Part shown: piece after piece, positions 1 through 64,000 of the stretch
How the letters are laid out: each line of letters begins with the position of its first letter
Position numbering within the stretch: the first letter of the stretch is position 1
Origin: Asticcacaulis machinosus
GTDB taxonomy: Bacteria; Pseudomonadota; Alphaproteobacteria; Caulobacterales; Caulobacteraceae
Reading direction: 5' to 3'
Assembly: GCF_028550435.1 (NCBI RefSeq)
Contig: NZ_JAQQKV010000001.1
Span: 434,001-498,000 of the forward strand
Length of the DNA stretch: 64,000 nucleotides
Translations under genes and position numbers: made by a program
Notes under the pieces: generated by a model
Database searches by the model: none
Seen by the model: only the letters and a program-made list of their open reading frames with translations
Told to the model about the DNA's origin: nothing

Positions 1-142
1 TTCCCGCCGCAAAACATAGACATGATATAGTTTTAAACAAAAAAGTCGGTGACAGAAGCGATAAGATCGTTGCGTTTCGTCATTTGGGTAGGCATAAGGG
101 CCACCTCACACAGTCTGATATAAAGTGTGACGCTCTGATAGT

Positions 143-218
143 GCCGGTTTAGCTCAGCTGGTAGAGCAGCGGTTTTGTAAACCGAAGGTCGCGGGTTCGA
201 TTCCTGCAACCGGCACCA
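143..218 (+). tRNA. tRNA-Thr (anticodon TGT)
   Basis: A complete 76-base tRNA with encoded CCA. The 7-bp acceptor stem GCCGGTT pairs with AACCGGC. The D-arm is GCTC...GAGC, the anticodon loop is TTTGTAA (anticodon TGT, reading ACA), and the T-loop is the standard GTTCGATTC. The open frame running across it on the other strand is an artefact of the tRNA. Confidence 0.96.
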
Positions 219-354
219 TTCATATTTGAGCAGGCAAATAACACCGCTTCCAGATATCATTTTATCACGATTTCCTTATGCGCTCACACGCCGCATCGTA
301 TCTAAAATCGATTAGGTGTATTCTATGGTTGCCGCTCATAACAGGAGGACAATC

Positions 355-621
355 ATGACAACCTACAGCCATCGGTTTTTTGATAAGAATACTGGCGAAG
401 AAATTTACGCTTCGGATGATTTCCGTTTTACGGCTATCCCTGCGATTAATCACCGCATTTCCGATCCGGAATTTCGAGATCGATACGGCGGTCCGGCCGT
501 CGTAAATCGTATTGAAATCGGTGATTCCAATGCTGATGATGTAGAGCTTTTTGTATATGTCGATGGCGCCGAAGAAATCCTGAATACAGGAGATCAGGAA
601 GACAGCTACCGCCGCTCATGA
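355..621 (+). CDS. Small hypothetical protein (88 aa)
   Basis: An unrecognised 88-residue protein. The start at 355 is chosen because AGGAGG lies 6-8 bases upstream (about 343-348); the in-frame ATG at 316 has no such site. The product is acidic and charged, has no signal peptide or membrane segment, and is rich in Asp, Glu and Arg, suggesting a soluble cytoplasmic protein. It stands alone between the tRNA-Thr and the oppositely oriented GAF-VOC gene. No function can be proposed. Confidence 0.7.
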   Translation: MTTYSHRFFDKNTGEEIYASDDFRFTAIPAINHRISDPEFRDRYGGPAVVNRIEIGDSNADDVELFVYVDGAEEILNTGDQEDSYRRS

Positions 622-633
622 CCTAAGCCTGAC

Positions 634-1770
634 CTAGGGTAGATTTAATTGCCAGGAAACGCCGAACCGGTCTTTTACCCAGCCATACTTACGGCTAAAA
701 CCATAGTCGGCCAGTGACATAAGGGGTTCGCCCCCCGCCACCAGGGCTTCGTAAAGATGATTTATCTCACCTTCGCTTTCGCACACCATATAAAGCGATA
801 TGGCTGGCGTAAACGCAAACTCGTGGCGCACACTTGAATCAATCGCTATAAACGGCACGCGGTTAATCACGAAGGTGCAATGCGCTACACTTCCCTCGCG
901 CCCAGCCTCACCAGGGCCATAGCGCTTGATCAGGATGATCTCAGAATCCTTGAATAATGACGTGTAAAAATTTACAGCCTCTTCGCATACGCCATCAAAC
1001 ATCAGAAATGTTGCCAGATGCGGAGTATCGGGCGTGACAAGCGGATTACGCACCTCCGCAGCACCGCCTGTATGCTCTTCCTCAACAATCAGATCGATAT
1101 AATTGAACTCTGGGCGCAAGCGGGCCGCAGCGCCATCCTCTTTCATAATTTTCAAGTCATCAGATTGCTTGGCAATGCGAGCCTGCTGATGTTTCATAAT
1201 CTCAAAATTTTGTTTCAGATCTGCATAAAGTAATGCGTTTTCCATAGCCACGGACACCGTGTCCGCGAGGGCTTGCAAAACAAGCATTTCCTCTTCTGAA
1301 GGACGATGATTTATGGCCCAATACGCACCGATAGCCCCGATCGGGTCATCCCGGCGAATCGGCACCATTGTCATGCTTTGCACAAATGTGAGCCTGTAAG
1401 CTTCTTGAGGCACACGATCGTCGGCATATATATCTTCGATAACGGCAGCTTTGCGATTTATCATCACCCAACCACTGACGCATAAATGTATAGGAAAGCG
1501 CTTACCTTTCCATAAAGGCGCTATGGCCGTTTCGTCGACATAATAGCATTTATCGCCTTCACGAAGGACAAAGGTTGCACCGTCTGCATCCAGCAATTCA
1601 CGCGCGGCGTCACGCGCTATTCGGATAACTGTATTCACATCACGCGCATTAGATAGCGCCTGCACGACCTGAACCAGTCGCTCCATAGCCCGTGTATACA
1701 TGGCCGAATGCTCAATCGCCGTTTGCGGTAAAAACGGAGAACCGGATGATATAGAACGGGTTGTGGGCAT
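634..1770 (-). CDS. GAF domain - VOC (PhnB-like) fusion protein
   Basis: A 378-residue two-domain protein. Residues about 25-180 form a GAF domain of the type found before sensor kinases (a VIEDIYAD segment, then MVPIRRDDPIGAIGAYWA). Residues about 180-215 look helical and could be a linker coiled coil. Residues about 250-378 match the PhnB / 3-demethylubiquinone-methyltransferase-like VOC fold, with FYTSLF near its start, YGPGEAGREGSV in the middle, and KYGWVKDRFGVSWQL at the C-terminus. GGAGA precedes the ATG. No kinase or cyclase output domain is present, so the VOC domain takes the usual place of the output module. A small-molecule sensor coupled to a metal-dependent or binding VOC domain is plausible, but the function is unknown. 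Confidence 0.85.
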   Translation of the reverse strand: MPTTRSISSGSPFLPQTAIEHSAMYTRAMERLVQVVQALSNARDVNTVIRIARDAARELLDADGATFVLREGDKCYYVDETAIAPLWKGKRFPIHLCVSGWVMINRKAAVIEDIYADDRVPQEAYRLTFVQSMTMVPIRRDDPIGAIGAYWAINHRPSEEEMLVLQALADTVSVAMENALLYADLKQNFEIMKHQQARIAKQSDDLKIMKEDGAAARLRPEFNYIDLIVEEEHTGGAAEVRNPLVTPDTPHLATFLMFDGVCEEAVNFYTSLFKDSEIILIKRYGPGEAGREGSVAHCTFVINRVPFIAIDSSVRHEFAFTPAISLYMVCESEGEINHLYEALVAGGEPLMSLADYGFSRKYGWVKDRFGVSWQLNLP

Positions 1771-2014
1771 CGAAAAATGTCTCCGATTACGGCACCATTG
1801 CTACTCAATCATGTCGGGAATTTATTAATCCTCACTCAATAAGGATATAGTTTGAACGCAAAGCATGCGCAGGCAAAGACCCGAATTCACGGTAACCGAT
1901 CACATTGTTGCGACAATTTTTTAGACTTTACGATGAACGCTATTTAGCCCTCGCCAAATGAGAATGAGTCACGTAAAAACAGTTAATTTTATGAACTAAT
2001 GTAAGGTTTTGACT

Positions 2015-2515
2015 ATGCGGCATGGGGCGATTTCGGGAATTTTAACCTTAGGTCTCGGCCTTTGCCTAAGCGCCTGTGAACCTGCTCCGACACCTGTCGC
2101 AAATAATGAAACCCAAACGCCAGTCATGGCCGAGCCCTTAACTGAGGCCGAAAAAACACAAATTCTTGCATCACTCCCCGCACCTTATAATACCGCCAAT
2201 CTCGAAGACGGTAAAAAGCAGTTTGGCAAATGCCGCTCTTGCCATGTGCTTATTGAGACAACAGCAACAACAACCGGCCCGCACCTTTATGGTATTTTTG
2301 GGCGCAAGGCTGGGATTGAAGGCGGATATCCCTACTCTGAAGCCATGAAGGCCCATGATGTGGTTTGGGATTTTACCACGCTTGATGCGTTTCTGACCAA
2401 GCCACGCGACGCAGTTCCGGGCACCAAAATGGCATTTTTAGGCATCAAAGAAGCCAAGGATCGTGAGAACCTGCTGGCCTATATCGCGGTCGAAACTGCT
2501 AAGAAACCGCAGTAG
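2015..2515 (+). CDS. c-type cytochrome, predicted lipoprotein
   Basis: A 166-residue class I cytochrome c. An N-terminal hydrophobic stretch ends in a lipobox (LSAC, Cys21), so the protein is probably lipid-anchored facing the periplasm. The haem motif CRSCH is at residues 73-77 and the likely axial Met139 lies in GTKMAFLG, as in cytochromes c2/c550. The ATG at 2015 is preferred over the TTG at 2009 because GTAAGG sits nine bases upstream and because it gives a clean signal peptide. It probably shuttles electrons to a terminal oxidase. It converges on the outer-membrane protein gene with no intergenic space. Confidence 0.88.
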   Translation: MRHGAISGILTLGLGLCLSACEPAPTPVANNETQTPVMAEPLTEAEKTQILASLPAPYNTANLEDGKKQFGKCRSCHVLIETTATTTGPHLYGIFGRKAGIEGGYPYSEAMKAHDVVWDFTTLDAFLTKPRDAVPGTKMAFLGIKEAKDRENLLAYIAVETAKKPQ

Positions 2516-3301
2516 CTAAAACCGCTTCCATATTGATAAGGATAAAGCTTTAACCTGAGGAACATTCTCGCCCGACAGTGTTTGACGCGCGCCCAACTGC
2601 ACGCTGACATCCTGTTTAGTTCCCAAATGGCGCACAAGGCTTACCTCAGCGTTCACCCATTTCGCGCGCCCCCATGCTTCCTTATCGGTTTGCCCGGCAT
2701 AGACCTGTGTCATGACCAGCCATTTCGGATCGGGTTTTATCCCGACCGTCGCGTCCACCCTCACCTGATCGGCTCCTTTTTCGCGCCAGCGCTTCGCCAC
2801 CTGCACGTCAACGAAAGCATCCTTACCCGCAACCTTAAAACTTTTGCCACCATAGGCTCGCACTTCGGCTTCAGTGCCTTTGGATCTTGCCTGATCAAAA
2901 TCATTGCGGCGGCCTTTGCCCAGCCCTTCGACACCTGCGCCTACAGCTAAGATGGTCGTATCGCTCTTTACTAAGGTGGCGCGGCCTCCGACCTCCACTG
3001 ACCCCAATCCTGAATAGGATGTGCTATCGGTTTTGAAATCCTGATAATCAGCCTTGGCGTACACAGTTATGCGCTTGGTGATACCATAATCGCCGTAGAC
3101 CGACACATTACGCGTATCCCACTTTCCAATAGACGCTGTATTGCCATTGCCATTGCCATCAAAGCCTTTATCAGCCGTAGATGGCTCCAGTTTAATTATA
3201 ATTTGTCCCTGACCGCTTTCCTGAGGCCACGCACCGGCAACGCTTAGGCTGGGTACAAGTAAAAGGCCCATTACCGCAAACACACTATAGAAAAGCCTCA
3301 T
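2516..3301 (-). CDS. Predicted outer-membrane beta-barrel protein
   Basis: A 261-residue exported protein. The ATG at 3301 gives a typical signal peptide (MRLFYSVFAVMGLLL... cut near VAGA). The mature part alternates polar and hydrophobic residues in short strands, is rich in Gly, Thr and Lys, and ends in a terminal Phe (SIWKRF), the usual signature of barrels handled by the Bam machinery. An in-frame TTG further upstream would only add six residues before the signal peptide. I do not recognise the specific family. Its stop abuts the stop of the cytochrome gene on the other strand. Confidence 0.75.
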   Translation of the reverse strand: MRLFYSVFAVMGLLLVPSLSVAGAWPQESGQGQIIIKLEPSTADKGFDGNGNGNTASIGKWDTRNVSVYGDYGITKRITVYAKADYQDFKTDSTSYSGLGSVEVGGRATLVKSDTTILAVGAGVEGLGKGRRNDFDQARSKGTEAEVRAYGGKSFKVAGKDAFVDVQVAKRWREKGADQVRVDATVGIKPDPKWLVMTQVYAGQTDKEAWGRAKWVNAEVSLVRHLGTKQDVSVQLGARQTLSGENVPQVKALSLSIWKRF

Positions 3302-3377
3302 ACCCGCCCCCAGAGCCAATTCATTCGATAAATAAAGCCTTGGCCGAATCGGTAAAAAGTTCCCTAATTTGGCGAAT

Positions 3378-3860
3378 TCAGGCGGCGCGTGAAATCACCA
3401 GCTTACCTTCACTGACTTTCACGATTTTCACAGCTTCACGCACCTTGAGCCTGACGTCTCCATCCCCTTCAATGATCGCCGGCCACTCCACGCCATCATA
3501 GATCACGCGGCCCTCATTTAAGCCGCCAAAGCCTTCAAGCACAGTGGCAGTCTTACCGACTAAACGTTGCCCGGGATCATTGATGTCACCCGCTGGCGCG
3601 TCTTTTTTCATGAAGCGGCGTGACAGAATTGACAGCGTAAGTGTCAGTACAGAAAAGATAATGACCTGAAACACAAAGCCAATGGGCAGCCCGGTCAAGG
3701 TTAGTAATGCCACGACACCGGCTGATGCCGCAGGCCACAGCAGCCATTCTGTACCCAACATAATTTCAAGTCCGAGCACAATCACACCCAAGGTAAGCCA
3801 TACCCAAAAGGCCTGCATGCCCAGAGGCTCAGATGTCAAAAGCGTTGCAAAATCAGGCAT
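3378..3860 (-). CDS. NfeD family membrane protein
   Basis: A 160-residue NfeD-like protein, the partner usually encoded with stomatin/SPFH proteins. Residues about 15-80 hold two or three hydrophobic segments; after the basic RRFMKKD loop comes an OB-fold C-terminal domain (about 95-155; GQRLVGKTATVLEGF, VIYDGVEWPA). AGGAGA lies before the ATG. It is the second gene of a two-gene operon, 15 bases after the SPFH gene. Proteins of this pair act in membrane-domain organisation and quality control. This is the short NfeD form that lacks a ClpP-like protease domain. Confidence 0.9.
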   Translation of the reverse strand: MPDFATLLTSEPLGMQAFWVWLTLGVIVLGLEIMLGTEWLLWPAASAGVVALLTLTGLPIGFVFQVIIFSVLTLTLSILSRRFMKKDAPAGDINDPGQRLVGKTATVLEGFGGLNEGRVIYDGVEWPAIIEGDGDVRLKVREAVKIVKVSEGKLVISRAA

Positions 3861-3875
3861 ATTAATCTCCTGTCT

Positions 3876-4805
3876 TTACTTTTTAGCTGATGATTGATCG
3901 TTGGTTATGGATTTCACCAACTCGGTAACCCCGCCCACAGTCCCTGCCAGGCTCGACAATTCCGTCGGCAGTATGATGGTCTTGGTATTGGGTGAAGTGG
4001 CAAACTTACCGAAGGCCTCAACATACTTTTGGGCCACGAAATAGTTGATAGCGTTGACATCACCCTTGGCAATCGCTTCGGATACCATTTCCGTCGCCTT
4101 GGCCTCAGCCTCGGCCGCGCGTTCACGGGCCTCGGCGTCGCGGTAAGCCGCTTCCCGGCGCCCTTCAGCCTCCAGCACCGTCGCCTGCTTGTTGCCCTCA
4201 GCACGGGTAATTGCCGCCTGCTTATCGCCATCGGCTTCGATGATCTGGGCGCGGCGCTCACGTTCGGCTTTCATTTGGCGCGCCATCGAATCTGTAATAT
4301 CAAGAGGCGGTTTCAAATCTTTGATTTCAATTCGATTTACCTTTATGCCCCACGGACTCGTTGCCTGATCGATAACGGTAAGCAGGCGTGAATTAATCGA
4401 ATCGCGTTGAGACAAAACCTCGTCCAGTTCCATGCCACCAACGACAGTCCGCAGGTTGGTCATGGCCAACTGTGTGACCGCATTATCGAGATTGTCGACG
4501 CGGTAAGCCGCCGCAGCAGCATCTATCACCTGCGTAAAGACAATTCCATCGACCTTGACCACAACGTTATCCTTGGTGATGACCTCCTGCTGAGGCACAT
4601 CAACCACGCGTTCCATCATGTTGACACGGCGACCGATGCTCTCAACGAAAGGCGTCAGGAATGAAATACCGGGTTTTAGAGTACGGGTATAGCGACCGAA
4701 ACGCTCAACCGTGAACTCACGCCCCTGCGGTACAATCTTAATAATGCTGAAGGCGATGACGATCGCCAAAATAAGGATGACTGCGGAAAATGCGCTTACA
4801 AACAT
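3876..4805 (-). CDS. SPFH/band 7 (stomatin-like) membrane protein
   Basis: A 309-residue stomatin-type protein. An N-terminal hydrophobic segment (about 3-22) anchors it. The band 7 domain covers about 20-180, including VPQGREFTVERFGRYTRTLKPG and ITKDNVVVKVDGIVF-like strands. A long charged Ala/Glu/Arg helix follows (about 185-255; repeated EAEGRREAAYRDAEARERAAEA-like units). Length and order fit the QmcA/stomatin family. GAGGGA precedes the ATG. It pairs with the NfeD gene downstream, the classical arrangement, and is likely to form oligomeric membrane scaffolds. Confidence 0.92.
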   Translation of the reverse strand: MFVSAFSAVILILAIVIAFSIIKIVPQGREFTVERFGRYTRTLKPGISFLTPFVESIGRRVNMMERVVDVPQQEVITKDNVVVKVDGIVFTQVIDAAAAAYRVDNLDNAVTQLAMTNLRTVVGGMELDEVLSQRDSINSRLLTVIDQATSPWGIKVNRIEIKDLKPPLDITDSMARQMKAERERRAQIIEADGDKQAAITRAEGNKQATVLEAEGRREAAYRDAEARERAAEAEAKATEMVSEAIAKGDVNAINYFVAQKYVEAFGKFATSPNTKTIILPTELSSLAGTVGGVTELVKSITNDQSSAKK

Positions 4806-4863
4806 TCAGAGTTCCCTCTTGCCTTGTTTTGCCCGCCTGAACTCTACCTTAAATCACACGATT

Positions 4864-5313
4864 TCAAAGCTTAATCGGCCCGCCACGCCTCCTTAGCGCG
4901 CTTGATTTTAGGAGCACATCCTTAAGGTCATCCTCAACGACCAAATCCAATGCCGCCTCCAGCGTTACAAAACACGCCTGATCAGCATCGTCGCCTGCCA
5001 CAGGTTCTCCGGACACCCAGCGCGCCAGATAATCAATAAGCACATAATGAAACCCGTCCGGATACGCGGCGGATGGCGGCTCCATAATCTCATAAACTTC
5101 GATTAAGGCCCCCAGCTCGGCCTCAATGCCGGTCTCCTCTCGCAATTCGCGCAAAGCCGTTTGCGCGATCGGCTCAAAGCGATCCATCTTGCCGCCGGGT
5201 ATAGACCATTGCCCTTGGCGGGGCGCCCTGCCCCGCCGGATCAGCAAGACCTCATCGCCTCGCCAGCACACGACTCCTATCGCCGGTATCGGATAGTGAG
5301 TTTTGACTTGCAC
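4864..5313 (-). CDS. Nudix hydrolase
   Basis: A 149-residue Nudix protein. The Nudix box is complete at residues 41-63 (Gly41, Glu47, then REL.EETGI), so it should bind Mg2+ and hydrolyse a nucleoside diphosphate linked to another moiety. The start is a GTG at 5313 preceded by CGGAGA. The substrate cannot be read from the sequence; ADP-ribose-type or house-cleaning substrates are possible. It is divergent from the FAD-dependent dehydrogenase gene, and the two share the 75-base intergenic region. Confidence 0.9.
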   Translation of the reverse strand: MQVKTHYPIPAIGVVCWRGDEVLLIRRGRAPRQGQWSIPGGKMDRFEPIAQTALRELREETGIEAELGALIEVYEIMEPPSAAYPDGFHYVLIDYLARWVSGEPVAGDDADQACFVTLEAALDLVVEDDLKDVLLKSSALRRRGGPIKL

Positions 5314-5388
5314 TTACAGATTCTCCGTATAAACCCCAAGCCATATACGCCAGACACCCACAATAGCGTTGCTTTTAGGGATATTACC

Positions 5389-6822
5389 ATGACTGCCGCC
5401 GCCCAATTTGCTGAATGCCAACCTGTTGCTCCGGAAATTCTGGCTAAGATCAAGTCCGTATTGGGCGAAGGTAGCTATAGCGAAGATAGTTTACGCGTCG
5501 AAGCTAAATTGACCGAATGGCGCGGCAAATGGAAAGGCCACACGCCTCTGCTGGTGCTGCCCAAAACGACCGAGGAACTCTCAAAAGTTGTCAAAATCTG
5601 CTATGAACATGGCGTAGCAATTACGCCTCAAGGCGGCAATACAGGGCTGGTCGGTGGCCAGATACCATTTGGCGAAATTCTGGTATCACTTGAGCGTATG
5701 CGTACCATTCGTGATGTCGCCCCGACCGATGACACTATGGTGCTGGAGGCGGGTATCACATTGCTGGAGGCGCAAACGATTGCTGAAAAAGCGGGCCGTC
5801 ATTTCCCATTGTCTCTGGCGGCTGAGGGTACGGCCACAATAGGCGGTGTCATCAGTACCAATGCCGGCGGCACCGCGGTCCTGCGTTACGGCGTGACCCG
5901 CGATCTGGTGTCCGGTCTTGAGGTAGTTTTGCCGAATGGTGACATTTTCCACGGCCTGAAACGTCTGCGCAAAGACAATACCGGCTACGACCTCAAGCAA
6001 ATGTTCATTGGGGCCGAGGGCACACTGGGCATCATCACAGCAGCGTCGCTTAAGCTGTTTCCGGTGATGAATTCGCGTTCGGTTGCCATTGTCGGGTTTG
6101 AGACTTCCCAAAAAGCCATCGATCTTCTGGCCCGCGCCAAACAGGAAACGGGCGGTCAGGTCGAAGCGTTTGAGCTCATGGGGCGCTACGGTTTGTCGCT
6201 GGTGCTTAAGAACATCCCTGATACCCGCGAGCCTCTTGAGGGTGAATATCCGTGGTACGCTCTGATCGAAGTCGCTTCAGGCGATCCCGACGGCGCGGAA
6301 ACCTCGATGGAGCGCCTGCTGGGGGCCGCGTTTGAGGAAGAGTTAATCTTTGATGCGGCCATCGCTCAGAATGAGACCCAGGCTGCAGCTTTTTGGCGAC
6401 TGCGCGAAGAACATTCAGCCGCCGAAAAGGTCGAAGGGGCGGCCTGGAAGCACGACATATCTGTGCCCCTCTCCCGTATGGCCGAGTATATGGAAGAAGG
6501 TGCCAAGGCGATCGAAGCCTTCCTGCCCGGCGCTCGGCTGGTGGCTTTTGGTCACGTTGGCGATGGCAATGTCCACTTTAACGTCATAGTCCCGGAAGGT
6601 ATGGATACCAAAGCCTTCAATGACTTACGTGACGAAGGTTCCAAAGTGGTTCATGATCTGGTGCACCAGTATGAAGGCTCTATTTCGGCCGAACACGGCC
6701 TTGGGCGCATGAAAACTCAGGAAGCCCTGCTCTACAAAGATCCTACTGCAGTGGCCGCCATGCGCGCGGTGCGCCTGGCGCTTGATCCAAAACGGATTAT
6801 GAATCCCCACGTATTGTTCTGA
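5389..6822 (+). CDS. FAD-binding oxidoreductase, D-2-hydroxyacid dehydrogenase type
   Basis: A 477-residue flavoprotein of the GlcD / D-2-hydroxyglutarate dehydrogenase family. The N-terminal PCMH-type FAD domain (about 40-220) contains PQGGNTGLVGGQIP. The C-terminal FAD-oxidase domain (about 225-475) contains HVGDGNVHFN and SAEHGLGRMK, with metal-binding His residues typical of the family. The start at 5389 is chosen because TTTAGGGAT precedes it and because the longer frame runs back through the divergent Nudix gene. It probably oxidises D-2-hydroxyglutarate or D-lactate, passing electrons to a flavoprotein or quinone acceptor. Confidence 0.88.
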   Translation: MTAAAQFAECQPVAPEILAKIKSVLGEGSYSEDSLRVEAKLTEWRGKWKGHTPLLVLPKTTEELSKVVKICYEHGVAITPQGGNTGLVGGQIPFGEILVSLERMRTIRDVAPTDDTMVLEAGITLLEAQTIAEKAGRHFPLSLAAEGTATIGGVISTNAGGTAVLRYGVTRDLVSGLEVVLPNGDIFHGLKRLRKDNTGYDLKQMFIGAEGTLGIITAASLKLFPVMNSRSVAIVGFETSQKAIDLLARAKQETGGQVEAFELMGRYGLSLVLKNIPDTREPLEGEYPWYALIEVASGDPDGAETSMERLLGAAFEEELIFDAAIAQNETQAAAFWRLREEHSAAEKVEGAAWKHDISVPLSRMAEYMEEGAKAIEAFLPGARLVAFGHVGDGNVHFNVIVPEGMDTKAFNDLRDEGSKVVHDLVHQYEGSISAEHGLGRMKTQEALLYKDPTAVAAMRAVRLALDPKRIMNPHVLF

Positions 6823-7626
6823 TCATCCCTCAATCAGCAAGGCGCTATCGCTAAAAACCTTATCGACCAGTTGCGCAAGATCAATTGGGCGGAAAGGTTT
6901 GGTCAGAGATGCGTTAGCGCCATTCTCCACAGCTTGCTTTAGTGCACTGGCCTTTTCATGCTTCTGGGCCGAATCGACTGAATCCTCACCGGACATGGCA
7001 ATGATCCGCGCTTGCGGCCAGGTATCGTGAATGACCGAAATACCTTCTATCCCGCCCATGCCCGGCATAAAAATGTCGGTGATAATCATATCAACATGGG
7101 CAATATCAATCCGCACGAAGGCCTCCTCGACCGTTTGAGCCTCTGAAATCTGATAACCTTCTTTTGCCAGGGTTGACGCCACCAGCTTACGGGTTGTGCC
7201 GGAATCATCGATCACCAGAATATGCCGCGACCGCTGTGGCGCATTGCGCAAAATATTGACTTTGTCGATGATAGCTTTGATGTCAGGGATAGCAAACGGC
7301 TTACCGATGACAAAATCAGCTTGAGCCCGTCTGGCCATATTGAGGGTTGCCTTCAACACCTGACCACCCGCGCCACCAGCACTCATGACCGCGATCGGCA
7401 CACCGGTACTGAGTTTGCGAAAATCTGGCATGAGCATAAGCGTGTTAGCTGTGCCAATATAGACATCCAGCAACATCAGATCGACTGTTCTGTGCCTTAA
7501 CGCCTCAAAAACAGCGTCATGGTCAAAGCACAACAGCGTCGACCATCCCAGTTTTTCCATCATTTTAGAAATCAGTTGTGCCTGCGTGTGACTATCTTCG
7601 AGCACAAGAACCGTACCGGCTGACAT
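6823..7626 (-). CDS. Double-receiver response regulator (copy 1)
   Basis: A 267-residue protein made of two CheY-like receiver domains and nothing else. Receiver 1 (about 3-125) has the acidic pair in LEDS, the phospho-acceptor Asp54 in MLLDVY and Lys109 in GKPF. Receiver 2 (about 135-260) has VIDD, Asp184 in ITDIFMPGMGG and Lys in TKPF. There is no DNA-binding, GGDEF or kinase output. The ATG at 7626 is preferred to upstream TTG/GTG codons. A paralogue with the same acceptor positions lies directly upstream on the same strand. Both could act as phosphate sinks or relay proteins in a two-component network. Confidence 0.88.
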   Translation of the reverse strand: MSAGTVLVLEDSHTQAQLISKMMEKLGWSTLLCFDHDAVFEALRHRTVDLMLLDVYIGTANTLMLMPDFRKLSTGVPIAVMSAGGAGGQVLKATLNMARRAQADFVIGKPFAIPDIKAIIDKVNILRNAPQRSRHILVIDDSGTTRKLVASTLAKEGYQISEAQTVEEAFVRIDIAHVDMIITDIFMPGMGGIEGISVIHDTWPQARIIAMSGEDSVDSAQKHEKASALKQAVENGANASLTKPFRPIDLAQLVDKVFSDSALLIEG

Positions 7627-7723
7627 CACACAACACTCACACAAAATATGGGCATGTATGCCCGGTGCCTTTAGACTACATCAACAGGCTTAGCTTGAAG
7701 TTAATTCAGAGGCCCGTCAGGCC

Positions 7724-8512
7724 TTATGCCGCTAAAAACTTTTCAGATAAAACAGCGTCAACCAGCATCGTTAAATCAGATGCTGTAAACGGTTTAGGCA
7801 ACTGCGCGGTTGCCCCGATCTTGCGCGCCTCCGATAAAGCTTTCATGCAGTCGAGTTGCTCAAGTTCAGCCCCGGCCGACATGGCTATAACGTGAACTTC
7901 GGGCCACTGGCTGCGGATGATGTTGATCCCCTCCAGACCGCCCATGCCCGGCATGAAGATGTCCGTTATCACCACATCAACATGGGCAATATCAACACGC
8001 TCAAGCGCCTCCTCCATTGAGGCCGCTTCACTGACACGATAACCCTTATCATCCAAAGCCGCAGTCACCAGTTTGCGAATGACCCGGCAATCGTCGATGA
8101 CCAGCATGTGCTTACGGCGCAAAGGCTTGACTTGAATAAGTTTGGTTTGAGTAAGGATATTTGCGATAGCTTGCGGCGTAAAAGGCTTAGCCAGAACAAA
8201 ATCGGCTTTTGCTTGCCGTGCCATAGCCAGAGTTTCCTCGAGCACAGCCCCACCGGCACCACCAGACGTCATAACCGCAACGGGAACATCCGGCGCGCGC
8301 TCGCGTAAATTCGACATATATTTCAGCGTATTACCGTCGCTTACATAAACATCCAGCAACATCAGATCGACCTTGAAATCCCTTATCATGGAATAGGCCG
8401 TCTTTAGGTCATGACTGACAAGTGTAAGGCATCCCAGCCCTTCAAGTATGCGGGAGATCAACTGAGCCTGTACGCGACTATCTTCTAAAATCAGTACCGT
8501 ACCCAGAGACAT
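7724..8512 (-). CDS. Double-receiver response regulator (copy 2)
   Basis: A 262-residue paralogue of the neighbouring double-receiver protein. Receiver 1 has LEDS and Asp54 in MLLDVY; receiver 2 has VIDD and Asp184 in ITDIFMPGMGG; the conserved lysines lie in AKPF and PKPF. The identical spacing of both acceptors and shared segments such as SGGAGG and RIDIAHVD / RVDIAHVD indicate tandem gene duplication. It is transcribed first, about 100 bases before copy 1, so the two may be co-transcribed. No output domain is visible. Confidence 0.88.
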   Translation of the reverse strand: MSLGTVLILEDSRVQAQLISRILEGLGCLTLVSHDLKTAYSMIRDFKVDLMLLDVYVSDGNTLKYMSNLRERAPDVPVAVMTSGGAGGAVLEETLAMARQAKADFVLAKPFTPQAIANILTQTKLIQVKPLRRKHMLVIDDCRVIRKLVTAALDDKGYRVSEAASMEEALERVDIAHVDVVITDIFMPGMGGLEGINIIRSQWPEVHVIAMSAGAELEQLDCMKALSEARKIGATAQLPKPFTASDLTMLVDAVLSEKFLAA

Positions 8513-8690
8513 GCGCAGACCTTCTCCCAGACGTAATCATCAGATTACGTTCAATATGTATGTATATGATTAATACGCAAAAACGGCGTCACTAACCTTA
8601 TCTGCAAGACATTCTGAACACGTCTAAAAAGGATAAGGATACGCAAAACTACGGGTGACGACCTAAAGCAAATCAGTATAAAAAGTGTTC

Positions 8691-9464
8691 ATGCTCATAC
8701 TGTTATCCCCAGCCAAATCACTGAACACAGATCCGGTAGCCGATTGGATCAAACCGACGGCCCCAAGATTTACCCCCCATACCAAAGCCTTGTTAGAAGT
8801 CATGAAAACCAAAAGCCCGGCTGATCTGCGCGGGTTAATGGACATATCCGATGATCTGGCGGAACTGAATTATCGCCGCTATCAGCGATTTAGCCGTCAG
8901 GAGGTTTTACCTGCCGCCATGATCTTTGACGGCGACGTATATGATGGCCTTAAGGCACGCGAGATGGATGAAAATGCCCTTCTTTGGGCGCAGGACAGGT
9001 TACGCATTTTATCCGGCCTGTATGGTGCTTTGCGCCCGCTGGATCAGATGCGCCCATATCGTCTTGAGATGGGCACAGCCCTGCCTACCGGCAAAGGCAA
9101 ATCGCTTTACGCATTTTGGGGCGACGATATTGCGCTAAGTCTTTCAAAGGACGCCAAAGCTGTCAAAACCGACACGATTCTCAATTTGGCAAGCCATGAG
9201 TACGCCAGGTCAGCACTTACCAAATCGCTTAAACTCAAAGTGATAAATACCCGTTTTCTCGATGAAAAAGATGGTAAGGCGCGGATTGTATCCTTCTTTG
9301 CCAAACGGGCGCGTGGCCTCATGGCACGTTATATCATCGACAACCGTATCGAAAATATAGAAGAGGCCAAAGCCTTTGATATCGATGGCTATAGTTTTAA
9401 GCCTGAGTCATCGACGAACAGCGAATGGGTCTTTTCACGGCCGCAGCCACCACTGAAATCTTAG
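8691..9464 (+). CDS. yaaA: Peroxide stress protein YaaA (DUF328)
   Basis: A 257-residue YaaA family member. It begins MLILLSPAKSLNTD, the hallmark N-terminus, and carries YDGL, LRILSGLYGALRPLD and YRLEMG, then KDGKARIVSFFAKRARG near the C-terminus. The family limits intracellular iron-driven damage under H2O2 stress and binds DNA. The ATG at 8691 matches the family start better than the GTG at 8685. No clear Shine-Dalgarno sequence is seen. It converges on the Sua5 gene, 9 bases apart. Confidence 0.93.
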   Translation: MLILLSPAKSLNTDPVADWIKPTAPRFTPHTKALLEVMKTKSPADLRGLMDISDDLAELNYRRYQRFSRQEVLPAAMIFDGDVYDGLKAREMDENALLWAQDRLRILSGLYGALRPLDQMRPYRLEMGTALPTGKGKSLYAFWGDDIALSLSKDAKAVKTDTILNLASHEYARSALTKSLKLKVINTRFLDEKDGKARIVSFFAKRARGLMARYIIDNRIENIEEAKAFDIDGYSFKPESSTNSEWVFSRPQPPLKS

Positions 9465-9473
9465 CTCTAACCC

Positions 9474-10391
9474 TTAGCCGACATAACCGGCTGCCCGCTT
9501 AAGGCGATCATTTATGGCCTCCCCCAGCCCTTCGGACGGTATAGGGGCCACACAGATTTTTCGCGGCTTTAAACGATCAGCTTTTCTTAAATAAGTAAAT
9601 AGGTTAGCGGCAGCTTCTGATGTGTTCCGTGAAGCACTGAGCTGAAAAATCGGGCCTGCGTAATCCGTAGGTCCAAACGCCAGATACGCGCATCCTTCAT
9701 CAGGCTTCACCACATTGATTTCAACCTTAGCATCCGGCGCATAATGTACTGCCAACCGGCCTGGGGAGCGATGTCCGTCGTGATCATCGCCTTTTAAAGG
9801 CCCGATCAGTGCCTCGATGTCTGCGCGCGTAACAGCCCCGGCCCTCAGATAACGCGCGTCATCCCTCAGACTAACGACCGTAGATTCCAGTCCAATCTGA
9901 CAATCGCCACCGTCAATAGACGCGGCAACAAATGCGCCCGTCTCTTCTACAGCATCTGATAATCGCGTCGGACTGGGCCTGCCGGAGCGATTTGCTGACG
10001 GAGCGACTACGCCCTCACCAAAACCATTAAGAATTTCAAGGGCGACCGGGTGCGCCGGCACTCTCAAGGCCACACTGTCAAGACCTGCCCGTGCCAGATC
10101 ACAGACCAGACGGGCATCTTTGATCGGCAGTACCAAGGTCAAGGGACCGGGCCAGAATGCGCTGGCCAAAACCCGTGCGCGATCATCAAAGTGCGCGATG
10201 TGTTCAGCCAAGGCCGCACTAGCAACATGCACAATCAATGGATTAAACTGAGGGCGGCCTTTGGCTGCAAATACCTTGGCCACAGCCGCAGAATCACAGG
10301 CCCTGGCCCCTAAACCATAAACCGTTTCCGTCGGCAGAAATATCAGATTGCTGGCCCTAAGCGCGGCCACGGCATCATCAACAGTTGTCAT
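9474..10391 (-). CDS. L-threonylcarbamoyladenylate synthase, Sua5/YciO/YrdC type
   Basis: A 305-residue long-form Sua5 protein. The YrdC domain (about 5-195) contains LPTETVYGLGARA and KGRPQFNPLIVHV, both near-diagnostic, and the C-terminal Sua5 domain (about 205-305) begins at the RSPGRLAVHYAPDA linker. It makes threonylcarbamoyl-AMP from Thr, bicarbonate and ATP, the first step of the t6A37 modification of ANN-decoding tRNAs. The ATG at 10391 is preferred over a TTG 18 bases upstream. It is followed on the same strand by the upstream cytochrome b561 fusion gene's stop, 40 bases away. Confidence 0.93.
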   Translation of the reverse strand: MTTVDDAVAALRASNLIFLPTETVYGLGARACDSAAVAKVFAAKGRPQFNPLIVHVASAALAEHIAHFDDRARVLASAFWPGPLTLVLPIKDARLVCDLARAGLDSVALRVPAHPVALEILNGFGEGVVAPSANRSGRPSPTRLSDAVEETGAFVAASIDGGDCQIGLESTVVSLRDDARYLRAGAVTRADIEALIGPLKGDDHDGHRSPGRLAVHYAPDAKVEINVVKPDEGCAYLAFGPTDYAGPIFQLSASRNTSEAAANLFTYLRKADRLKPRKICVAPIPSEGLGEAINDRLKRAAGYVG

Positions 10392-10430
10392 ATCGCGCCC
10401 ATAACACAAAGTAAGGTGCCTGACTTGTGC

Positions 10431-11711
10431 TTATTTTAAAGCCGTAGCGCGAATAGTAAAATCAAGTTTAACCTTCGCTGGAATCTGATCGGTTGATGCC
10501 CAGTCACCAGAGCCAACCCCGAAATCCAACCGATCAAGTTCGACCCTGGCTGTCACATTGGCGGTTCTCGAAGCATTGATCTCGGTAATTTTGAGCGTAA
10601 ATGGCAGATCAAAGGGTTTGGTTTGACCATTCAGGGTAAGCCTGCCTTTGGCGATAAATTTATCATCACCAGTTTTGGCAAATGATTTCGCTTCAAACGT
10701 CGCTTTGGGGTGGGCGGCGATATTGAAAAACGACTCACTTTTCAGAGTATTATCGCGCTCAGCATCATCAGTGCTGACGGACGCCAGATTGATCACTACG
10801 CGTATCGAAGACCGGTCAAGCGACTCAGGATCAAAACGGATATCGGCTTTATAGTCGCTGAAGCGACCGTTTATATCTGCCCCCTGAAATGCGGTCACAA
10901 AATTTAAACGGCTGGCGGACTTGTTCACAGTCCATGTGGGCACAGCCATTGTCGTTTGAGTCGATGCGGCTGAGGCTGACGGCAAAGTCGCTTCTGAGAC
11001 CGCAACCGCGCTAATCTCGCTTTCAGAAACAGCCGCTTCCTGAGCCATTGGCGCCGCAGGCGTTAAGGTCGTTTTAGTTGCCTTTTCGCCTCTGAAAACC
11101 AACGCCCCTGCAACGACCGCAGCGACAACCGTCACCACAGGCACAATCCACCGCCAGTTCAGCAGCGGCACAGGCGTAAGTCCCGGCACCATGCGGGTTA
11201 TAGTATTATCTTTGTCAATAACATGGTGCTTGAGCGCGGCGCCGACATGCAGAGGTATCAGCACATAGGTAATCAGCTTGGCTAACAGACCATGCGCAAC
11301 CACCCAGGCATCGTGAGTCTGTTCAGACGCTGGCACCGGCAAGTGCGGCCACGGTATAATGCCATAAAGCACAGTCTTGATCGCCATCGGGCTGGCCGAC
11401 ACCATCGCCCACCCCGTGAGTGGCAAACCAATCATAGCTACGTAAAAACCCCAGTGGACGGCTTTTGCGGCCGCCATCTGCCATTTGGGCCCTTCGACTT
11501 CAGGTGGTGCCTTATAGGCCAAGCGAAGTCCGAGACGGATAAAGCTCAGAATAAGAATGGTTATGCCAATAGATTTATGCAGTTGAAAGCGCGCAAAACG
11601 CCCTGCGTCCTCGTCTTCCAAGCGCCAACCCAGAACTATCATGAAGATTATCAGACCGGCGATCAGCCAATGCAGCCAACGGCTATAGCGATTATAGGTT
11701 TCAACTGACAT
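10431..11711 (-). CDS. Cytochrome b561 - YceI fusion protein
   Basis: A 426-residue two-module protein. Residues about 1-180 form a four-helix cytochrome b561-type membrane domain with haem-ligand histidines (YSRWLHWLIAG, LHKSIGIT, VHWGFYVAMI, PLHVGAALKHHVID). A further hydrophobic segment lies near 190-207, followed by an Ala/Ser/Thr-rich linker. Residues about 255-426 are a periplasmic YceI-like lipocalin fold (WTVNKSASRLNFVTAFQG, RFDPESLDRSSIRVVI, TLNGQTKPFDLPFTLK) that binds isoprenoids. Electron transfer between the quinone pool and a bound isoprenoid is plausible but not shown. Confidence 0.92.
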   Translation of the reverse strand: MSVETYNRYSRWLHWLIAGLIIFMIVLGWRLEDEDAGRFARFQLHKSIGITILILSFIRLGLRLAYKAPPEVEGPKWQMAAAKAVHWGFYVAMIGLPLTGWAMVSASPMAIKTVLYGIIPWPHLPVPASEQTHDAWVVAHGLLAKLITYVLIPLHVGAALKHHVIDKDNTITRMVPGLTPVPLLNWRWIVPVVTVVAAVVAGALVFRGEKATKTTLTPAAPMAQEAAVSESEISAVAVSEATLPSASAASTQTTMAVPTWTVNKSASRLNFVTAFQGADINGRFSDYKADIRFDPESLDRSSIRVVINLASVSTDDAERDNTLKSESFFNIAAHPKATFEAKSFAKTGDDKFIAKGRLTLNGQTKPFDLPFTLKITEINASRTANVTARVELDRLDFGVGSGDWASTDQIPAKVKLDFTIRATALK

Positions 11712-11880
11712 GGTGCCCTCAAAGGTCGTGATACGTCCATATTGACAACGAATATGGATAAATCAAGACAAAATATGTAATATTTGTAGTTACATATCAA
11801 GATGACGCGAACGTAAACTTTTCTTGATCTTTTTGCGAACCGGATCATACTTGCCCCAACAACAGGATGAGGAAACCGAC

Positions 11881-13656
11881 ATGACCTTTCGGCCGAGCAC
11901 AAAAGACATAAACTTTTGCCTGCAACATATTGTGGATATAGACGATTTCTACCTGACCGAAGGCTATCCTGATTTTGACGGCGATATTTTATCAGCCGTG
12001 CTTGATGCTGCCGGAGATATGGCACGTGATGTTATAGCCCCGATCAATGTGGTGGGCGATCATCAGGGTGCAAGGTTGGAAAACGGACAGGTTTTAATTG
12101 CGGATGGCTTTGGTGAAGCTATTTCCGCCTATGCCGAGGGTGGCTGGAACAGCCTGGCTGCCGATCCCATGCACGGCGGCCAGGGACTGCCCAAAACCCT
12201 TGAGCAGGCCTGCTTTGAAATGTTCAATTCGGCCAATATGGCCTTCACACTGAACCCGACGCTCACCTTAGGCGCTATAGAGGCCCTGAGCGCATATGGG
12301 TCGGAGCGTCAAAAAACAATCTATCTGCCAAGGCTGATCAGTGGGGAATGGTCAGGCACGATGAACCTAACGGAACCGCAATCAGGATCAGACTTATCAA
12401 CCCTGACGACGGTGGCACAACCCATTGGAAATGGTTTGTACCAACTGACGGGTCAAAAGATCTTCATTACCTGGGGTGATCATGAAGCCCGCGAGAATAT
12501 CCTGCATCTGGTGCTGGCGCGACTGCCGGATGCGCCTGTGGGCACCAAAGGCATCTCCCTGTTCTTATGTCCCAAATATCAGATTGATGATGACGGAAAG
12601 TTGGGCGACCGTAATTCGGTCAGAGCCGTTGGCCTTGAGCACAAGATGGGCATCCACGCCTCACCCACCTGTGTTATGGCGTTTGAAGGCGCAGTCGCTG
12701 AAATGGTCGGCCCGCCCAATGAAGGCCTTGCGGCCATGTTTGTCATGATGAATGCCGCTCGCTTAGCCGTTGGCACACAGGGGGTCGGCATTGCTGACCG
12801 CGCCTGGCAACAGGCCCACCTTTACGCCATTGAGCGCCGTCAGGGACGCTCAGCACTCACCGGTCAAGGGAACGCAGCCATTTATGACCATCCGGATGTC
12901 AGGTTGACCCTGGCTTTGTGCAAGGCGAAAATTGATGCGGCGCGTGCGCTTTGTCTCGCCACAGCAAAGGCCTATGATCAGGCCCGTAAAGGCAGAGAGT
13001 CTGTACGCGACCGCGCCCGACGCCGTGAGGATTTATTTGTGCCGATAGCCAAGGCATGGGCAACACAGGTCGGATGTGACGTGGCATCTGCCGGCGTTCA
13101 GGTTCACGGCGGCATGGGATATATTGAAGAAACCGGCGCCGCCCAGCATTACCGTGATGCCCGCATAGCCCCCATTTATGAGGGCACCAATGGCATTCAA
13201 GCTGCCGATTTGGTCGGGCGAAAGTTATCACAGGATAACGGACTTGCAGCAAGAGAGCTAAGCGAAGACATTAGATTGTTCATAAAAGATACTGAAACTA
13301 AGAATGTAATTACGTTATCTGGTTTGATAGATGCGCTTCAGACATTTGATGAAGCCACAAACTGGCTCATTCAGCAAAAAGTGCAAAATCCGGCTACTGT
13401 GGCCACAGCCGCCAGCCGGTACCTGAGCTTATGTGGCGACCTCATCGGTGGCTGGCTTTTGGCGAAAGGCGCATTAGCAGCACAGGAACGTCTGGATCAA
13501 GGCGATGAAGATCGTGAATGGCTGAGGTCCAAAATCGCCCTTTATGAAATATACAGCACGCAGATTTTAAGTGCAGCCTCCGCTCATCTGTCGGCCATTA
13601 AAATGACCGTCGCCCCACTCGAAGCCTTAACGGCAGCAGCCATTTATCCTGATTAG
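11881..13656 (+). CDS. Acyl-CoA dehydrogenase (DmdC/FadE-like), copy 1
   Basis: A 591-residue long-form acyl-CoA dehydrogenase. Recognisable parts are GEWSGTMNLTEPQSGSDLS at the FAD/substrate fold, the KMGIHASPTCVMAF strand, VQVHGGMGYIEETGAAQHYRD, and the catalytic segment IYEGTNGIQAADLVGRK. The C-terminal extension is typical of the about-590-residue family that includes 3-methylmercaptopropionyl-CoA dehydrogenase. The start at 11881 follows GATGAGGAAACCGAC. It catalyses FAD-dependent alpha,beta-dehydrogenation of an acyl-CoA; the true substrate is unknown. A paralogue lies at 43311. It overlaps the convergent protease gene by four bases. Confidence 0.93.
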   Translation: MTFRPSTKDINFCLQHIVDIDDFYLTEGYPDFDGDILSAVLDAAGDMARDVIAPINVVGDHQGARLENGQVLIADGFGEAISAYAEGGWNSLAADPMHGGQGLPKTLEQACFEMFNSANMAFTLNPTLTLGAIEALSAYGSERQKTIYLPRLISGEWSGTMNLTEPQSGSDLSTLTTVAQPIGNGLYQLTGQKIFITWGDHEARENILHLVLARLPDAPVGTKGISLFLCPKYQIDDDGKLGDRNSVRAVGLEHKMGIHASPTCVMAFEGAVAEMVGPPNEGLAAMFVMMNAARLAVGTQGVGIADRAWQQAHLYAIERRQGRSALTGQGNAAIYDHPDVRLTLALCKAKIDAARALCLATAKAYDQARKGRESVRDRARRREDLFVPIAKAWATQVGCDVASAGVQVHGGMGYIEETGAAQHYRDARIAPIYEGTNGIQAADLVGRKLSQDNGLAARELSEDIRLFIKDTETKNVITLSGLIDALQTFDEATNWLIQQKVQNPATVATAASRYLSLCGDLIGGWLLAKGALAAQERLDQGDEDREWLRSKIALYEIYSTQILSAASAHLSAIKMTVAPLEALTAAAIYPD

Positions 13657-14561
13657 GGTTTGATCGTCTTAACCGCTGAGGGTTTGGCACCGCTATTGGT
13701 GGGTCGCGTAGGGTCTGGCACAATGTCACCTGTCGAATTATCGGGCGTCTTAGGCGGGCCAGATGAAACCGGCCGCACCACAAGCTTTTGCCGCAAAGCT
13801 TCCTCGTCCTGAGATTTCAGCAGCTTATCAATCGTGGAGCGCACAAAAACCGCATGCGTCACCAAGCCAAGCTCAAGCCGGCGATTGTCCTGCTCAACCT
13901 GCTTGGTCAGAATACCTGCAATAAAGGTAAGCGACGGCTGCTCTGTCCCCGGACGGCGGATTGTGCGATCGGTCATGAAGACAGGCCCGCCGGAATTGCC
14001 AGGAATAGCTGTTAAATCAATAAGAAAGGTTGGGTAATTCGTACTTGGAGTTAAGGGGTAAGACGCCACGCGCCCCGCTCGCAAAATAGGAAAACCCGCC
14101 GGATTAGCCGACAATCCATGCGGATAGCCGAGCGTCATCATCTCATCGCCCGGTCCGATACGGTAATCACTAAACGTCTTTTCGTCCGCCAGCCAGGCGA
14201 TTGGGACAACATTATCTTTGTAAGCCGCTGGCACTTCTACCGGAATAACGGCAACATCTTCTTTGCCGTGCTGCACCCACAAAGGCCCGCGGTCTGAACG
14301 GATAGTTAGCTTTGACGGACCATACTGCCACTTACCCGTAGCCCCTTCAAAACGCCACCCGATCCGAACGTCATTTGAGGGCATTTTTTCAAACACATGA
14401 GCAGCCGTTACCAGTACGATCTCAGGCGGGTTGCTGGAAGAATTATACCCGCGCGGCACTGATACCAGGAAGCCGGTACCTACCATGCGCTTACCATCGG
14501 CCAGAGGCTGATCGATTTGCACCGTCGCTTTGATCAGTTCCAGTGTTAAATCAGCGTCCAT
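13653..14561 (-). CDS. Trypsin-like serine protease
   Basis: A 302-residue S1-family peptidase with a complete-looking triad: His55 in TAAHVF, Asp102 in KEDVAVIPV and Ser190 in IPGNSGGPVF. There is no PDZ domain; residues after about 250 form a Pro/Thr-rich tail. No clear signal peptide is present, since the N-terminus is charged, so a cytoplasmic location or non-classical export is likely. GAGGGCATAAGG precedes the ATG. The gene stands alone, convergent with the acyl-CoA dehydrogenase. Confidence 0.83.
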   Translation of the reverse strand: MDADLTLELIKATVQIDQPLADGKRMVGTGFLVSVPRGYNSSSNPPEIVLVTAAHVFEKMPSNDVRIGWRFEGATGKWQYGPSKLTIRSDRGPLWVQHGKEDVAVIPVEVPAAYKDNVVPIAWLADEKTFSDYRIGPGDEMMTLGYPHGLSANPAGFPILRAGRVASYPLTPSTNYPTFLIDLTAIPGNSGGPVFMTDRTIRRPGTEQPSLTFIAGILTKQVEQDNRRLELGLVTHAVFVRSTIDKLLKSQDEEALRQKLVVRPVSSGPPKTPDNSTGDIVPDPTRPTNSGAKPSAVKTIKP

Positions 14562-14718
14562 AAACCTTATGCCCTCGAAAAAAATGGCCGACAGTGAATC
14601 TTACCAAACCGTCATTTGACGGGCAGTTAAGAACCGTCGCAATCTCATTACAAAGATAAACCATTCCCGCCCCACTATCTTCCCCGTTCACCGGGTAATC
14701 TGTCAAAGGTGTAATCAC

Positions 14719-16959
14719 ATGAAAAGCCGCATAAATCGCAGAAACCTGCTTGTAAGCAGCATAAGTGTTGGATTTATGGTCAACTCTGGTTTTGGTGTCA
14801 CACCCGCCCTATCCGCATCAGGAAGTCATATGTCTAAACTCACAGCCCCAAAAGCTAAAAAGATCCCGCACAAGATCGAGCAACTGGGCTACACCCGCGT
14901 CGATAACTACAACTGGATGAAGGATGATCGCTGGCAGGAAGTCCTGCGCGATCCCGATCTGATCAAGGCCGAGGTCAAAGAGCACCTCATTCTCGAAAAC
15001 GCCTATTCCAAGGATATGCTTAAAGCCACCGAAGATTTGCAGGCGACTTTGTTCGAAGAGATGAAGAGGCGCATCAAGGAAGACGATTCGTCGGTGCCTG
15101 CCGCAGACGGGGCCTGGGAATATTATGTCCGCTATAATAAGGGCGCTCAACACCCGATCAATGCCCGTAAACCGCGCGGCAAAGACAAGATCAGCAAAGA
15201 AATCATCCCGTTTGCGGCTGTACCTTCGGATGAGCAAATTCTGCTGGATGAAGATGCCGCCGCAAAGGGCACGGACTACTACTCTACCGGTACGACGACT
15301 CATAGCCCCGACCATAAGCTTTACGCCTGGTCCGAGGATACGCAAGGGTCTGAGGTCTATAAAATCCATGTCAAGGATTTAACCACCGGCCAGCGCCAGG
15401 GCACACCGGTCGAAAGTGCTACGGGTGATTTTGTGTTTTCACCGGATTCGCAATATCTTTTCTGGACATTCCGTGACGACAATGGTCGCCCGTCAAAAAT
15501 TTTCCGCCGCCCTGCCAAAGGCGGTGAAGATGTTCTGATTTATGAAGAAAAAGACCCCGGCTTTTTCATTGGCGTGGGTACGCTCTCGTCCGATAAGTAC
15601 ATTGTCATCAGCATTGGCAATCAGGAAACGTCCGAAACGTGGCTCATACCGGCCTCTGATCCGACCAAAGCACCGGTTTGTGTTGAACCGCGGCAAACCG
15701 GCGTCATGTATGATGTTGATCACTGGGATGACCGTTTTGTCATCCTTACGAATGCTGATGATGCAGTTGATTTTAAAGTGATGACATCGACCGCGGCGCT
15801 TCCATCCAAGTCAAGTTGGAAGCCGTGGATCGCCCACCGTCCTGGAACCTATATAACTGGCTTAGGGCTCTATAAAGGCCACATGGTGCGGGTTGAGCGT
15901 GAAAATGCCAATTCCCGCATTGTGGTCACCAAAAAAGCCGATCTCAGCGAACACACCATCGCCGTCAACGAAGAAGCCTTCGCCCTCGGCATGGGCGGCT
16001 CGTTAGAGTATGACACAACGGTGATGCGCTACACCTATACTTCACCCACAACGCCCGCGCAGACCTACGACTATGATATGGAAAGCCGTCAGAAAAGTCT
16101 GCGCAAGACGCAGGTCATTCCGTCCGGCCACAATCCGGCTGATTATGTCGCCAAACGGCTGTACGCCAAGGCACCGGACGGCGTTGAGGTGCCGATCACC
16201 GTTTTGATGAAAAAAGGCGTTGCTTTGGATGGCAAGGCCCCCATGCTGCTTTACGGCTACGGCTCCTACGGCATTCCGATGGAACCCAGCTTTTCGATCC
16301 GCAATCTGAGCCTGGTCAATCGCGGATGGATCTGGGCGACGGCCCATATACGCGGCGGATCGGAAAAAGGCCGTGGCTGGTTCATGGATGGCCGTAAGTT
16401 CAAAAAAAAGAACACCTTCACCGACTTCATTGCCTGTGCGGAGCATCTGACGGCTAACGGTTATGGTTCCAAAGGCCAGATCGTCGCCTACGGTGGTTCA
16501 GCCGGTGGGCTGTTGATGGGGGCTGTTACCAACATGCGCCCTGATCTGTGGGCCGGTGTGATCGGGGCCGTACCGTTTGTCGATGTGCTCAACACCATGA
16601 GCGACACCTCTTTGCCGCTAACCCCACCCGAATGGCCAGAATGGGGTAATCCGATCGAAGACAAAGCGGCCTATGACTACATTGCGACTTACAGTCCCTA
16701 TGACAACATTACTGCCAAAGCCTACCCACCTGTGCTGGCTACCGGCGGCCTGAGCGATCCGCGCGTCACCTACTGGGAGCCGATGAAGTGGATTTCGGCT
16801 CTGCGCGAATACAACACATCCGATGCGCCTATGCTGCTGAAAATCAATATGGAAGCCGGTCACGGCGGCGCTTCGGGCCGCTTTGACTTCCTGAAGGAAA
16901 TCGCGTTCGATTACGCCTTTGCCATCTGGGCCATCGATAAGGGATATCTAAAAGCCTAA
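14719..16959 (+). CDS. S9A prolyl oligopeptidase family (oligopeptidase B-like), predicted Tat substrate
   Basis: A 746-residue peptidase. The N-terminus carries a twin-arginine-like signal (NRRNLLVSS) followed by a hydrophobic stretch, suggesting Tat export. A seven-bladed propeller domain (about 55-460) precedes the alpha/beta-hydrolase domain. The triad is Ser594 in GGSAGGLL, Asp680 in LSDPRV and His715 in AGHGGASG. Oligopeptidase B cleaves short peptides after basic residues. An internal ATG at 14830 would give a cytoplasmic form without the signal; which one is used is not certain. The next gene begins immediately after its stop codon. Confidence 0.92.
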   Translation: MKSRINRRNLLVSSISVGFMVNSGFGVTPALSASGSHMSKLTAPKAKKIPHKIEQLGYTRVDNYNWMKDDRWQEVLRDPDLIKAEVKEHLILENAYSKDMLKATEDLQATLFEEMKRRIKEDDSSVPAADGAWEYYVRYNKGAQHPINARKPRGKDKISKEIIPFAAVPSDEQILLDEDAAAKGTDYYSTGTTTHSPDHKLYAWSEDTQGSEVYKIHVKDLTTGQRQGTPVESATGDFVFSPDSQYLFWTFRDDNGRPSKIFRRPAKGGEDVLIYEEKDPGFFIGVGTLSSDKYIVISIGNQETSETWLIPASDPTKAPVCVEPRQTGVMYDVDHWDDRFVILTNADDAVDFKVMTSTAALPSKSSWKPWIAHRPGTYITGLGLYKGHMVRVERENANSRIVVTKKADLSEHTIAVNEEAFALGMGGSLEYDTTVMRYTYTSPTTPAQTYDYDMESRQKSLRKTQVIPSGHNPADYVAKRLYAKAPDGVEVPITVLMKKGVALDGKAPMLLYGYGSYGIPMEPSFSIRNLSLVNRGWIWATAHIRGGSEKGRGWFMDGRKFKKKNTFTDFIACAEHLTANGYGSKGQIVAYGGSAGGLLMGAVTNMRPDLWAGVIGAVPFVDVLNTMSDTSLPLTPPEWPEWGNPIEDKAAYDYIATYSPYDNITAKAYPPVLATGGLSDPRVTYWEPMKWISALREYNTSDAPMLLKINMEAGHGGASGRFDFLKEIAFDYAFAIWAIDKGYLKA

Positions 16960-17514
16960 ATGTCTGACACAGGATCAATCATAGTCCGCAAAGCTACCTT
17001 TGCGGACTTCTCCGCCATTACGGAAATATATGGCCATAACTGCTTGCATGGCACAGGTACGTTTGCGCTTGAGCCTGCGACACCCCAGGAAATGATGTCG
17101 CGCTGGCATGAAATCCGTCAGATGGAATTACCGTACCTGGTCGCTGTCGATAACGGGGAGGTATTGGGCTATGCCTATGCCTCTCCGTTTCGCACTCGCC
17201 CTGGTTACCGCTACGGTATCGAAGACAGTATCTACATCCACCCCGATCATCAGGGCAAAGGCATTGGCAAATTGCTTCTATCTGATCTGATTAGGGAAAC
17301 CACGGATCTGGGTTACTACATGATGATTGCCGTAATCGGTGACGGTAAAAATGCGGCATCGATTAATGTGCACAAAGCGTTAGGTTTTGACGAAACCGGG
17401 CGTTTGCCTAATGCCGGCTACAAATTAGGACGATGGTTGGACGTAGTCTTTATGTGCCGTACATTACGGCCTCTGGACACCCCTCCGATCGGCAATGGCT
17501 GGAAATCCAGTTAA
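16960..17514 (+). CDS. GNAT N-acetyltransferase (phosphinothricin acetyltransferase-like)
   Basis: A 184-residue GNAT protein. It contains IYGHNCLHGTGTFALE, the acetyl-CoA pyrophosphate-binding loop in HPDHQGKGIGKLLL, and SINVHKALGFDETGRL, all typical of the Pat/Bar-like subfamily that acetylates small amines such as methionine sulfoximine. Its ATG directly follows the TAA of the upstream peptidase with no spacing, so translation is probably coupled. It is the last intact gene before the decayed stretch. Confidence 0.9.
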   Translation: MSDTGSIIVRKATFADFSAITEIYGHNCLHGTGTFALEPATPQEMMSRWHEIRQMELPYLVAVDNGEVLGYAYASPFRTRPGYRYGIEDSIYIHPDHQGKGIGKLLLSDLIRETTDLGYYMMIAVIGDGKNAASINVHKALGFDETGRLPNAGYKLGRWLDVVFMCRTLRPLDTPPIGNGWKSS

Positions 17515-18240
17515 GAGTAAGGCCGCGCCTTATGTATCGACTACGCCCCACAATAGGCTATTTTTTAATATTTTTGAAAAATATGGAGAAAATCGAGCGT
17601 GGCTGGCCTTTGCGTCAAAGTATAGAACTTTACTATTCACACCAGATATAGAGTTAATGGAAAAGTTGTCGGCAGCAAAACGCGATGACTACGGATGGAG
17701 AACAACACAATACTGCACCATAACTCTTCATAATTAAACATGTCCGTGAAGCAATAAAAATTCATGCGATACGATCACTTAACGAATAAATTCAACTACG
17801 CGCCAAGAACCCGAATTCTTGCAAATTCGAATATAACCTAAACTGCCCCTGCCGCCTACCCAACGTAGCTTCAGAAACGTTAACAGGCGGCAGGGCGCGG
17901 TCACCTGCATAATGGAGGCGATAACCGCCGATATCGTTGAAAAGGTCGGTTTAACGCTAAATTTGGGGCGTGGAGCAGAAACTCAGCGGCGGGATACGCC
18001 TCTCCTCAGACCAGCTTAGGCTGCTTTACCGGCACTACCTTTGCCAATTTCCTCAGGTTTTGGTCGGTGGCCGCCAGGAGAAACTCATCTCTGGCACCGT
18101 TTGGACCGCGTAGTCACAGCAAGACACTGTGAATCCTCAGCACACGAAATGGAGAAGATAGCCATCTCCCGATTGCTGCGGCAGATGGCTAGTTTAATGC
18201 ACCGACATTTTCCACGGCATCAAGGCGTAAGAGGCAGTTT
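17515..18240. other. Decayed intergenic stretch with no intact gene
   Basis: This 726-base stretch holds no convincing gene. A fragment in frame with 17495-17737 reads about 70 residues with a coherent look (RLFFNIFEKYGENRAWLAF) but has no start signal and no recognised family. The right half holds a probable transposase tail on the minus strand (listed separately). The composition is more AT-rich than neighbouring genes around 17540-17860. No tRNA-end duplication was seen by eye. Confidence 0.5.
18006..18112 (-). pseudogene. Transposase C-terminal remnant
   Basis: On the minus strand, about 35 codons read RGPNGARDEFLLAATDQNL, then RKLAKVVPVKQPKLV and a stop. This resembles the conserved C-terminal tail of DDE transposases, IS1182-like by memory (an RG.xGA.DEFLLAATAQNLRKLAK-type ending). 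Upstream the frame is broken by a TGA at about 18113-18115 and no longer resembles a transposase, so only the tail survives. The family assignment rests on this short motif alone. Confidence 0.45.
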
Positions 18241-18906
18241 TCACTGCCCGAGACGGAAATCCTCAATGCTCTCTTGGCTCAGAGATAGACCTTCGAAGGT
18301 GGCCTCTGTTCCCTCACCCATTGGTGATTGGGCGCTAACCCCAATCCAGAGTTCTTGCGGATAACCATTTTTAAACAGGCGCACCATTTGCCAGCTCTTC
18401 TGGTCCTTTGAGTAATAAAAGCCCACCGTTTTAGTATCCGAAGATATCTTCAGATACACGGCCTCCTCACCGACAACATCGTGATTGTTGTCATCGGAGG
18501 TGCCCTCAGTGCGGACACTCACGACCCGAATCTTCGCGCGCTCATCACGCTCCACTTCAAGCTTTAGCCACAAATCGTCTTTGGCCCAGATATACAACGT
18601 CCCAGCATCGTAAGTCGCCGGGAATTGTGCCTTTACCTTCGCCACGAGGGTAAAGGGTTTCGCATTATCGATTTCAGACAACAATACGGGCGCGGCATAC
18701 CTTTTCACCGCATCCAGTACCAGTATCTCGTTGCCAGCAACCGTATTCATGTGCTGTGGCAGAGCCTTGTATTCGCGTTCAGCATTCAAATCGTCAGGCG
18801 TGCCCGTCTGCCCGGACCCGGGATACGCCATGTTGAAAATGCGTGCGGCAAACCTTGGCTCCGACCGGCTCCGTCCCAATCTCGGCCCCATCTCGCGAAG
18901 CATCAC
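18241..18906 (-). CDS. DUF1349-like protein, possibly 5'-truncated
   Basis: Up to 221 residues are open. From about residue 55 the product resembles DUF1349 (concanavalin-like) proteins: FTLVAKVKAQFPATYDAGTL, DDLWLKLEVERDE, then VYLKISSDTKTVGFYYSKD and a C-terminal MGEGTEATFEGLSLS. The first 30-50 residues look like read-through of unrelated sequence, and no ribosome binding site stands out; starts at 18906 or 18828 are both possible. It sits between a transposase tail and a broken recombinase gene, so it is probably cargo, or the remains of cargo, of a lost element. Confidence 0.6.
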   Translation of the reverse strand: MMLREMGPRLGRSRSEPRFAARIFNMAYPGSGQTGTPDDLNAEREYKALPQHMNTVAGNEILVLDAVKRYAAPVLLSEIDNAKPFTLVAKVKAQFPATYDAGTLYIWAKDDLWLKLEVERDERAKIRVVSVRTEGTSDDNNHDVVGEEAVYLKISSDTKTVGFYYSKDQKSWQMVRLFKNGYPQELWIGVSAQSPMGEGTEATFEGLSLSQESIEDFRLGQ

Positions 18907-18922
18907 AAGCCGGTTCAGATAG

Positions 18923-19594
18923 CTAATCAGCTGCGGCCATTGCGGCTGCGCACTTACGGCTGAAATAAAAAAGGGCAGATATATCTATTATCACTGTACG
19001 GCCAATAAGGGTCGCTGCCCCGAGAAATACGCGCGGGAGGAGGTCATTGCCGGTCAATTCGCCAGTTTGCTTTTAAAGCTACGCTTTGACGACACGACGT
19101 ATAACCTGATCGTTCGTGCCTTAAAGAGCAGCCTCGCCGTGGAACGCCGTGAACATAGTGACGCGCTCAAACGTCTTCGAAGCGAGGTGGATCGCCTGAA
19201 TCATCGGCTGCAAGCGGTCTACGAGGACAAACTGGACGGAAAAGTAAGCGAAGAGCTTTACGACCGTATATCGAGGCAATGGAAAGAAGAAGTTCGTCGA
19301 TGCGAAGATGAGCTAGTTCGTTGCCAGGAAGCGAGCGAAACCTACATGGACGAGGGTGTCGCCCTACTCGTCATCGCCCGCAATGCTCACAAAATCTTCG
19401 AAACCCAACGCGGTACGGCCCAAAGAAAGCTGCTAAATTTCGTGCTCCAGAACTGCATTTGGCAGAATGGCCAATTAACCGCAAATTTTCGACAACCATT
19501 TGATATGCTGGAAGAAACAGCTGCCAAATCGTCGAAGCCCCAAGGGGCGGATGGGTATGATGATGCAGGAAAAGAAAATTGGCTGGGGAACTAG
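18923..19594 (+). pseudogene. Serine recombinase, C-terminal half only
   Basis: After an in-frame TAG at 18920-18922 the frame encodes the zinc ribbon of a large serine recombinase (CGHCGC, KKGRYIYYHCTANKGRCP, YAREE) followed by a long charged coiled coil (about RREHSDALKRLRSEVDRLNH and YEDKLDGKVSEELYDRISR) and a short tail. The catalytic N-terminal domain with the active serine is absent. The sequence upstream of the TAG does not resemble a recombinase, so this is a deletion remnant and not a simple nonsense mutation. Its stop codon lies inside the tRNA-Gln gene on the other strand. Confidence 0.8.
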
Positions 19595-19653
19595 GACTCG
19601 AACCTAGAATGACGGTACCAAAAACCGGAGTGTTACCATTACACCATTCCCCA
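19580..19653 (-). tRNA. tRNA-Gln (anticodon TTG)
   Basis: A 74-base tRNA including the encoded CCA. Read on the minus strand it begins TGGGGAATGGTGTAATGG, has the loop TTTTGGT within CCGGT...ACCG (anticodon TTG), and the T-arm GGTTCGAGTCC. The 3' end faces the recombinase remnant, the usual geometry for an element inserted at a tRNA 3' end. Confidence 0.95.
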
Positions 19654-19857
19654 ACGCGGCTACGGTTTATTGTAAAACCGGCTGGTCTCTTCGCATTTCA
19701 TCCGAAGAGGGGCTGGAAATAGCGCAAGCCTTTACGAGTTGCAATCCCTAGGCTGAATTTTTCTTGAGGGTTCTGAACAGTTTTCCCCAAGCTTGTTTAA
19801 CATCAGCACTTTCTCCTCGCCTCTTTTCGCGCAAAGCCGCCTGTGCTATGGGGCGGC

Positions 19858-20730
19858 ATGTCATATGTTATCGTCGCTTTTTATCATTTTTTCGATTTCC
19901 CAAACTTTGAGGCTATGCAAGCGCCCTTGCTGGAGCGGCTGCAAACTCTTGGTATCAAGGGTTCTCTGTTGATCACGCGCGAGGGGGTCAATTCGACTAT
20001 ATCCGGGACACGTGATGCAATAGACACGTTTCTGGATTACCTCCAAAACGACCTGATCGGCGCAAAGATCACCTATAAAGAATCTTACGCTGAGTTTCAG
20101 CCCTTTGGCAAAGCGCGAGTGCGCCTGAAAAAAGAAACTATTTCACTGGGGGAGCCCGTATCGATGAAACGGTTCGGGCAATATGTCGAACCAAAAGACT
20201 GGAATAATCTTATCCGCAGTAATGATGTCGTCATTTTGGATACGCGCAATGACTATGAGGTCAATCTTGGCACCTTCAAAGGCGCCGTAGACCCGGCTAT
20301 ACCGACATTCAAATTCCTGCCGCAATGGGTTCGCGACAACGCCGACAGCCTCAAAGGCAAGAAAATCGCGACCTTCTGCACAGGCGGCATCCGCTGCGAG
20401 AAGTTCACATCCTGGATGATCGATAACGGTTTTGACGATGTCTATCACCTTAAAGGCGGCATATTGCAGTATTTTGAGGATGTTCCGGCCGCGGAAACCT
20501 TATGGGATGGCGAGTGCTTTGTCTTTGATGAGCGGATCGCGGTCGATCACAATTTAAAACCGTCTCAGTCAGCCGCGCTTTGCCTTTATTGCGATCATGC
20601 CCTCACTGCTGAAGATCAGGCCCATCCACATTACGTCAAAGGCGTATCGTGTCCTCATTGTCATGGTGACCCGGCTTATCAGCACGACCGGCCATCTACG
20701 CAAATCCATCGTGGACGTACGAAATTTTAG
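19858..20730 (+). CDS. trhO: tRNA uridine(34) hydroxylase TrhO (YceA), rhodanese family
   Basis: A 290-residue protein with an N-terminal acylphosphatase-like domain (about 1-95; GVNSTISGTRDAI) and a rhodanese domain (about 115-225) whose active Cys174 is in FCTGGIRCEK. The C-terminus has zinc-ribbon-like CLYC...CPHC pairs. TrhO forms 5-hydroxyuridine at the wobble position of certain tRNAs using O2. The ATG at 19858 is chosen over a GTG at 19843 because the family begins at this point (SYVIVAFYHF). It is read away from the tRNA-Gln. Confidence 0.93.
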   Translation: MSYVIVAFYHFFDFPNFEAMQAPLLERLQTLGIKGSLLITREGVNSTISGTRDAIDTFLDYLQNDLIGAKITYKESYAEFQPFGKARVRLKKETISLGEPVSMKRFGQYVEPKDWNNLIRSNDVVILDTRNDYEVNLGTFKGAVDPAIPTFKFLPQWVRDNADSLKGKKIATFCTGGIRCEKFTSWMIDNGFDDVYHLKGGILQYFEDVPAAETLWDGECFVFDERIAVDHNLKPSQSAALCLYCDHALTAEDQAHPHYVKGVSCPHCHGDPAYQHDRPSTQIHRGRTKF

Positions 20731-20867
20731 CCGACTAAAACTGCCCGGAAGTGACAGCAAATCAATTATTACGGTGTCTTCATTTGACCTGATCTTATAA
20801 CCGGCTATTGTCGGCATATATGTCCGTGTGGGGCGGGCATAACCATAAGCAGGATCAAGACCTTCGC

Positions 20868-22643
20868 ATGAAACAGTTTTTAATCACGGTAGCCGCCGTT
20901 GTAACCGCTTTTGTACTGTTTTTTATCGGTCTGCCATTCTTGCTGCTGGTTACGATCGCCGCATCAAGTAAGCCGCAATCGCCGGCCGAAGTCGCCTTAA
21001 GCATTGACCTGCGTGAAGGCCTTACCGACCAGACTCTGGATGACCCGTTTGCCTTCCTGATCGGAGACGGATTATCTACGATGGATATCGTCACGACGCT
21101 GCATAACGCGTCAAGCGACCCAAAAGTGAAATCCCTGCTTATCCGCCTGCCCGAAGGCGGAATGTCCCCCGCAGCGGCCGAAGAAATCAGACGCGCTGTG
21201 CGCGAATTCCGCGCCGCCAATAAAACCGTAATCGCTCATTCTCAGGGGCTTTACCCGGATACACTGGTTGCCGCGTCTTACATGGTCGGCACCTCGGCAT
21301 CCGAATTGTGGATGCAGCCGAACGCCTCATTGCAGGTCACCGGCATTGCGTCTGAGAGCATGTTCTTCAAACGCGCTTTTGAAAAATATGGAATTAGCCC
21401 TCAGTTTGAACAGCGCTATGAATTCAAAAATGCGGTGAACCCATATCTTCAGAGCGATTATACCCCTGCGCACCGCGAAGCGACTTTGTCGTGGATGGGC
21501 AGCATCTATAATTCCGTTTTGGCCAATATCGCCAGCGACCGCAAGGTTGATGCGGCTAAGCTTAAAACGCTGTTGGAAACCGGTGTGTACAGTGCTGAGG
21601 CGGCTCAAAAAGCCGGCCTGATTGACAAACTCGGTCAGGTTCATGATGCCGAACAGGCCGCTCTCAAAAAAGGCGGAAATCATATCGAACTGGTCGATAT
21701 TCGTGACTACGCCAAAACCATTACCCGCTCATCGGGCAAGTCAACGATTGCCGTTATCGGTGGCGAAGGCGCCATCATGACCGGCACCAGCGGCTCTAGC
21801 TTCAACAGCGAGCCCATGATGATGTCCGACGATGTCGCAGGGGCCTTTTTCGAAGCGATCAACAACAAAGATGTCAAAGCTATTGTCTTCCGCGTCTCAT
21901 CTCCCGGTGGTTCTGATACAGCCTCGGAACAGATTTTAGCGGCCCTTCAGGCGGCGAAAAAAGCCAATAAGCCGGTTGTTGTCTCTATGGGCGAATATGC
22001 AGCCTCCGGCGGCTATTGGGTATCGTCGGACGCCTCAGCCATTATTGCCAACCCGACCACCCTCACCGGCTCGATTGGTGTTTACGGCGGCAAGTTCGCG
22101 ATTGGTGATGCCCTCGGTCGGTTTGGCGTGGATATGAATAGCGTGCATGTCGGCAGCGATTTAAGTGCCATGTATAATGCAGGCACTGAGTTCACGCCTG
22201 AGCAACGCGCCAGCTTCTCCAAGCAGATTGACGAGACCTATAACGAATTCATTCTGCGCGTGGCTAAGGGTCGTAAATTGCCAGAAGACAAGGTTCGTGA
22301 AATCGCCAAAGGCCATGTCTGGACCGGTGAACAGGCCAAGGCTTTGGGCCTGGTTGATGATCTGGGCGGATTTTACACGGCACTGGCCAAGGCTAAGTCG
22401 CTGGCCAAGATTGCCGATGATGAGCAGGTCAAGCTGGTGAAATATCCGCAAAGCCGCTCACCGTTTTCCATGCTCAACAGCAGTGTCGAGTCTGCCCATA
22501 GTGGATTACAGGCGCTGTCGCTGATTAACTGGGCCATGAGCGATCCTCAAGCCAAATCCGTGATGCGTGAGATGTCTCAGGCCCGTATGCGGTCACAAGG
22601 GGCCAATGTTCTGGCTACCGAGCCGTTGGAGCCCACGCGCTGA
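20868..22643 (+). CDS. sppA: Signal peptide peptidase SppA (67-kDa type)
   Basis: A 591-residue S49 peptidase. An N-terminal membrane segment (about 3-30) is followed by two S49 domains. The first (about 60-290) carries the presumed catalytic Lys in [11 protein letters not shown]; the second (about 310-540) carries the serine nucleophile in [11 protein letters not shown]. Length and double-domain layout match the E. coli-type enzyme, which degrades cleaved signal peptides in the membrane. The ATG at 20868 places the membrane segment at the N-terminus, with AGGATC upstream; an ATG at 20820 would add 16 residues. Confidence 0.94.
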
Positions 22644-22752
22644 GCACGCCCCAACTTAAGCTAGCCCTACCGCGACGTGAGACGAGTAAGCTCAGCGCAG
22701 CGGTTTAGCGACTGAATTCCGCCTCGATACGTAAGGTGCTTGGTGTGACGCC

Positions 22753-23016
22753 ATGATCAGAGCTGTTAAACCCATTTATGGATACGGTTGGACCGATGGC
22801 TTCAAACATATTCCCGAACCAGCCCCCTTTAAGATTAAGGCAGAAGAACTGGCGGACGGAACAATCACTGGGCACATCGTATCAGTTAGCGATCCTGACC
22901 TTAACGAAGCTGTAATTGAAGCCTCGCCACGCCATGCCAGTCGAGACTTTCACTACAACTGCAGCATTCGCTATCAGGATGGTAGAGTCATCACAGGTTA
23001 TTGCCTGATCAGTTGA
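22753..23016 (+). CDS. Small hypothetical protein (87 aa)
   Basis: An unrecognised 87-residue protein. It has no signal peptide or membrane segment; it is rich in Ile, Asp and aromatic residues and looks like a small beta-rich domain (TITGHIVSVSDPDLNEAVIE; FHYNCSIRYQDGRVITGYC). It is followed by a strong bidirectional hairpin, consistent with a real transcription unit. The start codon has no strong Shine-Dalgarno sequence. It could be the end of the sppA operon, 109 bases downstream. Confidence 0.55.
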   Translation: MIRAVKPIYGYGWTDGFKHIPEPAPFKIKAEELADGTITGHIVSVSDPDLNEAVIEASPRHASRDFHYNCSIRYQDGRVITGYCLIS

Positions 23017-23055
23017 TTAAAGGCTCATTGATTTTCCAGCCCTGAGGTTAATATA

Positions 23056-23084
23056 AAAAGGCGGCAGATAAACTGCCGCCTTTT
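23056..23084. terminator. Bidirectional intrinsic terminator
   Basis: A perfect 12-bp stem AAAAGGCGGCAG / CTGCCGCCTTTT with a 5-base loop ATAAA. The A-tract and T-tract flank a GC-rich core on both strands, so it can end both the small plus-strand gene and the convergent TonB-dependent receptor gene. Confidence 0.93.
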
Positions 23085-23106
23085 CATTTCTCTAAGAGAA
23101 GTCGCC

Positions 23107-26100
23107 TTAGAAGGATTTTGTGAAGCTCACAAACACTTCGCGGCCTTTATAGTCATAGCTGGAATACAGCGGCGAGTTACCAACGCGGTTAACCAGCGGA
23201 TGAGTAGAGACGAAAGGTGGTAGTTCGTTCTCAATGTTTCTCATACCAACGGTCGCGGTCCAGTCGTCCGTCTTATACTGAACCGAAGCGCGGTGCAGGA
23301 AGTAGTTCGGAGTTTCCAGATAAAGCGTGCTGGTCGCCGGATTAATGCCATACAGGTCGTAGGACTGCATTTCACCAACCCAGTCAACGCCGTAAGTTAC
23401 ACGCCATTGATCCCACGTGAAGTTGGCAGTCAGTTCACCCGTGTAGTCAGGAGTGCTCAGCGTGCCATTATAGTCAACCAGAGCAGCGCCCGGACGCGGC
23501 TGGATGCCTTGTTCGTTGAACTTGGTGATCGCCAAGTTCACCAGAACATCAACCTTGCCGATATCACGATTCCAACGCAGGTTATAGTCGTACCCCTTAA
23601 CCGTTTGAGCCGAAACGTTGGTGTAGCTATCAAACACTGTCAGCGCATTGGTGACTGGCGTACGAGCTGTGTACGCGCAGTATGGGCTGGAGAAGTTTGG
23701 CGAGTTATAGCACTGGTTCAGAATGAAGGTCTGACCCGCACGGGCAACACCGTCATTGATCTCGATATCGAAGTAATCGACCGCAAGCGACAGATTACCA
23801 AAGACATCTTCCGGCAGGAAGTTAGCTTGCAGGATAGCACCAACCGTCAGGTTGTCTGAGGTTTCAGCAACCAGACCTTGCGATGCGCCACCAGCCTGAA
23901 CGATCTGGATAGACTGGTTGTTGCCGCTACCCACACCCCAACCGGCTGGCAGGCCGAGGGACTGACAGTTAGCTCTGCGGTTCGCATCTACACCCGGCGA
24001 ATCCCAGTTGTTACAGGGGTCACCCGTGCTGGCAGCAAAGCTGGTCGTACCACCCAGGAACTGCTCAAACAGAGCCGGAGCGCGGTAAGACGTGCCCTTG
24101 CTGGCGCGCAGGGTCAGGAAATCGAACGGCTGATACATAATACCGGCCTTGTAGGTGGTATCATCGCCGTAAGAATCGTAGTCCGTGTAACGACCAGCCA
24201 GTTCAAGTGACAGGTTCTTGGCGAACGGCAGATCTTTCAAAACAGGGATCTGGAATTCGACAAAGGCTTCCATAACGCTGTCTTCACCAACCGTCGGAGC
24301 GGCTGAAGTCAGGTTATAGAGGTTGCCTGAAACCGAGTTTTCATTCGGTTGATCGTCGATCGAGGCTTTACGGTATTCAACCCCGAAGGCGGCCATCAGA
24401 TCACCGGCAGGCAATGTAAACAGCGGACCGTTGATATCTGCCGTAAAGGTGGTTTCTTCGTACAGGGTTCTGCTTTCAACCGGCACGAAGGTGTAGGCTT
24501 TCCAGTCTTCGGGCAGGATGCCACCAATAGTATTCGCATTCAGAACCGGAGCGGGTACGCACGAAGCGGCCGATGGGTTGGCATTGTTAGATGCGCAGGT
24601 AACGGGTGCACCATTCGCGCCTGGGCGAATGAGGTGCGCCGGAACGCCAGCAACCGGGGTAGCCACATTCAAAGATGCCGCAACACGATCGGTCAACCAG
24701 GACTCGAACATGTAAGAGGCATCAGACTTTGAATATTGCAAGGTCGCGTCGTAGCGCCAGCCATCCATAAGCGCGAAGTCACCTTTGAAGCCCGCCGTAA
24801 ATTTGGCGAAATCGACTTCCTGACGGCTCTCATAGTTGCCGTAGCCGATGAACGCGCGCGCCTTGGTTGGGCCCGCAAACAGAACCGTACCGCCGGCTGG
24901 CAGGAAGTTACCAGGGATCGCGGCAATATTGGCCGGGATCAGAGGTGAACCCACAGCATAGTCGAGGCTGAGCTGGCGGTTGTTGGTTTGCGAAGAAACA
25001 CGGCGGTTGACGAGGACCTCGGTGTAGAATTCTGAGTTCCAATATTCAGACAGGTCGTAAGAGGTCTGGAAGAAGCCGGTGTAAACCTTCACAGGCGACA
25101 ACAGCGAGTTGTTCAGCAAGTCCGGATCAAACGTATCACGGACGTTCAGGCTGCCGCCGCTGACACCTTCAAACCCGGTCAGGCCGGTAGATACCGCAGA
25201 GTTCGGACGCCAGCGGTTATAGGTAGCAATCGTTGGAGCGCCTGTTGCCGGAACACCGGCAAAGCCAGGTGTACCTAATGTGTTGATAGTCACACCGGCG
25301 TTGCTGCCCTGGTTCGTAATGGTATAGCACTTGGACTTACCGGTCAGAGGATCAATATAGTCGGTGATAGCCCCGGTCGTCTTGTTAAACGTACCGTCCG
25401 TCTGACAGGACATCCAGTCGCGATCACCGTATTTCAGCTCTTCGGATTCGTAATATTCAAACGACCCTTGAGCCGAGAAACGATCCCAAGTCTTGCCCGC
25501 GATAAAGGCAACACGTGATTGCTCACCACCGCCATCAACAGGCTTGTTGTATTGGGCTTCGAGTGACACGCCTTGAACATTGCGCGTGACCACGTTGATA
25601 ACACCACCGATAGCATCCGAACCGTAGATCGCCGATGCACCATCGCGCAGAACATCAACGCGATTGATGAGGGCATTAGGCAGAACGTTCAGGTCAGCCG
25701 AACCGACCGAACCACGCGAACCTGCCGGCGCCACGCGACGACCGTTGATCAGAACCAGCGTACGGCCTGGGCCCAAGCCGCGCAAACCGACGGTGTTGGC
25801 ACCGGGCCCACCGTTGGTGACAAGACCGCCGAAAGCATTGTTGATCTGCGCACCACCGCCGGTGACGGCTGTGCTTTGCAAGATAGCCGAGGTCGAAGAC
25901 AAACCTGCCATCGTGCTTTCGTTGCGGGTGATGACTTGAATGGGCGATGCCGAATTGTAGGTATCTTTACGGATGCGCGAACCGACAACGGTAACCTCAG
26001 TTACCTCTGCCTCTTGGGCTTCGGGCTCAGGTGCAGCCGCATCCTGAGCATAAGCAACGCTACCCATAGCCAAAAGGCTTAATATCGCACCGCTTATCGT

Positions 26101-26142
26101 TGTCGAGACCATCAGGCCCGATTTGATAGATTTGTTTTTCAC
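23107..26142 (-). CDS. TonB-dependent outer-membrane receptor
   Basis: A 1011-residue TonB-dependent receptor. The start is a GTG at 26142, 6 bases after CGGAGA, giving a basic n-region and a signal peptide ending in SVAYAQ. After an acidic linker comes VTEVTVVGSRI (TonB-box region), then the plug domain (about 55-190: VLRDGASAIYGSDAIGGVIN, VGLRGLGPGRTLVLINGRRV). The 22-strand barrel ends with YKGREVFVSFTKSF, terminating in Phe. The subtype with long extracellular loops, lacking a nearby siderophore gene, fits the oligomer or plant-polymer receptors common in Caulobacteraceae; the ligand is unknown. Confidence 0.95.
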   Translation of the reverse strand: MKNKSIKSGLMVSTTISGAILSLLAMGSVAYAQDAAAPEPEAQEAEVTEVTVVGSRIRKDTYNSASPIQVITRNESTMAGLSSTSAILQSTAVTGGGAQINNAFGGLVTNGGPGANTVGLRGLGPGRTLVLINGRRVAPAGSRGSVGSADLNVLPNALINRVDVLRDGASAIYGSDAIGGVINVVTRNVQGVSLEAQYNKPVDGGGEQSRVAFIAGKTWDRFSAQGSFEYYESEELKYGDRDWMSCQTDGTFNKTTGAITDYIDPLTGKSKCYTITNQGSNAGVTINTLGTPGFAGVPATGAPTIATYNRWRPNSAVSTGLTGFEGVSGGSLNVRDTFDPDLLNNSLLSPVKVYTGFFQTSYDLSEYWNSEFYTEVLVNRRVSSQTNNRQLSLDYAVGSPLIPANIAAIPGNFLPAGGTVLFAGPTKARAFIGYGNYESRQEVDFAKFTAGFKGDFALMDGWRYDATLQYSKSDASYMFESWLTDRVAASLNVATPVAGVPAHLIRPGANGAPVTCASNNANPSAASCVPAPVLNANTIGGILPEDWKAYTFVPVESRTLYEETTFTADINGPLFTLPAGDLMAAFGVEYRKASIDDQPNENSVSGNLYNLTSAAPTVGEDSVMEAFVEFQIPVLKDLPFAKNLSLELAGRYTDYDSYGDDTTYKAGIMYQPFDFLTLRASKGTSYRAPALFEQFLGGTTSFAASTGDPCNNWDSPGVDANRRANCQSLGLPAGWGVGSGNNQSIQIVQAGGASQGLVAETSDNLTVGAILQANFLPEDVFGNLSLAVDYFDIEINDGVARAGQTFILNQCYNSPNFSSPYCAYTARTPVTNALTVFDSYTNVSAQTVKGYDYNLRWNRDIGKVDVLVNLAITKFNEQGIQPRPGAALVDYNGTLSTPDYTGELTANFTWDQWRVTYGVDWVGEMQSYDLYGINPATSTLYLETPNYFLHRASVQYKTDDWTATVGMRNIENELPPFVSTHPLVNRVGNSPLYSSYDYKGREVFVSFTKSF

Positions 26143-26611
26143 TCTTAGTCTCCGGATTATTTTATAGGGTATTTTTATACCCACCGCAGTTTCCAACATT
26201 AACTGTTGTTAATCCCACTAAGACCTCACGTCACAAATCCGTCAATCGCCTGACACAGGTTTGCCAATTTCAAATGAAACCTGTTTCAATAAAGTCACAT
26301 TAGAAACAGAGGAGCAACATATCCTAACCGGAGAAATGAGACGGATTCCGCTAAAAAACCCCCCTCGTGCAATTTGCATAATTTTTAAATATATTCAGAT
26401 GGTTATATTTAAAAATTTCACCGCACACACATCAATTCATAAATATTTGAAATGATAGAAAATCCCAATTATCCAACGGATTGTCGTACAAATATAAAAT
26501 TAAATGAGAAACTATATGCCTCACAAATGAGGCCGTTATTGTGTCTGTATGTAACAAGTATTCGAAAGCGCAGATGAATCGCGGCTCTCAAAAAAATGCA
26601 CATAAGATTCA
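26143..26611. other. AT-rich intergenic region upstream of the TonB-dependent receptor
   Basis: No gene is supported here. The short frames present have no ribosome binding site and unnatural composition. This is the presumed promoter and leader region of the receptor gene; the stretch 26350-26530 is distinctly AT-rich. I did not find a clear sigma-70 promoter or operator by eye. Confidence 0.45.
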
Positions 26612-26761
26612 CTAACGCTCTACCGTAATTCGCACGGCATACGGCATAACGGGTTCGGGCGTGCAACTGGCGACGATGGTTTGAGCCAGCAATATTACCA
26701 AAAAAGCCGCCGCAATACGCTGGGCTCGTTTTGATACAAATAATGCGAAATTTAGCGCCAT
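26612..26761 (-). CDS. Possible small lipoprotein or membrane peptide
   Basis: A 49-residue frame begins with an ATG at 26761 preceded by CGGGGG. It has a basic n-region (VSKRAQR), a hydrophobic stretch and a VASC lipobox-like motif, then a short polar tail. A longer version from a GTG at 26824 would overlap the stop of the DUF1499 gene by four bases. It is therefore plausibly the last gene of that operon. No family is recognised and codon evidence is limited by its size. Confidence 0.4.
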   Translation of the reverse strand: MALNFALFVSKRAQRIAAAFLVILLAQTIVASCTPEPVMPYAVRITVER

Positions 26762-26820
26762 AATAGCCCCCGGAATTGGTTTACCAGGAGTTAACAGCAA
26801 TTGCCGCGCCAATAACTGGC

Positions 26821-27603
26821 TCACATAGACTTCAGGATCTCAACTACCCGCACAACACGGTGGCAATTCCCCCCTAGATCAGCCAGTTCATAGCGGCTGA
26901 TGGAGCGCACATCTGCTTGATCGGGATCAATCCGCACCACTAAATCTGACGTGAACCCATAGACAGGGTCGCGATAAATCGCCTCAACCCGCCAGGGAGA
27001 CCTCCCAAACACCACAAACCCCTCTTCCTTTAGTTGGGCCGCCACTTTATCGGCGGTTATGGCACTGTTTTTAACCGGCTGAGCTCCTGAACAGGTTACG
27101 GCATTGACATCAGCTATCGGCTTTAGATCCCACTCGAATGACGTCCCTTTCGCCACGCGCGGACTATCTTCGACCGCGTGCGCATCGGGCCCACGCTCCT
27201 TGATAAGCTTATCAGAAAAGGTAACCGGTCGATCCCAGTTTGTAGACACATCATATATGGGGGGGCTCGATTTGAGTTTTTGCTCATAGAGGTAGAATCC
27301 TCCCAGAACACCGCCAGAAATGAGTACCGCAGCCAATGCCAGTGGCCCGGTCCGGCGCGGCGACATAAAAAGAGCCACCAACAAAGAGACCAGACCGATC
27401 ACAAGGCTAACGGTCGCAAGTTTAGGCGCCCAGGTTAAGGTCAGGAGCTTAAAGCTGGTATCATAATCGAAATAGTCGACCTTGCTGCCAAAGATAGCCA
27501 CGGCAAGTGTAATGGGCGCCGATAAACTGATCAGAAGGGCCATCAGAGCCAGACTTGGCCCGGATTTGCGCTCTTTGATGTGTGAGTGATTCTGTTCTGA
27601 CAC
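26821..27603 (-). CDS. DUF1499 domain membrane protein
   Basis: A 260-residue protein with three hydrophobic segments in the first 110 residues (about 17-40, 55-78, 86-106) followed by a DUF1499 domain (about 112-258) marked by PPIYDVSTNWDRPVTFSD, SPWRVEAIYRDPVYGFTSDL, VRIDPD and a conserved Cys late in the domain. The start is a GTG at 27603. DUF1499 proteins are widespread in Proteobacteria without a defined function; the C-terminal domain is probably periplasmic. It leads a possible two-gene unit with the small lipoprotein frame. Confidence 0.87.
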   Translation of the reverse strand: MSEQNHSHIKERKSGPSLALMALLISLSAPITLAVAIFGSKVDYFDYDTSFKLLTLTWAPKLATVSLVIGLVSLLVALFMSPRRTGPLALAAVLISGGVLGGFYLYEQKLKSSPPIYDVSTNWDRPVTFSDKLIKERGPDAHAVEDSPRVAKGTSFEWDLKPIADVNAVTCSGAQPVKNSAITADKVAAQLKEEGFVVFGRSPWRVEAIYRDPVYGFTSDLVVRIDPDQADVRSISRYELADLGGNCHRVVRVVEILKSM

Positions 27604-27781
27604 GTCTACGCAGCCCTAACCTTTATGTCGTCTAACCGTTTTTGATAAAAACCCATAGTCGCTCCCCACCGTCACGGGGATACGTCATAATGGCGAATTC
27701 ATCTCTCATTTTTGAGACAACTTCACCTCAAACGAAATTTAACACATTGAAGCTAAATGAAAATTGAATTTTTCGTGTCTG

Positions 27782-29206
27782 TCAGCCCAGATGCAGTCTT
27801 ATCCATTCCGAAGTTAAATCCGTAACTTCAGTTTGAGATTTGGCAATGCCTGGCGTCGCATCCGAAGCATCATTACGGCGCGCCTCCACACGACGCATCC
27901 GCTCTTCTGCTGGCAGATCAAGCCAGACCCCCTCAAACCTGAACCCAAGATCATTAGCCAGGCTTTGCATCAAACGTCTCTGAGCTTGATCACGAAAAGT
28001 CGCATCAATTATAGCGGACTGCCCCGCCTCAAGGGTCATTCGTGCCAGTTTCAGGATATGCGCATAGACCCTATCGGTTTCAATTTCACTGTAGGCCTGT
28101 GACGGCAGGCGATCAAACGGGGGGCAACTCCATAGGCGCTTACGGATTTCGTCACTACGCAGAATGACGGCTCCCGGTGCCCGGCCTTTTGAGTCCGCTA
28201 CTGATCGGGCATAAGTCGTTTTGCCCGAACCTGACAACCCGCCCACAGCCATAAAGCCGACATTCGTGACCTCAAGAAAGGCGATCGCCGCATCCAGGTA
28301 AGATGATGCCAGATCAAGATCACCATTATGAGCATTCACATGGCATCTTACGCCCGCCCTCACTGACATATAGAGCGGTAAAAGCTTGAGCCCCTCATAT
28401 AACCGCTGCACGTCACTCTCAGAGCGTGCCGACCGATCCAGATAAGCATTCATCACACGATTGGCCGCGGCCTTATGCCCCCTCACCCACAGATCCATAA
28501 GCAGGAAGGCCAAATCATAAAGCACATCGATCTGACTTAAGCGTTCATTAAATTCGATGCAGTCGAATAATACCGGCTTTCCGTTTTCGACAAAAATATT
28601 TCCCAGATGCAGGTCACCGTGACACCTGCGCACAAACCCGCCATCAAATCGGGTACGCACAATGTCAGCCACATCTTCGTAAGCCTGCGATACGAGACGG
28701 TCATAATCGTCGAGACGGGCGTTTCCAAGCCGGTCACGAAATACCCCTATGTTATGCCGGTTGGAATCAATGACGTACTTAATATTCGCAGCATGAGTTT
28801 CATCGCTACACACATCTGAGCCCGCGTGGAAATCAGCGATCACCTCACCTAAGTCCTGCATCAAATCCAGATCGGGGGCCCAGTCTTTGTGAACGCGGCT
28901 TTGCTCAGCCAAAACGGTCGTCTGATCAAAACGTCGCATGACCAGAACGCCTTCGCCGTCGATGGCCGTAACCTCCCGATAAACGTCAGGTGCCGTGCGC
29001 TGATTAAACTGCAATTCGCGCAGCAGGGCTTCACGACGCTTCTCAGTCGTGGTGAAGTCCAGAAATCCGTAATCAACTGATTTTTTGATTTTGAAGGCTT
29101 GATCGCCTTTGAGAATAACAACGGCGCAAGAGGTAGTAATGACCTTGTCCGCATCTTGCGATAGATATGCGATCACGGCATCGGGCGTCGATTTATCGTC
29201 TGTCAT
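27782..29206 (-). CDS. Bifunctional APH-like kinase / P-loop ATPase fusion
   Basis: A 474-residue fusion. The N-terminal half (about 10-300) is an aminoglycoside-phosphotransferase-like kinase, with the catalytic loop HGDLHLGNIF at 196-205 and the metal-binding Asp in VLFDCIEFNE. The C-terminal half (about 315-474) is a P-loop kinase with Walker A GGLSGSGKTT at 322-331. This pairing (COG2187 plus COG0645) is known as a conserved but uncharacterised fusion. Substrates are unknown and need not be aminoglycosides. It is divergent from the HAD gene, 55 bases away. Confidence 0.9.
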   Translation of the reverse strand: MTDDKSTPDAVIAYLSQDADKVITTSCAVVILKGDQAFKIKKSVDYGFLDFTTTEKRREALLRELQFNQRTAPDVYREVTAIDGEGVLVMRRFDQTTVLAEQSRVHKDWAPDLDLMQDLGEVIADFHAGSDVCSDETHAANIKYVIDSNRHNIGVFRDRLGNARLDDYDRLVSQAYEDVADIVRTRFDGGFVRRCHGDLHLGNIFVENGKPVLFDCIEFNERLSQIDVLYDLAFLLMDLWVRGHKAAANRVMNAYLDRSARSESDVQRLYEGLKLLPLYMSVRAGVRCHVNAHNGDLDLASSYLDAAIAFLEVTNVGFMAVGGLSGSGKTTYARSVADSKGRAPGAVILRSDEIRKRLWSCPPFDRLPSQAYSEIETDRVYAHILKLARMTLEAGQSAIIDATFRDQAQRRLMQSLANDLGFRFEGVWLDLPAEERMRRVEARRNDASDATPGIAKSQTEVTDLTSEWIRLHLG

Positions 29207-29261
29207 ATCTTTTTACCCGATCCGAAATTGACCTTGATGCCACAGGTTCTAATATAAGCGC

Positions 29262-29876
29262 ATGAAAATACCGCCACAGTTTACCCCGCCCCCCACCACC
29301 AAAGCGCTTATCTTTGACTGTGACGGGACTTTGGCAGACACGTTTCCGGCGCATTACCGGGCTTTTAAAGAGGCTCTATCGTTTTACAACATAAATTTTG
29401 AAACTGGTTTTTACGCTGCGCGCGTCGGTCTGTCGCGTTATCAGTTACTGACTGAACTCGCCAGTGAAACGGGCATCACCTTCGATCCTGAAGATATAGC
29501 CGCGCGCAATGCAGACTTGTTTTTAAAACATATCGATGCTGTTAGGCCGATATCGTTTGTTACGGATATCGTACGCCAGTTTCAAGGGATACTCCCTTTA
29601 GGCGTGGCCTCCGGCGGGCAGGCCCCGATAGTGACCGCCACATTGCACGCCATCGGGCTTTATGACCAGTTTGACGTTGTAGTCACGATCGAAGACACCC
29701 ACAGGGGTAAACCTCACCCTGACCTTTATCTGACCGCTGCCGACCGGCTAAATATCAATCCTGAACATATTCAGGCCTTCGAGGACTCAGACGAAGGCAT
29801 CGAAGCGGCGACCTCTGCCGGCATGAAGGTAATGGATATACGCCCCTACTACCTGTCCGATCCGTCCACCTGGTGA
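29262..29876 (+). CDS. HAD-superfamily sugar-phosphatase-like hydrolase
   Basis: A 204-residue HAD hydrolase with motif I FDCDGTLADTFP, motif II VASGG, and the late acidic motif FEDSDEGIEAATSAGM. The cap insertion after motif I is the C1 type of the beta-phosphoglucomutase / fructose-1-phosphatase (YqaB) group. The substrate is not determinable. It ends directly against the stop of pdxH on the other strand. Confidence 0.88.
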   Translation: MKIPPQFTPPPTTKALIFDCDGTLADTFPAHYRAFKEALSFYNINFETGFYAARVGLSRYQLLTELASETGITFDPEDIAARNADLFLKHIDAVRPISFVTDIVRQFQGILPLGVASGGQAPIVTATLHAIGLYDQFDVVVTIEDTHRGKPHPDLYLTAADRLNINPEHIQAFEDSDEGIEAATSAGMKVMDIRPYYLSDPSTW

Positions 29877-30545
29877 TCAGGGGAAAAGCCGCACCTTATC
29901 CCAGCTATCTGTGACAGACCGCCGCTGAAACAGCACCCTGTCGTGCAGACGAAACGGCTTGTCACGCCAAAATTCAATACTGAGAGGTACAATCCGATAG
30001 CCCGTCCAGTGCGGCGGGCGCGGTATAGGGCCAATACCAAATTTCAAAGCCATCTCGGCTACTTTTTTTTCCAATGCGAACCGGTCAGGCAAAGGCCGTG
30101 ACTGATCCGATGCCCAGGCTCCGATCTGGGAATTACGGGTGCGACTATGGAAATAGGCGTCGGCTTCAGCGTCCGACACACGTGTGACCTCGCCCCTGAT
30201 GCGCACCTGTCGGCGCAAGGTTTTCCAATGAAACAGAAGGGCAGCCTTACCGGCCTGATCAAGCTGCTGCCCCTTATTGCTGTGGGTATTAGTGTAGAAA
30301 ACAAAACCTTGGGCGTCAAAATCTTTGAGCAGCACCATACGCACGTCCGGCAGGCCGTCTTCATCAACCGTTGCGACCGCCACGGCATTGGGATCATTCA
30401 GCTCTTTTTTACCCGCCTCTTTGAGCCACCCCGCAAACAGATCAAAGGGTTCTGCCACGTTGAGATCAATCTCAGCCGCATTTGCCTCATGTGCAGCCTT
30501 GTATTCATCCTCAGTCGGACTGTGCGGGATGAGGTCAGACGCCAT
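29877..30545 (-). CDS. pdxH: Pyridoxamine 5'-phosphate oxidase
   Basis: A 222-residue FMN enzyme that oxidises pyridoxine/pyridoxamine 5'-phosphate to pyridoxal 5'-phosphate. Diagnostic segments are [46 protein letters not shown] and the C-terminal [10 protein letters not shown]...W...RLFP. The ATG at 30545 follows ACGGAGAAACTATC and gives the normal family length; the frame is open well upstream but that part is unconserved. It is divergent from the J-domain gene. Confidence 0.96.
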
Positions 30546-30657
30546 GATAGTTTCTCCGTATAGATAACCGTAAATTAACCGCTTTTTGACGCTTTCAGCG
30601 CTTATGTAGCCGTGTTGCCTAAAACTGGCTAATCTAAATTTAGTGGCTCTTTTCAGA

Positions 30658-31401
30658 ATGAACAGAACCGACGCGCTCAAAATTCTGGGACTTTGCGATC
30701 CCGTCAGTGAAACCGACATAAAATCGGCATTTCGCGGACGTATAAAAGATGTTCATCCTGATCTTAACCCAACCTCCGACGCCTTGTTGCGCTTGATGAT
30801 TGTGGCCCGTGATGTCCTCATGGGTACTCAGGTTCCAGAGACTACGCAGCCCCAATACGCCGACATCATTCCCCTTAACATTACGCCGCATCATGCCATT
30901 CATGGTGGTAATATTGTCTGCGACGTTCCGGTTAGTCTTGATATTATAGAACAAGACCATACGGTTCAGTCGCTCAATCATTTACGACGGCTACGCATCA
31001 GCCTGCCTAAAGGATTGCGGGCAGGCGAAATTTTAAGATTTAAAAACGGCCATTTAAGTCCCTGCGACACGACATCCCAAGGCGCGTTATTATTTTGTGT
31101 CGAGATCGCACTGGATGAAAACATAACAATATCTGGAAACGATATCTTGATTGATACTGAAATTGAACCATGCGTGCTGAATTCAGGGGGCCAAATATCT
31201 ATAGATACCCCTGCGGGTGTGCAAAAAATCACGCTCAAAGGACCGGCCAGCAGCGGCTCAAGTCTGCTTCTTAAAGGACTGGGCTTACCCGCCAGAGGTG
31301 GTTTTACGGCGGGTGATCTTTATGTTCGCCTCTCAGCGCGTGACGTGCCTCATCAACCCGCGGCCGAACTTTTAAACCGCTTTACTGCGCGGTGGGGGTA
31401 A
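30658..31401 (+). CDS. J-domain (CbpA/DnaJ-like) protein
   Basis: A 247-residue divergent DnaJ relative. The J domain (about 1-55) keeps the HPD triad in DVHPDLNP. It is followed directly by a DnaJ C-terminal substrate-binding fold (about 65-240), seen in [20 protein letters not shown] and [14 protein letters not shown]...GDLYVRL. There is no Gly/Phe region and no zinc-finger CXXCXGXG repeat, so it is a short CbpA-like form. Stimulation of DnaK is the expected role. The ATG at 30658 is preferred to a GTG at 30643; neither has a strong ribosome binding site. Confidence 0.82.
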
Positions 31402-31489
31402 CTCACCAACCTCAATCTCCGATTAGAATTTGCACGTTAAATCAATCTGGTTTAAGCGAAACCCAACTTAATCGTGAGCCCCTGACGCC

Positions 31490-32590
31490 ATGTCGCACAA
31501 CAGCTTTGGTCATCTTTACCGTGTCACCACCTGGGGCGAAAGCCACGGCCCGGCTCTGGGCTGCGTCATCGACGGCTGCCCTCCCGGCATCCCGCTCACT
31601 GAGGCCGACTTGCAATGGGCGCTGGATCGCCGCAAACCTGGCGGTTCGCGCTTTGTGACCCAGCGACGTGAAGCCGATGAGGCCAGAATCTTATCCGGCG
31701 TTTTCGAGGGTAAGACTACGGGGACCCCGATATCGGTGATGATTGAAAATACCGATCAGCGCTCAAAAGACTATGGTGAAATCGCCAGACAGTTCCGGCC
31801 TGGTCACGCTGACTATACCTATTTCGCCAAATACGGCATCCGCGACTATCGCGGCGGCGGCCGGTCGTCAGCCCGTGAAACCGCCGCCCGCGTTGCCGCC
31901 GGTGCGGTTGCCCTTAAGGTTTTGCAGTCTCATTTTAGCGACATAAAGATTCGCGCGGCTCTGGTGCAGTTGGGTGCCCATAAGATCAACCGCGACCAAT
32001 GGGACTGGGCGCAGGTTGATCAGAACCCGTTCTTTTCGCCCGATGCCTCAACCGTAAAAGCGTTTGAGGATTACCTCGATGACATCCGCAAGGCCGGCTC
32101 CAGCATCGGCGCGGTGGTCGAAGTTCAGGCCGATGGCGTACCCGCCGGTTGGGGCGCACCTATCTATGGCAAACTCGATTCCGATCTGGCGGCCAATCTG
32201 ATGTCAATCAACGCCGTCAAGGGCGTTGAGATTGGCGAAGGCTTTAACGCCGCCACGCTGTCGGGCGAAGACAATGCCGATGAGATGCGCATACATAACG
32301 GACAGCCGGAGTTTCTGTCCAACCATGCCGGCGGCATACTGGGCGGCATATCTACGGGCCAGACGATCATTGCCCGCTTAGCCCTTAAGCCGACCTCATC
32401 AATCCTGACCGAGCGCAAATCGATCGACATCGAAGGCCACGAGGTCGATATCCGCACCAAAGGCCGCCACGACCCCTGCGTAGGCATCCGCGCCGTGCCG
32501 GTAGCCGAAGCCATGATGGCCTGCACGCTTCTGGACGCCTGGCTACGCCATCGTGGCCAAACCGGTAATGTTGTTTTCAGCCTGGGATAG
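31490..32590 (+). CDS. aroC: Chorismate synthase
   Basis: A 366-residue AroC that converts 5-enolpyruvylshikimate-3-phosphate to chorismate with reduced FMN. Family signatures are [23 protein letters not shown], the [18 protein letters not shown] block and [17 protein letters not shown]. Length and start are standard. It ends 118 bases before the pirin gene, and the intervening space holds two palindromes. Confidence 0.98.
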
Positions 32591-32591
32591 G

Positions 32592-32628
32592 GTTGCATAT
32601 TTTGCAACACAGCATGCAAAGTTGCATG
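32592..32628. promoter_or_regulatory. Two stacked palindromes upstream of the pirin gene
   Basis: GTTGCA-TATTT-TGCAAC occupies 32592-32608 and CATGCAA-AG-TTGCATG occupies 32613-32628. Both are built from the same TTGCA/TGCAA element, four half-sites in all. The second palindrome ends about 80 bases before the pirin start. A poor T-tract follows, so a repressor or activator site is more likely than a terminator of aroC. Confidence 0.5.
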
Positions 32629-32707
32629 ACTTTTAGGGACGAACGATATCGCTATATTGGTAACAACTTCAATCGATGAGGGCCTCAAAGCCCTTAAGGA
32701 GATTACC

Positions 32708-33406
32708 ATGATACAGCATCGCCCCTTTGAAAAACTCTTTCATGAAAACCACGGCTGGCTCGACACACGCCATCACTTTTCATTCGCAAGTTACTACGAC
32801 CCCGGCAATATGGGCTGGGGTTCTATCCGCGTGTGGAATGATGATGTTATTGATTCCAAATCAGGTTTTCCGCCTCACCCCCATAGTGATATGGAAATTA
32901 TCACCTATGTCCGCAAGGGCGCCATTACCCATCAGGACAATCTCGGCAACACCGGCCGCACCGAAGCTGGCGATGTGCAAGTAATGTCGGCAGGCACCGG
33001 TATCCGCCATGCAGAATACAATCTTGAGCCGGAAACCACTGAGATTTTCCAGATCTGGGTCATGCCGGATAAACGCGGCATCGCGCCGCGCTGGGGGGCC
33101 AAGCCGTTTCCGAAAAGCGACCGGTCGGGTAAGTTTGTAACCCTGGCGTCAGGCTTTGACACTGATGAAGACGCGTTGAAAATTCAAACCCCGGCCCGCT
33201 TGCTGGGGGCCACCTTGCTCAAAGGTCAAACCGAAACCTATGCAACTGAGCCCGGTCGACATATCTATCTGGTATTGGCGCACGGACGTGTTAAGTTAAA
33301 TGGACTCGAACTTGGCCCGCGTGATGGCGCTGCAATCAAGGATGAAGCCGTCCTGACGATTGAAGCTCTGGAGGATGCGGAAATCCTTTTGATGGACGCT
33401 CAATGA
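32708..33406 (+). CDS. Pirin family bicupin (YhhW-like)
   Basis: A 232-residue bicupin. The N-terminal cupin carries the metal ligands of the family in PPHPHSDMEIITYV and GTGIRHAEYN, with the upstream DPGNMGWGSIRVWNDD signature; these fit quercetin 2,3-dioxygenase-active pirins. The C-terminal cupin (about 130-232) lacks metal residues as usual. AAGGAGATTACC precedes the ATG at 32708. The last codon overlaps the start of the following lipoprotein gene (ATGA), so the two are translationally coupled. Confidence 0.92.
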   Translation: MIQHRPFEKLFHENHGWLDTRHHFSFASYYDPGNMGWGSIRVWNDDVIDSKSGFPPHPHSDMEIITYVRKGAITHQDNLGNTGRTEAGDVQVMSAGTGIRHAEYNLEPETTEIFQIWVMPDKRGIAPRWGAKPFPKSDRSGKFVTLASGFDTDEDALKIQTPARLLGATLLKGQTETYATEPGRHIYLVLAHGRVKLNGLELGPRDGAAIKDEAVLTIEALEDAEILLMDAQ

Positions 33407-33639
33407 TAGAATCTGGGATTAAACCAGTCCTGAGACCTGCAGGTCTCATTCTCTTAGTTGGCACAGCCCTGTTCCTACAGGGCTGTGTCGCCGTTGCGGT
33501 AACGGGCGCTGTGGTCGGCACGGCGGTAGGGGTTACGGGTGCTGCCGTCAAAACCACCGGCGCGGTGGTTGGAGCCGCCATACCCGACGGTGATGACGAG
33601 AAAAAAGACAAAAAGAAAAAAGACAAAGACGAGGATTAG
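33403..33639 (+). CDS. Small lipoprotein with Gly/Val core and Lys/Asp tail
   Basis: A 78-residue predicted lipoprotein. Its signal sequence ends in the lipobox LQGC (Cys28). A low-complexity Ala/Val/Gly/Thr stretch with several glycine-zipper-like repeats follows (about 29-60), then a strongly charged tail of alternating Lys and Asp/Glu. The ATGA overlap with the pirin gene indicates co-translation. No known family beyond glycine-zipper-like lipoproteins; the membrane topology of the Gly/Val part is uncertain. Confidence 0.78.
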   Translation: MIESGIKPVLRPAGLILLVGTALFLQGCVAVAVTGAVVGTAVGVTGAAVKTTGAVVGAAIPDGDDEKKDKKKKDKDED

Positions 33640-33642
33640 GCC

Positions 33643-34101
33643 ATGCGACATATGGGTTACTTAGCCATCGTTCTCATATGTTTGACCGCCTGCTCGCCCG
33701 CCAATACCGACACCTCGCCTCCGGAAGACAATCCTGAGCCCGCTTCAGCGCCCGCTCAGGTCAGCGCGCTACCGGCCCATAATCTGAATGGCGTCGACCT
33801 TGATCAGCCCCTGACCCTTCTGGGCACCGAACCGTTTTGGAGCGTCACAACCTCCTCTTCGGGTATTGTTTTCAAACGTCCGGACGAAGCTGACATAACC
33901 TTGTCTGCCGCCCCCTTCACGGTCACAGCAGACACGGCCGAATTGCGCCATGATGAGTTAACTATTGCTTTGACCGCGGCAACCTGCTCGGACGGCATGA
34001 GCGACCGCGCCTACCCCTTAACCGCTCAGGTCACCTATAAGGGCAAGGTCATGCAGGGCTGCGCCGCCCCAACGACAGATTTGCAACTCAATCGCCCTTA
34101 A
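33643..34101 (+). CDS. Lipoprotein of the COG3650 type
   Basis: A 152-residue lipoprotein; the signal ends in LTAC (Cys17). A Pro/Ala-rich linker (about 20-50) precedes a compact domain containing LLGTEPFWSVTTSSSGIVF and two later cysteines (TCSDGMSD, MQGCAAP) that may form a disulphide. The GTEPFW segment is typical of uncharacterised COG3650-like lipoproteins. It starts three bases after the previous stop, extending the pirin-lipoprotein operon. It converges on queE. Confidence 0.8.
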   Translation: MRHMGYLAIVLICLTACSPANTDTSPPEDNPEPASAPAQVSALPAHNLNGVDLDQPLTLLGTEPFWSVTTSSSGIVFKRPDEADITLSAAPFTVTADTAELRHDELTIALTAATCSDGMSDRAYPLTAQVTYKGKVMQGCAAPTTDLQLNRP

Positions 34102-34104
34102 AGG

Positions 34105-34752
34105 CTATCTTATACCCGTCATTTTATGGGTTTGAAGGCTAAGGCGCCACTGGGGATGCTTTAGGCAATAGGCGATCACAGCTTGCGTATTTGCCATTTG
34201 CTCAGCCTTATCCGGCCCAAGATTATCCTTGGGTTGCAGATAAAAGCGCTCAAAATCCAGCCCCGAAAAATCCTCTGGATCGACGCCAGTCTGCGGGTAA
34301 ACCAGTTTCAGTTCCTGCCCGGAGGTTTGTTTCAGGGCATTGTCTGCCTTAGGACTTATGCACAGCCAGTCAATGCCGTTTGGCGCTACGATCGTACCGT
34401 TGGATTCCACCGCAATAAAATAGCCTGCGGCTTTAACCGCCTGAATCAAAGCGGCATCCAGTTGCAATAGCGGCTCCCCGCCTGTGAAAACTACGGACTT
34501 TTCCGACCTCGGCAAATCCCCCCAAAATCGATCTAGCGCCTCGACCACATCAGCCTCGGTCGCAAATTTACCGCCGCCCTCGCCGTCAGTACCTATGAAA
34601 TCCGTATCGCAAAAATTGCATAGCGCTTTGTGGCGATCCTCTTCACGGCCGCTCCACAGGTTGCAACCGGCAAAGCGCGCAAACACCGCCACCCGTCCGG
34701 CTTGGCCGCCCTCGCCCTGTAGCGTCAGGAATATTTCCTTGAAACTATACAT
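34105..34752 (-). CDS. queE: 7-carboxy-7-deazaguanine synthase
   Basis: A 215-residue radical SAM enzyme that converts 6-carboxytetrahydropterin to 7-carboxy-7-deazaguanine. The cluster-binding cysteines are Cys30, Cys45 and Cys48, i.e. the C-X14-C-X2-C pattern known for one QueE subclass and not the usual C-X3-C-X2-[13 protein letters not shown] is at the N-terminus and FTGGEPLLQ in the middle. The start at 34752 overlaps the end of queC by 8 bases; the longer open frame runs back into queC and is a shadow. Confidence 0.95.
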
Positions 34753-35473
34753 CGGCACCCGATCGCCATTTTTCAAAACCGGATGCCCGCAATTCACAGG
34801 CCGGGCACGTCCCGCAACCATAGCCCCAGGCGTGACGCTCACCGCGCTGTCCCAGATAGCAGGTGTGGGTTTCCTCCAGAACCAGATCGACAAGCGCATC
34901 ACCGCCCAGATCGTGCGTCATGGCCCAGGTCTCAGCCTTAGTCAGATACATCAATGGCGTATCGATACGGTAAGGCCGCTCGATACCCAAATTTAAAACG
35001 CGCTCCATCGCCTCAAGCGTATCTTTACGGCAATCCGGATAGCCTGAAAAATCGGTCTCACACATCCCGCCAACCAGATGATCAATACCCCGTCGATCCG
35101 CCACAGCAGCGGCATAGACAAAGAATACCAGATTACGCCCCGGCACGAAGGAATTGGGCAGTCCGCGCGCGGACATTTTGATTTCCTGTACCCGCGTCAG
35201 CGACGATTCGGCCACGGCTCCGAAGCCTTTAAGATCAACCACATGGTCTTCACCCAAACGACTGGCTGCCAGGAAAACATCGCGGATTTTATTAAGGACA
35301 TTCAAGCGCGTCGTCATTTCAATATCGTGACGCTGGCCGTAATCGAAGCCAATGGTCTCAACGCGTTCAAAATTCGTCAGCGCCCACGCCAGACAGGCCG
35401 TTGAGTCCTGACCACCGGAAAATAAAACCAGAGCCGACCTCTCCGCCGCAATACTATCCAGTTCGTGTGCCAT
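34745..35473 (-). CDS. queC: 7-cyano-7-deazaguanine synthase
   Basis: A 242-residue enzyme making preQ0 from 7-carboxy-7-deazaguanine with ATP and ammonia. The PP-loop SGGQDST is at 19-25, [14 protein letters not shown] and [15 protein letters not shown] follow, and the zinc site is in [20 protein letters not shown] lies upstream of the ATG. It overlaps queE, so both are made from one message in the queuosine pathway. Confidence 0.97.
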
Positions 35474-35612
35474 GAACCTTTGGGCTCCTTAACAATGCGC
35501 TTGTATTAAAAGTGGCCTTTTAAGAGCCTGTGAGCACCATTTGGCAAGGCTTTTATAAACATCAGCACGCTAATTATTTGACCCAAACGTCAACTTAGGC
35601 CAAAATCAACAT

Positions 35613-36065
35613 ATGAGCACCCCGCCTCCTCCATTTTCGGATATGTTCGCGGCCATCATAGACGGCACGCCCTATATGCAGGCTATTGGCGCCTATTATA
35701 TAGGCAAATCTCAGGACGGTATCAGCATGGGTTTAGCTTACCGCGATGATCTTGTGGGCGATCCGCAATCCGGTGTTCTGGCTGGCGGTGTCCTGACGGC
35801 CATGCTTGATCATGGTTGCGGGCTGGCGGTCTGGGATCGCCTTGATGAATTCAAACCCATTGCCACACTTGATCTGCGTATAGACTATATGCGCGCAGCC
35901 AAACCGGGTGAGGATCTGATCATAACCGCCAAATGTTATAAACTAACCAGATCGATAGGTTTTGTACGCGCCTTTGCCTACGAAGACACCGCCACCGATC
36001 CGATAGCGGCCGCCCAGGCTGCCTTTATCATAACCTCCGCCCCCACCAAGGTGCCGCCGCTATGA
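35613..36065 (+). CDS. PaaI-like hotdog thioesterase, first of a pair
   Basis: A 150-residue hotdog-fold protein of the PaaI/4HBT type. The core helix segment is GGVLTAMLDHGCGLAVWD and the following strand LDLRIDYMRAAKPGEDL. It should cleave acyl-CoA thioesters; the substrate is unknown. Its stop overlaps the start of a second, distinct thioesterase gene (ATGA), suggesting that the two work as a pair or heteromer. Confidence 0.9.
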   Translation: MSTPPPPFSDMFAAIIDGTPYMQAIGAYYIGKSQDGISMGLAYRDDLVGDPQSGVLAGGVLTAMLDHGCGLAVWDRLDEFKPIATLDLRIDYMRAAKPGEDLIITAKCYKLTRSIGFVRAFAYEDTATDPIAAAQAAFIITSAPTKVPPL

Positions 36066-36469
36066 CACTGTCAGAGGCCTCCCGCCAAATATTGCAGTCC
36101 ATACCCTTTGCGCGATTCCTGAACGTGAGCATGGAACTGGCCGGGAATGAGTTGACGCTCAAGCTGCCATTCAATGACAAACTTATCGGCAATCCGGTTT
36201 TACCCGCCCTGCACGGCGGTGTTATTGGCGCCTTCATGGAAATGGCTGCCATGACGCAATTATCGGTCAGTGAAAATTACAGTCATCTGCCCAAACCTAT
36301 CAATGTCAGTGTTCAGTACCTGAGAAGCGGGAAGGCGTTAGACACCTTTGCCCGCGCGCATTTAAACCGCGTTGGGCGCTCGATTGCCAATGTCGAAGTC
36401 ATTGCATGGCAGGATAATAAGACCCTGCCTATCGCCACCTTACAAAGCCATTTTCTTTTAAACTTATAG
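36062..36469 (+). CDS. PaaI-like hotdog thioesterase, second of a pair
   Basis: A 135-residue hotdog protein with LPALHGGVIGAFMEMAAM as the helix/catalytic-loop segment and INVSVQYLRSGKALDTFARA as the strand. In the first copy the loop holds an Asp (AMLDHG); here the equivalent position is Glu (AFMEMA), so the two may differ in active-site chemistry. It overlaps the upstream thioesterase by four bases. Confidence 0.9.
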   Translation: MTLSEASRQILQSIPFARFLNVSMELAGNELTLKLPFNDKLIGNPVLPALHGGVIGAFMEMAAMTQLSVSENYSHLPKPINVSVQYLRSGKALDTFARAHLNRVGRSIANVEVIAWQDNKTLPIATLQSHFLLNL

Positions 36470-36602
36470 CCAAGATTGCATTTTTCTCAATTGCTCTTTT
36501 TACGATTATAATAAACCATAATCCCGCCAAAGTTGAATTTTGGTGATTCGTATTGAGCTTTTCGGTCCAACTTTCGGGCCCTTAAATTTTGAGGAGTTAT
36601 GC

Positions 36603-36962
36603 ATGTCCCGTGAACATAAAATCACTGTCGCTAAGGGCGTAACCAGCCAACTGCACATCACTGAGGAAGCCATAGACACCGCACTATCAGAAGCAGCACA
36701 ACTTATTGAAAGTTATGTAACTTCCCGCCGCTCAATTCATATGTCAACCTTAATGGGAAATGATGTTCATGAACATACCCTCAAGGCTATGATCGCGCTT
36801 AACACAGCTCAAACTCACATGGGACAAGCCCATGAGGCACTCAAGGATATAAAAAATCATATCGGTCTGCGTACCGTCGCTGTCGGTCCAATTCTCGATA
36901 AGCCTGAAAAAGACACCACCGCCACGCAAGGCGGCCTTCAACCTTTAAGCGAACAAGCTTAG
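36603..36962 (+). CDS. Hypothetical protein (119 aa)
   Basis: An unrecognised 119-residue protein. GAGGAG lies 6 bases before the ATG at 36603, a strong start; the longer frame from 36540 is unlikely. The central part is helical, with heptad-like Ala/Ile/Leu spacing (ALSEAAQLIESYV, LKAMIALNTAQTHMGQAHEALKD). There is no signal peptide. It could be a small oligomeric helical protein. No neighbour suggests a role. Confidence 0.7.
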   Translation: MSREHKITVAKGVTSQLHITEEAIDTALSEAAQLIESYVTSRRSIHMSTLMGNDVHEHTLKAMIALNTAQTHMGQAHEALKDIKNHIGLRTVAVGPILDKPEKDTTATQGGLQPLSEQA

Positions 36963-37064
36963 TCTAAGCCCTCCCCTGGTCAGGCGCACCCATAAATACA
37001 TCTGCGGTCTGGATTTAATCCGAGAATCGCCGGGATATATGGTTGTGCCTATCAGGGGGATGCG

Positions 37065-37511
37065 GTGCTCCAGTTGTTCGATGCCCGTTTAGGAACCATT
37101 ATTGTTATAGCTATATGTTGTCTGGCGTTAGGTTTAGGAACTTGGCGAGAACGAATTGCCGGCTTTATTTATGCCTCATCATATAGTTTTGCGATTGCCC
37201 TTCAGCCCAAGCTTTCAGAAGCCATACATTTTGCTTTCGTTATTCGGGATGTTGTATGCTTAACCACGTTTATAATGCTTTGCTGGAAATCAGTGAACGC
37301 ATGGCCCGTATGGGCCTGTTTCTGCCAAGCCATCAGCGTGACCGTTCATATTGCATACAGCAGTCAACCCACACCGACCAATACAGCAACCAGTCAATGG
37401 GCGTATTACACCGTCATGGCCGTTTCGGGGTACGGTGTACTTTTGGCCTTATTAATAGGAACTTTGTCCGCCGTTCGCATAAAGCGCACAACAAAGAGAC
37501 TAAATTCCTAA
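37065..37511 (+). CDS. Small integral membrane protein (148 aa)
   Basis: A 148-residue protein with four predicted membrane helices (about 10-28, 32-50, 58-82, 118-138) separated by short loops and a basic C-terminus. The start is a GTG at 37065 preceded by CAGGGGGA. No family is recognised. Its stop codon lies in the palindrome that precedes the S24-type regulator gene, so the two genes are packed tightly. Confidence 0.7.
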   Translation: MLQLFDARLGTIIVIAICCLALGLGTWRERIAGFIYASSYSFAIALQPKLSEAIHFAFVIRDVVCLTTFIMLCWKSVNAWPVWACFCQAISVTVHIAYSSQPTPTNTATSQWAYYTVMAVSGYGVLLALLIGTLSAVRIKRTTKRLNS

Positions 37512-37546
37512 ACTTAGGTTGACATTCCCAAACCCAAATCTACTAT
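37507..37546 (+). promoter_or_regulatory. Promoter and palindrome of the S24-type regulator gene
   Basis: TTGACA at 37519-37524 and TACTAT at 37541-37546 form a sigma-70-like promoter with a 16-base spacer. The palindrome CCTAA-AC-TTAGG at 37507-37518 directly abuts the -35 box. An autoregulatory operator is a reasonable guess. The promoter ends 21 bases before the ATG. Confidence 0.55.
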
Positions 37547-37567
37547 TACGAATAGATTGAGGTTACG

Positions 37568-38203
37568 ATGGCACTGTCACACACAAACATCTGGGCCGCC
37601 ATTGATGCCCTTGCGAACAAGATGGCGACAACGCCGTCTGGTCTTGCGCGCCTCGCCAGACTTGACCCAACCAGCTTCAACAAATCAAAACGTTTATCAG
37701 GTGACCAGCCGCCCCGACCGCGGTGGCCGTCAACCGAGAGCCTGTCTAAGCTTTTAGAGGCAACAGGCATTAAATTTTCTGATTTCGCACTGCTGGCCGA
37801 AGGACGCGATCAGGGACGCGGCATTCCGCTTATTGGCATGGCGCAGGCCGGCAGTGACGGCTTGTTCGATGATCTGGGCTACCCGTTAGGACAAGGATGG
37901 GATGAGATCAAATTACCCGAAGACCATGCGGGGCTCTATGCGCTGGAAATATCCGGCGATTCCATGATGCCGCTTTATCGTGACGGCGATCGTATCCTGG
38001 TTGATCCTCATGCGGGACCGAATTTACGGCGGGGTGACAGGGTTGTGGTTAAAACGACAGACGGAGAAGTCATGGCCAAGGAACTGGTTCGCGAAACGCA
38101 TCTGTCAATAGAGTTGCGCTCACTCAATCCAAACTTTCCAAATCGGATGATTGAACGCACTCATATTATGTGGATTGCCCGTATTGTCTGGGCCAGCCAG
38201 TAG
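37568..38203 (+). CDS. HTH regulator with S24 (LexA/CI-like) peptidase domain
   Basis: A 211-residue LexA/CI-like regulator. Residues about 10-70 look like a helix-turn-helix domain (TPSGLARLARLDPTSFNKS). The S24 peptidase domain (about 85-205) has Ser132 in ISGDSMMP and Lys171 in VMAKEL, the expected dyad, and an Ala94-Gly95 pair in MAQAGSDG that is a candidate self-cleavage site. It could be a stress-responsive repressor that is inactivated by cleavage. It is not LexA itself, because its helix-turn-helix part is different. Confidence 0.85.
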   Translation: MALSHTNIWAAIDALANKMATTPSGLARLARLDPTSFNKSKRLSGDQPPRPRWPSTESLSKLLEATGIKFSDFALLAEGRDQGRGIPLIGMAQAGSDGLFDDLGYPLGQGWDEIKLPEDHAGLYALEISGDSMMPLYRDGDRILVDPHAGPNLRRGDRVVVKTTDGEVMAKELVRETHLSIELRSLNPNFPNRMIERTHIMWIARIVWASQ

Positions 38204-38208
38204 CCCAC

Positions 38209-39345
38209 CTATTTCAGACCATATTCCCATTCATAGGGTACCCCCGTATCCCCCAGAATAAATCTGACCAGTTCCGGAAACATCGTCTCGCTGCGCACAT
38301 CATTGGACAATATTACAACACAGCGCCTTGATGTTTCGACACAGACCCAGGTGTTAGCGGTGGTATCATTGTGACCGCCTTTGAAAAAGCCACGCCCCTG
38401 CGGCCCGCTGAATACCACTAACCCCAAACCGGCATATAAATCCGGCCGTTGCCTTTCGGCAGGTAGTTCCGGCTGAAGGGTTGGAAATTGCGACGCCGTC
38501 GTAATTTTAAGCTGAGGCTTGACGATTTCTGCCCGCGCTTCAGCACTCAGGCCATCCCCTCTTACGAAAGCCGCGGCAAATCTGGCAAAATCGGCAATAG
38601 TCGTATCCATAGACCCGGCCACCCGAACTTTTGATCGTTCGTCATGCGGTTCGGGCACACCCTTTATATCCCAGCCATCTGCCAGATTTTGGGCGAAATC
38701 CTCCCGCCAGATCAGGCTTGTGCTTGTCATTCCGTGTGTGCTGAAAATCCGGTCAGTCTCAGCGCCCAGACTCCCCCCTAAACCCGTTTCAATCGCGAAC
38801 TGCAATGTCAGCAGCCCATCACCTGAATAGGCATAGCGCGCCCCAGGGTCGAAATGAAACCTCAGCTTTTCATCGGGTTCCAGAAAGCCGAAATTGGCAA
38901 AACCAGAACTATGAGCCAGTAAAATCCGCGGCGTCAGTTTTCGCCAGCGCTCATCAAGCGCCGACCAGTCCGTATATCGATTGACGATGTCTGGAGAATT
39001 ATATGACGGCAACGGTGCAGCCAGATATTCTTCAATTGAAGTATCCAGATCGATCCGCTCCTGATCAACCAATTGCATGACTGTATAGGCAAACACCGTC
39101 TTGGTCAGTGATGCACCATACATGACCGTATCTTCGGTGAGAGGATCCCCCTTGGCATTACGCACACCATAGGCGTTAACATAAATGACCTGGCCTTGAT
39201 CAATAACGGCAATCGCTATCCCCTTCGCACCGGTTTCCGTCATAACCCGCGCGACCTCAGCATTTATGGCTGATGGCTGAGGTATATCGCGCCCTGTCGC
39301 CATAGACGGTAGTAAAGCCAGTACGCCAAGGATAAACCCACGCAT
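38209..39345 (-). CDS. Serine hydrolase of the beta-lactamase (class C / esterase) fold
   Basis: A 378-residue exported protein; the signal peptide MRGFILGVLALLPSMATG starts at the ATG at 39345. The SXXK nucleophile motif is SLTK and the second motif is YAYSGDG. A late FKGGHNDT segment corresponds to the third (KTG/HTG-like) motif. Such proteins may be esterases, DD-peptidases or beta-lactamases; the sequence does not decide. Its ribosome binding site GGGGGA lies in the 3' arm of a hairpin just upstream. It follows lysK on the same strand. Confidence 0.87.
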   Translation of the reverse strand: MRGFILGVLALLPSMATGRDIPQPSAINAEVARVMTETGAKGIAIAVIDQGQVIYVNAYGVRNAKGDPLTEDTVMYGASLTKTVFAYTVMQLVDQERIDLDTSIEEYLAAPLPSYNSPDIVNRYTDWSALDERWRKLTPRILLAHSSGFANFGFLEPDEKLRFHFDPGARYAYSGDGLLTLQFAIETGLGGSLGAETDRIFSTHGMTSTSLIWREDFAQNLADGWDIKGVPEPHDERSKVRVAGSMDTTIADFARFAAAFVRGDGLSAEARAEIVKPQLKITTASQFPTLQPELPAERQRPDLYAGLGLVVFSGPQGRGFFKGGHNDTTANTWVCVETSRRCVVILSNDVRSETMFPELVRFILGDTGVPYEWEYGLK

Positions 39346-39373
39346 AAAAATCCCCCGGAAAACCAACCGGGGG
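39346..39373 (-). terminator. Hairpin behind lysK overlapping the next gene's ribosome binding site
   Basis: On the minus strand CCCCCGG-TTGGTTTT-CCGGGGG is followed by ATTTTT and then the ATG of the beta-lactamase-fold gene. The 7-bp GC stem plus T-tract looks like an intrinsic terminator for lysK. Its 3' arm includes the GGGGGA that would serve as Shine-Dalgarno sequence for the downstream gene. Confidence 0.75.
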
Positions 39374-39401
39374 ATAATCTTAATCTAATACCGCTTTAAG
39401 T

Positions 39402-41075
39402 CTAGGCCCCGGCCAACTCGCCACTGATGCCCTGATCCAGTAGAGCGATAGTGCGTTCCAGCCCAAAAATCGCGACGAATGACCCAAAGCGCGGCCCTTG
39501 GGATTGCCCCAGTAAGACTTCATACAGTGCCTGAAACCACGCCCGTAACGGCTCAAATTCGTGTACTTTTCCGACCTCAAAGACGAGATTTTGAATGATC
39601 TCCGCGTCGCGGGTCTCAGGGTCAAGGGCCGCAAACCTAGCCCGTAAATCCTTCAAGGCCGCCAGTTCTTTTTCATCCGGTAACCGGAAAGTTTTGGCCG
39701 GCTTTACGAAGTCTTCGAAATAGTTGAGCGCATAGCCCGCCAGACGATCCAGCAACGGCTCGGACTCCGGCGTAGCGCCGGGGATATAGGCGCGCAGGAA
39801 GCCCCACAGCGTCTCTTTGTCCGACGCATTGGCTGCCGACACCAGATTAAGCATCAAGCCAAAGGTCACCGGCATGGCCTTTGGCGGCACATCACGGCGA
39901 TGAACGTACCAGACCGGATTTTCGATCTGCTTTTCAGCTTCCTGCCTTGGGTAGGCTTCCAACTGCTGCAAATACTCATCCGTGGCCCGCGGGATCACGT
40001 CGAAATAAAGCTTTTTCGCTGATTTGGGCGACTGGAACATGTAATAGGCCAAAGATTCCGGCGCGCCATAACGCAACCAATCCTCCATTGTCAGGCCATT
40101 GCCCTTTGACTTGGAGATCTTTTGACCGGCCTCGTCCAGAAACAACTCGTAATTGAACCCTTCGGGTGGAACACCATCCAGAACCTTGCATATCTGGGAG
40201 GATACCTTAACCGAGTCGATCAGGTCCTTGCCGGCCATTTCGTAGTCAACCCCAAGGGCTGCCCAGCGCATCGCCCAGTCAGGCTTCCACTGCATTTTGA
40301 CATGGCCGCCGGTGACCGGAATTTCAAAGCGTTCGCCCTCTTCCTCAAACACAATCGTGCCCTTGGACACATTGCGCTCCAGCGTCGGCACCTGCAGCAC
40401 ATTGCCGGTCTTAGGCGATACCGGCAGGAAACAACTATAGGTCGCCCGACGATCAGGCCCCAGCGTCGGCAGCATGACCGCCTGAATCCGGTCAAACCGC
40501 TCCAGCGCCAGCAAAAGCTTTTCGTCGAACATGCCACCTTTGTAGCAGTCGGTTGAGGACATGAATTCATACTCAAAACCAAAGCCGTCAAGGAAAGCCC
40601 GCAAACGGGCATTATTATGCGCCCCGAAGCTTTCATGCGTCCCGAACGGATCGCGTACCACGGTCAGGGGCTTATTGAGGTCTTCGCGCAAAACCTCAGA
40701 ATTCGGGATACCGTCCGGCACCTTGCGCAGGCCGTCCATATCATCCGAAAACGCAATCAACCGTGTGCGCCATGCACCGTCCGTCAGGGCTTCAAAAGCC
40801 TGACGCACCATAGTGGTGCGCGCCACTTCGCCAAAGGTACCGATATGCGGCAGCCCCGACGGGCCATAGCCGGTTTCAAATATGATCGCACGCCCCAAGC
40901 CCTCAAAGGTTTTGAGCGCTTCGTCGGTTTTACCCGCCTGAATAAGTTCCAGCGCCCGTTTCTGATCCCCGGCATCCTTCAGACGCATTTTAAGCACACG
41001 CGCCAAAGTGGCTCTGGCCTGCTCAAAAGGCCATGCGCGGCCCACGTGTGCGAGCGTTGAAAGCTGTTGGGACAT
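39402..41075 (-). CDS. lysK: Lysyl-tRNA synthetase, class I
   Basis: A 557-residue class I LysRS, the form found in archaea, spirochaetes and most alphaproteobacteria. The HIGH-type motif is in [12 protein letters not shown] and the KMSKS-type motif is KISKSKGNG. The anticodon-binding helical bundle fills the C-terminus. It charges tRNA-Lys. It is separated from the downstream gene by the hairpin at 39352-39373. Confidence 0.97.
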
Positions 41076-41254
41076 GAACTAACCCTTAGTGAAACTCTTA
41101 ATGCCACATGCCTTGGCGGAACACCCCACAGGTGTCAAGCCATACGAACAGCCCGCAATTGACGAACCCATATTTTTTCAACCTATGGCATTGCAAATAT
41201 GTCATATCCCGGGTTTATGCTTTCCGTAATTATTTGCTTATGGGGGGGCATTCT

Positions 41255-42709
41255 ATGAAATCTTTAAATCCTTCATCCGCGATCCGTCACAAGCGGCGGT
41301 TAGCGATCTGGCTAATTATGCCTGCAATCATCAGCCTTCATGCCTGTGGCGGCGGAGGCGGCGGATCATCGGGCGGAGGATCAGGGAGCGGAGGATCCTC
41401 CTCGTCATCGTCTTCGTCAGTTGCGGCCACAGCCTATGTTGGCGGCAACGAATTTTTAGTAAATACAGGTGTTGAGCTCGACCAGACCGCCCCACGGGCG
41501 ACAACCCTTAATAATGGCAATGTCGTTATCAACTGGGTTACCAGCCTTGGCACTGTAGGCAGCATCCCACTTTCAGAGATCAGGGCACAGATTGTAACCG
41601 CAGATGGTATTAAATCCGGTGCCGAGATTATTGCCTCGTCAGGAACAGCTTTCAGCAATAATTCCCATCGTCACATACAGCCAAGTATCTCCCGTTTGCA
41701 AAGCGGAGGCTTTGGCATAGTTTATATTTCCAACGGACACATCACCACCACACCGGCAAATGCAGCTACCGATGGCCCTATTTTTGCCCGTGAGTTTTCG
41801 GCGACAGGCACCGCCCTCACCGATGCGAGCGTGCCTCCCCTTACATATAACTATAATGGCCAACTTATAGGTGCTGCCGGACGCCAGCGTCAGCCGCAGT
41901 TCACCACGTTGAGCGACGGTCGCTTACTGCTTAGCTGGACTGAACATAATCTTCAGGCTATGTTGGGCGGTGATGGAGATTCCTTGTCCGTAAAGGCTCA
42001 ACTTTTTACAGCAGATGCTGATGAATTATCACCCGCGTTTATTGTAAATACATCGACGACCGGCCAACAAAGTACACCACGTGTCGCCGCGCTTACTAAT
42101 GGCGGTTTTGTCATTGTATGGCAGGATTATAACGGCTCAGTCAGTGGCAATTTAATCATCAAGTTAAGGGCTCAAATATATAACAGCACCGGCGCAAAAG
42201 TCGGCAGCGAATTCCTAATCAAGGACTCGCCGGGCTTACTTCAATCGACACCAAGTATAGCTGCCCTTCCGAACGGTCAGTTCGTCATATCCTGGTCCGA
42301 GGCCACAGCCACCACAAGCACTGAAGATGAAGCCTATGCGCAGATTTTTGACGCGACTGGTGCGCGCATAGGCACGATCATTACACTGGCGACCAATACG
42401 GCTGGTCGCCAGGTTGCACCTGAGATTACAGGATTGCCTAATGGACATTTTGTGGCGATCTGGGGCGACACTAGCGGTGTTTTAGGAGATACCGATGGCT
42501 TCGGTCTGAAAGGACAGGTATTCACATCCGCAGGAACGCGCTTCGGCAGCGAATTTCTGGTAAATACCTACACCTCAGGCAATCAAACCTTCCCCGCAGT
42601 CACGCCGCTGAACACAAACGGATTTTTAGTGACCTGGGTAGACCTTAGCGGGACATTGGGAGATTCAAGCGGTACAAGCATAAAAGCCCGCATATTTAAA
42701 TTAAATTAA
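41255..42709 (+). CDS. Repeat-containing lipoprotein with Gly/Ser tract
   Basis: A 484-residue predicted lipoprotein from the ATG at 41255. The signal ends in the lipobox LHAC, immediately followed by a tract of Gly and then Ser. The rest holds about six repeats of 45-60 residues sharing the pattern FLVNT-x-Q-x-P-x-L-x-NG-F-x-V-x-W (e.g. NGGFVIVWQD, NGQFVISWSE, NGHFVAIWGD, TNGFLVTWVD), suggesting a beta-propeller. It is probably surface-exposed or periplasmic. The function is not known. A strong terminator follows. Confidence 0.82.
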   Translation: MKSLNPSSAIRHKRRLAIWLIMPAIISLHACGGGGGGSSGGGSGSGGSSSSSSSSVAATAYVGGNEFLVNTGVELDQTAPRATTLNNGNVVINWVTSLGTVGSIPLSEIRAQIVTADGIKSGAEIIASSGTAFSNNSHRHIQPSISRLQSGGFGIVYISNGHITTTPANAATDGPIFAREFSATGTALTDASVPPLTYNYNGQLIGAAGRQRQPQFTTLSDGRLLLSWTEHNLQAMLGGDGDSLSVKAQLFTADADELSPAFIVNTSTTGQQSTPRVAALTNGGFVIVWQDYNGSVSGNLIIKLRAQIYNSTGAKVGSEFLIKDSPGLLQSTPSIAALPNGQFVISWSEATATTSTEDEAYAQIFDATGARIGTIITLATNTAGRQVAPEITGLPNGHFVAIWGDTSGVLGDTDGFGLKGQVFTSAGTRFGSEFLVNTYTSGNQTFPAVTPLNTNGFLVTWVDLSGTLGDSSGTSIKARIFKLN

Positions 42710-42732
42710 TCCTTGAGTTTCTAATTATGTTT

Positions 42733-42760
42733 AGCGCCGGTTGTTTCAACCGGCGCTTTT
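42733..42760 (+). terminator. Intrinsic terminator
   Basis: AGCGCCGGTTG-TTT-CAACCGGCGCT, an 11-bp perfect stem, followed by TTTTCGTTTTT. It ends the repeat lipoprotein transcript 25 bases after the stop. Confidence 0.93.
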
Positions 42761-42817
42761 CGTTTTTATATGGCTTGTATAAGGCATGACTTGACGCGGC
42801 TTAACATTAGAGGTAAG

Positions 42818-42833
42818 TTTACGTTAACGTCAA
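42818..42833. promoter_or_regulatory. LiuR-like MerR operator
   Basis: TTTACG-TTAA-CGTCAA is an inverted repeat with one mismatch, close to the TTTACGTNNACGTAAA-type sites known for LiuR regulators in Proteobacteria. It lies 17 bases before the MerR start, and a further GTAAAC half-site follows. Autoregulation and control of the downstream acyl-CoA dehydrogenase are the expected roles. Confidence 0.65.
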
Positions 42834-42849
42834 TGTAAACAAAAGACCG

Positions 42850-43266
42850 ATGGAAACGCCGCATACCCTCGATACCGGTGAAAAACCCCGCACCTATTCC
42901 ATTCGCCAGTTATCGAAGGAATTCGATGTCACCGCGCGCGCCCTTAGATTTTATGAGGATAAGGGCCTGATATCGCCTGAGCGCAAAGGACAGACCCGCA
43001 TCTATTCCGCGCGTGATCGGGCCCGTCTTCAGCTCATCCTGCGTGGCAAGAGACTGGGCTTTTCCCTTGTTGAAATTCATGAAATTCTCGATCTATACAC
43101 GCCCAAGGACCGCGGCGCTCAACAAATTCGGGCGACCTTGGCCAAATACCGCGTCCAGATCGAAAACCTCAAGCGCCAGCGCGAAGATCTGGAAGGCGCC
43201 ATTCACGATATGCAAAATGGCTGCGCGTGGATGGAAGATGAGTTGAAAAAACTCGAAAATAAATAA
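42850..43266 (+). CDS. MerR family regulator, LiuR-like
   Basis: A 138-residue MerR protein. The winged helix-turn-helix (about 14-85) has YSIRQLSKEFDVTARALRFY and DKGLISPERKGQTRIYS, and a long dimerisation helix follows (about 95-137). No metal-binding Cys pair is apparent, which fits the acyl-CoA-responsive LiuR group and not the metal sensors. It sits 44 bases upstream of an acyl-CoA dehydrogenase on the same strand, matching the liu/fatty-acid regulon arrangement. Confidence 0.88.
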   Translation: METPHTLDTGEKPRTYSIRQLSKEFDVTARALRFYEDKGLISPERKGQTRIYSARDRARLQLILRGKRLGFSLVEIHEILDLYTPKDRGAQQIRATLAKYRVQIENLKRQREDLEGAIHDMQNGCAWMEDELKKLENK

Positions 43267-43310
43267 CTCCGCGGTCGACATAAGGACCGCGCTACTACAG
43301 GCAGGCAATC

Positions 43311-45095
43311 ATGGCTTACACAGCTCCCGTACGCGACTATCAGTTTCTGTTTGACAAGGTTTTCAAAATCGAGGGCCTTACTAATCTGGCGGGGTTTGGT
43401 GACGCCAGCCTTGATACGGTCATGCAAATCCTCGATGAGGCGGCCAAGTTCGCGCAGGATGTGATTGCCCCGCTCAATGGCCCCGGCGATAAGCAGGGCT
43501 GCGTCCTCAATGCTGACCATAGTGTAACGGCTCCCGATGGCTATAAAGAGGCCTATCAGGCCCTAATCGAAGCGGGCTGGACGTCATTAAGCGGATCACC
43601 CGACTATGGCGGTCAAGGCTTGCCACATTTCGTCAACATGGCCTTTTCGGAGTTTTTGACGGGCGCCAGTTCAGCCTTTGCCATGTATCCCGGCCTGACC
43701 GAAGGCGCGATCGCCGCCCTAACCGCCGGCGGCACGGATGCGCAAAAAGCCCTTTACCTGCCCAAGCTGATTTCCGGCGAATGGTCAGGCACCATGAACC
43801 TGACCGAGCCCCATTGCGGTACGGATCTGGGCCTTCTGCGCACTAAGGCCAAGGACAAGGGCGATGGCACCTACGCCATCACCGGCCAGAAAATCTGGAT
43901 CAGTGCCGGTGAACATGACTTTACCGGCAACATCTGCCATCTGGTGCTGGCCCGCGCCGAAGGTGCGCCCGAAGGCGTCAAGGGCATTTCCCTGTTCCTG
44001 GTGCCCAAGTTCATCCCCGATGCCGACGGAAACCCCGGTGAGCGCAACAGCCTGCACTGCGCCGGGCTGGAACATAAGATGGGTATTCACGGCAATTCGA
44101 CCTGCGTGATGGTCTATGAAGAGGCAACCGGCTGGCTGCTCGGCAACCTGCATGAAGGCTTGAAAATCATGTTCTACATGATGAATAACGCCCGTCTTGG
44201 CGTGGGTCTGCAAGGGCTGGCGATCGGGCACGCCGCCTATGTTGCTGCCGCCGAATTCGCTAAGGATCGCCTGCAAGGCCGCGCTCTGACCGGGCCCAAA
44301 TCTCCGGACAAACCGGCTGACAGCATATTAGTGCACCCAGATGTGCGCCGGATGCTGCTGGAGAGCCGCAGCATTCTTGAAGCTGGTCGCGCCTTCATCG
44401 CCTGGGTGGCGTTGCAAGCCGATCTCGCTCACGCCTCCGAGGATGAAAAAACCCGTGAAAAAGCCAGCGACTATATGGCGTTGCTCACACCGGTGGTTAA
44501 GGGCTATCTGACCGAAAAAGGCCTTAAGGTCACGCAAGATTCCATGCAGGTGCACGGCGGGTCCGGCTTTACGGAGCACTTCCCGGCCTCGCAATATATG
44601 CGCGATGTCCGCATCACGCTTATCTACGAAGGCACCAACGGCATTCAGGCGCTGGATCTGGTGGGCCGCAAACTGCCGTCCAAAGGCGGCCGCTCTATCA
44701 TGAGCTTCTTTGCCGAAATCGACGCCTATGTTTCCGAACATGAAACAGGCAAAGCGCCCGAATTTGTCGCTGCCCTGAAAATCACCAAGGCCAAGCTTCA
44801 GGACGCCACCATGTGGCTGATGCAAAACGGCATGACCAATCCGGACAATGCCGCGGCGGCATCGATGGATTACCTGTGCCTGTTCGGCCTGACCAGCCTC
44901 AACTACATGTGGGCCATGATGGCTGAGGCCGCACAAGCAGAGGTCGATGCGGGCTCTGATGATCCCTATTATGACACCAAGCTCAAGGTCGGTCGCGTCT
45001 TCCTTGAGCGCGTCTTGCCCGAAGCCGATTCGCATCTGTTGAAGCTAAAGAGCGGTTCAGAGGCCCTAATGGCTCTGACCGACGATCAGTTTTAG
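43311..45095 (+). CDS. Acyl-CoA dehydrogenase (DmdC/FadE-like), copy 2
   Basis: A 594-residue acyl-CoA dehydrogenase. It contains ISGEWSGTMNLTEPHCGTDL, HKMGIHGNSTCVMVYEEATG, VHGGSGFTEHFPASQYMRD and IYEGTNGIQALDLVGRKL, matching the copy at 11881 segment by segment. The C-terminal part has the long extension of the about-590-residue subgroup. The preceding MerR gene and its operator suggest control by acyl-CoA or branched-chain intermediates. FAD-dependent acyl-CoA dehydrogenation is the reaction; the chain specificity is open. Confidence 0.94.
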   Translation: MAYTAPVRDYQFLFDKVFKIEGLTNLAGFGDASLDTVMQILDEAAKFAQDVIAPLNGPGDKQGCVLNADHSVTAPDGYKEAYQALIEAGWTSLSGSPDYGGQGLPHFVNMAFSEFLTGASSAFAMYPGLTEGAIAALTAGGTDAQKALYLPKLISGEWSGTMNLTEPHCGTDLGLLRTKAKDKGDGTYAITGQKIWISAGEHDFTGNICHLVLARAEGAPEGVKGISLFLVPKFIPDADGNPGERNSLHCAGLEHKMGIHGNSTCVMVYEEATGWLLGNLHEGLKIMFYMMNNARLGVGLQGLAIGHAAYVAAAEFAKDRLQGRALTGPKSPDKPADSILVHPDVRRMLLESRSILEAGRAFIAWVALQADLAHASEDEKTREKASDYMALLTPVVKGYLTEKGLKVTQDSMQVHGGSGFTEHFPASQYMRDVRITLIYEGTNGIQALDLVGRKLPSKGGRSIMSFFAEIDAYVSEHETGKAPEFVAALKITKAKLQDATMWLMQNGMTNPDNAAAASMDYLCLFGLTSLNYMWAMMAEAAQAEVDAGSDDPYYDTKLKVGRVFLERVLPEADSHLLKLKSGSEALMALTDDQF

Positions 45096-45248
45096 CCAAT
45101 TTAGGGACATTTACGCATCACAAACCCGTAAACCGGGTATCGCTCACTGAAAAAAGGGTTAACAAACCCGAACACCCTGCGTTAACTATTGCAACGCACG
45201 AAATAGTCCCGCCTTAAGCGGCTATAGGGTGTTTTTCAGGAGGGCAAT

Positions 45249-46106
45249 ATGAAGTTACCGGTAATAACCGGCATGGGTGTATGTGTGGCCTTATGTCTTG
45301 GGGCATCAACGCACGCGCTGGCTCAGACCGCGGCTGATGCCCGTCAATTTCTGGCATCGCCTGAATACCGGTTGCACAACAATCCTTCGATCACCTACGA
45401 CGATGTCCTGGTCAAAAAAGCGCGCACCTTGATCGGTCAGCGTCAGTATAAGGCTGCACTGAAGGTGCTTGATGAACTTGATACTTTTGATGGCTTCGAT
45501 ACGGCCCGCATCAACTATGTGCCTGATATAGCCATCCTGGCCTTAGCGTCTGATAACATTGATCAGTATAATTTTTTCCGCATTCTGGCATTGGATGCAG
45601 CTCGTGTTTCCAGTACTAAAACGGTGTGTAAGCAGAACCCGTATTACCACCTGCAATCGGAAACCGACGTCGCGTTTGAACGTCCTGACGACATTACGAC
45701 CCGCATCTGCTCCAGCAGCCTGACCGTCAATAAACAGGTCGCCCTGAACTCAGATTTTGAAGCTAAACTGGCCTTTCTGAGCGGAACGCCTATAGGCCCC
45801 CGGCCTTATATAGCAGAGGCCCCTGCCGCGCCCACAACCACAGAACCCCCGATCATGGTCATGTCGGTACGGCTTGATCCGGCATCGTCGTCAGGATCTG
45901 CTGATCAAGCGGCAGTCGAACCTGCCAGCCCGCAAGCGGTTGTTGCGCTGCCTTCGGCCCCCTTGCCCTACACAATACTCTATGCGCCCGCGAGCGAAGA
46001 CACAGCAACGACCGCAATCCCAACGCCTAAGCGCAAAACAGAATGGGTCATTCCCGCCAAGGACGGCGAGACCGAAAAACCCTATCGGCCCCACCGTAAA
46101 AAGTAA
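45249..46106 (+). CDS. Exported hypothetical protein (285 aa)
   Basis: An unrecognised 285-residue protein with a clear signal peptide (cleavage after THALAQ). The N-terminal third may hold a TPR-like helical pair (KKARTLIGQRQYKAALKVLD). Two cysteines (VCKQNP, RICSSS) could pair. The C-terminal third is Pro/Ala-rich and ends in a Lys/Arg-rich tail, so it is probably a periplasmic protein with a flexible linker. CAGGAGGGC precedes the ATG at 45249. It is convergent with a peroxiredoxin gene. Confidence 0.75.
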   Translation: MKLPVITGMGVCVALCLGASTHALAQTAADARQFLASPEYRLHNNPSITYDDVLVKKARTLIGQRQYKAALKVLDELDTFDGFDTARINYVPDIAILALASDNIDQYNFFRILALDAARVSSTKTVCKQNPYYHLQSETDVAFERPDDITTRICSSSLTVNKQVALNSDFEAKLAFLSGTPIGPRPYIAEAPAAPTTTEPPIMVMSVRLDPASSSGSADQAAVEPASPQAVVALPSAPLPYTILYAPASEDTATTAIPTPKRKTEWVIPAKDGETEKPYRPHRKK

Positions 46107-46116
46107 CAACAGCTAA

Positions 46117-46599
46117 TCAGATATTTTCCAGCACGTAATCGGCCGCAGACACCTTAAACTCACCGGGCGCTTCGACGAATAGTTTCTCAACCACGCCGTC
46201 ACGGGCGATGAGCGCATAACGCTGAGACCGCAGCCCCATGCCGAACTGGCTGCCGTCCATAGTAAGCCCTACAGCCTTGGCGAAATCACCATTGCCGTCA
46301 CCCAGCATGACGATTTCATCGCCAATGTTCTGATCCTTGGCCCAAGCTTTCATCACGAAGGCATCATTGACGCTGGTGCAGACGATGGCGTCGACACCCT
46401 TGGCTTTCAGGGCTGATGCCTGATCTTTGTACCCGGGTAAATGCCGCGCCGAGCAAGTTGGCGTAAAGGCACCAGGCACCGCAAACAGCACTACGGTTTT
46501 ACCGGCAAACACATCCTGGCTGCTGATGGGCTTAGGGCCGTCTTCGGTCGGCGTTGAAAAGGTCACATCCGGTAAGCTGTCGCCGGTGTTAATAGTCAT
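46117..46599 (-). CDS. Peroxiredoxin, Prx5 type
   Basis: A 160-residue Prx5-family peroxiredoxin. The peroxidatic Cys49 lies in PGAFTPTCS, the Prx5 signature, with the helper Arg in GLRSQRYALI. It reduces peroxides with thiol or glutaredoxin donors. The only clear second cysteine is in IVCTSVND (about 72), so it may depend on an external thiol. It is divergent from yqgE. Confidence 0.93.
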   Translation of the reverse strand: MTINTGDSLPDVTFSTPTEDGPKPISSQDVFAGKTVVLFAVPGAFTPTCSARHLPGYKDQASALKAKGVDAIVCTSVNDAFVMKAWAKDQNIGDEIVMLGDGNGDFAKAVGLTMDGSQFGMGLRSQRYALIARDGVVEKLFVEAPGEFKVSAADYVLENI

Positions 46600-46738
46600 G
46601 ATGAAGTCCTTATTGTCATCTTATGGGAGAACAGGCCATATAGGCTGTGTGCTACCGTGCGCCAAGTCAACATAGTGTGTATTATCATTTTAAAGGTTTC
46701 GGCTTGAAACCGACACGCAAATCCCCATCATAAATAGC

Positions 46739-47359
46739 ATGAGCAACCCCATTACACCTCCGGCACCTCTCGATCCTAACTCATTGCAGGGCCAACTCCT
46801 GATTGCCATGCCGAGTCTGGATGATCCGAATTTCGACCATAGCGTCATCTATGTGTGCCAGCACGACGAAGACTCGGCGATGGGCCTTGTCCTCAATCAT
46901 CCGATCAGGGGCCTTGATTTCGGCCGGATGCTTGATGAACTCGGAATTGAAATGACGGATGGTGAACGGGCTACTCAAAAAATTTTCAATGGTGGGCCGG
47001 TACAAAATGACCGTGGTTTTGTGCTGCACAGCCTTGACTACTGCCTGAAAGACATAACTCTGCGCCTCACGCGCGACGGTGAGCCGGCCCCCGTCTCCGG
47101 CCTTGGACTTACCGCTACCCGCGATATTCTGGTTGACCTTTCAAAAGGCGAAGGGCCGCAAGACGCGGTCATTGCTCTGGGTTATGCTGGATGGACCGCA
47201 GGTCAGTTAGAGGAAGAAATTCGCCAGAATGTCTGGCTGATCGCGCCGGCGGACAAAGCTATTATCTTCACCAATACGCCGGAACGTATGTGGGAAAAGG
47301 CATTGTCCTCTCTTGGTATTTCGCAAGAGCATCTAAGCACGCAATCAGGCACAGCATGA
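46739..47359 (+). CDS. YqgE/AlgH family protein (DUF179)
   Basis: A 206-residue DUF179 protein. Diagnostic segments are LIAMPSLDDPNFDHSVIYVC, AMGLVLNHPI, NGGPVQNDRGFVLH and ALGYAGWTAGQLEEEI. The family is widespread and poorly understood; AlgH affects alginate and other secondary traits in Pseudomonas. It converges on the M16 peptidase gene with 7 bases between the stops. Confidence 0.93.
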   Translation: MSNPITPPAPLDPNSLQGQLLIAMPSLDDPNFDHSVIYVCQHDEDSAMGLVLNHPIRGLDFGRMLDELGIEMTDGERATQKIFNGGPVQNDRGFVLHSLDYCLKDITLRLTRDGEPAPVSGLGLTATRDILVDLSKGEGPQDAVIALGYAGWTAGQLEEEIRQNVWLIAPADKAIIFTNTPERMWEKALSSLGISQEHLSTQSGTA

Positions 47360-47366
47360 TCCGTAG

Positions 47367-48656
47367 TCAGGTCGAAAAAATCTGATTGAGGGCCAATTCT
47401 GGTTCAATCTTTAGGCGCGGGCCCAGTATAGCCGATGCGCAACCACCCTGCGTCAGAACTAACTGGCCCACCCGGCTGAGGTCATCGCGCGTGACGGCAT
47501 CCAGATCACGGGCCTGCTCATCGATGCCAAACAGCCGTCCATAAGTCAGCAGTTGTGCCGCGTAGGCCCCGGCCCGCATAGCCGGGCTTTCTTCATTCAG
47601 ATACAGAGATGTCTTAAACTGTGCCCGCGCCCTCTCAAGTTCGCGCTCCAAAGGATCGTGGGTCAAATCGCGCAGGTTCTGGGCGATCAATTCACATAGA
47701 GGCTCGACATCCGCTGCCAGACATCCCGCATAGACACCGATCACACCGGTGTCGCGATACTGGGTTGACCAGGCATCAATAGTATAGGCCAGCCCCCGAT
47801 CCTCACGCGCAGACTGAAACAGACGTGATGCCATGCCACCGCCCAAGATTTCGCAAAAAAGACGGGTCGCAAACAGGTCATCATCAAAACGGTCAACACC
47901 CTCAAAAGCCAAGGCCAGATTCACCTGCTCAATCCGGCGCGTAAGATGTTTATGTTCACGACTAAACTGGCCCGGCAATGGCTCAGGCAGGGCTGCAACA
48001 GGCTCTATGCCCTCAAGCATTGCCGACAGTGCGTGATAGGTGCTATCCGGCTCGATACCACCTGAGACACACATCGTCATATTTTGCGGCGCATATAGCC
48101 TATGGGCAAACTGACGTAAGGTCGGCGCATCAACCGGTTTCAGACTTTTTACCGTCCCCAGAATTGGCCGCCCCAGACTTTGCCCGGCAAAGCACGCCGA
48201 TTGAAGCAGATCAAAAACATGATCATCAGGAGTGTCAAAGGCTTCGGATATCTCTTGGCCCACGACCAGTTTTTCGCGTTTAAGCTCATCCGGTGACATG
48301 GTGGGCCGGAACATAAGGTCGGTGACCACCTCAAGCGCCAAGGGCAACAGGTGGCTCATGCCCCTCACTTCAAAACGCGTATGCTCATAGCTGGTCGAGG
48401 CATTGATCGTACCGCCCTGATGCTCAATGACCTCGGCCAGTTCGCGCGCGCTGCGCCCGCCAGCACCTTTGAAGACCATGTGTTCCAGTAAGTGTGCCCA
48501 CCCGGATTGGGTTTCTGTTTCAAAGCGCGTGCCGCCATGCACAATCGCGGTCAGGGCAAATGTCTTAAGACCCGGCATGGGGTCAACCAAAAGCCTCAGG
48601 CCATTTTCGAAGCGGTAAAGACGGATATCACTTCCGGCAAGTGCGGTCTCACTCAT
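47367..48656 (-). CDS. M16 zinc peptidase (processing-peptidase-like)
   Basis: A 429-residue M16B peptidase with the inverted zinc motif HLLEH at 55-59 and the distal Glu in the following helix. The arrangement of two about-200-residue lobes fits mitochondrial-processing-peptidase-like bacterial proteins, as found near the cox cluster of other alphaproteobacteria. It starts 5 bases after the stop of surf1 and is the last gene of the oxidase cluster. Confidence 0.93.
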   Translation of the reverse strand: MSETALAGSDIRLYRFENGLRLLVDPMPGLKTFALTAIVHGGTRFETETQSGWAHLLEHMVFKGAGGRSARELAEVIEHQGGTINASTSYEHTRFEVRGMSHLLPLALEVVTDLMFRPTMSPDELKREKLVVGQEISEAFDTPDDHVFDLLQSACFAGQSLGRPILGTVKSLKPVDAPTLRQFAHRLYAPQNMTMCVSGGIEPDSTYHALSAMLEGIEPVAALPEPLPGQFSREHKHLTRRIEQVNLALAFEGVDRFDDDLFATRLFCEILGGGMASRLFQSAREDRGLAYTIDAWSTQYRDTGVIGVYAGCLAADVEPLCELIAQNLRDLTHDPLERELERARAQFKTSLYLNEESPAMRAGAYAAQLLTYGRLFGIDEQARDLDAVTRDDLSRVGQLVLTQGGCASAILGPRLKIEPELALNQIFST

Positions 48657-48661
48657 AGGGA

Positions 48662-49375
48662 CTAAGCGTTCACTTTCTTATATTTTTGGAATACGACCGC
48701 CGCAAAGACCGCCAATAAGGTCCAGGCCAGCCCAAACCAGGTCAGAGCATATTCTAGATGACGATTGGTCAAGGGCGCTGTCATCGGGCTTTGGACCATG
48801 CCCGGAATATCGAGGCCTGACTTTTCCAGATCCATGATGACGAAATAGTCTTCGCGCAAAGGCATATCTAAGGCTTTTGACAACTCACGCGACGAGCGCC
48901 AGTACCATTCGTTGTCGGATGGGACATTGGGCGGGGTCATACCGGCCGGGATCGAATCAAGCTTACGCAGGCGACCAATCACAGACGTTATTATTGGCGC
49001 ATTCTGAGGTAAGGGCACCTCGACAAAACCAAGTTCGGTTATGATTTTATGATTTGCGTCAAACGGACAAGACCCCAGAACATGATAGCCCTGAACGCCA
49101 TTCAGCAGGCCGTGCATGTAGATCAATTTATCTGGTTGGATAAAGCAGTTGCCCATGCTGACTTGGCGCCATGCCACATCTTTGCCTGAGCCGATCACTT
49201 CACGAACAGGCTGCGCGCCTATTGACTGAGTGCGCGTCATCTCAGCCGTCATGTCCTGCTTCCACTTCAGGCGCTGCAACTGCCAAACCCCAAGCGCATT
49301 AAGGCAGATGAACAACATGATGACACATACGGTCATGATCGGTGGCGCGGACTTCAAAGCGGACTTGATGGTCAT
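48662..49375 (-). CDS. SURF1 family cytochrome oxidase assembly protein
   Basis: A 237-residue SURF1 protein with an N-terminal membrane helix (about 14-33) and a C-terminal one (about 212-231), bracketing a periplasmic domain. WQLQRLKWKQDM, GFVEVPLPQNAP and NRHLEYALTWFGLAWTL are family hallmarks. SURF1 helps insert haem a into subunit I. It follows coxC by 109 bases; no DUF983 gene, often found at this site, is present. Confidence 0.92.
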   Translation of the reverse strand: MTIKSALKSAPPIMTVCVIMLFICLNALGVWQLQRLKWKQDMTAEMTRTQSIGAQPVREVIGSGKDVAWRQVSMGNCFIQPDKLIYMHGLLNGVQGYHVLGSCPFDANHKIITELGFVEVPLPQNAPIITSVIGRLRKLDSIPAGMTPPNVPSDNEWYWRSSRELSKALDMPLREDYFVIMDLEKSGLDIPGMVQSPMTAPLTNRHLEYALTWFGLAWTLLAVFAAVVFQKYKKVNA

Positions 49376-49484
49376 GAGTGCTATTTACGGGATCCTGTAA
49401 GCCAAGCCAAAACAATGAAGACGACGAGCCGTCACCGGTTCGCCGCCTTCAGTTTGATAACACGCAGTTTGAAGTATTATCCGA

Positions 49485-50357
49485 TTAATGGGCAACCCCA
49501 AAAACCACATAGATAAAGGCGAACAGGAACAGCCACACCACGTCAACGAAGTGCCAGTACCAGGCTGCGGCCTCAAAGCCGAAGTGCTTCTTGGGCGAGA
49601 AATCACCGCCCATGAGGCGCAGCAGACAGACCGCCAGAAAGATAGTGCCGATCAGAACGTGGAAACCGTGGAAACCGGTCGCCATAAAGAAGGACGAACC
49701 ATAGAGACCGGAATTGGCAGCTTCTTCGTTAAAGAACAGGTGATGCTCAATAATGTGATGGTATTCATAAGCCTGAACGCCGGTGAAAATCGCGCCCAGA
49801 ATAACCGTCAGCAACAGACCCAGCTTGGCGTCCTTACGGTTGCCCACCTGAAGCGCATGGTGCGCCCAGGTAACCGTCGTACCCGACAGCAACAGGATAA
49901 GCGTGTTCAGCAGCGGCAAGTGCCAGGCGCTGACCAGTTCAACACCTTGCGGCGGCCAGTTCGACCAGGCTGTGCGGACTTCTTCGATCGCCGAAGCCTC
50001 GGACGCGCGGTGGCTGCCAAACAGGGCCATTTCAAAGAAGATCCAGAACCACGCCACGAAGAACATCACTTCGGAAGCGATAAACATGATCATGCCGTAA
50101 CGAAGGCCAAGTTGCACAACCGGCGTATGGTCGCCGCCCTTGGATTCCTTAATGACGTCCTTCCACCAGCCGAACATTGAGTAAAGGATACCGACAAAGC
50201 CGATGGCAAAAACATACCACGTGCCTTTTTCAAGACCAAACAGGCCCTTGAGCCAGATGACCAGGCCCACAAACATGACCGTGACAAACGCCGAGGACAC
50301 AAGCGGCCACGGACTGGGGTTGATAATGTGATAGTCGTGCTTAGCGCCGTGAGCCAT
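49485..50357 (-). CDS. coxC: Cytochrome c oxidase subunit III
   Basis: A 290-residue seven-helix subunit [23 protein letters not shown] is the first helix, followed by [22 protein letters not shown] with the conserved Glu, [12 protein letters not shown]-like and [18 protein letters not shown] segments. It stabilises the catalytic core of the aa3 oxidase in the inner membrane. It lies downstream of ctaG with a 161-base gap, longer than the other intergenic gaps in the cluster. Confidence 0.96.
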
Positions 50358-50518
50358 GTCTGTTCAACTCTTCGTTTGCACCTGCCCCTTAAAAGCGGGC
50401 GCGGCTATGGGTCGTAGAATCTGTGGCCACATCTAAAGACGCAGCCTATTTAAGTCCGTTTATGCCAAATCGTTTGTAAACACAATGCAAAGACCCGGCG
50501 GAAAGCGTGGTTTTTGCG

Positions 50519-51061
50519 TTACTTTTGGCCCTCTTTCACCGGAAAAAACGTATAGGACAAGGTGACATCAGCCGTACCCTTGGCGTCAATGTCATTTACC
50601 ATCTCCGGGTCGAGGTAATAGACCATAGGAAACTCTTTTTCCTCACCGGCCTGAAAGGTTTGCTCAGTGAAGCAAAAACATTCCAGCTTCATAAAATATC
50701 CGCCCATGGCTTCGGGCAATACATTGTAACTGGCCTGCGCGCGGATGGGATGATCGGACAGATTCTTGACCTTGAAATAGGCCATAGCGGTCTTACCGAC
50801 CTGAACATCCTGATAGGCCAGTTCTGGCTTAAACTGGAAGTCAACATTATTGACATTGGTATCGAAGCGAACGCGGATAACCTTGTCCAGCACGACATTC
50901 GAGGCCTTGGCGGCTTTTTGTGTTGTGCCGTTAAAACCGGTGACCTGACAGAACAGACGGTACAGCGGTACTGATGCGTAAGCCAGGCCGACCATAAACA
51001 CAAATATGCCCGCACAGATCAGGCCCATCTTCTGATTTTTTGTCAGTTTGGAACCGGCCAT
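50519..51061 (-). CDS. ctaG: Cytochrome c oxidase assembly protein CtaG/Cox11
   Basis: A 180-residue Cox11-type copper chaperone. An N-terminal membrane helix (about 13-35) precedes a periplasmic Ig-like domain; the copper-binding CFCFTEQTF motif is at about residues 133-141. It delivers Cu to the CuB site of subunit I. The start lies two bases after the coxF stop. Confidence 0.95.
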   Translation of the reverse strand: MAGSKLTKNQKMGLICAGIFVFMVGLAYASVPLYRLFCQVTGFNGTTQKAAKASNVVLDKVIRVRFDTNVNNVDFQFKPELAYQDVQVGKTAMAYFKVKNLSDHPIRAQASYNVLPEAMGGYFMKLECFCFTEQTFQAGEEKEFPMVYYLDPEMVNDIDAKGTADVTLSYTFFPVKEGQK

Positions 51062-51063
51062 AA

Positions 51064-51228
51064 TCAGTGACCTGCCGCCACGCCTTCGGCCATGCGCACG
51101 ACAGAGACAATGAACACCAAAAGCACAAAAGCCCCCAGTGACAGGCCAATCGCCAGATTGCGGCGCTTTTGCGCCGCAAGGTAGGCCTTCTTGTTTTCGG
51201 CAAGCGTATTTTTATCGGGTTCAGCCAT
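51064..51228 (-). CDS. Small membrane protein of the cox operon (CoxF-like)
   Basis: A 54-residue protein not found by length-limited gene searches. It has a polar, charged N-terminus (MAEPDKNTLAENKKAYLAAQ), a basic KRRN stop-transfer and one membrane helix (about 25-44). It starts 2 bases after the ctaB stop and ends 2 bases before the ctaG start. The position between ctaB and ctaG and the one-helix topology match the CoxF-type small protein of other alphaproteobacteria; its role in oxidase assembly is not established. Confidence 0.85.
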   Translation of the reverse strand: MAEPDKNTLAENKKAYLAAQKRRNLAIGLSLGAFVLLVFIVSVVRMAEGVAAGH

Positions 51229-51230
51229 AA

Positions 51231-52220
51231 CTAAAATCCTGTGAAAATATGCTCACCTAAGAGCGTAGCAAAGAGCGCTGTCAGATATAGTATTGAAAAC
51301 GCAAACAAATCACGGGCCGGTTTGGCTTCCCGCTTAACATCATAAAGCGAAGCCTCTCCGCCTTCGGGGTGATCGCCGGCACGGGACAAAAAGACTTTTA
51401 CCGCCAGAAAGATAAAGAACGCGCCGCCCAGTACCGACACCGCCATATAGGTTGCCCCCCCCATATGAAACGCGATCGGCAGACACGCGACCGGCGCCAT
51501 GATCAAGCTATAGAGCAGAATTTGCAGACGGGTCGATTTAGCCCCTTTTGCCACCGGCATCATCGGAATACCGGCATTTTTATAGTCTTCGGTCGTGTAA
51601 AGCGCCAGAGCCCAGCTATGGGGCGGCGTCCACAGAAAGATGATCGCAAACAGAATCCAAGCCTCTACCGGCGCGGTTCCAGTCGCTGCGGCCCAACCAA
51701 TTACCGGCGGGAATGCACCCGCAGCACCGCCAATCACGATATTCTGCGGCGTGCGGCGCTTCAAGATCATGGTGTACAAAACCACATAATAGACAATGGT
51801 GAGCGCCAGCAGCCCTGCGGCCATGAAATTGATGCTAACCGCCATCATAAATACCGACAAGACGGACAGTACACCGGCGAAAGCCATAGCATCCGGCCTT
51901 GAGACCCGTCCAGCCGCCACAGGTCGTCCACGGGTGCGACGCATCAGCGCATCTGTTTCATGCTCCAGCGCCATATTGAAGGCCCCGGCAGCACCCGCCC
52001 CTAATGCAATACATAACACCGCCACAAAGGCGATCAGGGGATTGACGCTGTCCGGGGCAACAATAAGTCCCGTAAACCCCGTGAATACCACCAATGACAT
52101 GACCCGTGGCTTCAGGAGCTGGAAATAATCGTTCGGAGACCCATGCAAAGCTTTCGAGCCATAGATCTTGTCCAGGGCCTCTTTATCCGATGATTTAAGC
52201 TCAGGTTCAGGCAGGGTCAT
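51231..52220 (-). CDS. ctaB: Protohaem IX farnesyltransferase
   Basis: A 329-residue polytopic enzyme that makes haem O from haem B. The prenyl-binding acidic motifs are in GAFNMALEHETDALMRRTRGRP and later SRPDAMAF; WILFAIIFLWTPPHSWALAL is also conserved. The ATG at 52220 gives the normal family length; upstream in-frame codons lie outside conservation. It is followed at once by the small coxF-like gene. Confidence 0.95.
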   Translation of the reverse strand: MTLPEPELKSSDKEALDKIYGSKALHGSPNDYFQLLKPRVMSLVVFTGFTGLIVAPDSVNPLIAFVAVLCIALGAGAAGAFNMALEHETDALMRRTRGRPVAAGRVSRPDAMAFAGVLSVLSVFMMAVSINFMAAGLLALTIVYYVVLYTMILKRRTPQNIVIGGAAGAFPPVIGWAAATGTAPVEAWILFAIIFLWTPPHSWALALYTTEDYKNAGIPMMPVAKGAKSTRLQILLYSLIMAPVACLPIAFHMGGATYMAVSVLGGAFFIFLAVKVFLSRAGDHPEGGEASLYDVKREAKPARDLFAFSILYLTALFATLLGEHIFTGF

Positions 52221-52344
52221 GTTCGCAGTTTCAACCGACACAGGGCTTCCAATAGACTTGAATGAAGTTAGGGGGCGAAGACCATCGGCCCTCACCCCCT
52301 TTGTTAGTCACAAGGCTAAAAGCCCTGAATTAGTGGTGCCAGAG

Positions 52345-54018
52345 TTAGTGGTGATCGTCTTCCTTGATCACCGGCAGCTCTTCAAACTGGTGGTAAGGCG
52401 GCGGCGAGGACAGTGTCCACTCCAGCGTAGTCGCACCCTCACCCCAGGGATTTGCATCGGCCTTACGGCGACGGATAACCGCTTCGACCAGCATGATCAG
52501 GAAGATCAGGACGCCGATAACCGTGATGGCATAACCCCAGGACGAGATTTTGTTCCAGAATTCATACGCCACAGGATAGTCGACGTAACGACGTGGCATA
52601 CCCTGAAGACCCAGGAAGTGCTGCGGGAAGAAAATGATGTTCACACCAATGAACATGACCCAGAAGTGCAGACCACCCAGAAAGCCGTTGTACTTAATGC
52701 CGAACATCTTCTCGAACCAGTAATAGAACCCGGCGAAGATCGCAAACACGGCCCCCAGCGACAGAACATAGTGGAAGTGTGCAACAACGTAGTAGGTGTC
52801 ATGCAGGCTGTAATCGATACCGGCATTCGACAGCACCACACCGGTCACACCGCCAAGGGTGAACAGGAAGATAAAGCCGATCGCCCACAGCATAGGCACC
52901 TTAAAGTCGATGGAGCCGCCCCACATCGTGGCAATCCACGAGAAGATTTTCACCCCCGTCGGGACAGCGATGACCATAGTGGCCATAACGAAGTACGAAC
53001 GAAGCTGGATGCCCATGCCGACTGTGTACATGTGGTGCGCCCACACGATGAAGCCGACGAAACCGATGGCGACCATAGCATAGGCCATCGCCAGATAACC
53101 GAACACCGGCTTACGCGAGAAGGTCGAGACGATGTGCGAGATGATCCCAAAGCCCGGCAGGATGAGGATGTACACTTCCGGGTGACCGAAGAACCAGAAC
53201 AGATGCTGGTACATGACCGGATCACCGCCGCCCGCCGGATCAAAGAATGACGTGCCGAAGTTACGGTCGGTCAGCAGCATGGTGATGGCGCCCGCCAGAA
53301 CTGGCAGAGACAGCAGAAGCAGGAACGCCGTAACCAAAATCGACCAGGCAAACAGTGGCATACGATGCAGGGTCATACCCGGCGCGCGCATGTTGAAAAT
53401 GGTGGTGATGAAGTTGATCGCGCCAAGGATAGACGAGGCACCCGCAACGTGCAGCGCAAAGATCGCCAGATCCATCGCCTGACCTGGAGAGCCCGTCTTA
53501 CCCGATAATGGCGGATACATGGTCCAGCCGCCGCCGAAGCCATTCTGACCAGCCCCAGGGCCGCCCGGAACGAACATCGACATACACAGCAGAACCCAAG
53601 CTGAAACCAGCAGCCAGAACGAAATATTATTCAGACGAGGAAAGGCCATGTCCGGCGCACCGATCATGATCGGTACAAACCAGTTACCGAAACCACCAAC
53701 CATCGCGGGCATAACCATGAAGAAGATCATGATAATGGCGTGAGCAGTCACAACCGCATTATAACCGTGCTTGCCTTCAAAAATGCCCAGCTTATCCAGC
53801 ATCGAGCCTTCGACAAAAACCTGAAGACCCGGTTGCGCCAACTCCCAGCGAATCAAGCCTGACAGAGCACCGCCAACAATGCCTGCCATAATAGCGAACA
53901 GCAGGTAAAGTGTGCCGATGTCTTTGTGGTTGGTCGACAGGAACCAGCGGGCAAAAAAGCCCGGTTTGTGATCGTGATCACCGTGATGATCATGAGCGAC
54001 AGCGTCATGAGAAGCCAT
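52345..54018 (-). CDS. coxA: Cytochrome c oxidase subunit I (aa3 type)
   Basis: A 557-residue haem-copper oxidase subunit I with twelve predicted helices. The haem and CuB ligands are visible in [41 protein letters not shown] and [15 protein letters not shown]. The K-pathway and D-pathway residues appear in the expected segments. The first 15 residues are His/Asp-rich (HDHHGDHDH), unusual but seen in relatives. It is preceded by coxB and followed by ctaB in one operon. Confidence 0.97.
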
Positions 54019-54044
54019 GGTCGTTCGTCTCTCTTCTCTAAATA

Positions 54045-55049
54045 CTATTGAGCCGGCGCGGCCGCCGGGGTGGCGGCAGGCGCAGCAGCAGCGGAAGTTG
54101 CAGTAGCGGCAGCATCAGTGGGGGCCGGGGTTACAGCCGCGGACGCCGCTGCGGCTTCGGCATCAGCCGCAGCTTTAGCCGCATCGGCCGCCGCCTGAGC
54201 TTCGGCAGCACGTGCTTCAGCCGCCAGCATCACCTTGGTCTTGCCGCCCGCCTTGATGATGTAGTCATCAAATTCAGCGTCGGTAACAACCTTGATTTCG
54301 ATAGGCATATAGGCGTGATCAACACCACAAAGTTCCGAACACTGACCGTAATAGGTGCCCACTTTCTCAGCCTTGAACCAGGTGTCATTCAGACGCCCCG
54401 GAATGGCATCGGTCTTGAGACCAAAAGCCGGCAGAGCAAAAGCGTGGATAACGTCAAAGGCTGTGACCTTGACATGGACGACCTTACCGACCGGCACTAC
54501 CAGCGCATTATCGGCACCCAACAGATAGGGCTTCCCAGCCTTCTTGGCGTCTTCTTCGGTCAGCACGCGCGACTCAACGCCTTCGACACCCAGCTCAGGA
54601 TAGTCGTAAGCCCAGTACCACTGAAAGCCGGTCGCCTTAACCACAACGTCAGGCTTAGGCATGTCATGATATTTGCGCAAAAGTGAGAACGAGAAGAAGG
54701 CAATGAACACAAGGATCAGAACCGGCACGACCGTCCAGATAATTTCAATCGCGGTGTTGTGCGAAAACTTGGCCGGAACCGGATTGGCTTTACGATTGTA
54801 GCGAACCGCAATCCAGACCAAAAGCGCCAAAACCAGCAGCGTGATCGCTGTGATAATCGGCATCAGAATGATGTCATGGAAGAAAATAGCGTCATGCTTC
54901 AGCGGCGCGGCCGCTGGCTGCAAATCAATTGCGCCGTCAGTCGGCTGCCCCAGCGTATCGGCCGCAAAGGCCGTAGCCGCCAGCAAGCCGGACAGAATGG
55001 CCGTACCTGCCATGATGGACGAAGTCTTGATCAGCCTTCGGATGCCCAT
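54045..55049 (-). CDS. coxB: Cytochrome c oxidase subunit II
   Basis: A 334-residue subunit II. A signal peptide (ending near AFAAD) is followed by two membrane helices and the periplasmic CuA domain with the [16 protein letters not shown] ligand segment. The last 60 residues are a low-complexity Ala-rich tail with Pro, Thr and acidic residues. CuA accepts electrons from cytochrome c. It is the first gene of the cox operon. Confidence 0.96.
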
Positions 55050-55484
55050 TCGCTAAATCCTCATCAATTGTGACCGCGATAAACCGCTTAAGGTTTTTCG
55101 CCGCCGAATCTTAATAAATCCTCTTAAGGCCATTATGAGCGGCGCCCGACCCAGCGAATCCGGCGCACCCACAGCCCCCGGCGCAGACATATACGTCCAT
55201 TCGGACAAATTGTCCCACCATCAGTTAGGGTTCCCATAATGAATTATATGAAAGTTGCAAAGGCCAAAAAAACTTATTCCCTATATTGACTAAGGACATT
55301 TTGAAAAAAACGGGTCTTTGGTCGATTAAAGCCCCTCTGGAACGGTTATGGATGCGCGCATTTGTCACAGGCAAACCCAAAACACCTTACCAAGCCTGTT
55401 ATAAAAGTATCATCCCCCCTCGCCTTCACCACCAATCGTGCTTAAGTTGGGCGGTAGCCAATACTCAGTCTTCAGGAATATCCC
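55050..55484. other. Divergent intergenic region between coxB and tldD
   Basis: A 435-base gap with no gene I can support. It must hold the promoters of the minus-strand cox operon and of the plus-strand tldD-rnhB unit. The open frame within it shows no conservation or ribosome binding site. A sharply AT-rich patch lies at 55220-55290. Confidence 0.5.
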
Positions 55485-56942
55485 GTGATCGCACCTCTAT
55501 CTCCCAATTCCGTTTCATCCGATTCTCTGGTGAGTGCCGGTCTGGGTGAGATTGATCTCAATGCGGCCCGGATAATTCTCGATAAAGCCCTGACGGGGGC
55601 CGACGACGGGGAAATCTTCTTTGAAACCCGTGAAAGCGAATCTCTGGTTTTTGATGACGGACGCCTCAAAGCCTCTGCATACAATGCGGATCAGGGCTTT
55701 GGTTTTCGCGTCGTCGCAGGCCAAACCATAGGTTTTGCCAACAGTGCCGAGCTATCCTTAAGTGCTCTCGAACGCGCCTCCGAAGCGGCTGTACTAGCCA
55801 AAACAGGCATATCGGTTGATACGGCCATAGTTGCCGCCAATCCACGCCGCTCAAACCAGTCACGCTACAAGGCGGTCGATCCATTATCGGAAATGGCCTT
55901 TGCTGAGAAGATCGCTTTACTGCAAGCCATCGATGCCTATGCCCGCGACAAAAATCCGAATGTCGTCCAGGTATCCGCAAGCCTTGCTGCCGAAAAACGC
56001 GCCATCACTATTTTGCGTGGCCAGGGTGAAGTTTATCATGATTATCGTCCACTCATACGCATCAGCATCAGCGTATCGGTCGAAGCCGGCGGAAAGCGTG
56101 AAAGCGCATCCTCCGGCGGCGGTGGCCGCTATAGCCTGTTTGAGATTACCTCGCCCGAACACTGGCAGGCGCAGGTCGATGAGGCTTTGCGTCAGGCTCT
56201 TGTCAATCTTGATGCCACACCAGCCCCCACCGGCGAAATGGATGTCGTGCTGGGCAATGGCTGGCCCGGTGTTCTGCTGCATGAAGCGGTTGGTCACGGC
56301 CTTGAGGGTGATTTCAACCGTAAAGGCACCTCCGCCTTTTCCGGTAAGATGGGGCAGCAGGTCGCGGCCAAAGGTGTCACAGTCGTCGATGACGGCACCA
56401 TCACCGACGCGCGTGGCTCACTCAATATTGACGACGAAGGCACGCCAACCTCATGCACTACCTTAATTGAAGACGGGATTTTGGTTGGCTACATGCACGA
56501 CCGCTTATCGGCCCGACAGATGGGTGTTGAGGCAACCGGCAATGGGCGGCGTCAATCCTATGCGCACCAACCCTTACCGCGCATGACCAATACCTTCATG
56601 CGCGCCGGTAATGACACTCGCGCCGATATGATTGCTTCCACCAAACGCGGGATTTATGCGGCTAATTTCAGCGGCGGGCAGGTCGATATCACCAACGGTA
56701 AATTCGTATTCCAATGCACCGAAGCCTACCTTATCGAAGACGGCAAGGTCACCCGGCCGGTCAAGGGTGCCAGCCTTATCGGTGATGGCCCCGCTGCCAT
56801 GCGCCAGATTGAGATGATAGGCAATGACTTTGCCTTTGATCCGGGAGTCGGTACCTGCGGTAAGGCTGGTCAAAGCGTACCCGTCGGCATTGGCCAGCCC
56901 TCGCTCAAGATCAAAGGCCTTACGGTTGGCGGCACGGGATGA
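55485..56942 (+). CDS. tldD: Metalloprotease TldD
   Basis: A 485-residue TldD that, as a heterodimer with PmbA/TldE, degrades unfolded peptides. The HEAVGHGLEGD zinc-binding motif is at about 265-275. The N-terminal half carries the beta-barrel domain (ATFDDGRLKAS-like). The start is a GTG at 55485 after CAGGAATATCCC. The partner pmbA is not in this window. rnhB overlaps its stop by four bases. Confidence 0.95.
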   Translation: MIAPLSPNSVSSDSLVSAGLGEIDLNAARIILDKALTGADDGEIFFETRESESLVFDDGRLKASAYNADQGFGFRVVAGQTIGFANSAELSLSALERASEAAVLAKTGISVDTAIVAANPRRSNQSRYKAVDPLSEMAFAEKIALLQAIDAYARDKNPNVVQVSASLAAEKRAITILRGQGEVYHDYRPLIRISISVSVEAGGKRESASSGGGGRYSLFEITSPEHWQAQVDEALRQALVNLDATPAPTGEMDVVLGNGWPGVLLHEAVGHGLEGDFNRKGTSAFSGKMGQQVAAKGVTVVDDGTITDARGSLNIDDEGTPTSCTTLIEDGILVGYMHDRLSARQMGVEATGNGRRQSYAHQPLPRMTNTFMRAGNDTRADMIASTKRGIYAANFSGGQVDITNGKFVFQCTEAYLIEDGKVTRPVKGASLIGDGPAAMRQIEMIGNDFAFDPGVGTCGKAGQSVPVGIGQPSLKIKGLTVGGTG

Positions 56943-57574
56943 TTTGCACCGAATCGGCTATAACCGTGTCCATGCCTGATTTAAGCTTTGAATCTCAATT
57001 GACCGGTTATGTCTGCGGCGTCGATGAAGCTGGCCGCGGCCCGTGCGCGGGCCCACTGTGCGTGGCGGCTGTAATACTGGATCAGGATAATATCCCTGAA
57101 ATGATCCGCGATTCCAAGAAACTTACCGAAAAACAACGTTTCAACATCGAACCTTTGATAAAGCAAAGCGCTTTAGCCTGGAGCGTTGTCGAAGTTTCCT
57201 GCGAGCTGATCGATTGCCTGAACATCCTTCAGGCGACTCTATGGGGCATGGCTGAAGCCGTCGCCCGCCTGCCGCTTAAAGCCGATCACGCCCTTATCGA
57301 TGGCAATCGCGCCCCTATCCTCGGCATCCCAGCCCAGACAATCATTAAGGGCGATGATAGGTCGCTATCAATTGCCGCCGCCTCAATACTCGCCAAAACG
57401 GCCCGCGACCGCATAATGATTGAGATGGATTCCATCTATCCGGCCTATGGTTTCAAAAAGCATAAGGGTTATCAGGCCAAAGCCCATTTAGAGGCGATCA
57501 GCTTACACGGCCCCTCGCCCATCCATCGCCGGTCATGGGCCACCGTGCGAAATCTGGCGACCACAGCCCAATAA
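56939..57574 (+). CDS. rnhB: Ribonuclease HII
   Basis: A 211-residue RNase HII that cleaves RNA-DNA hybrids and misincorporated ribonucleotides. The active-site Asp-Glu pair lies in GVDEAGRGPCAGPL; the later acidic residues are in HALIDGN and TARDRIM. Its ATG overlaps the tldD stop (ATGA). An internal ATG at 56972 would remove 11 residues that are not conserved and may be the true start. It precedes ccrM, as in Caulobacter. Confidence 0.95.
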   Translation: MICTESAITVSMPDLSFESQLTGYVCGVDEAGRGPCAGPLCVAAVILDQDNIPEMIRDSKKLTEKQRFNIEPLIKQSALAWSVVEVSCELIDCLNILQATLWGMAEAVARLPLKADHALIDGNRAPILGIPAQTIIKGDDRSLSIAAASILAKTARDRIMIEMDSIYPAYGFKKHKGYQAKAHLEAISLHGPSPIHRRSWATVRNLATTAQ

Positions 57575-57585
57575 AAGAACAAAAC

Positions 57586-57699
57586 GAATCCAAAAGTGAG
57601 TCTTTCAGGACTCACTCACATAAAAATGATTCGCCTGATTCTCAACGAGTCAAGTTTTCACCTTTTGTTAACCACAAGAGATTCTATTCCTTTGGATTC
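57586..57699. promoter_or_regulatory. Cluster of eight GANTC sites upstream of ccrM
   Basis: GANTC starts at 57586, 57598, 57609, 57628, 57637, 57647, 57680 and 57695. Most spacings are near one, two or three helical turns. The sites at 57598 and 57609 form the arms of a hairpin, AGTGAGTC-TTTCAG-GACTCACT (57595-57616). GTTAACCA at 57667-57674 matches a CtrA half-site. All this lies in the gap between rnhB and ccrM, so it is the presumed ccrM control region. Confidence 0.8.
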
Positions 57700-57734
57700 A
57701 GAGCATTACATTCGTGCTCTCATTTGACCCATAA

Positions 57735-58865
<1,131 letters not shown>

Positions 58866-58869
58866 GGTT

Positions 58870-58905
58870 AAAAAGGCTCTGAAATTAAGATTTCAGAGCC
58901 TTTTT
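58870..58905 (+). terminator. Intrinsic terminator of ccrM
   Basis: A perfect 16-bp stem AAAAAGGCTCTGAAAT / ATTTCAGAGCCTTTTT with a 4-base loop, starting 4 bases after the ccrM stop. Confidence 0.95.
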
Positions 58906-59050
58906 AACAACAGTTAGTAGTCATTATCGCCCCGTAAAAATCAAATTCAATTATTTTTGCTTGCTTTCGATCTTTTTTCACCCCCACTATTTATCCCATA
59001 AATAAATCGCCTAACGCGATGATCATAAGTCTGCATGGGAGACTAAAGGG

Positions 59051-60457
59051 ATGAAATTCACCAAAGCCCTGACGGGTATGGTTTTGGCCATATTTGGACT
59101 GCAGCTTGGTTCTGTGGCATTTGCGCAGACACGGCAGCAATCGGCTGAACGCGCGCGCGCCGCCGAGCAGGCTCAAGCCCTCAAAGAGGCGACGAAACTG
59201 GTTCCTCAGTTTGGCATGCCGTGTGAAATTGTTGAGGCTCAATCTCTGGGTCAGGTTGAGGCGACTAAGGACGGCAAAACCGTCGCGGCCACCACTTATG
59301 AAGTTGCCTGCAAAAATCAGCAAGGCTTTCTGATCATGGAAAACAAAGGCAATGCTTTTGGGGACCCAATAGATTGCCTGCAGGCACAAACACTCAATAA
59401 ACAAAATCCCGGCGCTATGGTTTGTAAACTGAAAGCCAACCGCACGAGCCATTACTGGCTGGGCCCGATTGCTCAGACCAAAATTCCCAATTGCGCGATT
59501 GCCAGTGCCCGCTGGATAGGGCCGAATGTCAGCAAAGACAAAGAACTGTATGAAATTGCGTGTAAAAATGCCCCTGGGGGTATATTCACAGTCCCTACTC
59601 ACAAATCCAAGGATCAGTCAGTCGAATTCCTGAATTGTCTTAAGGTTGAGGGCACGTCTCTGAAATGCGAAAGCACCGCCCATGAAACCGCAGTGCAATA
59701 TCTGTCGCCTCAGGTTAAAAAATCCGGCACCGGATGCGCAATGTCAAATGCCCGCTTTGTGGGTGCTACAAAAGAGGCAGAATATTACGAAATCGGTTGC
59801 GGCGAAAAGCCCGGCTTTATCATGGTCACTGATTTAGACGCCCAATACAAAGCCACCGTTGGTTGCGACAAAGCGGCAAGCATCGGCGGCTGTCAATTTA
59901 CGGATGTGAGCGCCCTGAAAGCCAAGCAACAGGCTGATATGGATGCCGGAAAGGCCAAATTTGAAGCCGCTCTAACCAAGGGCGGTGTAAGCTGCACCAT
60001 CGAAAACTACGCCAAGCTCGGCTATCAATCCGACACCAAACGCGAACTCGTTGAATTTAAATGCACGCAAATGCCTCTGGGGTTAATTGCCCTAATCCCG
60101 GCAGAAGGCGCCACCAGCACCTTTGAAAGCTACGATTGTTTTGCCGCAAAAACCCTGGAAGTGCCGTGCAAATTCGTTAGCGAAAACGACATGATCGCCC
60201 ACCTGAAAGGGCTTGCGGCCGGCCACAAATCTATCCCGCAGGCGTGCGTAATCGATAAGGCGCGCTATGCGTTTACAGGCGGCAAAGGTGAGATTGTTAT
60301 GGAAATCGGCTGCGACAACAAAATGGGTTATATCACCGTACTTAATAAGGCCCGCACAGCCCTTAATCCGGTCGTGCCCTGCCATATTGCCGCCACCAAC
60401 CCCAACGTGCCTGAGAAATGCACTATTGCCGGAAACGGTAGCAACAAAGGCGTTTAA
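59051..60457 (+). CDS. Exported five-repeat cysteine-rich protein, function unknown
   Basis: A 468-residue protein with a signal peptide (cleavage after VAFAQ) and a helical, charged stretch of about 25 residues. Then come five diverged repeats of about 75-85 residues, each starting with a Cys followed by I/A-x-x-A/Y (CEIVEA, CAIASA, CAMSNA, CTIENY, CVIDKA), a YEVACKN/YEIACKN/YEIGCGE/VEFKCTQ/MEIGCDN strand, a hydrophobic strand, and two later Cys. About 20 cysteines in all suggest disulphides formed in the periplasm, where the two DsbA-like proteins 2 kb away may act. The family is not recognised. Confidence 0.85.
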   Translation: MKFTKALTGMVLAIFGLQLGSVAFAQTRQQSAERARAAEQAQALKEATKLVPQFGMPCEIVEAQSLGQVEATKDGKTVAATTYEVACKNQQGFLIMENKGNAFGDPIDCLQAQTLNKQNPGAMVCKLKANRTSHYWLGPIAQTKIPNCAIASARWIGPNVSKDKELYEIACKNAPGGIFTVPTHKSKDQSVEFLNCLKVEGTSLKCESTAHETAVQYLSPQVKKSGTGCAMSNARFVGATKEAEYYEIGCGEKPGFIMVTDLDAQYKATVGCDKAASIGGCQFTDVSALKAKQQADMDAGKAKFEAALTKGGVSCTIENYAKLGYQSDTKRELVEFKCTQMPLGLIALIPAEGATSTFESYDCFAAKTLEVPCKFVSENDMIAHLKGLAAGHKSIPQACVIDKARYAFTGGKGEIVMEIGCDNKMGYITVLNKARTALNPVVPCHIAATNPNVPEKCTIAGNGSNKGV

Positions 60458-60459
60458 AT

Positions 60460-61548
60460 TCACATTGGAAGAAACTTTAAAGCCTTGCCGAAAACCGTCG
60501 GCAAGGCTTTTTCATTGCCAAATCCAAGTCGCTGAAAACGATTATTCTGCCGCAAAAATTCAGACATTTCGTCCTCTGTCAGCCTTTGCAGCCATACGTT
60601 TTGAGTGAGCGCGAAATGCGTAAAGACATGCTCATATTGACCAATCAATTCCGCCGCCACATCCGCTATCAATAGTTGATCCAAGACATCATTATCCACC
60701 CACACATCACCGCGCCATTCAAGATGCGGCAGCCCCAGCATTCCCCCAAGTAAACCTTTATCCGGGCGCCTCTCAACAATAAATCCTTCATTTGAGACCA
60801 GTAAAAATACCGCACCATATCGCCTAGGCTTTGCCGCCTTGGCCAGTCTGACCGGATAGCGTTCCGCCTGATCCAACTCATAAGCCAAGCATCCCTCGCT
60901 AAGCGGACATTCACCACATTTTGGTGACTTCGGGCGGCAGACACCTGACGCCAGATCCATCAGCGCTTGCGGCCAGTCAGCCGCTCTGTCTTCACTGACC
61001 CACTGAGCAGCCAGAGCTTTAAGTTTAGGCTTGGCCGCGGGCATAGACTCATCAACCGCATAGATCCGGCTCATGATGCGCTCAATATTGCCGTCGACAA
61101 CATTCGCCGGTTTATCAAACGCAAAAGCTGCGACCGCCGCCGCCGTATAGGGGCCAAAGCTGGGGATTTTCAGCAAGCTTATCTCGTCATCGGGAAAGCC
61201 CCCCTGATACTGGCTGACGACCATGCGCGCGCCTTTGAGCAGGTTGCGCGCTCTTGAGTAATAACCAAGTCCGGCCCACGCCGCCATCACCTCACCATCA
61301 TCTGCCTGTGCCAAATCCTGCACGGTTGGCCAGCGCTTCAAAAATGTCTCAAAATAAGGCTGGGCGTGAGGCACAGTTGTCTGCTGCAACATCACCTCAG
61401 ACAACCATACAGCATACGGATCAACTGTTGATTTTTTGCCCGGCGCACGCCGCCAAGGCAATGTGCGTGCATGAAGATCGTACCAGCTCAGTAAATCTGT
61501 CCGTAAACGCGAGACATCATTCTCAGTTAGGTTTATAGTCGCAGCCAT
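60460..61548 (-). CDS. mutY: A/G-specific adenine glycosylase
   Basis: A 362-residue MutY that removes adenine opposite 8-oxoguanine. The catalytic Glu is in LSEVMLQQT and the Asp in NVVDGN; the helix-hairpin-helix GPYTAAAVAAF precedes it. The [4Fe-4S] cysteines fit C-X6-C-X2-C-X5-C (CRPKSPKCGECPLSEGC). The C-terminal MutT-like domain recognises 8-oxoG. The ATG at 61548 is chosen because conservation begins about 15 residues later; its ATG shares bases with that of the divergent dciA-like gene. A hairpin at 60479-60512 lies within its last codons. Confidence 0.95.
   Translation of the reverse strand: MAATINLTENDVSRLRTDLLSWYDLHARTLPWRRAPGKKSTVDPYAVWLSEVMLQQTTVPHAQPYFETFLKRWPTVQDLAQADDGEVMAAWAGLGYYSRARNLLKGARMVVSQYQGGFPDDEISLLKIPSFGPYTAAAVAAFAFDKPANVVDGNIERIMSRIYAVDESMPAAKPKLKALAAQWVSEDRAADWPQALMDLASGVCRPKSPKCGECPLSEGCLAYELDQAERYPVRLAKAAKPRRYGAVFLLVSNEGFIVERRPDKGLLGGMLGLPHLEWRGDVWVDNDVLDQLLIADVAAELIGQYEHVFTHFALTQNVWLQRLTEDEMSEFLRQNNRFQRLGFGNEKALPTVFGKALKFLPM
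60479..60512 (+). terminator. Intrinsic terminator inside the mutY coding end
   Basis: AAAGCCTTGCCGA-AAACCG-TCGGCAAGGCTTT followed by TT, a 13-bp perfect stem. It lies 21 bases after the stop of the cysteine-repeat gene and serves that transcript. The same bases encode the C-terminal residues of mutY on the other strand. Confidence 0.82.
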
Positions 61549-62203
61549 GAAGCGGAACCTACCATCCCTTGAAGACGCGGTCGCCATTTTGCGCGCCACA
61601 CGCACTAAGCGGATGCCTAAACCGCCGCCCCCTGTCAACCGCCAGATCGCGCCGATGCTCAAAACCCTCAGCGCTCGTTTTGAAGCGTATGATACCGGTG
61701 CCGGGAGGCTCAAAAATCGATGGCCTGAGATTGTCGGCGAATCCTTAAGCAAGCTGTCAGAGCCGGTGAAAATCATTGCCGCCCGAGCGCCCGCCCAAAC
61801 CTCTGCCCGTGGCAGCCTGTCAAAGTCCGCCGCGCCCCCCACCATCAGTCGTGTCACTACCAGTGGCGGTATTCTCGAAATCCGCTGCGAAGGTGCTTAT
61901 GCCCCCATCCTTCAGCATCAGCAGGATTTGATCCTGTCGCGCGTCAATCTGTTTTTAGGGGCGGGCTCAGTTGGTCGTCTACGCATTGTTCAGGGGCAGG
62001 TCGCAAAGTCAGCCCTGAGAGGCAATACCGCCCCCCGCTCAAAACCGCTTAGTGCCGAACAGGAATTGATCCTTCAAAACAGTCTGCGTGACGTGACGGA
62101 TGAGCGCTTGAAACGAACCCTGTTGAAACTTGGCCGCGCCGTCATTGCCAAAGATAACGCCACGACCTCCGAAAACACAAAGCCCCCCTTGCCGAGGTCA
62201 TAA
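61547..62203 (+). CDS. DUF721 (DciA-like) protein
   Basis: A 218-residue DUF721 family member. The conserved core (about 45-150) includes WPEIVGESLSKLSEPVKI and LEIRCEGAYAPILQHQQDLIL; the C-terminus is basic and likely disordered. DUF721 proteins include DciA, which loads the replicative helicase DnaB in bacteria lacking DnaC, so this is a good candidate for that role. The start ATG overlaps that of mutY on the other strand. It continues the mutY-dciA-dsbA-smc order. Confidence 0.82.
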   Translation: MKRNLPSLEDAVAILRATRTKRMPKPPPPVNRQIAPMLKTLSARFEAYDTGAGRLKNRWPEIVGESLSKLSEPVKIIAARAPAQTSARGSLSKSAAPPTISRVTTSGGILEIRCEGAYAPILQHQQDLILSRVNLFLGAGSVGRLRIVQGQVAKSALRGNTAPRSKPLSAEQELILQNSLRDVTDERLKRTLLKLGRAVIAKDNATTSENTKPPLPRS

Positions 62204-62312
62204 TCTCGCCTTACACAGGCTTAAGAAGTAAGGCTGCATGCGGAATCAGCTATTGATCCCAAGCGGCTATAATACCCATCCCCGATTTCCGTTGCTACAC
62301 GTGGTGTCATAT

Positions 62313-62933
62313 ATGTCTATGAACTTTGGAAAATTCCTGACCGTGGCCACCCTTGGTCTGGGCCTGATGGTGTCTGCCTGCTCAAAAGGCGGGGATGCAG
62401 TTAAGTCAGATGACATGGTGCTGGGGTCCGAAACGGCACCGATCACCCTGGTCGAATATGCGTCCGTGACCTGCAGCCACTGTGCGCAGTTTAATGAAAC
62501 CGTATTTCCGGACATCAAGAAAAACTATATTGATACGGGCAAGGTTAAATATATCTTCCGTGAGTTCCTGACGCCGCCCAATGATGTCTCGGCCGCAGGG
62601 GTTTTGCTGGCCCGATGCGCTGGTAAGGACAAATATTTTCAGGTGATCGACTCCGTTATGCGGTCACAGCGGGAAATTTTTGAGACCGGAGATGCCAAAG
62701 GTGTGCTTTTGCGCGTGGCCAAAACGGCTGGCCTGTCGGATGACGATTTCAACAAGTGCGTCACCGACCCCGAAGGCCTGAAGCGTATTAACGCGAACAT
62801 GGAAGCCGCTATCAAAGAACACAATATCACCGGCACCCCCACCTTCCTGATCAACGGCAAGAAGTACGATTATAAAGGCGGCGACATCAAAGAATTCGAC
62901 GCAGCCTTTGCCGCAGCATCGCCTGCTAAATAG
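62313..62933 (+). CDS. DsbA family thiol oxidoreductase, lipoprotein
   Basis: A 206-residue thioredoxin-fold protein. The signal ends in the lipobox MVSAC (Cys18 counted from the ATG at 62313). The active site CSHC is in YASVTCSHCAQF, and the cis-Pro segment is GTPTFLING. This is the DsbA/BdbD-like type that introduces disulphides in the periplasm. The longer frame from 62238 has no signal-like start. A second, related gene follows 17 bases downstream. Confidence 0.92.
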   Translation: MSMNFGKFLTVATLGLGLMVSACSKGGDAVKSDDMVLGSETAPITLVEYASVTCSHCAQFNETVFPDIKKNYIDTGKVKYIFREFLTPPNDVSAAGVLLARCAGKDKYFQVIDSVMRSQREIFETGDAKGVLLRVAKTAGLSDDDFNKCVTDPEGLKRINANMEAAIKEHNITGTPTFLINGKKYDYKGGDIKEFDAAFAAASPAK

Positions 62934-62950
62934 ATCGTTCAATAGCTTCG

Positions 62951-63661
62951 ATGATGAAACTGCCGCACATAGACATACTCAAGGCGCGTAATCTCAGAGG
63001 GCTGGTGCTTCGCTGCGCCCTTGGGCTTACGGCAGGGTTTGCGGTAGTGGCGCCCATATCATTGTACGCGCAAAACAAGGCCGCCTCTCAGGCCGAACTC
63101 CCTGAGATGTTCAAAGGCAACCCCAAGGCCCCTGTCGAAGTCATTCAATACGCGTCCGCCACCTGCTCGCACTGCGCGCATTGGCATACATCGGTCTGGC
63201 CAGAGTTTGAAAAAAAGTACGTCAAAACCGGCAAGGTCAAGTTCACGTTCCGGGAAGTGGCGACGCAACCGGCTAATGTAGCCTTTGGGGTCTACATGGT
63301 CGGGCGGTGCGCCGCCGCCAAACCACCCGCCAAAATGACGGCGTCTACAGCTTATTTCACGGTTGTCGACGGCTTCCTGAAAGATCAGGCTAAGGTCGCC
63401 CAGAGCGGCGACGCCCTGACTGAGATTAAAACTCTGGCCGCGCGTGTCGGTATGGATGATGCGGCGCTGGACACCTGCCTTAAGGACGAGGCGCTGTTTC
63501 AAAAGGTTCGTGATCGCATGGAGAAAACCATGCAGGCCAATAAGGTCGAAGGCACACCAACCTTCTTCGTAAATGGTGTGCGCCTTGACGGTGAAACAGA
63601 CCTGAAAGATTTTGACGCCGCCATTGCCGCCGCGCAAAAACCGAAAAAGAAATCATCTTAA
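62951..63661 (+). CDS. DsbA family thiol oxidoreductase
   Basis: A 236-residue relative of the preceding protein. A long basic N-terminus precedes a hydrophobic segment (about 18-38) that acts as a signal peptide (ending near SLYAQ), with no lipobox. CSHC is in YASATCSHCAHW; the cis-Pro segment is GTPTFFVNG. An insertion after VGRCAA distinguishes it from the first copy. The pair looks like a diverged tandem duplication, one lipid-anchored and one soluble. smc begins three bases downstream. Confidence 0.93.
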   Translation: MMKLPHIDILKARNLRGLVLRCALGLTAGFAVVAPISLYAQNKAASQAELPEMFKGNPKAPVEVIQYASATCSHCAHWHTSVWPEFEKKYVKTGKVKFTFREVATQPANVAFGVYMVGRCAAAKPPAKMTASTAYFTVVDGFLKDQAKVAQSGDALTEIKTLAARVGMDDAALDTCLKDEALFQKVRDRMEKTMQANKVEGTPTFFVNGVRLDGETDLKDFDAAIAAAQKPKKKSS

Positions 63662-63664
63662 GAC

Positions 63665-64000
63665 GTGCAGTTTCAGCGGCTTAAACTTTCCGGATTCAAG
63701 TCTTTCGTCGATGCGTCTGAATTTCGCATCGACCCAGGCCTTACGGGCATAGTGGGCCCCAATGGTTGCGGAAAATCCAATCTGCTGGAGGCCTTGCGTT
63801 GGGTCATGGGCGCCACCTCTGCCAAGGCCATGCGTGGCGCCGGCATGGATGATGTCATTTTTGCCGGATCCGACAAACGTCCGTCGCGTAACTGGGCCGA
63901 AGTTACCCTTACCATTGATAATACCGATCGTCTGGCACCGCAGCCCTTTACCGATCAACCTGTTTTGGACGTGGCACGCCGTATCGACCGTGGCGCAGGA
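63665..64000 (+). CDS. smc: Chromosome segregation protein SMC (partial, 5' end)
   Basis: The first 112 codons of smc, cut off by the end of the window. The GTG at 63665 gives [20 protein letters not shown], then the Walker A motif [19 protein letters not shown] and the [14 protein letters not shown] segment of the SMC ATPase head. The start is three bases after the stop of the upstream dsbA-like gene and has no separate ribosome binding site, suggesting coupling. Confidence 0.95.

Follow-up and report, generated by a model that had tools for sequence, protein, structure and literature searches.

An eight-site GANTC array upstream of ccrM in Asticcacaulis machinosus is consistent with a methylation-sensitive, CtrA-linked promoter

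Results

The ccrM locus and its GANTC array

The window, the whole stretch of 64,000 nt that was analysed, corresponds to positions 434001-498000 of contig C1 of the Asticcacaulis machinosus genome (G000; 3.77 Mb in 10 contigs). On its forward strand, rnhB, encoding ribonuclease HII (56939-57574; NCBIfam PRK00015 models and Pfam RNase_HII, 142 bits), is followed by ccrM, encoding the GANTC adenine methyltransferase (57744-58865; N6_N4_Mtase and RAMA domains). Residues 21-373 of CcrM match the solved CcrM structure 6pbd with 634 bits, the score against NCBIfam model NF050803 is 626 bits, under the 830 cut-off of that model, and the five nearest relatives among named records are all from Asticcacaulis, with 84-90% protein identity. 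Judged from the structural match and the Pfam domains, the gene driven by the putative array promoter is a CcrM orthologue. Over the window, Rfam models at gathering thresholds detect only two tRNAs, and toward the 3' side two adjacent genes (62238-63661) look, by eye, like secreted proteins of the thioredoxin/DsbA type.

Between the stop codon of rnhB at 57574 and the ATG of ccrM at 57744 lie eight GANTC sites in 114 bases (57586-57699), as a sequence-only reading had stated and as the site positions bear out (starts at 57586, 57598, 57609, 57628, 57637, 57647, 57680, and 57695). We aligned the array across the genus using 30 loci (25 genomes plus five named records), which amount to 25 distinct sequences. 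Site 1 (GAATC, 57586-57590), located within AACAAAACGAATC and 3' of AACAAAAC, is intact in 19 of the 25. The next two sites, 2 and 3, are arranged as a perfect dyad, AGTGAGTC-N6-GACTCACT (57595-57616), and are intact in 23 and 25 sequences, respectively. The dyad core, TGAGTC-N6-GACTCA, occurs once in the 2.464 Mb of the source genome that were scanned; its inner form, GAGTC-N6-GACTC, is shared by 7 of 17 Caulobacter loci, likewise before ccrM, and was not found in the 450 bp preceding ccrM in Brevundimonas or Phenylobacterium loci. Sites 4, 5, and 6 follow at distances of 9 and 10 bases from one another. Site 4 (GATTC, 57628-57632) has a variable central base in relatives and is intact at the aligned place in 17 of 25, site 5 (GATTC, 57637-57641) is invariant (25/25), and site 6 (GAGTC, 57647-57651; intact in 19/25, with G, T, or A in the central-base column) ends just 5' of a CtrA-type box. 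Site 7 (GATTC, 57680-57684; intact in 22/25) abuts a predicted -10 box, TATTCC (57685-57690). Site 8 (GATTC, 57695-57699) falls on the predicted transcription start, and its count of 12 of 25 at the aligned place is too low because alignment gaps split the site.

The CtrA-like half-site that had been noticed, TTAACC at 57668, holds up and is part of a nearly full box, TTCA-N7-TTAA (57657-57671); the full form, TTAA-N7-TTAA, is present within the 220 bp preceding ccrM in 10 of the 25 Asticcacaulis genomes. By sequence, the ccrM promoter thus carries a candidate CtrA box. In ctrA promoter P2 of C. crescentus, the CtrA box is described at -39 (PMC4287350), and if the same distance applies, transcription of ccrM is predicted to start near 57696. 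This start falls on site 8 and therefore leaves seven sites upstream. Single-sequence RNA folds predict a hairpin in the leader on the forward strand (57700-57720). Hairpins of differing sequence are also predicted at a similar place in several relatives, perhaps reflecting a conserved 5' UTR structure.

Spacings between successive sites are 12, 11, 19, 9, 10, 33, and 15 bases, and it had been proposed that most lie near whole helical turns. Phasing is detected at 10.5 bp (p = 0.035) but weakens when periods of 10, 10.5, and 11 bp are all allowed (p = 0.10), and a comparable array upstream of ctrA, described below, shows none (p = 0.29 and 0.41). Two related, non-independent ccrM arrays phase more strongly (p = 0.001-0.05, depending on the test). 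Helical phasing of the ccrM array is only suggestive.

Density relative to a depleted background

The base composition of the ccrM-rnhB intergenic region itself predicts 0.55 GANTC sites, versus the eight observed. The surrounding DNA is poor in the motif: the window has 109 sites in total, whereas 100 dinucleotide-shuffled versions of it average 230, so that the background is depleted, and the source genome avoids GANTC more generally (3692 observed versus about 9578 expected under a first-order model). The genome scan covered 2.464 Mb (65.3% of the assembly) and joined sites separated by gaps of up to 50 bp into chains. It yielded 3106 singletons, 251 pairs, 16 triples, 5 quadruples, and two chains of eight, which are the only chains exceeding four sites: the ccrM array and a set of eight sites upstream of ctrA. 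Eight is also the maximum for any 114-bp window starting at a site. The ccrM array is far from what chance would produce. An abundance of comparable intergenic clusters, which had been named as the finding that would speak against a special role, was sought in this 65% of the genome and not found.

Conservation within Asticcacaulis

All 25 Asticcacaulis genomes searched have 4-8 GANTC sites within 250 bp before ccrM (seven sites in twelve genomes, eight in seven, six in four, and five and four in one each; where the start codon of ccrM is uncertain, as in a few genomes, distance is counted from the first matched residue). The 25 distinct sequences align with a single order of sites and conserved spacing. 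Compared with the window, the GA/TC bases are 87.5% identical, the central bases 81%, and the bases between sites 64%, and a core identity of 87.5% is reached by only 3 of 20000 random eight-site masks. The central base is fixed at sites 2, 3, and 5 where these are intact; at sites 4, 6, and 7, it varies and the GA/TC bases are mostly kept. In four loci (L086, L088, L089, and L091), 11 extra bases are inserted between site 4 and site 5; in three of them (L088, L089, and L091), the insertion contributes, in comparison with L093, an additional GANTC roughly one helical turn away. The array also remains with ccrM where the neighboring gene is distant. rnhB is detected within the locus in 24 of the 25 genomes and not found in one, and in 8 of 25 its end lies 626-1331 bp from ccrM, yet the array still adjoins ccrM. 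The array looks selected.

A second array at ctrA

The other chain of eight sites is located at C2:63703-63832 (L174:3703-3832), upstream of a gene identified as ctrA by the NCBIfam CtrA model NF045991 (407 bits; cut-off of 350). Across the genus, ctrA is preceded by 3 to 9 GANTC in 300 bp, and 24 of 25 genomes have four or more. In a set of 30 other Caulobacteraceae genomes, picked from 75 non-Asticcacaulis loci of the family, at least four sites are found in 300 bp before ctrA in 22; among the 11 Caulobacter in this set, six have one or two. At the level of the class, the pattern differs from that of ccrM: in the same 20 genomes drawn from across the class, at least four GANTC within 130 bp occur before ctrA in only one versus 13 for ccrM, and near sites number 22 for ctrA versus 96 for ccrM. 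Clusters at ctrA therefore looked biased toward Caulobacteraceae. A core of GACTC-N2-GACTC-N8-GATTCgcaaatca recurs before ctrA in many Asticcacaulis and in at least one Brevundimonas region (L289), and three Caulobacter ctrA regions (L263, L265, and L266) retain GATTCgcaaatca alone.

Other cell-cycle genes of the source genome have few sites in the upstream 300 bp, with none for dnaA, three for gcrA, and one for an ftsZ-like gene, the starts of dnaA and the ftsZ-like gene being mechanical open reading frame starts. Arrays are therefore no general mark of methylation-linked cell-cycle genes. Two FtsZ-family matches score above cut-off in this genome (G000:C4:72206-73168 and C1:743836-744783).

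ccrM promoters across Alphaproteobacteria

A ccrM match (E 1e-60) is present in 133 of 190 Alphaproteobacteria genomes, and upstream regions were compared for 60 of the 133 (56 family labels), a non-random choice consisting of 40 top-scoring and 20 lower-scoring genomes. Half of these genomes (30/60; 23/40 in the first set and 7/20 in the second) have four or more GANTC in the 130 bp preceding ccrM, and three have none in 300 bp. Summed over the 60, 232 sites fall between -250 and -1 versus 18 between -500 and -251, with part of this contrast attributable to coding depletion, because the farther interval is often coding sequence, where GANTC is depleted anyway.

Sites in these regions are also positioned relative to the core promoter. 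In 30 of the 60 (L321-L360 and L364-L383), a GANTC starts at +19 from TTGAC, a place that adjoins the -10 box expected at a 17-base spacing; across 1000 rotations of the sites, this count averages 1.2 and reaches at most 6. In all 30, A stands at +24 and T at +28 beyond the site, giving TTGAC-N14-GAMTCA-N3-T, and the central base of the site (+21) is C in 24 cases and A in the remaining 6. A further GANTC starts at +7 to +10 in 25 of the 30 and at -15 in nine. The corresponding pattern TTGAC-N14-GANTCA-N3-T is absent from the 2.464 Mb of the source genome scanned, ccrM included. At ccrM of A. machinosus, a GANTC abuts the predicted -10 box, while the CtrA-type box occupies the -35 region, and site 7 may be likened to the GANTC found at the -10 box across the class.

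Among 75 other Caulobacteraceae, the maximum within 130 bp of ccrM is four GANTC (7/75), and five have none. In 31 of the 75, a GANTC lies 11 bases after a half-site of the TTAAC or CTAAC type; the distance for site 7 is 12 bases. GANTC clusters before ccrM are widespread in the class, with Caulobacter and Brevundimonas at the low end. The expanded methylation-sensing switch that the sequence-only reading had suggested thus survives in part. Conservation in the genus, a CtrA-type box, and the status of the array as one of only two clusters of this kind in the scanned 65% of the genome make a methylation-sensing switch the natural reading, but with clusters in half of the regions compared class-wide (30/60), a claim that it is special to this organism is not supported.

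Discussion

We consider it probable that the array is a selected, methylation-sensitive, CtrA-linked autoregulatory promoter of ccrM. This proposal is based on the observed sites themselves, on how densely they are packed, how well they are conserved, and where they lie, and on the presence of another array at ctrA. CtrA would bind at 57657-57671 and activate transcription from near 57696, in a promoter with GANTC sites on both sides of the CtrA box, directly next to the -10 box, and on the predicted start. Passage of the replication fork would leave all eight sites hemimethylated and the promoter permissive, and newly made CcrM would then remethylate the sites and shut the promoter off. With several sites, shut-off may require many methylation events and define a sharper or longer window of expression than one or two sites could. 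CcrM is described as methylating one site per binding event (PMC10073500), and several sites would therefore be expected to delay full methylation. What the proposal does not account for is the fixed central base at sites 2, 3, and 5, which exceeds what methylation alone needs.

By analogy with ccrM of C. crescentus and gcrA of Agrobacterium tumefaciens, methylation is more likely to repress than to activate the promoter. For the former, it is reported that CtrA activates expression from hemimethylated DNA toward the end of the cell cycle and that remethylation shuts it off (PMC2217572; PMC10073500). The gcrA promoter region of A. tumefaciens, which has six GANTC sites, is reported to be less active when methylated, also in Escherichia coli supplied with CcrM (PMC11514494), suggesting that a cluster, once methylated, can exert its effect even where alphaproteobacterial regulators are missing.

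The main rival concerns this sign. It is known that GcrA activates some promoters carrying methylated GANTC, and because of this the sign could be the opposite, with methylated sites serving as a platform that recruits GcrA and the housekeeping sigma factor to activate ccrM. gcrA matches are present in 24 of 25 genus genomes (G000:C2:187439-187936 in the source genome; PF07750), and site 7 sits between the CtrA box and the -10 box. However, the one genome without a GcrA match (G004; 99% complete) nevertheless has seven GANTC before ccrM (L093). Sites 2, 4, and 5 fit YGAKTCK, a form of the GcrA-related motif quoted in PMC7987155, but all three lie upstream of the CtrA box and thus outside the -35/-10 region considered for GcrA, and the other five sites, including site 7 (AGATTCT), do not fit on either strand. 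The motif may be no strict requirement, because little preference for this extended form is described for Brevundimonas subvibrioides (PMC7987155). The account of C. crescentus ccrM as driven by CtrA from hemimethylated DNA (PMC2217572) also argues against a GcrA platform, and we judge it unlikely. Somewhat less doubtful, and able to coexist with an autoregulatory promoter, is that the dyad TGAGTC-N6-GACTCA is the operator of some dyad-binding regulator to which methylation is secondary. The central bases of the dyad are fixed in the genus, its core is single in the scanned part of the genome, and 7 of 17 Caulobacter loci have its inner form. Nonetheless, an operator would cover only two of eight sites, and the dyad was not seen in the other 10 Caulobacter loci or within 450 bp in those of Brevundimonas and Phenylobacterium.

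Two further explanations dispense with methylation as the reason for the array. Conserved GANTC could mainly be sigma-factor contacts at the -10 box or intergenic background. The class-wide placement of the +19 GANTC against the -10 box is compatible with such contacts, and for repABC of A. tumefaciens, the authors state that some GANTC may be plain core promoter sequence (PMC11514494). But contact with sigma would cover one or two sites only, intergenic GANTC are reported to be on average just over 1.5-fold over-represented (PMC3973325), and the other sites are conserved despite a changing central base; we find this explanation improbable. Still more so, to the point that we reject it, is that the array is a transcription terminator or stem-loop of rnhB. 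The dyad can pair, and the fold of the 169-nt region is more stable than those of its shuffled versions (z = -4.2), a score that is inflated because repeated GANTC is self-complementary. On the rnhB strand no T-run follows the dyad, and the array stays at ccrM in the 8 of 25 genomes where rnhB ends far away. An RNA element is rejected as well, the Rfam models having detected nothing in the window besides the two tRNAs.

Taking the class-wide and local patterns together, we offer, as a reading with even prospects of being right or wrong, that in much of Alphaproteobacteria the target of CcrM is fused to the -10 box of ccrM (TTGAC-N14-GAMTCA-N3-T), in most cases accompanied by another GANTC within the spacer and in many by additional sites farther upstream. 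On this reading, autoregulation by methylation would be an ancestral trait that resides in the core promoter itself. Caulobacteraceae would have put a CtrA box at -35, Asticcacaulis would have retained the array and built it up further, and C. crescentus, whose few sites are located near the start in the leader, would be a derived exception.

In the part of the open-access literature covered here, methylation control of ccrM is so far discussed from Caulobacter with its two sites, and no account of class-wide GANTC clusters before ccrM was found. Our comparisons suggest that clusters of sites are common among Alphaproteobacteria, with one site locked to the -10 box in many families, and that the two densest clusters found in the source genome (65% scanned) mark two feedback hubs, ccrM and ctrA. 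The presence of similar clusters in many relatives suggests that self-switching of CcrM is old and widespread. Such arrays also allow one to ask whether the number of sites sets the sharpness of a methylation clock.

Among known systems, the ccrM promoter of C. crescentus is the closest: the gene is the same, and both promoters have a CtrA-type box and GANTC near the start. The two GANTC sites of C. crescentus ccrM are said, by the 1995 account of Stephens, to lie in the transcribed leader. In A. machinosus, unlike in C. crescentus, sites flank the CtrA box and abut the -10 box, with seven upstream of the predicted start. The number also differs, as the C. crescentus promoter is described as CtrA-activated with two GANTC (PMC10073500) and A. 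machinosus has eight. Loci L064 and L068 of C. vibrioides share GAGTC-N6-GACTC upstream of ccrM with the array described here, and L068 has four sites within 96 bp. Promoters are reported to have on average 0.4-1.5 GANTC per 500 bp, with no control derivable from the richer ones (PMC2877005). The gcrA region of A. tumefaciens, with six GANTC in 250 bp and lower activity when methylated in that species (PMC11514494), is likewise a dense cluster at a cell-cycle hub, although the gene is not ccrM. Promoter P1 of C. crescentus ctrA, for which a GANTC near -29 is described (PMC4287350), is similar in being a methylation-sensitive promoter of a hub gene, and the ctrA region of A. machinosus has eight sites as well; P1 differs from the ccrM array in the gene it serves and in the layout of its sites.
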